A DNA stretch of 24,616 nucleotides, taken from the IMG/VR virus record IMGVR_UViG_3300045997_000140, positions 1 through 24,616 of that record. One strand, written 5' to 3'. The number at the start of each line of letters is the position of its first letter. Within the stretch, counting starts at the first letter, position 1. A program made the position numbers and the translations under genes. Under the pieces are notes generated by a model. The model made no database searches. It was not told the origin of the DNA and worked only from the letters and a program-made list of their open reading frames with translations. This DNA comes from a virus. This document shows, one piece after another, positions 1-24,616 of this stretch.

Positions 1-690
1 CGGCGCCGAGCTGCACGGCGGCCGAGCCAAACGACACGGGTACGGTGAGCCCAGTGGCAGAAATCGTGCGCGTAGCTGAAACGGCTGCGGCGCCAAACGA
101 CACAGGCACAGCAAGGCCAGAGCCGACGACCGTGGCTGAGGGCGGTGGAATTGATGCGGCTCCGAACGCCACTCCCACGGAAAGCCCGCTCCCAACGACC
201 GTGGCTGCCCCAGGTTGCACGACAGCTGCACCGAACGACACGGACACAGCCAAGCCCGAGCCCACAACAGAGACCGAGCCAGGCAGCACGGCGGCCGAGC
301 CAAACGACACAGGTACGGCGAGGCCCTGTGCGCCGATTACCAGCGGCTGAGAAACCGTGGCGGAGCCGAAAGCCACAGGCACAGCCAAGCCCGAGCCTAC
401 AACCGAGACCGAGCCTGGTTGCACCGCGGGTGCACCGAACGAAACGGGTACAGCAAGCCCGCTCCCCGCTATCGTAGCCGTGGGAGCGGGAATTGTAGCC
501 GAGCCAAACGCCACCGCGACCGCGAGCCCCGAGCCCGCGATTGTGACAGCGCCTGGCAAAACAGACGCGGAGCCAAACGAAACAGGTACAGCAAGCCCCG
601 TTCCGACAACCGAGACAGCGCCAGGCAGAACAGAGGCGGAGCCAAACGCCACAGGGACGGCGAGCCCCGTGCCCGTTACGGTCTGCGTAG
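1..690 (-). repeat. Tandem 69-bp coding repeat, about ten copies
   Basis: The repeat unit is 69 bp (23 codons) and is diverged between copies rather than identical. The most constant part encodes G-L-A-V-P-V-S-F-G. Copies differ mainly in the linker, for example V-L-P-G-A-V-S, I-P-A-P-T-A-T and V-S-Q-P-L-V, the last one residue shorter. The divergence points to an old duplication maintained by protein structure, not a recent expansion. The array continues past the left edge. Confidence 0.85.
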
Positions 691-811
691 CGGGCCCCGC
701 TGGGCCGAAGAATTCAGCCTGACTAATTACCTGCGCTGCCTTGCCCTTAGTCGCGTCAACGAGAGCTGACGCGAACGGGCTAGAGGCTAGCGGTTGTCGG
801 AAGACACCCAT
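1..811 (-). CDS. Repeat-containing phage virion/tail-type protein, 3' end outside window
   Basis: This minus-strand frame stays open from an ATG at 811-809 to the left edge, so about 270 residues are seen and the C-terminus is missing. The first 33 residues (MGVFRQPLASSPFASALVDA...) are non-repetitive. From about residue 41 the protein is at least ten copies of a 23-residue unit. The commonest form reads V-V-G-S-G-L-A-V-P-V-S-F-G-S-A, then S-V-L-P-G-A-V-S. Each unit alternates small and hydrophobic residues and predicts as beta strand. Phage minor tail proteins often carry comparable short beta repeats with conserved Phe-Gly, so a tail or fibre role is likely, but I do not recognise a named family. 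The start lies 3 bases after the stop of the 815-1612 gene, so it is the latest gene seen of the leftward virion operon. The plus-strand frames over this stretch are shadows of the repeat. Confidence 0.75.
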   Translation of the reverse strand, partial: MGVFRQPLASSPFASALVDATKGKAAQVISQAEFFGPAGPATQTVTGTGLAVPVAFGSASVLPGAVSVVGTGLAVPVSFGSASVLPGAVTIAGSGLAVAVAFGSATIPAPTATIAGSGLAVPVSFGAPAVQPGSVSVVGSGLAVPVAFGSATVSQPLVIGAQGLAVPVSFGSAAVLPGSVSVVGSGLAVSVSFGAAVVQPGAATVVGSGLSVGVAFGAASIPPPSATVVGSGLAVPVSFGAAAVSATRTISATGLTVPVSFGSAAVQLGA

Positions 812-814
812 GGC

Positions 815-1612
815 CTAGGCGTTACGAATTTCAGCGCGGAGGAAAGGCAAGCCGGTAGACGTCGAGTCAGCTTGCACCGCCATACAAATAGCGCTGGTGT
901 CGAACACCTGGGGCATGCCCACACGGTCAAAGCCGATCTGGTCGGCACCGTTCGCCACAGGAATTCGGAGCGTCGCGAGCCGGCGCGCCACCACAACGTT
1001 GAACGTGCCAACCGTGGCCACGGTAGCAGTCACGCTCTCGATTTTTTGAATGCCCGAATCACCGGCCTGTAGCGGCAGCTGGATAATGCGCCCGACCGTC
1101 GGGGCTACACCAGTCGCTACGGTGCCCGTGGTGCGTGCCGCCGTGCCACTCTGGTTGGTGTAGGTGACCGCAATCGACATATTGCCTGTGAATGCGGTGA
1201 CGGTCTCAATCCACAGCTCAAGGCCGGTGAAATCGGTGCCGCCGGGCACGCGAGCCGAATAACTAGGCTGGCTGGCGAGCGTGGTGGCTGCGTTGAACGC
1301 GTAGGCCCCAGCGTGGAAAAGCCGGTCATAAATGATCAGGTTGCCGGCCACGGAATTGGAGAACTGGGCTCCTACGAGGTAGCCGGTAGCCCCGCCCCCG
1401 AACGTATTGACTAGCGGGAACCCTGCCACCGTGTCATCAGGCACCAGCCCGTTTGCTGTGTTGCCCACCGCGAGCGTAGCAGCCCCAGGCTGGCCCGCCA
1501 GGTCGTGCACGGCAAACGGAATACCAGCCACGCTAGTCCGGCTGGCCGTTTTCAGGTAGGTGACGTGCTGCCTAGCCGCCGCGATCAGACCGTCTAGCGT
1601 GGTGATAGCCAT
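815..1612 (-). CDS. Probable phage virion structural protein, unknown function
   Basis: This encodes 265 residues from ATG 1612 (MAITTLDGLIAAARQ...). An upstream in-frame ATG at 1648 would add 12 residues, but it overlaps the upstream gene by 32 bases. The ATG at 1612 sits 4 bases after that gene's TAA, like its neighbours, so I prefer it. The N-terminus (T-T-L-D-G-L-I-A-A) followed by Val/Thr/Gly/Ala-rich sequence with Y-S-A-R-V-P-G-G and F-N-V-V-V-A-R-R-L-A resembles phage structural proteins of beta-rich character that lie near portal or tail genes. There is no catalytic motif, signal peptide or membrane helix. Capsid decoration, head-tail joining or tail function are all possible. It lies between the 136-aa virion-type protein and the repeat protein. 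Confidence is good that it is a gene and moderate that it is a virion protein. Confidence 0.7.
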   Translation of the reverse strand: MAITTLDGLIAAARQHVTYLKTASRTSVAGIPFAVHDLAGQPGAATLAVGNTANGLVPDDTVAGFPLVNTFGGGATGYLVGAQFSNSVAGNLIIYDRLFHAGAYAFNAATTLASQPSYSARVPGGTDFTGLELWIETVTAFTGNMSIAVTYTNQSGTAARTTGTVATGVAPTVGRIIQLPLQAGDSGIQKIESVTATVATVGTFNVVVARRLATLRIPVANGADQIGFDRVGMPQVFDTSAICMAVQADSTSTGLPFLRAEIRNA

Positions 1613-1616
1613 TGAA

Positions 1617-2027
1617 TTACCCGATCTTGAAAATGCGGTTAGTGCCATTATCCCACTGGATCACGATATTTCCGCCGTTGGTGGCCACGGGCAGCCCCGA
1701 CGCAACCGTGTCGAGGTAGGCGATCAGAGGGCTCGTGCCCGCTGCGCCCGTGTCCTTGTAGAGGACTAGCGCTGCCACGGTCGAGCCGGCGGCAACCGCG
1801 GTGAACGTAGCGTCAGCCGCATCAAACACACCCGCGGTAGTAGTGACCGAGGTGAGCGTCTGAGCCGTGCCCACAACACCCGACACGCTAGAAAAAAACT
1901 GGTGAGCGGCCGAGAACACGTAGGCCGACGTGACCATTGCAACCTTGATCGTGTCGGTGTCGAGATCTACGCTTGGGTTCAGGTTGAGAACCGAAGCCTT
2001 GTAGCTGTCATACAGTGCGTTCGCCAT
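1617..2027 (-). CDS. Small phage virion-associated protein of a widespread family
   Basis: This encodes 136 residues from ATG 2027, preceded by a GGAG box about 8 bases upstream. The sequence begins M-A-N-A-L-Y-D-S-Y-K, then D-T-I-K-V-A-M-V. It has a central V-A-A-L-V-L-Y-K-D-T-G motif and ends I-V-I-Q-W-D-N-G-T-N-R-I-F-K-I-G. I recognise this arrangement from many phage genomes, where such proteins sit beside capsid or tail genes and are annotated as structural proteins without a fixed role. The C-terminal W-D-N-G...I-F-K motif is the most characteristic part. It is transcribed leftward, 5 bases after the 98-aa gene and 4 bases before the 265-aa gene, within one operon. I do not know its position in the virion. 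Confidence 0.7.
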   Translation of the reverse strand: MANALYDSYKASVLNLNPSVDLDTDTIKVAMVTSAYVFSAAHQFFSSVSGVVGTAQTLTSVTTTAGVFDAADATFTAVAAGSTVAALVLYKDTGAAGTSPLIAYLDTVASGLPVATNGGNIVIQWDNGTNRIFKIG

Positions 2028-2032
2028 TTTCG

Positions 2033-2329
2033 TTACTCCGGAATTACGGTGCCATTGATGATTGCGTCAACTTCTGCCTGATGATTTGCGGCGACGGTTG
2101 CGGCAGCGCTGGCTGTCAAATTCATCAGCTCTAGCTGCCGCGCGGTGAGCTTTTCGAGCGCGTCTTGGATAACCAATAGCTCGGCCTTGGGGGTCGTCTG
2201 ACCCGTGGCCCAAGCCTTGCACAGGCGCACGAGCGCGATCTTGAAAGCGCGCGCCTCGCTCACACCTTGATTTACTGCGAAAAGCGGCAGCTCGGTAACG
2301 AGCGCGTCGATCTTCGGGTTAAGGGCCAT
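2033..2329 (-). CDS. Hypothetical small helical protein between portal and virion genes
   Basis: This encodes 98 residues from ATG 2329, immediately after the portal TAA (2332-2330), with no intergenic base. It is rich in Ala, Leu and Glu and predicts as mostly helical (for example the stretch around A-L-E-K-L-T-A-R-Q-L-E-L-M). There are no cysteines clustered for metal and no membrane segment. I do not recognise a family. Translation probably depends on termination at the portal stop, since no strong ribosome site is visible. Being between portal and structural genes suggests a morphogenesis role (adaptor, scaffold-like or chaperone), but that is inferred from position only. Confidence 0.6.
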   Translation of the reverse strand: MALNPKIDALVTELPLFAVNQGVSEARAFKIALVRLCKAWATGQTTPKAELLVIQDALEKLTARQLELMNLTASAAATVAANHQAEVDAIINGTVIPE

Positions 2330-3793
2330 TTAGACGACCTTGTCTTTCGTTGGGGTTTGGGGCTTGGTGTTGACGAGCGCGCCGGGCTTATACTGCGCAG
2401 GTTTGCCCGTGTTAGGGTCAATTCGAGAAATACCGTTCTCCTCTGCCTCTTGAGCTAGCGTCTCAGCGGGAGCCGAATCCCCCTCGATAGCCGTGTCAAT
2501 GGAGTATTCATCACCCCCAAACCGGCTCACACGTACCTCACCAGCATCAATCACGCCCGTTTGTAGGTAAATCTGGTCGGCTTGCGCCATGGTCAAGCGC
2601 GTCTTAGCCTTCTCGCCGTCGCTCTCCTGCCACAGCGAGCGGAATTGTAGCGACCAATTCTTGGGCTCCACGCCGCGCGTAGGCCCGTCTTTGGCGAGGA
2701 ACAGAAGCTTAGCCAGGCGCTCGAACTGCGGCCGGCGCTTGTTTTGCATTTTCCTGACATGGTCGTACCACTGGCGAATATCGCTGTCGCCCGTGGCGCT
2801 CAGGCCGGCTGGGCTTTGACCCATTAGAACCGTGAGGGGGATATCCGCGGCTGCGGCGAGCTGTTGCGCGAATTGCTGGAGTAGCGCGTCAAGCCCAGAA
2901 ATGGGAGTGGGCTTGCGCTCGAAATCTTCGTTATCCGCGTCAAGCACCATGGCGCGGAGCACGGAGCGTGCCAAATCCAACATCATCATGCGATTCTTGA
3001 TCAGATTCGACTTGTCAGCCGCGATGGCTGCCGCGAGGCCCTTGATCTTGATGACCGCCTGACTGAAATCTTGGATTAGCGCGCCCGCGCCCGAGAACGA
3101 CTCGGCGAAATTGCGGATCACCTTCCATACCACATCTAGCACGGAGTCTCCCCACCCGCGCTTAGCGTTGAGCAGAATGCGCGAATAGACCGGGCCGCAG
3201 AACCGAATCACACGCGAGGCGTGCACGCGAGTTAGAATGCCCTTGGAATCGACCCCAATCACGCGAGGGCTGATCTGATATTCCAGCGGCTCGCCGTAAT
3301 CCCGATCCATGGGGTTGGCTTGCCAGCGGGTCACAAACGCCTCGGAGTTGTCAAACCCAGTCAAAAAGTCAATTGACTTAATGGCCTTTTCGTTGAGCGG
3401 TAGGCTGGGGTCTGTGATACCGTCGTTGGCACCGATGAAAATGAGCGAGCCGCCAAATAGGCGCTCTTGCTCAATCGCCTTGTAGAAGCGCTCAGGGGCC
3501 TTGAGGTCGGCCATGCGCGCGCCGATTGCCTCTGCCGCTTCCTCATTATCTTCAATGCGCACGTCGAACCACTCGCGGGTCATTTCCTCCGCGGGCTTAC
3601 AGACAATTCGCTGAGCCATAAAGTCAGCTCGAATTAGGTCGAGCGCGTCAGCGTAAGACAGAGAGTCAGGCGCGGGCACGGCTGAATTGCGCTTGTCACG
3701 GCTAGGGTCGCCCAGCCCCGTGAGCGCGTTCTGCCAGCCGTCTAGGATGACTTGCTCATCGCTCTTACTGGATTTCTTGTTAGCCTTTTCCAT
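2330..3793 (-). CDS. Phage portal protein, DUF1073 type
   Basis: This encodes 487 residues. The portal is the dodecameric ring at the capsid vertex through which DNA is packaged and ejected and to which terminase docks. The N-terminal motif G-W-Q-N-A-L-T-G-L-G followed by R-D-K is typical of the DUF1073 portal family (Pfam PF06381), as are D-L-I-R-A-D-F-M-A-Q-R-I-V, E-M-T-R-E-W-F and the segment L-F-G-G-S-L-I-F-I-G. The downstream P-L-T-V-L-M-G-Q-S-P-A-G-L-S-A-T-G-D motif supports the same family. The C-terminus (from about residue 450) is polar and Pro/Gln-rich and looks disordered. No extra C-terminal domain is fused. A GGTGAG box lies just before ATG 3793. The gene follows terL by 12 bases, the standard packaging order. 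Confidence 0.9.
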   Translation of the reverse strand: MEKANKKSSKSDEQVILDGWQNALTGLGDPSRDKRNSAVPAPDSLSYADALDLIRADFMAQRIVCKPAEEMTREWFDVRIEDNEEAAEAIGARMADLKAPERFYKAIEQERLFGGSLIFIGANDGITDPSLPLNEKAIKSIDFLTGFDNSEAFVTRWQANPMDRDYGEPLEYQISPRVIGVDSKGILTRVHASRVIRFCGPVYSRILLNAKRGWGDSVLDVVWKVIRNFAESFSGAGALIQDFSQAVIKIKGLAAAIAADKSNLIKNRMMMLDLARSVLRAMVLDADNEDFERKPTPISGLDALLQQFAQQLAAAADIPLTVLMGQSPAGLSATGDSDIRQWYDHVRKMQNKRRPQFERLAKLLFLAKDGPTRGVEPKNWSLQFRSLWQESDGEKAKTRLTMAQADQIYLQTGVIDAGEVRVSRFGGDEYSIDTAIEGDSAPAETLAQEAEENGISRIDPNTGKPAQYKPGALVNTKPQTPTKDKVV

Positions 3794-3805
3794 ACACTCA
3801 CCGTA

Positions 3806-5347
3806 TCAGCGTGTTGCCAGAGCGGCAAGCACGGCTAGATCGTTTCTGGTTAGGTACCGCGTGATTGCATAAGCCGTCATATCGATTGCGTCATCGTGAG
3901 CGGCCTTGGGGAAAGCGCTAGCCTCACCGATGTATGACTCGACGGTAATTGGCTCGCCGTCCATTCTGCGCCACAGGTCGGTCTGCGGCAGCCAGAGATT
4001 ACCCGCCTCAATGGCAGGGCTGGCAGCTGCAATGCGAGCCTCTTTACCGCCCTCAGGCTCAATAGGCACCACGCCGAAGACAGTCTTTTTCAACACCTCA
4101 ATTACAGCTGAGCCGTTAGCCTTATCCTCAATGGCGATCTCAGACACCTGAGGCCAGCGCCTGAGCAGTAGCTGTATAGCCGAGAGCGTCTCAGTGAATG
4201 TCAGGCGCTCCCAAATCAAGTCAACCATGAACAGGTTTGGCCCGCGCCGTGCAAACACACCGCACGCTACAAGGTCGGAGTCCTCTGTTTTCTTGAACGC
4301 GGCATCGGTGACGAGCGCCCACAGGTCGAACGACTCCTCAGTGATGAGCGGCTGGGTCTCGAACTCGGGCCGCGCGCGCTCGCCAGGCGCCAGCCAGCGC
4401 CGGTTAAACCAAGCACGCTGGATCAACCCGCCCTTAGGGGGAACTGGGTTTTGATCGTGCTGTCCAGAAAAGGCGTAGGAGCCCAAGTCTTTTTTAGACT
4501 TGGCTAGCACTGACGTGGTGAATTTAGCAGGAAATAACAGCTCACCTTGGGTTGAGCGCGGGTCTCTCCATAGCTCCGACCCGTCTTTAGTGTAGGTGAT
4601 TGACCGACTTTTGGGGTTGAATTCGCTCGGTAGGCAAAGGTGCTGATAACCCTTGCGGCGTAGGATCTCGCCTGAGAGGTCGCTCTCGTGCAAGCGCTGC
4701 ATAATCACTACACGAGTGCCGTTCTCCATGTCGTTAAAACGAGACGACATTGTCTCAAAGAACCACCGATTAGCGCTCTCGCGCTCAAGCTTAGAATTCG
4801 CCTGGTCTGCTGAGAGCGGGTCGTCAACCACGAGGGCGTCACCGCGGTAGCCCGTACCCGAGCCCACAGACACACCTACGCGAAAACCCCCCTTGGTATT
4901 ACTGAAGAATTTCTTGAGGTTCTGGTCGTCTCGGAATTCCCAATCCTTACGGAATCGTTGAATATACCACTCGGAATTAATCAGGTCGCGGGAGCGCACA
5001 GCGTCGCGCGTCACGAGCCCGAGTTCGTAGCTACTGAAAATCGACTGCCACTCAGGCTTACGAGCCCACACCCACGCGGGCCACAACACAGACACCAACA
5101 GTGATTTAGCGTGCCCGGGTGGAATGTTAATCAATAGCTGAGAAATCCGGCCTTCCGTGACCGCCTGAAGATGTAGACAAATAGCGTCTAGGTGCCAAGA
5201 CCACACCAGCGGGGCAGGGTCAATTACCGGCCAAGCGGCCTTGACAAAAGCCGCGAAATCGGTCTTGAGCCGTTCAGCCTCGCGACGGGTGCGCTCCGCG
5301 CGTAGCTCCTCTAGCGTCCACCACGGGCCGAGAATCGCGAGGGACAC
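3806..5347 (-). CDS. terL: Terminase large subunit (packaging ATPase-nuclease)
   Basis: This encodes 513 residues starting at GTG 5347, with AAGGAG about 6 bases upstream. TerL pumps DNA into the prohead and cuts it. The ATPase part shows a Walker A-like P-P-G-H-A-K-S at residues 76-82 and a Walker B A-L-V-V-D-D at 171-176. The RNase H-like nuclease part has acidic positions at D348 (L-V-T-D-A-A), E407/D408 (A-I-E-D-K-A) and D485/D486 (A-A-H-D-D-A-I-D), the usual three-metal-ligand layout. Length is normal for the family. The PPGH(A/S)KS form of Walker A is common in phage large terminases. It lies after the 57-aa membrane gene (2-base gap) and before portal. Function is secure; packaging mode (cos or pac) cannot be told from this. 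Confidence 0.95.
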   Translation of the reverse strand: MSLAILGPWWTLEELRAERTRREAERLKTDFAAFVKAAWPVIDPAPLVWSWHLDAICLHLQAVTEGRISQLLINIPPGHAKSLLVSVLWPAWVWARKPEWQSIFSSYELGLVTRDAVRSRDLINSEWYIQRFRKDWEFRDDQNLKKFFSNTKGGFRVGVSVGSGTGYRGDALVVDDPLSADQANSKLERESANRWFFETMSSRFNDMENGTRVVIMQRLHESDLSGEILRRKGYQHLCLPSEFNPKSRSITYTKDGSELWRDPRSTQGELLFPAKFTTSVLAKSKKDLGSYAFSGQHDQNPVPPKGGLIQRAWFNRRWLAPGERARPEFETQPLITEESFDLWALVTDAAFKKTEDSDLVACGVFARRGPNLFMVDLIWERLTFTETLSAIQLLLRRWPQVSEIAIEDKANGSAVIEVLKKTVFGVVPIEPEGGKEARIAAASPAIEAGNLWLPQTDLWRRMDGEPITVESYIGEASAFPKAAHDDAIDMTAYAITRYLTRNDLAVLAALATR

Positions 5348-5349
5348 GG

Positions 5350-5523
5350 CTACTCCTTAGCGTCGGGCGTGTCGCTCGCGTAGAACGCCACAATTAACAC
5401 GAACACCGTCGCCCCGAGAGCCGCTAGGCCGCGCAGCGGGTCGAGCTGCACCGCTCGAATCACGACCCCGAAAAATAGGAGCGCTAGCAGCGTAGAGACG
5501 AGGTCGAGGAGCCAGCGAATCAC
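5350..5523 (-). CDS. 57-aa two-helix membrane protein between small and large terminase
   Basis: This is a short minus-strand gene from GTG 5523 to TAG 5352-5350. The start overlaps the TGA of the small terminase gene as GTGA, so translation is probably coupled. The product has two predicted membrane helices, about residues 9-25 (S-T-L-L-A-L-L-F-F-G-V-V) and 33-49 (L-A-A-L-G-A-T-V-F-V-L-I-V-A-F-Y), separated by a short polar turn (R-A-V-Q-L-D-P-L-R). The tail is acidic. There is no signal-peptidase site. Such placement is unusual, since terminase genes are normally adjacent. A holin-like, superinfection-exclusion or assembly-tethering role could fit a two-helix protein, but nothing in the sequence decides. 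Overlap structure and the clean helix pattern make a real gene likely. Confidence 0.6.
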   Translation of the reverse strand: MIRWLLDLVSTLLALLFFGVVIRAVQLDPLRGLAALGATVFVLIVAFYASDTPDAKE

Positions 5524-6023
5524 GGAGCACCTGGGGGCAGCGCGGGGGTTGTGGACAGCTCGACGGCCTCAGCGTCCACCACAGCGGATTTTTGAAGTAG
5601 TCGCTCAGCCTGCTCTAGCTCAGCGTCGGTGAGCTGACTGAGGTCGCGAGCCACGTGCTCCACGGTGCCCGAGTGCTCAATCGACACATTAGACGGGGCG
5701 GTGCCATTCCGTCGCTCAGCGAGCCACACAGCCGCCTCATAGCGCTCTCTGATAGTGGGTCCGACCTGCGGAATGAGCGCAGCGCTGGCTGCGTCCTCAC
5801 CTCGCTCGGGCTTGCGGCTCGGGCCCGACACGAGCCCGTCACGCACAGCGATAATGAACTTGATCGAATTCTCCGCGTTCGGGCCGTCGAGCCGGTCAAT
5901 CAGATCCATTATCCCACTAGGGCGCCCGCCCGGATTAGGCGATTTCATGCCCTTTTTCCACGCGGGGTTACCGCCTGGCCGGCGCTGCGGCTGCGGCGCT
6001 GTCTGATTGTTCTCAGTCGGCAT
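5520..6023 (-). CDS. Probable terminase small subunit with DUF5681-like N-terminus
   Basis: This encodes 167 residues from ATG 6023. The frame extends upstream to 6188, but those 55 codons cross the intergenic promoter region and lack protein-like composition. A CTTGACAC box lies exactly 36 bases before ATG 6023, which supports this start. Residues 15-40 (R-R-P-G-G-N-P-A-W-K-K-G, then P-N-P-G-G-R-P-S-G) match the Gly/Pro/Arg pattern of DUF5681 proteins, often encoded next to large terminase. The middle (G-P-T-I-R-E-R-Y-E-A-A-V-W-L-A-E-R-R-N-G) predicts as helix. Small terminase recognises the phage packaging site and regulates TerL. Location two genes before terL supports the role. The C-terminal 35 residues are an acidic helix then a Pro-rich tail. 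The call is by motif and context, not fold. Confidence 0.6.
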   Translation of the reverse strand: MPTENNQTAPQPQRRPGGNPAWKKGMKSPNPGGRPSGIMDLIDRLDGPNAENSIKFIIAVRDGLVSGPSRKPERGEDAASAALIPQVGPTIRERYEAAVWLAERRNGTAPSNVSIEHSGTVEHVARDLSQLTDAELEQAERLLQKSAVVDAEAVELSTTPALPPGAP

Positions 6024-6030
6024 GGGAAAG

Positions 6031-6059
6031 AGCCTGGACGACTCTCCCACGTGTGTCAA
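6031..6059 (-). promoter_or_regulatory. Leftward promoter of the packaging/virion operon, predicted leaderless
   Basis: On the minus strand TTGACA (6059-6054), in the context CTTGACAC, is followed after 17 bases by CAGGCT (6036-6031), which keeps only A2 and T6 of a -10 box. Seven bases later comes ATG 6023. The -35 is perfect and the -10 is poor. The same 36-base TTGACA-to-ATG spacing recurs at 18914 and 24234, which raises my confidence. An activator could compensate for the weak -10. Confidence 0.45.
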
Positions 6060-6120
6060 GTACCCAATAACAGGCAAAACTGTAACGAGCGCCCGCGGCG
6101 TAAATGCGCGCACCAAAACT

Positions 6121-6166
6121 GTAAGATCCTGAGACCCAGACCCTACTACTATAGGGTAGATCTTAC
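6121..6166. repeat. 8-bp inverted repeat in the divergent control region
   Basis: GTAAGATC at 6121-6128 is the exact reverse complement of GATCTTAC at 6159-6166. Between them lies a smaller CCCTA...TAGGG inverted repeat. AGATCT also occurs at 6158-6163 and again at 6192-6197, inside the spacer and -10 of the rightward promoter. This could be an operator or a hairpin, since there is no coding function here. Confidence 0.35.
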
Positions 6167-6173
6167 TATGTTC

Positions 6174-6202
6174 TTGACATGATAACAAAAGAGATCTATG
6201 GT
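6174..6202 (+). promoter_or_regulatory. Rightward sigma70-type promoter
   Basis: TTGACA (6174-6179) is separated by 17 bases from TATGGT (6197-6202). Transcription would start near 6209, giving a 40-45 base leader containing the TTTACAGTAAA palindrome and the AAAGGAG ribosome site (6238-6244) of the winged-helix gene. The -35 is perfect and the -10 keeps T1, A2, T3 and T6. Confidence 0.7.
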
Positions 6203-6252
6203 CTTAGTAGTTAGGCGCGCGTGTGTGAATTTACAGTAAAGGAGCAATAACG

Positions 6253-6741
6253 ATGAGCGAGCAAAATCAAACACTTACTCTAGCTGTGGTAATTCCATTT
6301 TACGTTGTGCCTTTTCTCCGGCAGGTTGCGGCAGCGCGGAAAATCACGGTCGAAAAAGCGGCGGCTGTGGTTTTGGAGGAAATGGCCCAGAAAAGCCCGA
6401 ATGCGGCCCCTAAGCCCCCGCGTGAGCCCCCCTCTATTGCTGAGCTGAGGCGGGTAATGGGGTGCTCCCCGCTCGAATTCTGGACCGTGGCGAAATTGGC
6501 CACTAAATCAGGATATCCTACCTCCACGGTAACTGTAGGAATCCGACGGCTCGTTCAGCTCGGGTTGGCACGGGAATTGAGGCCAGAACTCGACCCGATC
6601 ACCCGACGGCCGATTCGCACCTATGAGGCAACACTCGCCGCAGTCAAATTGTGCGTTGACGATCCTCTACTCGACGGAGAAATGCGCGCCTATTTGGCCG
6701 AGCACTTGCACGTGCGCACCGAGCCGCCCGCGGGTGGATAA
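6253..6741 (+). CDS. Winged helix-turn-helix DNA-binding protein, probable regulator
   Basis: This encodes 162 residues from ATG 6253, with AAAGGAG ending 8 bases upstream. Residues about 75-130 fit a winged helix: a first helix (L-E-F-W-T-V-A-K-L), then S-G-Y-P-T-S-T-V-T-V-G-I-R-R-L-V-Q-L-G-L-A-R-E as the helix-turn-recognition-helix, then a basic wing (R-P...T-R-R-P-I-R-T-Y-E-A-T). The N-terminal 40 residues contain a hydrophobic helix and look like a dimerisation segment, and residues 45-60 are a Pro-rich linker. It is the first rightward gene and sits beside the ACTGTAA boxes, so control of the divergent promoters is a reasonable inference. It resembles MarR/PadR-like folds only in general shape. 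Which DNA it binds is unknown. Confidence 0.7.
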   Translation: MSEQNQTLTLAVVIPFYVVPFLRQVAAARKITVEKAAAVVLEEMAQKSPNAAPKPPREPPSIAELRRVMGCSPLEFWTVAKLATKSGYPTSTVTVGIRRLVQLGLARELRPELDPITRRPIRTYEATLAAVKLCVDDPLLDGEMRAYLAEHLHVRTEPPAGG

Positions 6742-6744
6742 TCC

Positions 6745-6864
6745 ATGCTCCACCTGTCTGAAAATGCTACGCGGGAATTCGCGCAGTTATTTCGCACTAT
6801 GACGCAGGCGCCGCAATTCTCGCGTAGCGATTTTCAGGGCGCTGAGAGAAATCATGGCGTTTGA
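6745..6864 (+). CDS. Doubtful 39-codon frame inside an inverted repeat
   Basis: ATG 6745 opens 39 codons (M-L-H-L-S-E-N-A-T-R-E-F...) ending at TGA 6862-6864, overlapping the start of the next gene. No good ribosome site precedes it, and most of its length is the long inverted repeat at 6758-6837, so the frame may simply be open by chance. It is listed because it is the only coding option in this 112-base gap. Confidence 0.2.
   Translation: MLHLSENATREFAQLFRTMTQAPQFSRSDFQGAERNHGV
6758..6837. repeat. Long imperfect inverted repeat (23/24-bp arms, 33-bp loop)
   Basis: The left arm is 6758-6780 (CTGAAAAT, GCTACGCG, GGAATTC). The right arm, 6814-6837, reads in reverse complement CTGAAAAT-C-GCTACGCG-A-GAATTG. 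The arms match except for one inserted base, one internal mismatch and the last base. As RNA this would be a very stable hairpin between the regulator gene and the next gene. There is no T-run after it, so it is not a simple terminator. It could be an RNase III site, an attenuator, an operator or a small mobile-element remnant. No second copy was seen in the window. Confidence 0.75.
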
Positions 6865-7087
6865 CACTGGCAAGCGGAGTGCAATAGAGGCGGGCATGGT
6901 CACCGGCAAAACGCTCCGAGCCGCCTACGACGTCGCGCAGGCGAACCTGATCCCCGACGCGGTTGTTTACGGCCAGCGCGAGCTGACCGACGTGGAGGAG
7001 TCGGAAATCCACGCGTTGGCGGTGGATCAAGTGGCGTGCGAGTTCGAGGTGACGGTGGAACAGGTCAACCAGGCTCTGGCGCAGTAA
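6854..7087 (+). CDS. Hypothetical 77-aa acidic protein
   Basis: This encodes 77 residues from ATG 6854, with GAGAG 5 bases upstream. The sequence has helical character and is acidic in its second half (D-V-E-E-S-E-I-H-A-L-A-V-D-Q-V-A-C-E-F-E-V-T-V-E-Q-V). The final stretch T-V-E-Q-V-N-Q-A-L-A-Q resembles the recognition half of a small helix-turn-helix, but too little is present to call it. I do not recognise a family. It follows the inverted repeat, so its expression could be set by that hairpin. It heads a run of small early-type genes. Confidence 0.6.
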   Translation: MAFDTGKRSAIEAGMVTGKTLRAAYDVAQANLIPDAVVYGQRELTDVEESEIHALAVDQVACEFEVTVEQVNQALAQ

Positions 7088-7098
7088 TAGAGGACCCC

Positions 7099-7200
7099 AT
7101 GAACAAGCTCACCAACGCACAAATTGCAGAGCGGTTGCTCGTGATCGAGGCGGATCTTCAGAGCGTGCTGACCGACCCGGTGCCTTCAAATGTTCGCTGA
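7099..7200 (+). CDS. Possible 33-aa peptide
   Basis: ATG 7099 opens 33 codons (M-N-K-L-T-N-A-Q-I-A-E-R-L-L-V-I-E-A-D-L-Q...) ending at TGA 7198-7200. An AGAGGA box lies about 5 bases before the start. The peptide predicts as one amphipathic helix. It fills the space between two better supported genes with only short gaps, which suits a real small phage gene, but length gives little evidence. Confidence 0.45.
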   Translation: MNKLTNAQIAERLLVIEADLQSVLTDPVPSNVR

Positions 7201-7215
7201 CAAGGGGAGCTACCG

Positions 7216-7494
7216 ATGATCATTGACGTCAACAAAGAGCACTACACCGCGGCCTTGGTGGTCGCTGGGCTCGACCCTACGCTGTACGTGGTTCAGGCGT
7301 TCAGGTTGGGGATCCACATCGGTTCTACGGGCCTGGCAACGCCTACGTGGCAGCTCACCACGCTCGCCACCTACAGCGTTGGGTCGATTTTGCCGTGTTC
7401 GTTTGACCACGCGCGGGAGATTGCGCGGCGCTTCAACGACGGGTCGGTTTCAACCTCGCGGTGGGATACCACGGAGCAAGTATGGGTGGATTAA
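7216..7494 (+). CDS. Hypothetical 92-aa protein
   Basis: This encodes 92 residues from ATG 7216, with AGGGGAG 6 bases upstream. It has hydrophobic beta-like segments (A-A-L-V-V-A-G-L, T-L-Y-V-V-Q-A-F) and a polar C-terminus (H-A-R-E-I-A-R-R-F-N-D-G). There are no catalytic or metal motifs, and no membrane helix long enough to span. I do not recognise a family. The next gene starts inside its last 13 bases, which indicates coupled translation. Confidence 0.65.
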   Translation: MIIDVNKEHYTAALVVAGLDPTLYVVQAFRLGIHIGSTGLATPTWQLTTLATYSVGSILPCSFDHAREIARRFNDGSVSTSRWDTTEQVWVD

Positions 7495-7880
7495 TCAATC
7501 AGCCTTACGACTCCGTCACCGCTCTCAAGCTCGCGGTGCAACAAATGGATTTGCCCACATCGCGGCGAGCGTGGCGGGTGCTCGCTCGTCTCAGCGGTCG
7601 CCATAACCTAGCGGCTGAGGTTCGGCGCTCTAACGCGTTCAGCGACTGGGATGCGTGGAATTCGACTCCGCCACCCTGGCTCTGGTTGCAAGAGCTGATA
7701 ATCTACCTCACGTGTTACGGTCCCTGGGCCCCGCTGTTGCTGCGCACGGGTCGACGGGTGCGTGAATATGATCCTGTGCTGCGGCGCATAATTTCGCGGC
7801 ACGAAACTAGCACTGATATAAGCCTGGCGCGCGAAATGTGCGCCCGGGCTTGGTCGGAGATTTTCGCCGAACCCGCTTGA
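7482..7880 (+). CDS. Hypothetical 132-aa protein
   Basis: I start this gene at ATG 7482, with GGAG at 7473-7476 and 5-base spacing. An ATG 21 bases upstream (7461) lacks such a site. The product (M-G-G-L-I-N-Q-P-Y-D-S-V-T-A...) is rich in Arg, Trp and Leu. The central segment P-P-P-W-L-W-L-Q-E-L-I-I-Y-L-T-C-Y-G-P-W is hydrophobic but Pro/Trp-broken, so membrane insertion is uncertain. The rest looks helical and basic. I do not recognise a family. The stop codon overlaps the -35 box of the next promoter. Confidence 0.65.
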   Translation: MGGLINQPYDSVTALKLAVQQMDLPTSRRAWRVLARLSGRHNLAAEVRRSNAFSDWDAWNSTPPPWLWLQELIIYLTCYGPWAPLLLRTGRRVREYDPVLRRIISRHETSTDISLAREMCARAWSEIFAEPA

Positions 7881-7905
7881 CAGGATTCTTGGCAGTGGTT
7901 ATTGT
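7877..7905 (+). promoter_or_regulatory. Rightward sigma70-type promoter
   Basis: TTGACA (7877-7882), 17 bases, then TATTGT (7900-7905). The -35 overlaps the TGA of the 132-aa gene. A start near 7912 gives a leader of about 30 bases with CGGAGGT before ATG 7941. This is one of the best promoter matches in the window. Confidence 0.75.
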
Positions 7906-7940
7906 TTTCTCACCATCGCAGCACCTCGGAGGTAGCACCC

Positions 7941-8477
7941 ATGACGACTCTTACCGGTGACATGAACTCGATTACCACCCAGGTCGAGGAGCTGTTGGGT
8001 CCCGACGGCAACCGCCTCTTGGCTAAGGCCGTCGTGCGCGAGCTTGAGGATGCCGGGCACCTGTCCTACACCGGCAACAGCGCCTTGACCTTGAATACGG
8101 CCGAGCCGTTCTGGACCAAGGCCCTCAACGCCGCGATGGCTCGGGCCGTGTGCACGACGCGGGCCATGAATGCCGCGATGGCTCGCGCTGCCGCGCCCAC
8201 GCTGCGCAAGCCTGAGGTCAGGGCAGAAACCGAGTTCATGGTCATGACTGCCGCCGCGCAAATGCCGGCGACGTGCCGCGGTATGTATAAGCGTGTCGCG
8301 GTGCTGGAAGTGCTCAAGGGCAGCGCCCCGAAGCGGATTGACGCGAGGGATCGCGCGGTGATCCGGATCGTGAAGACCTGGGAGCGCCTCGACGTCGGCC
8401 GCACGGAGCGGTGCGCGTTCAACAAGGCTGTGGCGGCGGCCCGGGCTCTGGCTGCGGCGCTGAACAAGGGCGGGTGA
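7941..8477 (+). CDS. Hypothetical 178-aa Ala-rich protein
   Basis: I choose ATG 7941, with CGGAGGT about 8 bases upstream. The frame opens earlier at 7902, but that codon lies in the -10 box of its own promoter. The product is helical and Ala/Arg-rich. It has an internal repeat, N-A-A-M-A-R-A, twice within residues 60-85, separated by V-C-T-T-R-A-M, matched by a repeated DNA stretch near 8128-8190. The C-terminal third (R-T-E-R-C-A-F-N-K-A-V-A-A-A-R-A-L-A-A-A-L) is a basic-to-Ala-rich helix. No family is recognised. It is the first gene after a strong promoter, so is probably well expressed. Confidence 0.65.
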   Translation: MTTLTGDMNSITTQVEELLGPDGNRLLAKAVVRELEDAGHLSYTGNSALTLNTAEPFWTKALNAAMARAVCTTRAMNAAMARAAAPTLRKPEVRAETEFMVMTAAAQMPATCRGMYKRVAVLEVLKGSAPKRIDARDRAVIRIVKTWERLDVGRTERCAFNKAVAAARALAAALNKGG

Positions 8478-8480
8478 GCC

Positions 8481-8738
8481 GTGAAAATCAAAGCTACGCA
8501 TTATTTGCAGAGGTTTCAGGTCGCCGGCCGTAGTGGCTTTCCGCTCGACATGCTGCGGCATGACCATTGCTACCCGGCCACGTCGCACGACGCTAGCTCA
8601 ATCTCGCTCGCCATATTCCACACTGGCGCTCCGCTCACGATCACGCTTGAGCGCGCGGTGCTGGTAGGTGGTGTGACCTCGCCGTCTTTCGACCGCTGGC
8701 TGTCGTTCGGCTGGCAGGTTGTCAACGTGCTGCCGTGA
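8481..8738 (+). CDS. Hypothetical 85-aa protein with FPLDML motif
   Basis: This encodes 85 residues from GTG 8481, 3 bases after the previous stop. It contains G-F-P-L-D-M-L-R-H-D-H-C-Y-P-A followed by beta-like segments and F-D-R-W-L-S-F-G-W-Q-V-V. I have seen a similar F-P-L-D-M-L-R-Y-D pattern in small unassigned phage and plasmid proteins, but cannot attach a function. His/Cys near residues 26-30 could bind metal. The stop codon overlaps the next start as GTGA. Confidence 0.6.
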   Translation: MKIKATHYLQRFQVAGRSGFPLDMLRHDHCYPATSHDASSISLAIFHTGAPLTITLERAVLVGGVTSPSFDRWLSFGWQVVNVLP

Positions 8739-9052
8739 GTGTTGTGAGCGACTGGGAGATAATGAAGGTGCGGAAAATCTACCGCTCACGGAGCGGCGCC
8801 GGGTACACTCTCACTATTACGCGTCAAAAGCGTGGCTGGTGCGCGACAATTCACCAGCACCTCAATTGGAGTGAGGTGCTCATTTTTCGACGCGTGTATA
8901 TCGAGCACTCGTGCGCTCGCGACAGCCTACCGGCGATTGTTGAGGAGATCGAGGCTAAGCAGGCAGTGGCCGTTAGGCCGGTATTCAGACCAAGGGCGCG
9001 GCAATGCTACCCCGGCTCGGCCGAGCTTGACACGAGCAAGGGCCCGCGGTAG
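8735..9052 (+). CDS. Hypothetical 105-aa basic protein
   Basis: This encodes 105 residues from GTG 8735, overlapping the previous TGA by GTGA. It is basic, with R-K-I-Y-R-S-R-S-G-A-G-Y-T-L-T-I-T-R-Q-K-R-G-W-C-A near the N-terminus, which looks like a beta hairpin of Arg/Lys-rich strands. A nucleic-acid contact is possible but unproven. The last 30 codons overlap the 9027-9055 promoter, which may constrain their sequence. No family is recognised. Confidence 0.55.
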   Translation: MSVVSDWEIMKVRKIYRSRSGAGYTLTITRQKRGWCATIHQHLNWSEVLIFRRVYIEHSCARDSLPAIVEEIEAKQAVAVRPVFRPRARQCYPGSAELDTSKGPR

Positions 9053-9055
9053 TGT
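9027..9055 (+). promoter_or_regulatory. Rightward sigma70-type promoter overlapping gene ends
   Basis: TTGACA (9027-9032, context CTTGACAC), 17 bases, then TAGTGT (9050-9055). The -10 overlaps the TAG stop of the 105-aa gene and the GTG of the next frame. Transcription would start near 9062, so the GTG at 9052 could not be used on this transcript, only on read-through RNA. Confidence 0.6.
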
Positions 9056-9276
9056 GGCGCGGCATTAAACACGAGTTCGGCTTATGCCGGGCGGTGCACC
9101 TAGCCGAAGGCCCCGACAGCTGTGTCGCATGTAGGTTCACCCGCGGTGATAAAAAGGCGCTCTGTGAAGACTGCGCGAATGTTCATCATTTCAATCTGGC
9201 AGAGAACGTCGGAGATCGGCACCCCGCGGAGCGTCTGCACTTACACCCGAGTCGGAGTCTTCAAACTCTGGGCTGA
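9052..9276 (+). CDS. Small zinc-ribbon-like protein
   Basis: This encodes 74 residues from GTG 9052 (TAGTG overlap with the previous stop). It carries two CxxC knuckles: C-V-A-C near residue 25 and C-E-D-C near residue 39, the second followed by A-N-V-H-H. Two CxxC pairs about ten residues apart are typical of a zinc ribbon, so a small nucleic-acid or protein-binding role is likely. If RNA starts at the promoter just upstream, a downstream GTG (9094) would give a 60-aa form that keeps both knuckles. The C-terminus (H-P-A-E-R-L-H-L-H-P-S) is His-rich. No named family is recognised. Confidence 0.5.
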   Translation: MWRGIKHEFGLCRAVHLAEGPDSCVACRFTRGDKKALCEDCANVHHFNLAENVGDRHPAERLHLHPSRSLQTLG

Positions 9277-9412
9277 GAGTGGTTACCTCGCGGCGTGTTC
9301 CGCCAGCCGCTTGTTTTTCAGTTTCTCGAACCGAAATATTTGGCGGTGTGCGCCTGGCGCGACTTTTGCACGACCGCTGTACATTATCCGCAACGACACC
9401 CCTGAGGTCTAA
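9179..9412 (+). CDS. Uncertain 77-codon frame before the membrane gene
   Basis: ATG 9179 opens a frame ending at TAA 9410-9412, with the next gene's ATG immediately after. The product (M-F-I-I-S-I-W-Q-R-T...) is Ser/Arg-rich with four cysteines and an aromatic patch (F-F-S-F-S-N-R-N-I-W-R-C). Its first half overlaps the zinc-ribbon gene in another frame, and no ribosome site is clear. The abutting TAA-ATG is the only positive sign. If it is not real, 9277-9412 is non-coding leader for the membrane gene. Confidence 0.25.
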   Translation: MFIISIWQRTSEIGTPRSVCTYTRVGVFKLWAESGYLAACSASRLFFSFSNRNIWRCAPGATFARPLYIIRNDTPEV

Positions 9413-9706
9413 ATGAACCCGATCGCGATTCCGCTGGCGTTGCTTTTCATGATCCCGCTTGGCCTGTTTTTTGTAGCTGTGTTGTTGGAGCTTTGTGCCT
9501 GGCTCTCTCGGCATATCCCTGACTTTCAGATCGTAGAGACCAAGTGGGGCGCATGGGGCAGCGGAATAGGGGCCGGCTCCTGTAAGCGGCGCGGTCGGTG
9601 GTTGTGGGTGCGGTACGAGCACCAGAGCTGTATTTTGTATTTTTCGGGAGATTTGACGTTACAGCTCCCTGCGTTCTATGAAGCGCGTGAGCGTTGGGGT
9701 TACTAG
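9413..9706 (+). CDS. Small membrane protein, one N-terminal helix
   Basis: This encodes 97 residues from ATG 9413, with GAGGT about 6 bases upstream. Residues 3-28 (P-I-A-I-P-L-A-L-L-F-M-I-P-L-G-L-F-F-V-A-V-L-L-E-L) form one strong membrane helix with no signal-peptidase motif, so the protein is probably anchored. The remainder is soluble and has R-R-G-R-W-L-W-V-R-Y near residue 60, then beta-like sequence. No family is recognised. It is the last protein gene before the tRNA-Leu, which follows by 8 bases. Confidence 0.6.
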   Translation: MNPIAIPLALLFMIPLGLFFVAVLLELCAWLSRHIPDFQIVETKWGAWGSGIGAGSCKRRGRWLWVRYEHQSCILYFSGDLTLQLPAFYEARERWGY

Positions 9707-9714
9707 TGCAGTAG

Positions 9715-9788
9715 GCGCGCGTGGTGAAACCGGTAGACACAGCGGTCTTAGAAGCCGCCCTTTGTGGGTTCGAATCCCACCGCGCGCA
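9715..9788 (+). tRNA. tRNA-Leu(UAG): tRNA-Leu (anticodon UAG) with short variable loop
   Basis: A full cloverleaf is readable. The acceptor is GCGCGCG (9715-9721) with CGCGCGC (9781-9787), followed by discriminator A. The D-stem is GTG/CAC with GGTAGA in the loop. The anticodon stem is GCGGT/GCCGC with loop CTTAGAA (anticodon TAG, 9749-9751). The T-arm is GTGGG, TTCGAAT, CCCAC. Anticodon UAG reads CUA leucine. The D-arm (TGGTGAAACCGGTAGACAC) and A73 match bacterial tRNA-Leu, yet the variable region is only 5 bases (9759-9763), not the usual long arm. CCA is not encoded. Leucine identity is from anticodon and D-arm; the truncated arm makes charging less certain. Confidence 0.85.
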
Positions 9789-9813
9789 CTCACCCGCCGT
9801 AGGAGAAAACAAA

Positions 9814-10038
9814 ATGGCTGTTATACCTAACACCCCCTCACCCGACTCCGTCTTGGCTCTGGCGTTCTCTCAGCTCGCTGAGGTGTCCTCCTCATGCCTG
9901 GTGGCCTATCACGCGGCGCTCCTCGATATGCCACCCACACGCAACCCGAACCGCGAGGCAGCTTGGCGTAAGGCGCGCAAGTTGCACACCATCGCGACGG
10001 AGCTGACCGACCCGCTTGCGCGAGTGGGGCGTCCATGA
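9814..10038 (+). CDS. Hypothetical 74-aa protein after tRNA-Leu
   Basis: I start at ATG 9814, with AGGAG at 9801-9805. The frame is open upstream, but that part is the tRNA. The product (M-A-V-I-P-N-T-P-S-P-D-S-V-L...) is helical, with R-N-P-N-R-E-A-A-W-R-K-A-R-K-L-H-T-I-A-T-E-L near the C-terminus, an amphipathic basic helix. No family is recognised. Its stop overlaps the next start as ATGA. Confidence 0.6.
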   Translation: MAVIPNTPSPDSVLALAFSQLAEVSSSCLVAYHAALLDMPPTRNPNREAAWRKARKLHTIATELTDPLARVGRP

Positions 10039-10283
10039 ATCCTCAAAGTATGTTTCTTCTGGAAATTAAGTCGTATTTCGTCGAGCTGCCACGCTGCTAT
10101 CGCAACGTGCTGACAGCACCCGCCTCGGGTGTGGGCGCAGAGAATACCCAGGTCTTCACGCTCCGGTTTGCCGACGGCGCTGAGGCTGAGGCGCGCGCGG
10201 CCTACGCGGCAGCTGTTAAGATCCGGCGCCCGGGTGAGGACGTGTCGCTAACCAGAATCGAGGTGCTGGGGTCTGAGGGTTAA
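10035..10283 (+). CDS. Hypothetical 82-aa protein
   Basis: This encodes 82 residues from ATG 10035, in ATGA overlap with the previous gene. The first half alternates hydrophobic and polar residues (F-L-L-E-I-K-S-Y-F-V-E-L) and the second half is an Ala-rich helix followed by D-V-S-L-T-R-I-E-V-L. It could be a small alpha/beta fold. No catalytic motif or family is recognised. It is cotranscribed with the preceding gene. Confidence 0.6.
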   Translation: MNPQSMFLLEIKSYFVELPRCYRNVLTAPASGVGAENTQVFTLRFADGAEAEARAAYAAAVKIRRPGEDVSLTRIEVLGSEG

Positions 10284-10328
10284 ATGGCACCCGCGAACTA
10301 CGCTGGCCGGTCTGTGGTCAATGAATGA
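10284..10328 (+). CDS. Possible 14-codon leader peptide
   Basis: ATG 10284 directly follows the TAA of the 82-aa gene and encodes M-A-P-A-N-Y-A-G-R-S-V-V-N-E before TGA 10326-10328. It lies 15 bases before the metallopeptidase start. It could keep ribosomes moving into that gene or be chance. Nothing else supports it. Confidence 0.2.
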   Translation: MAPANYAGRSVVNE

Positions 10329-10343
10329 CCCCTTGCACTCGTC

Positions 10344-10721
10344 ATGAAAATAAGCAAGCGTCTTGAGCGGTTCTACCGAGCGGAGCAAGCTCGCTACGCG
10401 TTCGAAAACTCGGTGCGCGTGTCGGATAAAGCGGCCTGGCGGATCACGGAACGCCTTATCGGTGACGAGTTTCACGTGATCATTTTTCGGCTACGGGCGC
10501 GCTCCTACAGCTACGCTTCGGAGAATCAGCGTGGCTCCTACCGAATCGAGCTAGCCTCAGACGCGTCGATCCTGGCGCTACTGCACGAGTTAGCACACTG
10601 CTGTGACTTGTGGGAGAACGGCTACACTGGGCACCACAAGCGGTTCAGCGCGATCTTGGCTCGGCTCGCGCTGCGGTTCCGCAACACGATGCTCGACGAT
10701 CCCGCGGTGTGGGTCGAATGA
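10344..10721 (+). CDS. SprT-like/TIGR04338-like HExxH metallopeptidase
   Basis: This encodes 125 residues from ATG 10344. The zincin motif H-E-L-A-H (about residues 80-84, within L-A-L-L-H-E-L-A-H-C) would supply two zinc-binding histidines and the catalytic glutamate. A G-H-H-K-R-F-S-A-I-L segment about 15 residues later could supply the third ligand. This compact H-E-L-A-H...G-H-x-x-x-F layout matches SprT-like domains and, in my recollection, the short actinobacterial TIGR04338 family. SprT-like enzymes cleave protein attached to DNA; some phage versions have no known target. There is no signal peptide, so it is cytoplasmic. It is the last gene before the gene-free region at 10722. The motif is clear; the substrate is unknown. 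Confidence 0.7.
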   Translation: MKISKRLERFYRAEQARYAFENSVRVSDKAAWRITERLIGDEFHVIIFRLRARSYSYASENQRGSYRIELASDASILALLHELAHCCDLWENGYTGHHKRFSAILARLALRFRNTMLDDPAVWVE

Positions 10722-10723
10722 GC

Positions 10724-10752
10724 TTGACACAGCACCTGATTCTAGTTATTCT
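10724..10752 (+). promoter_or_regulatory. Rightward promoter feeding the structured leader at 10753-11117
   Basis: TTGACA (10724-10729, context CTTGACAC), 17 bases, then TATTCT (10747-10752). Transcription would start near 10759, about 360 bases before the next credible gene start (11118). A promoter this far from a gene fits a non-coding RNA or a long regulatory leader. Confidence 0.7.
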
Positions 10753-11117
10753 TGAGGTCTCTAGTCGGTCCATTCGACAGAGCGCGAGGCTGACGAGCGT
10801 GCAGCCCCCTCGCGTGACGTGCGCGTAGCACCAGAGAAGGGGCCATTGGGGCCGGAGTGCGGCTGTACAGCGAGCCCGCTAGCGGGCTAGGGTGGTGCAG
10901 ATCGATGATCGCCGAGGGCTGAGGGACGGCGGCAGCAAGCACTATATGGATCGGTGACTGAGCGCTTCTAACGGGGGTGCTCGGTTAGACTGAGAGGGCG
11001 CGTGAAACTGGATCACGGACAGCCAACATAGCAACACCCCAATACACCACACGTCGCTCACCAGCGACCGCCGACAGCGACCGGGCTGAGTGGGAGTTCG
11101 ATCCTCCCCGTCGGCAT
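10753..11117 (+). ncRNA. Hairpin-rich non-coding leader or small RNA
   Basis: No credible gene lies here. The stretch holds a series of perfect or near-perfect hairpins. These are AGCCCG-CTAG-CGGGCT (10873-10888); CTCGGT-TAG-ACTGAG (10980-10994); CGTGA, 7-base loop, TCACG (11001-11017); GTCGCT-CACC-AGCGAC (11053-11068); and a T-arm-like hairpin (11092-11108). GGGGTG (10974-10979) can pair with CACCCC (11035-11040), enclosing two of the hairpins. With the promoter ending at 10752, this looks like a transcribed structured RNA whose 3' end lies just before ATG 11118. It shares the words GTCGCT and AGCGACCGG with the second RNA region at 19745-19835. I recognise no Rfam family. It is not a normal tRNA, and I found no tmRNA tag. 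Confidence 0.45.
11070..11116 (+). ncRNA. tRNA-like acceptor/T-arm minihelix abutting a start codon
   Basis: GCCGAC (11070-11075) pairs with GTCGGC (11110-11115). Inside is a canonical T-arm: GGGAG (11092-11096), loop TTCGATC, CTCCC (11104-11108). A 16-base connector (11076-11091) replaces the D- and anticodon arms. The would-be discriminator A (11116) and one T precede ATG 11118. This keeps only the part of a tRNA that RNase P and RNase Z recognise. It could be a processing signal, a decayed tRNA or chance. Confidence 0.4.
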
Positions 11118-11402
11118 ATGAGCAAACCAGAAAAGTGCACGGTTTTAATCGTAGCGGGTGAGAACAGCTTTACCGGCGCTGGTGAGTTGTGCGGAAAAAA
11201 GGTCGTGGCTAAGGCGATGTGCTGGCGTCACTACCGGCAAGACTTGCGCGGTCGGCTCGGGTCGACGCGACCCCAGGTTGAGAAAGGCGAGGCAGCGAGC
11301 GTCACGTTCAACATTTCCAAGACCGCGAAAGCTCAGCTTCAACGCGCGGCGCGTGACGCGAATATGTCGGTAGGTGCGTACCTTCGTTCTCTGTTGGGTT
11401 AG
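11118..11402 (+). CDS. Zinc-knuckle plus ribbon-helix-helix DNA-binding protein
   Basis: This encodes 94 residues from ATG 11118. The start has no ribosome site; it lies two bases after a tRNA-like element. Residues 24-42 (L-C-G-K-K-V-V-A-K-A-M-C-W-R-H-Y) resemble a small C...C-x-x-H-Y metal knuckle, and an earlier Cys (residue 7) could complete it. Residues 60-93 (A-S-V-T-F-N-I-S-K-T-A-K-A-Q-L-Q-R-A-A-R-D-A) with M-S-V-G-A-Y-L-R-S-L-L fit a ribbon-helix-helix: one strand then two helices. RHH proteins dimerise and bind operators, so this may regulate the replication block. It is the first gene after the structured leader, and the primase-helicase follows 9 bases later. The fold is likely and the target is unknown. 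Confidence 0.65.
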   Translation: MSKPEKCTVLIVAGENSFTGAGELCGKKVVAKAMCWRHYRQDLRGRLGSTRPQVEKGEAASVTFNISKTAKAQLQRAARDANMSVGAYLRSLLG

Positions 11403-11411
11403 TGTGCCACC

Positions 11412-13865
11412 GTGCGAATTAGTCTTTTCGACTCGGAGCGAGACCGATCGCCGAAGGCGATTGACCTTGAGTGGCCTGAATTCGCCACACTCCTCACGAC
11501 GCACGATAGACGCCCTGACAAATCCGGCCCGTGTTATATCCCTGGCGAGGTCGTAGGCTCTCGTAAAAATGAGAACGTGCGCGCGTTGTCGGCGGCTGTG
11601 TTTGACCTTGACAAGCTTGCACCCGCTGACCTTGCTAGCTGTCTAGATCGAGTCGAGGCGAGCGGCGTGAGCGCCGTGGTACACACCACACACTCCGCTA
11701 CACCCCAGAAACCGAGTGCTCGTCTGGCGTTTGAGCTGTCGCGCCCCGTGCTCGTGGGCGAGTGGGGTGCGTTGCGCAACGCGATTATTGCGCAGTTCAA
11801 CCTACCTGCGGATCCCTCAACAAAAGATCTAGCTCGGCTGTATTACCTACCGAGCGCGCCTGACGGCGGGTACGCTTTTTCTGGGCAGGTTGGAGACACC
11901 CCAATCAATGTGGATCAGGTGCTCGGTGAGGCTCGCGCTGTGGCGCTGACGGCTCGGGCCGAGCAACTGGTCGCCTCAGCCTCTACGGCAGCTCTAGCAG
12001 CCAGCCAGAGCGCTGAGCCGGTCGATTTGGCTGCGGTGCGGCAGCTCCTAGCCGGCTCGAAGGGCCGCAACGCAGATCTCCTACGCAAGATCTGCCGCGG
12101 GGAGCCGTTCGCGGATCGGGGCGCGCGTGACAATACGCTCAATGCGGCCTGCGCCGCCGCGCGTTTCGCGTGCCCTCCCACGACTCCAACCGAGGCAATT
12201 CTCTCAATTTTCCGTGAGAGCGTGTCGAAAATCGAGCTTGAGGAGAACGAGACCCACCAGCAATGGCTTGATACGTGTCGAGAAAAGCTCGACAGACAGC
12301 TAGAGCGGCGCATCGCTCACGACGCGGCTAGGCGAGCTGAGCAAGAGGAGGTCAGGGCGCGGCTGCGGATCGAGGCCAGCAAATCTGGCGCCACGCCCGC
12401 GCCCCGAGAGAGCGAGAGCCGGCCGCAGCAAGACTCGCCCGGGTCCTCCGATGACGCCGAGGAGCCGGCCGCCCCTGTCGGGCCTTATTCCGAGGCTGAT
12501 TTGGCGGATTGGGCTAAAGAGCACAAGTGCGGTGACGTGCTAGATTTTCAACGAAGGTGGATAATCACCAAGGGCAACGCGCATTACATTTTCGCCGAGG
12601 GCCGGTACCTGGCGCCGATCCCGCGCGAAAACCTAGAGCACTCGATCGTGCGCGACCTGTCTCGGGCGCCCGTGGCTCTGTTTGGGCTCGACGGCAAGGG
12701 TAACCAGCGCATGCGCGAGGTTCGGGCTATTCTGCACGATTACTCTACGGTAGCCCGCGCCATAGAGGCCAGCCTGAGCCTACAGACGAGTTTTTACGAG
12801 CCGACCGCTCAGACTTTTTTCGAGGCGGCCTGCCCACTGCGCAAAGTTCGCGCCGTGCGCCATGACGACGTTGACCTGTGGCTGTGGCGACTCGACCCGA
12901 CGGGTAAGTTGCGCGAGTGGGTTGCGGCCGTGTCGCGGTTGGACCGCCAGGCGTGCGCGGTATATCTAGACGGCGCGAAGGGGGTCGGTAAGGGGTTGCT
13001 CGCGAGCGGCTTGGCTCGGCTGTGGACCACGGGAGGGCCGTCGGAGATCGCTCGGGTGCTCGACGGGTTCAACGAGAGCCTAATTAACTGCCCGCTGATT
13101 TTCGCCGATGAGAGCCTACCGGCGCGCAAGGGTATTACAGCCGAACTACGGCGGTTGATCGGCTCTAGCAAGCGCACGCTGAATCGCAAATTTCTGCCCG
13201 CCGCGCCGTTGGAGGGCGCGATCAGGCTCATAATCGCCGGCAATAACGATCGCCTACTCGACACAGGCGAGGAGCTGTCCTCCAACGACCTAGAGGCGGT
13301 GGCCGAGCGTATCTACTACCTACGCGCGGATCGTGCGGCTGCGGACTATCTAGCGGCCTTGGGAGGGCCTTTATACCTCGCTCGCTGGGTTGACGGGGAT
13401 TGGATCGCTGAGCACAGTCTATGGCTACGCGAAAACCTGGCGCTCAATGAAACGTCGCGATTTTTGGTGGAGGGCAACCCCAGTGAATTTCACAGGCACC
13501 TTGCCACTGGCGCGGGAATGGCGGGGCTGGTGTGTGAGTGGTTGTGTCGTTATTTGGCTGACGTTAGCGCTCCCCCGAGTCAGCTCCTCGCCGTGGGGCG
13601 CGGTGAGGTCTGGGTCAATACCGAGGCACTGGCAAAGGAGAGCGCTTGGAATCGGTACGTTCCGGCTACCAAGGTTCCCTCAGCTCAGTCGATCGGTCGC
13701 GCGCTGAGGTCGCTGGCGCACGCCTCTGGCTCGATTGGGCCAATCTCCTACCACCGAATTAAGGCCGAGCTATTGCTAGGGTGGGTCTCCCGCTTGCAAA
13801 TTGGCGACCAGGGCGCTATAAGTCGTAAGCTCAACGCAGATAACACAGCAATGGGGGTTGTATGA
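11412..13865 (+). CDS. Primase-polymerase fused to SF3 helicase
   Basis: This encodes 817 residues from GTG 11412. The N-terminal third resembles an archaeo-eukaryotic primase (PrimPol): acidic pair D65/D67 in A-V-F-D-L-D, then V-V-H-T-T-H-S-A-T (90-98), R104, and D-L-A-R-L-Y-Y-L-P-S (139-148). A charged, Gln/Arg/Ser-rich linker covers about 290-360. The C-terminal part is a superfamily 3 helicase: Walker A G-A-K-G-V-G-K-G (521-528, Lys527), Walker B L-I-F-A-D-E-S (Asp566, Glu567), and the sensor I-I-A-G-N-N-D. This arrangement primes DNA synthesis and unwinds the fork, and is common in phages and plasmids (DUF5906-like). It should start replication with the family A polymerase at 20118. Its stop overlaps the next start by ATGA. 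Confidence 0.9.
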   Translation: MRISLFDSERDRSPKAIDLEWPEFATLLTTHDRRPDKSGPCYIPGEVVGSRKNENVRALSAAVFDLDKLAPADLASCLDRVEASGVSAVVHTTHSATPQKPSARLAFELSRPVLVGEWGALRNAIIAQFNLPADPSTKDLARLYYLPSAPDGGYAFSGQVGDTPINVDQVLGEARAVALTARAEQLVASASTAALAASQSAEPVDLAAVRQLLAGSKGRNADLLRKICRGEPFADRGARDNTLNAACAAARFACPPTTPTEAILSIFRESVSKIELEENETHQQWLDTCREKLDRQLERRIAHDAARRAEQEEVRARLRIEASKSGATPAPRESESRPQQDSPGSSDDAEEPAAPVGPYSEADLADWAKEHKCGDVLDFQRRWIITKGNAHYIFAEGRYLAPIPRENLEHSIVRDLSRAPVALFGLDGKGNQRMREVRAILHDYSTVARAIEASLSLQTSFYEPTAQTFFEAACPLRKVRAVRHDDVDLWLWRLDPTGKLREWVAAVSRLDRQACAVYLDGAKGVGKGLLASGLARLWTTGGPSEIARVLDGFNESLINCPLIFADESLPARKGITAELRRLIGSSKRTLNRKFLPAAPLEGAIRLIIAGNNDRLLDTGEELSSNDLEAVAERIYYLRADRAAADYLAALGGPLYLARWVDGDWIAEHSLWLRENLALNETSRFLVEGNPSEFHRHLATGAGMAGLVCEWLCRYLADVSAPPSQLLAVGRGEVWVNTEALAKESAWNRYVPATKVPSAQSIGRALRSLAHASGSIGPISYHRIKAELLLGWVSRLQIGDQGAISRKLNADNTAMGVV

Positions 13866-14104
13866 AACATGAGGAGCACGCTGAATCATTGCAGGTTCAA
13901 TCGACCGAGATCACTGTGACAGGTGAAAACGGGGATCGGGTGGTTGACGCGCTACAAATCCAGCTAGAGACGCCGACCACGCTCGTCACGCTCATGATCG
14001 ACCCGTCGGGGGTGCCTGATTTGGTGCGCCGGCTCCAAGCGGCGGCAGAGTTCTCCACCCGCGCTACGATGAGCCGGCGGTCGAGCCCTGAGGCGCGCGG
14101 GTGA
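13862..14104 (+). CDS. Hypothetical 80-aa protein
   Basis: This encodes 80 residues from ATG 13862, ATGA-overlapping the primase-helicase stop. GGGGG lies about 4 bases upstream. The sequence alternates polar and hydrophobic residues (E-I-T-V-T-G-E-N-G-D-R-V-V-D-A-L-Q-I-Q-L) as in a beta sheet, then a helix (V-P-D-L-V-R-R-L-Q-A-A-A-E-F). No family is recognised. With the following 75-aa gene, which has a similar strand pattern and size, it may form a small pair. Confidence 0.65.
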   Translation: MKHEEHAESLQVQSTEITVTGENGDRVVDALQIQLETPTTLVTLMIDPSGVPDLVRRLQAAAEFSTRATMSRRSSPEARG

Positions 14105-14327
14105 GCACGCTACGTTTGTTCGTGCGCCGAGTGGCCCCGGCCCCCGGGCGCGAGAAAACAGAGGCTGACGAGGTCGAGCTAGTCGTTACTGGGCTGCCGT
14201 CAATTGGGTGCGAGACGCTCTCGATCCGCATTCCCCGTGGTGAGTTCTCTCGGCTCCTCGCCTACCCTGGAGACACGCTCGCGAAGGTCACAGTTAACCT
14301 GACGTGGCCTGAGAAACGGCTCGCATA

Positions 14328-14328
<1 letters not shown>
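14101..14328 (+). CDS. Hypothetical 75-aa protein
   Basis: This encodes 75 residues from GTG 14101 (GTGA overlap). It has strand-like segments L-R-L-F-V-R-R-V, E-V-E-L-V-V-T-G-L, T-L-S-I-R-I-P and K-V-T-V-N-L-T-W, with F-S-R-L-L-A-Y as a short helix. The layout parallels the preceding 80-aa protein (strands, then a P...L-L helix), so the two may be distant relatives. No function is recognised. TAATG couples it to the nuclease gene. Confidence 0.65.
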
Positions 14329-16321
<1,993 letters not shown>

Positions 16322-16325
<4 letters not shown>

Positions 16326-16582
16326 CCGTCAGTCGATACCAGGCGCGATTCAAGGCCCGTCTGCGCGGCGAGCCCATCAAGTCGCGCTTGCTGGCACACG
16401 GCGGAAAGCCGCCCGAAAGCCCGCCGTGGTGGTGCTTCCCGCGCTCGGTGGCTGACGTGGAGCGAGACCTCAACGACTTCGCCGAGCGTCAGAGGATTGC
16501 CGCCTACAAGCGGGCCGAGCGCGCCGCGGTGAATGAGGCCCTTGGTCTGACAGGTGAGATATGCGCAAGCCAGGGTTTCTAG
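16322..16582 (+). CDS. Hypothetical 86-aa basic protein
   Basis: This encodes 86 residues from GTG 16322 (GTGA overlap with the nuclease stop). It is basic and helical: R-Y-Q-A-R-F-K-A-R-L-R near the N-terminus, then a Pro/Trp patch (P-P-E-S-P-P-W-W-C-F-P-R), then a long charged helix (D-V-E-R-D-L-N-D-F-A-E-R-Q-R-I-A-A-Y-K-R-A-E-R). Nucleic-acid binding is possible. No family is recognised. Its end overlaps the next gene by 22 bases. Confidence 0.6.
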
Positions 16583-16779
16583 CGCGCCTGAAGTGCTTTC
16601 TGTTCGGTCACACGCCGCTCGACTGGGATGATAAGAACTGGCATTGTATTTACATCTACAGAGCGCCAGTTACCACTACGCCCGGTAGCGCTCCTATTCG
16701 ACGCGAAGGGCAACACTGGAGCTACGGTGTGTGCACAGTCTGCGGTGAACTCGTGTGCGACTGGTCGAAGTCATGCTAG
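16561..16779 (+). CDS. Small Cys/His metal-binding protein
   Basis: This encodes 72 residues from ATG 16561, with AGGTGAG just upstream inside the previous gene. It starts with a basic-aromatic helix (R-K-P-G-F-L-A-R-L-K-C-F-L-F-G-H). It ends V-C-T-V-C-G-E-L-V-C-D-W-S-K-S-C. The early G-H-T and W-H-C plus the C-x-x-C knuckle suggest one zinc ribbon. I recall similar short phage proteins of the form F-G-H...C-x-x-C-G, function unknown. It overlaps the next gene by 7 bases. Confidence 0.6.
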   Translation: MRKPGFLARLKCFLFGHTPLDWDDKNWHCIYIYRAPVTTTPGSAPIRREGQHWSYGVCTVCGELVCDWSKSC

Positions 16780-17018
16780 TCACCTACGGCGGAGCACAGC
16801 TCACGGTGTGCGTGCCATCAAATGCGTCAATTGACGATCAGCCGTGCAAAATCGTCGACCTGGCTAACGCAGCCTACAGGTTCGCGCTGGTGGACACCTC
16901 GCTACAGCAAATAGCGATGTGTGACAATCCCGCGGTGCTTAGCGCTTGGGCCTTGTCGCTCGGAGCGAAGGAAGTGCGGCACGATTACGATCTCGTGCGG
17001 TACGCTTCAGGGCGCTGA
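16773..17018 (+). CDS. Hypothetical 81-aa protein
   Basis: I start at ATG 16773, which overlaps the previous TAG by 7 bases. A GTG at 16755 is also in frame. The product (M-L-V-T-Y-G-G-A-Q-L-T-V-C-V-P...) looks like a small alpha/beta fold with two helices (I-V-D-L-A-N-A-A-Y-R-F-A-L-V and A-V-L-S-A-W-A-L-S-L-G-A). No family is recognised. The last 8 bases are part of the 5' strand of the tRNA-like hairpin at 17011-17054. Confidence 0.55.
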   Translation: MLVTYGGAQLTVCVPSNASIDDQPCKIVDLANAAYRFALVDTSLQQIAMCDNPAVLSAWALSLGAKEVRHDYDLVRYASGR

Positions 17019-17054
17019 TTGGATCTCGGCTGGGTTCGACTCCCAGCCAGCGTC
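17011..17054 (+). ncRNA. tRNA-like acceptor/T-arm minihelix before the SNF2 helicase start
   Basis: GGCGCTG (17011-17017) pairs with CAGCGTC (17048-17054) with one G-U. Inside, CTGGG (17030-17034), loop TTCGACT and CCCAG (17042-17046) form a canonical T-arm. An alternative 7-bp stem, GGCTGGG/CCCAGCC (17028-17048), has the same loop. A 12-base connector replaces the rest of a tRNA. One base later is ATG 17056. This is the same plan as 11070-11116. Part of it is coding sequence for the previous gene. Confidence 0.35.
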
Positions 17055-17055
17055 T

Positions 17056-18924
17056 ATGGATATCAACGCAATAACCACGCTGGCCGGCGGCTCTCTGGTG
17101 CCGAAACAGGCCAGATTTACGATCGGCGCGCCTGTGGGCGATTCGGACGACCTGCGGCGTGTGCTTGCGCTGCCCCGTCGACAGCTGAACCCGTATGATC
17201 CGCTAGCCGCTCAGCTGTGGACAAAGCACCTTCGGCGTGAGCGCACGACCCCGTGTGATTGCGCGCAGCGCTGGCCTAATGGGTGTATTACCGACCTCCG
17301 GCCCGTTCAGGGCTGGGCGCTAGAGGAAGCGAGCGACGCTGGCGGGCTGATTGCGTCAATTGGGGTAGGCGACGGTAAAACAGGGATTGATATTCTGCTA
17401 TCGATGGCAATCCCAGGTGTGCAAAGCGCTGTGTTGCTCATACCCCCGTCACTACGCCATCAATTGCTGACTCGTGATTTTCCGCAGTGGTCGCAACATT
17501 TCAAGGTTCCGAACCTCGCTGGTGGCAGTGAGTTTGTGGTGGGTCGTCCTACACTCCACGTGATCACCTACTCCGAGCTATCGCAGACAAAAAACACGGA
17601 CCTACTGCGACGGTTTCCGCCCGACCTGATTATCGCTGACGAAATGCAGAACCTCAAAGACACGTCGAGCGCCAGAACGATCCGGTTCCTACGGGCATTC
17701 GCGGCTAAATCCTCCACGAAATTCGCCGGCCAGTCGGGCACCATTACCACAAAATCGATCAACGACAATGCCCACCTTCTCGTTTTAGCGCTACGCGAGA
17801 AGGCCCCCGTTCCCGTGCACCCGCCGGTCGTAAACGACTGGGCCACGGCGATTGACCCTATACCTGTTAATTCACCACCAGGGGCGTTGCTCCGGCTCTG
17901 TAACGCGCAAGAGCTGACACTAGAGCCCCTAGAGGCGGTTCGGGCCGCCTACGCCCGCCGGCTCCGTGAAACTCACGGCTACGTCGCGACAACGGAAAAC
18001 CGGCTAGAGTGCTCCCTGACTATCTCCGAGCGCAAGACCGACGTTCCAAGGCTATTGCGCGACGTTATACGCGAGGTTCGAGAGACACAGACTAGACCCG
18101 ACGGCGAGTATTTCGTCGAGAAAATGCAAGTCTCTGTGTGCTGCCGTCAGCTATCGGCCGGGTTTTTTTATCGCTGGAAGTTCCCACGGTGGGAGCCGCC
18201 CGAGACGATCGAGCGTTGGCGTGCAGTGCGCAAAGAGTGGTTTAGAGAAATTCGCCAGCGGCTAGAGAGCCCAGCCGAGCATATGGACTCACCCGGCAAC
18301 CTCACGAAGGCTGCGCTGCGGTGGGTGCACGGCTACCGCCACGAAGGCAAACTCTACCCGCCGCACACGCGAAACGGCCCCTTGCCGACGTGGGCGACCT
18401 CGAATCTGACCGAGTGGATCGAGGTGAAAGACACGGTCTATCACGAGACCGAACCGGTGTGGATCTCCGAGTGGCTGGTGCTCGACGTGCTAGAGTGGCT
18501 GCGCCAGAACAAAGGCATAGTGTGGTATGACTTCGACGCCTTTGGTCAGCTAGTCTATAAGCGCGCGCGCCAGGCTGGGATCGATGTGGGCTTTTTCGGG
18601 CGCGGGCGCGAGGCATCGATTATGATCGAGCGCGAGCGAGGCGACCGACCGATCATAGCGAGCGAGGCGGCACACGGCACAGGAAAGAACCTTCAATATG
18701 CGTTCAGCAAAAACCTATTTCCGAACCCGGCGCCCGATGGGTGGGAGCAAACGCTAGGGCGCACGCACCGCCAGGGGCAGCCGCGAGACGAGGTCACCGC
18801 GGAGATTTACCGACACCTAGAGTTTGGGCCCGCGTTCGACAGAGCCCAAGAACGCGCGCGCTACACTCAGGCTTTGGAGGGTCCAAAAAAGCTCTGTTAC
18901 GCGACTTACGACCTTGACACCTGA
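17056..18924 (+). CDS. SNF2-family (SF2) helicase/translocase
   Basis: This encodes 622 residues from ATG 17056. The frame is open from 16921, but that part overlaps the previous gene and has no conserved sequence. Motifs of the SNF2 group are ordered: R-P-V-Q-G-W (82-87), Walker A G-V-G-D-G-K-T (103-109), D-E-M-Q box (195-198), G-Q-S-G-T (225-229), and near the C-terminus L-G-R-T-H-R-Q-G-Q, the signature motif VI. An early C-D-C-A...C cluster (67-77) could bind metal. SNF2 ATPases move along duplex DNA; phage ones are thought to remodel forks or aid recombination. The DEMQ replaces DEAH/DEGH. There is no ribosome site before the start, which follows a tRNA-like hairpin by one base. Confidence 0.85.
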   Translation: MDINAITTLAGGSLVPKQARFTIGAPVGDSDDLRRVLALPRRQLNPYDPLAAQLWTKHLRRERTTPCDCAQRWPNGCITDLRPVQGWALEEASDAGGLIASIGVGDGKTGIDILLSMAIPGVQSAVLLIPPSLRHQLLTRDFPQWSQHFKVPNLAGGSEFVVGRPTLHVITYSELSQTKNTDLLRRFPPDLIIADEMQNLKDTSSARTIRFLRAFAAKSSTKFAGQSGTITTKSINDNAHLLVLALREKAPVPVHPPVVNDWATAIDPIPVNSPPGALLRLCNAQELTLEPLEAVRAAYARRLRETHGYVATTENRLECSLTISERKTDVPRLLRDVIREVRETQTRPDGEYFVEKMQVSVCCRQLSAGFFYRWKFPRWEPPETIERWRAVRKEWFREIRQRLESPAEHMDSPGNLTKAALRWVHGYRHEGKLYPPHTRNGPLPTWATSNLTEWIEVKDTVYHETEPVWISEWLVLDVLEWLRQNKGIVWYDFDAFGQLVYKRARQAGIDVGFFGRGREASIMIERERGDRPIIASEAAHGTGKNLQYAFSKNLFPNPAPDGWEQTLGRTHRQGQPRDEVTAEIYRHLEFGPAFDRAQERARYTQALEGPKKLCYATYDLDT

Positions 18925-18942
18925 CTCCGACCTCGTTAGAGT
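18914..18942 (+). promoter_or_regulatory. Rightward promoter with predicted leaderless start at 18950
   Basis: TTGACA (18914-18919, context CTTGACAC), 17 bases, then TAGAGT (18937-18942), and ATG 18950 seven bases after. Transcription should begin at or within a base or two of the A of the ATG. The -35 overlaps the last codons of the helicase gene. Confidence 0.65.
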
Positions 18943-18949
18943 CTCCCTC

Positions 18950-19141
18950 ATGCTCTACGCACTGGTAGCAACAGCAATGATGGTTGGTTGGTGGGCCTGG
19001 CTTCGGTCGCGTAGAACCCCAGTTTATGAGATCAACAGCGCACAGTTGATCCAATCAATTCGCCGCAAGGCGAACCGCAGCACCCCGAGAAATTCCTTCT
19101 CGGGAGCGAGAGAGAAAGAGACAGACAATGGGAAACGTTGA
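18950..19141 (+). CDS. 63-aa membrane protein, probable leaderless mRNA
   Basis: I choose ATG 18950 rather than the in-frame upstream start at 18824, because a TTGACA-N17-TAGAGT promoter ends 7 bases before it. Residues 2-18 (L-Y-A-L-V-A-T-A-M-M-V-G-W-W-A-W-L) form one membrane helix, followed by R-S-R-R, a positive-inside signal that puts the C-terminus in the cytoplasm. The tail is basic and Ser/Asn-rich, and part is encoded by the hairpin 19084-19104. It overlaps the next gene by 14 bases. No family is recognised. A membrane tether for the replication machinery is a speculative idea from context. Confidence 0.55.
   Translation: MLYALVATAMMVGWWAWLRSRRTPVYEINSAQLIQSIRRKANRSTPRNSFSGAREKETDNGKR
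19084..19104 (+). promoter_or_regulatory. 8-bp hairpin just before the SSB-like gene
   Basis: CCCGAGAA (19084-19091), loop ATTCC, TTCTCGGG (19097-19104) is a perfect stem. It is followed by a purine-rich run (GAGAGAGAAAGAG) that would serve as ribosome site for ATG 19128. It may stabilise the mRNA end or set translation of the SSB-like gene. It also encodes part of the preceding membrane protein. Confidence 0.5.
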
Positions 19142-19703
19142 CGTAGCAGCATACGTGGCAAAAATCGTCGCCGCAAAGGGCAACGCGGGCGGCGGCACCG
19201 TGTTTCGTGATGGGCGGTACGTGCCTGCGCTCCGGTCGCTCAAGATCGAGCAAGCTCAGCGTGGGCCGATCGTGTGGCTCAAGGCCGAGTTTCTGGTGAT
19301 CGAGAGCGCGGCGGTTGACGTGCCGCCGAGTCACCGCAACCCCGGCGAGCCCGAGCCGACGCCGAACAAGGCTGGCACCGACGCCTCAATGATCTTCAAT
19401 ATCACTGAGGACACGGGGCTAAACAACGCGAAGGATCTGGCGATGGCTCTGGCAAACAAAGCCAAGGCCGACGTTGACGCGGATCCGACGTGGCTGGCGA
19501 ACTGGCTCACGTCGGCCACGAGCGCGAGTCAGCCTTTCACTGGTACGCCGCTCACGCTCACCACGTTCAGGCGGCAGATCAAGAACGGCAAGAACGCGGG
19601 ACGCATGGGAACGTTCTACAATATGACCCCCTACGCTACCACTCCCGAGGAAATCGGGCAGCTCCGGGCGATGATCCTGGCGAACAAGGCGCCCGCGAAG
19701 TAA
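19128..19703 (+). CDS. Probable phage single-stranded DNA-binding protein
   Basis: This encodes 191 residues from ATG 19128, behind a purine-rich ribosome site. The middle (F-R-D-G-R-Y-V-P-A-L-R-S-L-K-I-E-Q-A) followed by W-L-K-A-E-F-L-V-I-E-S-A matches the 'G-x-Y...v-k...G...A-E-f-x-V-l-E-S' pattern of small phage proteins annotated as SSB-like or DUF669-like, in which this forms an OB-fold core. After a Pro-rich loop comes M-I-F-N-I-T, then a C-terminal G-R-M-G-T-F-Y-N-M-T-P-Y. It lies among primase, helicase and polymerase genes, which suits an SSB. The acidic C-terminal tail typical of bacterial SSB is missing (it ends K-A-P-A-K). The name is inferred from pattern and place. Confidence 0.55.
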   Translation: MGNVDVAAYVAKIVAAKGNAGGGTVFRDGRYVPALRSLKIEQAQRGPIVWLKAEFLVIESAAVDVPPSHRNPGEPEPTPNKAGTDASMIFNITEDTGLNNAKDLAMALANKAKADVDADPTWLANWLTSATSASQPFTGTPLTLTTFRRQIKNGKNAGRMGTFYNMTPYATTPEEIGQLRAMILANKAPAK

Positions 19704-19714
19704 GGTATCGGTGA

Positions 19715-19744
19715 CCAGCCGACCGGAAACGGGCTGGGTTGTTT
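19715..19744 (+). terminator. Hairpin after the SSB-like gene, weak terminator candidate
   Basis: CCAGC (19715-19719) pairs with GCTGG (19733-19737). Inside, CCG-GAAA-CGG (19723-19732) forms a GAAA tetraloop hairpin with a 3-base bulge. It is followed by GTTGTTT. The T content is modest, so it could end the 18950-19703 transcript or be the first domain of the structured RNA that follows. Confidence 0.4.
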
Positions 19745-19834
19745 GGTCGCTGTGGGTTACCTGATCGCGCACCAGGCGAGAGCCATTTAAGGTGTAAGCC
19801 GCGATTCAGCTCGGTTCGACTCCGAGAGCGACCG
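19745..19834 (+). ncRNA. 90-base tRNA-like element with abnormal middle arm
   Basis: GGTCGCT (19745-19751) pairs perfectly with AGCGACC (19827-19833). A canonical T-arm CTCGG-TTCGACT-CCGAG lies at 19810-19826, with 3' base G. The 58-base interior does not make a normal D-arm or a 7-base anticodon loop. Instead TCGCG (19765-19769) pairs with CGCGA (19800-19804), enclosing CACC/GGTG and then GGC-GAGA-GCC. This is an acceptor and T-arm with one long arm, reminiscent of the tRNA-like half of tmRNA but without a tag. It could be a tRNA with a disordered or intron-bearing anticodon arm, or a new tRNA-like RNA. Confidence 0.45.
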
Positions 19835-19842
19835 GTGTAGTG

Positions 19843-20040
19843 CTCAGCGCGTGAGACGCTGAGGAGGACAGAGGTAGGTAACGCTAGGTGCTAGAGAGGA
19901 TCCTATAAACACAGCGGGTCTGACGGCATGACCGGACCTAAAACTTGCGTGGCTGTCGTCTAGTTTCCAGCCACGACCTCCTAGGATTATGACCCCGTGA
20001 GGTCGCGACTCTGGCGGGGCGCTCGAAAGCCTAGCGTTAC
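19843..20040 (+). ncRNA. Structured RNA domain with an 11-bp long-range closing helix
   Basis: No gene is seen here. CTCAGCG, 7-base loop, CGCTGAG forms a perfect hairpin at 19843-19863. GTAACGCTAGG (19878-19888) is the exact complement of CCTAGCGTTAC (20030-20040), enclosing 141 bases. Within it, ATCCTA (19900-19905) pairs with TAGGAT (19982-19987). CGTGGCTG (19948-19955) pairs with CAGCCACG (19968-19975). CCCCG (19993-19997) pairs with CGGGG (20015-20019). GGTC (19917-19920) pairs with GACC (19930-19933). Nested helices of this kind make a folded RNA very likely. It ends 5 bases before tRNA-Gln. I do not recognise it as RNase P, tmRNA or a group I intron. Large tRNA-associated phage RNAs such as GOLLD or ROOL are the comparison to make. 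Confidence 0.6.
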
Positions 20041-20045
20041 TGTTT

Positions 20046-20116
20046 AGGCGTGTCGTCTAATGGCAAGACGCGGGTCTTTGAAGCCCGTTATCTAGGTTCG
20101 AGTCCTAGCGCGCCTG
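20046..20116 (+). tRNA. tRNA-Gln(UUG): tRNA-Gln (anticodon UUG)
   Basis: The acceptor AGGCGTG (20046-20052) pairs with CGCGCCT (20109-20115, one G-U), with discriminator G. The D-arm is GTC, loop TAATGGCAA, GAC. The anticodon stem is CGGGT/GCCCG, loop CTTTGAA, anticodon TTG at 20078-20080. The variable loop is 4 bases. The T-arm is CTAGG, TTCGAGT, CCTAG. G73 and anticodon UUG support glutamine, reading CAA. CCA is not encoded. DNA polymerase starts only one base after the discriminator. Confidence 0.93.
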
Positions 20117-20117
20117 T

Positions 20118-22322
20118 ATGTACGCTCACCGATTCTCACTAGACGCCGAGACGTTTCTAATTCAACCCGGCTTGTTGGCGCCTGAGGGCGTGGTGTGGGC
20201 GTTTAAGATGGGCAGCGAGTCTTGGCTAGAGCCGTTTAAGGCCGGGCTAGAGACGCTGGCAGGCGCGTTGCGCGATGATGTGCTAGTGTGTGGAGCCAAT
20301 ATCGCCTACGATTTCGCGTGCGCGTGCCAGGCTGACCCGGAGCTGTTGCCGCTCGTGTTTGCGCACTACGACCGTGGCGGAGTGTTTGACGTGCTGATTA
20401 ACCAGGCACTGGCTGCCATTGCCGCAGGGCACCTGTTTCAAGACCCACTAGGCGGCCCGCTGAGGATGATTAAACCTGACGGCTCACTCGGCGCAGTCTC
20501 CAACCGCTACTCGTTGGAAATTGTCAACTACCTCAATACCGGCCGCATTGACGCTAAAGCAAATGATATTTATCGCCAGCGCTACGGCACGCTAGCCCAA
20601 ATTCCAATTGAGCAATGGCCAGAGATCGCTCGTCAATACCCGATAGACGACGTGGTCAACACAGATCGCAACGCCGAGATCCAGCTGACGTCTGTGGATA
20701 GGGCGGGGCTCGACAAATTTCAAAACGTGAATGTGCCGATCTTGCGCTACCGCCCGGCGGCCGGGCTTCACGACATGGAGCCCTTTCTAGCCTCGCTCGA
20801 CGGGCGAGCCATCACGCACGGTGCGTTCCAGGCTCGTGCCGCGTGGGCCCTCCACCTGGCGTCAGTGTGGGGGATGCGTACCGACCCGGCCGCGGTGGTA
20901 GCACTGCGCCAGCGTGTAGAGCAAGAGCGTGAAGCGGGGGCGGTGCGGCTTAAGGAGCTAAAGCTTTGGACCCCAGACGGTAAAGAGGACCAAGGCCGTA
21001 TCAAATACAAGGTCGCAGTGGCCTTCGGCGCTGACCCTAACAGCAAGTGCGCCGCGTGTGGTGGTAGCGGCAAGGTCGTTAGCCCTAAATCTGGCAACCC
21101 AATCAATTGTAAGGTCTGCTCTAAGACCGGTCTGCATATTCCGCCGACGGTACCAATGACGCCGACCGGCGGAGTTAAGGCCGACCGAGACACCCTAGAG
21201 CACTCGCACGATCCGGATCTAGAGCTATTGGCGAGTGCGGGATTCGCAGACAAGATCATTGACACCTACCTGCCCGTTCTAGAGGAAGCTTCACGCGTGC
21301 CGCTCAACACGCGCCCCAACGTGCTGATTGCGTCAGCGCGCGCGTCGTATGATGGGCTGGTGCAGACATTCCCGCGGGCTGGTGGAGTGCGCGAAACGTT
21401 CATACCGAGACCGCGTTTCCTTTTTGTGAGCTGTGATTACTCCGCGCTTGAGCTGAGCACCCTGAGCCAGGTGTGCCTGTGGACCGTCGGGTATTCTCGG
21501 CTAGCTGAGGCAATCAATGGCGGCAAGGACCCTCACGCGATTCTAGGGGCGAACCTGTGTGGTGTCTCGTATGAGCAATTCAAGGCCGCTCTAACCGATT
21601 CCGAGTCCAAGGACCGCGCCAAGGGGTTCCGGTTCGGAGCCAAGGCCGGAAATTTCGGGTTCGCTGGATTAATGGGTCCGGCGAAATTCGTGCTGACGCA
21701 GAGAGTTCAAAAGCTCGCCGGGCACGGCTCACTCTGTCGCGTGCTCGGGCGTGAGCCTAAGAGCGGTTGCGGCTCCACCAAGCTCTACGAGTGGCGCGGG
21801 CGCGAGGTGCCGCCTGTGTGTGAGGTGTGCGTGGAGGTCGCGGTTGAACTAAAAGAGGCGTGGCTAACCACGTGGCCCGAAATGAACGATTATTTCGAGT
21901 TCATCAAGCGCATTCCTGGCGTTGAGGAAGGCGCGGGCGTAATCATGAGCCCAGGAACCGGCTACGTGCGCGGTGGGTTGACGGCACCTGAGGCGGCAAA
22001 CCATTGCTTCCAGCACCTCGCGGCAATGGGCGCTAAGCACGCGCTGTACAACACGAGTCGCGAGTGCTACGCGGAGCCCAAGAGCCCGCTGTATGGCTCG
22101 CGCCCCATTCTATTTGCGCACGATGAGATTTTCGGCGAGCTGCCTGAGGATCGAGCGCATGAGGCGGCGCACCGCCTATCTGAGGTGATGACCGAGAGCA
22201 TGCGTGTTTTCGTGCCTGACGTAGATGTAAAGGCCCCGCCCGCCATCATGCGCCGTTGGTACAAGGCAGCGGAGCCTGTGTATGTTGACGGTCGACTTGT
22301 TCCGTGGGAGCCCAAAAAATGA
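20118..22322 (+). CDS. Family A DNA polymerase with 3'-5' exonuclease and zinc insertions
   Basis: This encodes 734 residues from ATG 20118, one base after tRNA-Gln and without a ribosome site. The exonuclease domain shows D9-x-E11, N61...Y64-D65 and Y174...D178. The polymerase shows motif A D440-Y-S-A-L-E, motif B R505...K509...F513 (K-A-G-N-F-G-F-A-G) and motif C H668-D-E, all catalytic residues present. Two Cys clusters look like zinc sites: C311-x-x-C-G-G-S-G with C331-x-x-C-S-K-T-G between the exonuclease and the palm, and C540, C551, C568, C571 within the fingers region. These are unusual for polymerase I. It is the main replicative polymerase. Its stop overlaps the next start as ATGA. 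Confidence 0.93.
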   Translation: MYAHRFSLDAETFLIQPGLLAPEGVVWAFKMGSESWLEPFKAGLETLAGALRDDVLVCGANIAYDFACACQADPELLPLVFAHYDRGGVFDVLINQALAAIAAGHLFQDPLGGPLRMIKPDGSLGAVSNRYSLEIVNYLNTGRIDAKANDIYRQRYGTLAQIPIEQWPEIARQYPIDDVVNTDRNAEIQLTSVDRAGLDKFQNVNVPILRYRPAAGLHDMEPFLASLDGRAITHGAFQARAAWALHLASVWGMRTDPAAVVALRQRVEQEREAGAVRLKELKLWTPDGKEDQGRIKYKVAVAFGADPNSKCAACGGSGKVVSPKSGNPINCKVCSKTGLHIPPTVPMTPTGGVKADRDTLEHSHDPDLELLASAGFADKIIDTYLPVLEEASRVPLNTRPNVLIASARASYDGLVQTFPRAGGVRETFIPRPRFLFVSCDYSALELSTLSQVCLWTVGYSRLAEAINGGKDPHAILGANLCGVSYEQFKAALTDSESKDRAKGFRFGAKAGNFGFAGLMGPAKFVLTQRVQKLAGHGSLCRVLGREPKSGCGSTKLYEWRGREVPPVCEVCVEVAVELKEAWLTTWPEMNDYFEFIKRIPGVEEGAGVIMSPGTGYVRGGLTAPEAANHCFQHLAAMGAKHALYNTSRECYAEPKSPLYGSRPILFAHDEIFGELPEDRAHEAAHRLSEVMTESMRVFVPDVDVKAPPAIMRRWYKAAEPVYVDGRLVPWEPKK

Positions 22323-22963
22323 AAACGTTTGCTGAATATCAGGTTGAAGTCATGCGCACCGCCAGCGCCCAAACCGGCATGGAAGCGCTACTCGTGCGCA
22401 CGCTGGGGCTGGTGGGTGAGGTTGGTGAAGTGGTGGAGCTGATTTTGGGTGTGACTGTGGTCGGTCGACCTCTCGATAAAGACGCATTTACGAAAGAGCT
22501 AGGCGATGTGCTGTGGTATATTGCAGCTCTGTTTCACTGGCTTGACGAATCTAACACCCCCACAATTGTGTTTTCCGTCGTCGAGAACCCGGATGTACGC
22601 CCACTAGCGCGTTTTTTTGATTTTTCTGAGCTAGTCAGCAACGGAATGCGGCTCACCGCGACCGCCGGGCTCGTAGCCGACCTAGTAAAAAAGTTCTTCG
22701 GGCACGGGGCACCCCTGGACAAGAACCGAGTGCTCGCGAATCTGCACCTAGCGCTTGTGCTCACACGTGCTATCGCCGATCTCGTGGGTGTGCCGCTGAG
22801 TGTTGTCGCCGAAAAGAACATTGCCAAGCTTCGCGCTCGCTACCCTCAGGGGTTCAGCGCTGAGGCGAGCAAGGCGCGGCTAGACGAAACGGCGCGCCTT
22901 GAAATGGTCGAGGTGCCTGGAAGTAAGACCGGCCTGGTGTACGATCGGGAGAACTGCTCATGA
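22319..22963 (+). CDS. MazG-like nucleotide pyrophosphohydrolase with degenerate second module
   Basis: I start at ATG 22319 (ATGA overlap; GGGAG upstream), giving 214 residues. The first module has L-G-L-V-G-E34-V-G-E37 and K-E60-L-G-D63-V-L-W-Y-I, the four acidic metal ligands of the MazG/all-alpha NTP pyrophosphatase fold. A second stretch (G-L-V-A-D-L-V-K-K...G-H-G-A-P-L-D...L-V-G-V-P-L) and the ending N-I-A-K-L-R-A-R-Y-P-Q-G-F repeat the same helical plan without the ligands. Phage MazG proteins clear (d)NTPs or alarmones. The protein is about twice the normal core length. It lies between polymerase and exonuclease, so it may tune the dNTP pool. Confidence 0.8.
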   Translation: MKTFAEYQVEVMRTASAQTGMEALLVRTLGLVGEVGEVVELILGVTVVGRPLDKDAFTKELGDVLWYIAALFHWLDESNTPTIVFSVVENPDVRPLARFFDFSELVSNGMRLTATAGLVADLVKKFFGHGAPLDKNRVLANLHLALVLTRAIADLVGVPLSVVAEKNIAKLRARYPQGFSAEASKARLDETARLEMVEVPGSKTGLVYDRENCS

Positions 22964-23652
22964 CCCACACGCGACGTTTTGTTTGGCTCGACATTGAAAC
23001 CACAGGTCTCAACCCGCTGGACGATAGGATTCTGTCGCTCGGAGTCATTGTTACCGCGGGCCTTTTCAACGAACTGGCGCGCGGCGAGTGGGTGGTGGGC
23101 GTTGGCGTCCAATCGTACCTGAAGAACGCGGCACCGTTCGTTCAGGCGATGCACGCCGCGAGCGGGCTCGACCAACGGGTCGCCGAGTCTAAGCTCTCGC
23201 TCCGCGAGGTGATCGAGCTAGCCAACCGCACAATCAACGGCGCTTGGCTGGGGTTAGAGGCGCACGCTTTTGATCAGCGCCCGATCCTAGCTGGCAGCTC
23301 GATTCATTTCGATCGCGGGTTCCTCGCCGCGCACGCGCCCGAGTTTTTGGACACGATGCATTATCGAATGCTTGACGTGTCATCATTCAAGGTTCTGGGC
23401 GAGAGCCGCGGAATCACCGCGCCCAAGCACGACAAGGCCCACACGCCGCTCGCTGACCTTGAGGCGTCACAGCGTGAGTTGAAATTCTGGCTCAAGGCGT
23501 TGACTGGCTCCGAGAGCGACCCGGGTGAACATGAGGGGCACCCCGTCGCTTGCCGCGAATGTAGTGGAAAGGGGCGAGTTTTCAATCACCGGATAGACCG
23601 GCAACGATGGGCCACGTGTCACGAATGTAACGGCACGGGGCTAGCGAAGTGA
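22960..23652 (+). CDS. Oligoribonuclease-like DEDDh exonuclease with C-terminal DnaJ-like zinc module
   Basis: This encodes 230 residues from ATG 22960 (ATGA overlap). D11-I-E13-T-T-G-L, S-S-I-H-F-D118-R-G-F-L, M-L-D-V-S-S-F-K and H161-T-P-L-A-D166 give the DEDDh set in the order and wording of oligoribonuclease, which degrades 2-5 nt RNA. It also fits the DNA polymerase III epsilon family. The C-terminus has C198-x-x-C201-S-G-K-G and C220-x-x-C223-N-G-T-G, a DnaJ-type CxxCxGxG pair not found in standard Orn. The same kind of module is inserted in the polymerase two genes upstream. A role in primer or RNA clean-up at the fork is plausible. Confidence 0.8.
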   Translation: MTHTRRFVWLDIETTGLNPLDDRILSLGVIVTAGLFNELARGEWVVGVGVQSYLKNAAPFVQAMHAASGLDQRVAESKLSLREVIELANRTINGAWLGLEAHAFDQRPILAGSSIHFDRGFLAAHAPEFLDTMHYRMLDVSSFKVLGESRGITAPKHDKAHTPLADLEASQRELKFWLKALTGSESDPGEHEGHPVACRECSGKGRVFNHRIDRQRWATCHECNGTGLAK

Positions 23653-24251
23653 AGTTCAGCCACAGGTCAGGGCTCGATATTCAGGCGGCCGGCGGTTATT
23701 CGATCATCGCGGCTGACCCAGCGTGGAGCTACGCCAACGGTGGGCGCGGCGCCGCGGAGAATCACTACAGCACGATGACGGTCGCCGATCTCTGTGCCCT
23801 GCCTGTGGCTGGCCTTGCGGCCCGTGACGCTCTGCTGTTTCTGTGGGTGACGTGGCCTACATTGCCCGACGCACTCGCGGTAATGGGCGCTTGGGGGTTC
23901 GCATACAAAAACTGCGCGTTCGTGTGGGTCAAGACGAATCGGAAAACTCCCACGGATTTTGTGGGGCTCGGGCACTGGACTAGAGGTAACACGGAGCCGT
24001 GCCTGCTAGGCGTGCGCGGGCACCCGGAGCGCCAGAGCGCCGGAGTGCGGCAGCTACTAGTGACAGAGGGGGTTGAGCCGCTGGTGGCCCCCGTCGGGCG
24101 CCACTCAGCCAAGCCGCCTGAGTACCGTGATCGAATCCTCCAACTAGCCGGCCCCACCGACGGCAAGGTCGAGCTATTCGCGCGGGAGAAACTACCCGGG
24201 TGGGATTCGTGGGGTAACGAGGTAGACGGAGACTTGACACTAGAGGCATAA
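23649..24251 (+). CDS. MT-A70-family adenine methyltransferase, DPAW variant
   Basis: This encodes 200 residues from GTG 23649 (GTGA overlap). Motifs of MT-A70 N6-adenine methyltransferases are in order: A-D23-P-A-W26-S-Y (family form D-P-P-W), W-V-K-T-N, G-N-T-E-P-C-L-L-G-V-R-G, R-H-S-A-K-P-P-E-Y and E-L-F-A-R-E...G-W-D-S-W-G-N-E. It uses SAM and probably methylates phage DNA, as phages often do to escape host restriction. The second Pro of DPPW is Ala, which may or may not reduce activity. The size is normal. It is the last gene of the replication operon before a new promoter at 24234. Confidence 0.85.
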   Translation: MKFSHRSGLDIQAAGGYSIIAADPAWSYANGGRGAAENHYSTMTVADLCALPVAGLAARDALLFLWVTWPTLPDALAVMGAWGFAYKNCAFVWVKTNRKTPTDFVGLGHWTRGNTEPCLLGVRGHPERQSAGVRQLLVTEGVEPLVAPVGRHSAKPPEYRDRILQLAGPTDGKVELFAREKLPGWDSWGNEVDGDLTLEA

Positions 24252-24262
24252 CAGGCTATTCA
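24234..24262 (+). promoter_or_regulatory. Rightward promoter with predicted leaderless start at 24270
   Basis: TTGACA (24234-24239, context CTTGACAC), 17 bases, then TATTCA (24257-24262), lacking the final T. ATG 24270 follows after 7 bases. The spacing is identical to 18914-18950 and 6059-6023. Confidence 0.5.
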
Positions 24263-24269
24263 GTTGTGC

Positions 24270-24470
24270 ATGCCCGACAACAGCTCTGTGCCCGCGTCTC
24301 TGTTGTGCCACACCCACAAACTGCCTTCTGGGGTGTGGGAGTCAAAAATCACGCTGATTGAGCATAACGGAAAGGTCGTCACGTTCCCCGCGGCGACCGG
24401 CTCTCAGCGCTCTCGGGCGATTGCGACCGCCCTCGATCAGATTGTGCAGTGGTACGCCCTCCAACCGTAG
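24270..24470 (+). CDS. Hypothetical 66-aa protein, probable leaderless mRNA
   Basis: I choose ATG 24270 (M-P-D-N-S-S-V...), 7 bases after a -10-like box. GTG 24264 is two codons earlier. The product has V-W-E-S-K-I-T-L-I-E-H-N-G-K-V-V-T-F as two strands, then a helix (R-A-I-A-T-A-L-D-Q-I-V-Q-W-Y). It resembles small phage proteins of a beta-beta-alpha layout, with no function assigned. The gap from the previous gene is 18 bases. Confidence 0.55.
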   Translation: MPDNSSVPASLLCHTHKLPSGVWESKITLIEHNGKVVTFPAATGSQRSRAIATALDQIVQWYALQP

Positions 24471-24482
24471 CGAGGAAACAAC

Positions 24483-24616
24483 GTGAAAAAGACCACCGTT
24501 CGCCCGACGTTCGCCCGCCCCGCCGCCCCAGGCCACCGCCCCGCCGAGTCGAATAGCGAGGCTCGCCGCAACGTGGAGGTCTTCACGGCTGCGCGCGTTG
24601 TCTCTCGCCCGCCGCC
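24483..24616 (+). CDS. Partial gene, unknown, cut by right edge
   Basis: GTG 24483 (M-K-K-T-T-V-R-P-T-F-A-R-P-A-A-P-G-H-R...) stays open to the window end, giving 44 complete codons. GAGGA lies about 8 bases upstream. The visible part is Pro/Arg/Ala-rich and basic, so it looks like a disordered N-terminus. No family can be named. Confidence 0.5.
   Translation, partial: MKKTTVRPTFARPAAPGHRPAESNSEARRNVEVFTAARVVSRPP

Follow-up and report, generated by a model that had tools for sequence, protein, structure and literature searches.

A candidate structured RNA ahead of tRNA-Gln in a phage replication operon

Here we describe a candidate RNA encoded in a 24.6-kb phage record from IMG/VR, analysed over its whole length of 24,616 nucleotides (the window). 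About 340 non-coding bases before a tRNA gene in the replication operon of this phage very probably fold into a closed RNA, and in distant relatives a folded RNA is retained in the same place though its sequence has changed almost wholly. That the locus is structured has good support, and the RNA is a new candidate outside known families. For its role we favour, with a probability of roughly 0.4, a structured intercistronic RNA of the replication operon that would be trimmed by RNase P at tRNA-Gln and serve the upstream gene as a stabilising or regulatory element at its 3′ end. The structured RNA of this locus is uncatalogued, open to testing and fixed in its place within the replication operon; if it is confirmed, phages outside the T4 group also tune replication genes by folded RNA, and a tRNA gene can have the second use of marking where a phage message is cut.

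Results

On the + strand of the window a helicase gene, the gene of a 191-aa protein, a non-coding gap, tRNA-Gln and the gene of a family A DNA polymerase follow one another in that order, with the following features (L numbers denote contigs of related phages).

16921-18924, + strand: helicase.
19128-19703, + strand: upstream gene (open reading frame, 191 aa), in the SSB position between helicase and polymerase.
19704-20044: non-coding gap of 341 bases, tRNA-like element included.
19715-19737, + strand: hairpin CCAGC-CGA-CCG-GAAA-CGG-GCTGG, read off the sequence, 11 bases past the stop codon.
19745-19833, + strand: tRNA-like element; the unconstrained MFE structure is a cloverleaf.
19843-19863, + strand: Hairpin 1, 7 bp (CTCAGCG/CGCTGAG), from the fold.
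19878-19888, + strand: 5′ arm of the 11-bp closing helix, GTAACGCTAGG, from sequence, fold and randomisation.
19916-20004, + strand: possible pseudoknot, on the A5-B5-A3-B3 plan of L001, L005, L006 and L014.
19948-19975, + strand: interior hairpin of 8 bp (CGTGGCTG/CAGCCACG), in the MFE and centroid structures.
20030-20040, + strand: 3′ arm of the 11-bp closing helix, CCTAGCGTTAC, 5 bases ahead of the tRNA-Gln acceptor stem.
20046-20116, + strand: tRNA-Gln (anticodon TTG), Rfam RF00005 at 61.3 bits; ARAGORN gives 20045-20117.
20118-22322, + strand: family A DNA polymerase (PF00476, phrog_17), start codon 2 bases past the last tRNA base.

The initial annotation had described a non-coding, folded locus some 400 bases long between SSB and polymerase, made up of a hairpin, a tRNA-like element, a closed RNA and tRNA-Gln; all of these could be located, and the start that it gave for the folded RNA, 19843, is the first base of the 7-bp Hairpin 1. 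Its polymerase label was right (family A, PF00476). The "SSB" label of the 191-aa protein is without database support, profile searches of Pfam, PHROGs and PDB all ending without a match, and a search of the protein against phages also gave none. Despite lacking a Pfam, PHROG or PDB relative, the 191-aa protein is conserved in several phages. On the + strand the closed RNA contains no ORF of at least 20 aa. A terminator scan listed no intrinsic terminator in the gap, the hairpin at 19715-19737 included; it is conceivable that this hairpin acts as a weak terminator, the T run that follows it being poor.

The closing helix proved to be as originally claimed, with GTAACGCTAGG and CCTAGCGTTAC perfectly complementary over 11 bp, 141 bases lying between them, and several smaller helices enclosed by it in the MFE structure. 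The fold of 19843-20040 has an MFE of -77 kcal/mol (z = -2.08), with 7 of 200 shuffled sequences equally stable. Across the window 11-bp inverted repeats are not rare (4 observed against about 1.9 expected per 24.6 kb); within the 341-base gap, a helix of this length appeared in 5 of 1000 Markov-randomised gaps (p = 0.005). Taken alone, the helix and fold statistics of the window are suggestive of a closed RNA rather than chance, and are not proof.

Relatives were found by polymerase and helicase searches of IMG/VR; with searches by upstream protein and motif included, the carriers of a gap number ten, namely the window and nine contigs with a non-coding gap (L001, L005, L006, L014, L007, L015, L029, L009 and L026). 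In all nine the gap begins directly after the gene that replaces the 191-aa gene. The upstream protein is 52% identical to that of the window in L001 and 46% in L005, both genes lying directly 5′ of the structured gap; the homology of the upstream genes leans partly on position, because the more distant proteins share only about 20% identity with that of the window. What separates the gap from the polymerase gene varies: tRNA-Gln follows the gap in L001, L005, L006 and L026, other ORFs intervene in L007, L015 and L026, and L014 has no tRNA-Gln. In L030 the operon is present essentially without a gap. Among named phages and plasmids, the window gap gave only tRNA-sized matches around tRNA-Gln and none to the RNA, and bacterial genomes yielded no relative of the polymerase.

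For each gap the longest perfect closing helix was compared with those of 1000 randomised gaps, and the long helices were as follows.

Window: 11 bp, equalled in 5 of 1000 randomised gaps.
L014: 15 bp, 1 of 1000.
L007: 12 bp, 0 of 1000.
L015: 16 bp, 0 of 1000.
L029: 9 bp, 20 of 1000.
L026: 10 bp, 14 of 1000.

Long closing helices (9-16 bp, p about 0.02 or less) thus occur in 6 of 10 gaps, the window and five relatives, and p < 0.03 was reached by 1 of 16 control stretches, ORF-free and drawn from the same and related contigs; relatives are few, and every pair test is built on small numbers. The gaps of L001, L005, L006 and L009 have no long perfect closing helix and are unremarkable against randomised gaps. 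Since the six helices are all unlike in sequence, what recurs at this locus is a shape and not a copied sequence. A long-range helix ends about 5-7 bases ahead of tRNA-Gln in the window, L001, L005 and L006, and in the last three a hairpin of differing sequence occupies the place that matches Hairpin 1 of the window. L005 also encodes, past the upstream gene and ahead of its pseudoknot core, a second closed, three-armed RNA (2314-2445; 9-bp stem CTTCAAGGC/GCCTTGAAG, z -2.4).

The pseudoknot core is marked by the motif CGGG..GARCA..CCCGCTA..CCCGAGG, common to L001, L005, L006 and L014 and absent from every other IMG/VR contig; a single bacterial match to it, inside a peptide-deformylase-like reading frame, was taken as chance. 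Helix A is TCGGGC/GCCCGA, or TCGGGG/CCCCGA in L006. Helix B (ATCGG/CCGAT, TTCGG/CCGAA, CTGTG/CACAG and CGCGC/GCGCG in the L001/L005/L006/L014 set) is fully paired in all four relatives with changes at all 5 pairs, the chance of a 5-bp helix at this place being 0.04-0.06 per sequence by shuffling. As the strands follow in the order A5-B5-A3-B3, the core is a pseudoknot. In L001, L005 and L006 a further helix pairs the loop of GGTTGNNGGTCAACC with bases ahead of tRNA-Gln, and this loop-to-3′ helix (GAGGGT/ACCCTC, GAAGGT/ACCTTC and GGTGGT/ACCACC) is kept by compensatory change, with a chance of 0.006-0.015 each. The core pairs were picked by eye and then tested, which inflates their significance; the compensatory changes stand. 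The pairs were checked by position and not by column counts, because MAFFT alignments set L006 out of register. The initial annotation had named covariation in homologous regions as one point on which its proposal turned, and the pseudoknot of the four relatives does covary: it is supported by covariation and has no Rfam entry. No close homologue of the window's own 11-bp helix was found among the relatives, so the covariation evidence comes entirely from the relatives' pairs.

In the window the corresponding elements would be A5 GGGTC (19916-19920), joining bases TGACGGCAT, B5 GACC (19930-19933), A3 GACCC (19991-19995) and B3 GGTC (20001-20004). This A5-B5-A3-B3 plan, with CA before B5, arose in 19 of 3000 random interiors under criteria set after the window had been viewed, and by the same criteria it is also seen at about five further sites on the + strand of the window. 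MAFFT sets AGCGGGTCTGACGGCATGACCGGA of the window opposite TATCGGGCAAAGAACATGATCGGA of L001. The motif of the relatives is not in the window gap, and a profile of the four relatives (5′ half of the motif) was not significant against that gap, 250 of 300 random gaps scoring as well. Because the plan match is post hoc and the profile test negative, we class the window RNA as homologous in position and only potentially so in structure.

The tRNA-like element at 19745-19833 folds unforced into a cloverleaf (z -1.7) in which, as in a tRNA, acceptor stem and T arm are fully paired: the former has 7 bp (GGTCGCT/AGCGACC), the latter 5 bp with the loop TTCGACT. Over the 397 kb scanned, nothing but this element and true tRNAs scored for the combined signature of acceptor and T arm. 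There is a 2-bp D-like arm, a long lower arm replaces the anticodon arm, and CCA is not encoded. With so short a D arm and no 7-base anticodon loop it is not a canonical tRNA, and only relaxed ARAGORN settings call it, for example as a "stop" tRNA with a 12-base intron; the tmRNA mode of ARAGORN finds no tmRNA in the gap. A comparable element is absent in L006 and not evident in L001 or L014. In L026 a 131-base tRNA-shaped RNA (2858-2988, z -3.5) lies just ahead of tRNA-Gln; its stem has 10 bp, and it contains inner hairpins and a T-loop-like UUCAAAU. The elements of the window and L026 are likely substrates of RNase P or RNase Z.

A cmscan of 19690-20130 at E up to 10 gave only the tRNA and chance matches, so that no known family fully explains the locus; of all Rfam families, only tRNA-Gln was matched. 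The kinship with GOLLD, ROOL or HEARO that had been raised found no support, cmscan giving no match to them in the window at gathering score or in 19690-20130 at E up to 10. HEARO is the omega RNA of IscB, and like the present RNA a structured RNA in mobile DNA, but Rfam gives no match here; no IscB or HNH gene was seen among the main window proteins scanned, a scan that covered part of the ORFs. Y RNA and retron-like a1/a2 stems were weighed purely as analogies, with no Rfam match and no partner gene seen. The L014 core (5936-5992) scored 18.3 bits (E 0.13) against int-alpA RNA (RF02996), sharing CUAG, a small hairpin and CGAAAAGCG; this is far under the gathering score of 35.8 and a lead only, and int-alpA RNA was not matched in the window or L005 scans.

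Discussion

In the reading that we favour, the RNA would sit in the transcript of the replication operon, directly 3′ of the gene that precedes the polymerase gene and, in the window, 5′ of tRNA-Gln. If RNase P cuts at the 5′ end of tRNA-Gln, the new 3′ end of the upstream mRNA would lie about 5 bases past the closing helix. That helix and its folded interior could then form a 3′-terminal structure that resists 3′-to-5′ decay and/or, by way of the pseudoknot in relatives, a binding site for a replication protein, and expression of the upstream replication gene would thereby be set apart from that of the polymerase. We infer transcription, RNase P trimming and the stabilising or regulatory role. 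Counting for this reading are the helix, its rarity in the gap, the recurring closing helices, the covarying pseudoknot, the constant adjacency of the upstream gene, the spacing of about 5-7 bases between long-range helix and tRNA-Gln, and the T4/RB69 precedent described below; counting against it are the lack of a long perfect closing helix in L001, L005, L006 and L009, the lack of a close homologue of the window's own helix, the helices of L029 and L014, which lie at or close to the polymerase start, the nearly gapless L030, and the SSB label, without database support, on which any argument from SSB-like dosage or autoregulation would depend. As the constant neighbour is the upstream gene and not the polymerase gene, a 3′-end role on the upstream message is favoured over that of a polymerase leader. 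L014 lacks tRNA-Gln, and RNase P trimming therefore cannot be general. That the pseudoknot core is conserved suggests something beyond a plain 3′ cap. More tentatively, the RNA of this locus may belong to a new class of phage RNAs, tied to a place behind a single replication gene, in which a closed, pseudoknotted shape is selected while its sequence turns over almost fully and tRNA or tRNA-like cut sites release the RNA; such an RNA, perhaps decay-resistant or protein-binding, might set the ratio of replication proteins.

Alternatively, the RNA may be an independent small trans-acting RNA, or an RNA-only particle, excised between the tRNA-like element (by RNase Z, at its 3′ end) and tRNA-Gln (by RNase P, at its 5′ end). 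We regard this as possible but doubtful. It would fit the window, where the tRNA-like element, the closed RNA and tRNA-Gln stand in tandem, and also the tRNA-shaped closed RNA just before tRNA-Gln in L026 and the complex core of the relatives. ROOL is several hundred nt long. The whole gap, at 341 nt, falls short of the size of several hundred to over 800 nt given for ROOL and GOLLD. GOLLD is often >800 nt, and both are phage RNAs often found near tRNAs (PMC12286853). They resemble the present RNA in being phage-encoded, structured and near tRNA genes, and differ from it in exceeding the about 200-340 nt seen here and in the lack of an Rfam match. Against a trans-acting RNA stand the patchy occurrence of the tRNA-like element (none in L006, none evident in L001 and L014), the constant tie to the same upstream gene, and the lack of sequence conservation beyond the plan between window and relatives.

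It is unlikely that the RNA serves the polymerase gene as a translational operator or as an attenuator by covering the region where its translation starts, in the way known for T4 gp43. In T4 and RB69, both SSB and polymerase repress translation of their own mRNAs, and the RNA target of gp32 keeps its pseudoknot while its sequence diverges (PMC535899). The gene 32 and gene 43 operators resemble the present locus as folded RNAs beside an SSB or polymerase gene whose structure outlasts sequence, but they occupy the ribosome-binding site, 5′ of the gene that they control, whereas this RNA lies 3′ of an upstream gene whose SSB label lacks database support and is separated from the polymerase gene by tRNA-Gln. 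A structure that overlaps the initiation region is found in L029, where the 9-bp closing helix (9565-9640, z -4.1) reaches into the start codon of the polymerase gene and the SD sits immediately within the loop, as expected for a translational switch, and nearly so in L014, where the 15-bp helix stops 6 bases before the ATG. It is not found in the window, L001, L005 or L006; in these and in L026 a tRNA gene intervenes, as do other ORFs in L007, L015 and L026.

A put-like antitermination RNA acting on the transcribing RNA polymerase appears quite improbable. The put RNA of HK022 is likewise a structured RNA within a phage operon, and it acts in cis (PMC9378689); protein-independent action of this kind would tolerate varied neighbours. 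The present RNA, however, lies well inside its operon, and sequence turnover is not expected of a surface that contacts RNA polymerase. An element acting as DNA (a replication origin, cruciform or small inverted-repeat insertion) is very improbable: the position between replication genes and the perfect inverted repeats would suit it, but the GC-skew minimum is near 5-6 kb, away from the gap, no target-site duplication was seen at the helix arms, and the covariation of the relatives' pseudoknot points to RNA. Chance folding of a GC-rich gap, with unrelated RNAs in the relatives, has a fold z of only about -2 and the negative profile test in its favour and is nevertheless hardly credible given the helix p of 0.005, the long helices at the same locus in five relatives and the rate of 1/16 in controls.

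Three further features of the window were noted. The polymerase start lies only 1-2 bases past the last base of tRNA-Gln (20116-20118 in the window, about 728-733 in L006), and if the 3′ end of this tRNA is cut, the polymerase message would be nearly leaderless. The polymerase itself (20118-22322) carries, at residues about 311-339, a zinc-ribbon-like insert of the form CxxCxGxG...CxxC that is conserved in relatives, and the exonuclease at 22960-23652 also has a DnaJ-like CXXCXGXG stretch.

Follow-up and report, generated by a model that had tools for sequence, protein, structure and literature searches.

A tRNA-Gln gene in a tailed-phage fragment is separated by a single nucleotide from the ATG that opens a family A DNA polymerase gene. 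We confirmed that this junction is real, that it had been correctly described, and that its position is conserved among relatives. The best single mechanism for it is that processing of the tRNA 3' end would release a near-leaderless polymerase mRNA, a plausible reading to which we give a probability of about 0.45.

The window, that is, the whole stretch of 24,616 bases analysed here, makes up an entire IMG/VR record and carries terminase, portal and replication genes. It is 61% GC, and ARAGORN found just two tRNA genes in its 24.6 kb, tRNA-Gln and tRNA-Leu(UAG) (Table 1). The CTA codon, which the latter reads, is about as frequent in the window as CTG and CTC, at 24 per 1000. Most relatives of the polymerase came from virus contigs and a few from Myxococcaceae, and the terminase matches were spread widely.

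The tRNA-Gln gene and the polymerase start codon

The tRNA matched RF00005 with a cmscan score of 61.3 bits, against a gathering cut-off of 29, with ends exactly at 20046 and 20116. ARAGORN read the same anticodon (TTG) and placed the ends at 20045 and 20117, one base more on each side; it added an identical one-base extension to the tRNAs of the relatives L033 and L002. We favour the shorter form because it makes T20053 the conserved U8 and gives a discriminator G that is common to all four relatives. Folded in isolation, the RNA has the cloverleaf as its minimum-energy structure, and score, UUG anticodon and cloverleaf together identify it as tRNA-Gln. The preliminary description had put the discriminator base at 20116 and the ATG at 20118, and both are correct; the span that it gave, 20046-20130, starts in the right place but runs into the ORF at its end.

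The ORF matches phrog_17 (E 1.8e-36) and scores 47.7 bits against PF00476, above the curated cut-off of 34.3, which places it in family A. Its exonuclease motif begins at residue 9, and D9, E11 and T12 are invariant among the homologs. We take ATG 20118 as the start because an in-frame TAG closes the frame just upstream, the motif begins so early, and most homologs begin at about the same position. A polymerase start further downstream with its own ribosome site, which had been named as a finding that would overturn the idea, was looked for and is absent; a later start is ruled out, since the next candidate is codon 19, beyond the exonuclease motif.

The 20 nt upstream of the ATG pair with the anti-Shine-Dalgarno (anti-SD) sequence at only -2.5 kcal/mol, and 76% of random window stretches bind as well or better. 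By this measure no SD precedes the polymerase ATG, as is typical of leaderless mRNAs. The earlier remark that any upstream ribosome site would fall within the acceptor stem is right as to geometry. Many other window genes, and the starts of polymerase relatives, also lack a strong SD. When starts abutting a tRNA were compared with spaced ones (18 versus 56), SD strength did not differ (p = 0.82), so an SD deficit peculiar to tRNA-abutting starts is unsupported.

Table 1. Positions of the features discussed; entries with an L-number lie on sequences other than the window.
Feature	Position	Strand	Basis and remarks
tRNA-Leu(UAG), second tRNA	9715-9788		ARAGORN
Upstream conserved gene, 191 aa	19128-19703	+	same place in L033 and L053
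Non-coding stretch, 342 nt, predicted structured	19704-20045	+	fold z -1.6; six-frame translation broken by stops
tRNA-like minihelix	19745-19834	+	pairing scan; fold z -2.3
Predicted domain with 11-bp perfect closing stem (19878-19888/20030-20040)	19878-20040	+	z -1.8; ends 5 nt before the tRNA
tRNA-Gln, anticodon UUG, 71 nt, discriminator G, no encoded CCA	20046-20116	+	cmscan, ARAGORN, fold
In-frame TAG within the T stem, upstream limit of the polymerase frame	20106-20108	+	sequence, frame scan
Spacer, 1 nt (T)	20117	+	sequence; between discriminator G20116 and start codon
Polymerase start codon ATG	20118-20120	+	sole possible start
Family A DNA polymerase with 3'-5' exonuclease motif, 734 aa	20118-22322	+	phrog_17, PF00476, homologs
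MazG-like gene, next downstream	22304-22963	+	overlaps the polymerase 3' end
Conserved RNA element	L033:2488-2610; L002:5642-5757; L053:541-660; L064:3879-3988		
Closing stem, 15 bp, GAGTAACCGCGGGCG/CGCCCGCGGTTACTC	L064:3889-3988		ends 6 nt short of the polymerase ATG, which lacks an SD
Phosphoesterase	L142:9870-10412		starts 2 nt past tRNA-Trp; no clear SD
Phosphoesterase	L175:4455-4952	-	starts within the CCA end of tRNA-Met; no clear SD
HNH endonuclease	L119:1776-2177		0-2 nt past tRNA
DNA methyltransferase	L119:2729-3313		0-2 nt past tRNA
Small terminase	L078:1185-1802		0-2 nt past tRNA
PHROG-annotated ferredoxin	L090:330-938	-	0-2 nt past tRNA

Relatives of the locus and junctions in other phages

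Among about 45 polymerase loci gathered by polymerase searches, a tRNA-Gln lies just before the polymerase only in one clade (support 100/99), formed by the window, L053, L033 and L002. The spacer between tRNA and polymerase is 1 nt (T) in the window and 2 nt (TT) in L053, a separate contig that has no SD outside the tRNA. It is 16 nt in L033 (TTCAGGAGCAACGCCC), where the SD, AGGAG, lies wholly outside the tRNA and begins 4 nt past the expected cut, and 117 nt in L002, with an SD ahead of the ATG at 5941. The window and L053 polymerases are merely 46% identical, yet both junctions measure 1-2 nt, and as judged from these sequences such a pair is more telling than a single junction. The two are not sisters on the tree, where the fork that separates them (89/82) is not firm; the tight junction would be either ancestral to the clade or a product of two separate events.

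Between relatives the acceptor stems are wholly replaced (AGGCGTG/CGCGCCT, TGACCCG/CGGGTCA, AACCCTT/AGGGGTT), yet seven pairs and the discriminator G are kept. Because the stems always remain paired, the tRNA looks functional and under selection. The same replacement means that the 3' strand beside the ATG is dictated by pairing, with no ribosome site conserved there. In L053 the acceptor stem contains an SD-like AGAGGGG (anti-SD pairing -8.6 kcal/mol), which could be due to chance or could be a site usable only on uncut RNA. The sister L064 has no tRNA before its polymerase, and its start is equally SD-less, so the SD-less polymerase start may be older than the tRNA.

The product of the conserved gene upstream of the window's tRNA-Gln is 46% identical to its L033 counterpart (E 2e-57) and 37% identical to that of L053 (E 5e-25), and has no match in PHROG or Pfam. 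The stretch between this gene and the tRNA contains no long ORF in six-frame translation, and its predicted fold is somewhat more stable than those of shuffled sequences; a scan found no sigma-70-type promoter between the gene and the polymerase and no intrinsic terminator next to the tRNA. Within it, the minihelix combines a perfect 7-bp acceptor (19745-19751/19827-19833), a canonical T arm (19810-19826) and a G discriminator but lacks D and anticodon arms of normal form; 0.025 such elements are expected per shuffled window, and this one is perhaps a decayed tRNA.

In L033, L002, L053 and L064 the corresponding place, after the upstream gene and ahead of tRNA-Gln or the polymerase, is taken by an RNA element with the core UCGGGC...GArCAy...CCCGCUArGCCCGA, which a pattern scan found in just these four contigs. 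Its members score 88.7-117.1 bits with model R1, which was built from these same four sequences. The window reaches 2.6 bits at best, and we rejected the idea that it carries the element; the intergenic regions of the window, L002 and L033 have no Rfam match. In L033, L002 and L053 a hairpin loop can pair with the strand just before the tRNA to form a predicted pseudoknot (GAAGG/CCUUC, GAGGG/CCCUC and GGUGG/CCACC). Compensatory changes occur at two of these five pairs and at one more in the hairpin stem, in a three-sequence test alignment that joins the two ends of the element and omits its core.

To see the junction against a wider background, we counted spacings downstream of 872 unselected phage tRNAs on tRNA-carrying virus contigs. 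For 12 of them, an ATG within a few nucleotides of the tRNA 3' end opens an ORF of 100 aa or more, and in 5-nt bins there was no excess at zero spacing. Several of the 12 ORFs are probably spurious. Several junction ORFs are genuine genes, with matches to families that in some cases start at the N terminus (Table 1; L142, L078 and L090 come from a pattern-selected set outside the unselected count). A junction unique to the window phage is thus ruled out, as genes of unrelated phages also abut tRNAs. Given 12 of 872 and no peak at zero, the junction by itself is what compact genomes give; it is a recurring product of such genomes, whether or not it is put to regulatory use.

Proposed processing of the tRNA and competing explanations

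The mechanism that we favour begins with a transcript probably shared by tRNA-Gln, the polymerase gene and the conserved upstream gene, which lie on one strand. RNase P would trim the 5' end of the tRNA. With no CCA encoded and a U following G20116, known enzyme rules predict that RNase Z or a host equivalent would cut after this discriminator. The released mRNA would start 5'-U-AUG and would be translated near-leaderless, without a Shine-Dalgarno site. In evolutionary terms, the tRNA-Gln would have come to lie with a structured intergenic RNA region on one side and, on the other, a polymerase start that perhaps already lacked an SD. On the 3' side of the tRNA, L033 and L002 would carry, or have regained, a spacer that includes a conventional SD.

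RNase Z is reported to cleave CCA-less tRNAs immediately 3' of the discriminator and to be inhibited by a C at the next position (PMC7479834); the earlier prediction of U-AUG as the product, should RNase Z cut here, follows from this published rule. In the four relatives the discriminator is followed by U, UU, UU and UA and in none by CC, a pattern compatible with such a cut, and the SD just outside the tRNA in L033 is the layout expected if an excised mRNA is translated. The exactness of the junction, the sole start codon, and the SD-less tRNA-ATG junctions before genuine genes of other phages likewise point toward processing. So do the shared position of tRNA-Gln throughout the clade, with the 2-nt junction of L053, the acceptor stems that vary in sequence yet stay paired, and the lack of a sigma-70-type promoter match upstream of the polymerase.

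Against processing stand the possibility that compaction is explanation enough, the SD-like run in the L053 stem, and L064, whose SD-less start in a locus without the tRNA means that a missing SD need not relate to tRNA excision. Initiation at the second position is also probably weaker, since in mycobacteria starts at +2 to +5 look weaker than those at +1 (PMC4633059). With B. subtilis RNase Z in vitro with cobalt, half of the products were cut 5-6 nt downstream (PMC7479834), a position that here would destroy the polymerase start codon, and some hosts have no obvious RNase Z (PMC3848588). A limited search of the open-access literature found no leaderless mRNAs made by RNase Z in phages or bacteria. 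The claim in the preliminary description that polymerase expression depends on tRNA processing is not established, given the SD-less start of L064 without a tRNA and the normal SDs of L033 and L002.

The main alternative, which we consider possible, is that the junction reflects compaction only and that the uncut tRNA-mRNA is translated, either without an SD, at an AUG that ribosomes can reach, or after the acceptor stem has opened; translation and tRNA processing would then compete for one RNA. This is consistent with the lack of excess at zero spacing, with the scarcity of strong SDs in the window and at the starts of the relatives, and with the L053 stem sequence. The joint RNA also has an alternative predicted fold, at -34.1 kcal/mol compared with about -31.9 kcal/mol for the parts apart, that breaks the cloverleaf, but the gap is small and the calculation ignores tRNA tertiary structure and modification. 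What is more, a tRNA that stays folded at a distance of one base would be expected to keep the 30S subunit from binding at the AUG, the acceptor is conserved in its pairing but not in its sequence, and L033 keeps its SD outside the tRNA. A promoter inside the tRNA gene, with initiation at or near the ATG, would yield a leaderless mRNA without any processing, and start-codon promoters do give common leaderless transcripts in mycobacteria and Propionibacterium (PMC4633059, PMC3848588). We think it improbable here, however, as a scan of 19600-20200 limited to sigma-70-type promoters gave no match, positions -12 to -7 read TAGCGC and so lack the final T of a -10 box, and the tRNA sequence is constrained by pairing while its acceptor half varies among relatives.

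Elsewhere in the window stops and starts often overlap, which might suggest translational coupling of the polymerase to a frame ending near its ATG. The frames that pass through the tRNA, however, are just a GTG frame of about 30 codons (20050-20142) and one of 12 codons that opens with the ATG at 20060 and stops at 20095; both start inside the tRNA, and the upstream gene has already stopped at 19703. With no credible frame entering from upstream, we rejected coupling as very improbable. We also give very little weight to an assembly or sequencing error that deleted a spacer: the window is a single metagenomic contig and its two nearest relatives, L033 and L002, have spacers, but the tRNA and the polymerase frame are intact, and at this very site L053, another contig whose polymerase has diverged, shows a junction of 2 nt.

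Possible tRNA punctuation in phages and comparison with known systems

Bacterial tRNA-mRNA operons such as thrU-tyrU-glyT-thrT-tufB are made as one transcript, from which tRNA processing separates the protein gene. In that operon the protein gene retains a leader with a ribosome site, unlike the polymerase of the window.

The closest parallel is tRNA punctuation in animal mitochondria (Ojala, Montoya and Attardi 1981, cited in PMC4394434). The likeness lies in a tRNA 0-2 nt before a coding start, whose 3' cut would leave a near-leaderless mRNA; the difference is that the window has one tRNA before one gene, its other genes are not delimited by tRNAs, and processing is a proposal. The comparison drawn in the preliminary description thus holds for closeness, with the tRNA on the same strand and within 0-3 nt of the start in both the window (1 nt) and L053 (2 nt), but not for delimiting at both ends genome-wide, given two tRNAs in 24.6 kb. 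Even the polymerase has no tRNA at its 3' end, as the MazG-like gene overlaps it.

An SD-less AUG is shared with the leaderless mRNAs of lambda cI, mycobacteria and Propionibacterium (PMC4633059, PMC3848588), and closeness to the 5' end is predicted here. Those mRNAs are made by start-codon promoters, and the leaderless transcripts in PMC4633059 are stated to arise by transcription, not processing, whereas the 5' end in the window would derive from tRNA maturation. The leaderless mRNAs made by MazF in E. coli (PMC3848588) resemble the proposed one in being products of an endonuclease; MazF is a stress-induced toxin that cuts mRNAs, whereas the cutter here would be an ordinary tRNA-maturation enzyme.

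On this sequence evidence, a mitochondrial-style reading of the junction appears plausible and is partly supported. The spacer series, from 117 and 16 nt (both with SD) down to 2 and 1 nt, makes the idea directly testable. A broader view, that tRNA punctuation is a recurring expression device of phages by which diverse genes set directly behind tRNAs obtain mRNAs with little or no leader through maturation of the tRNA 3' end, seems to us rather unlikely; if true, it would tie expression of polymerase, phosphoesterase, HNH endonuclease, methyltransferase and small terminase genes to the tRNA-processing enzymes of the host. Should tRNA maturation form the 5' end of the polymerase mRNA, mitochondrial-style tRNA punctuation would exist in phages, the expression of a replication gene would hang on host tRNA processing, and the placement of phage tRNAs would gain a function beyond codon supply.
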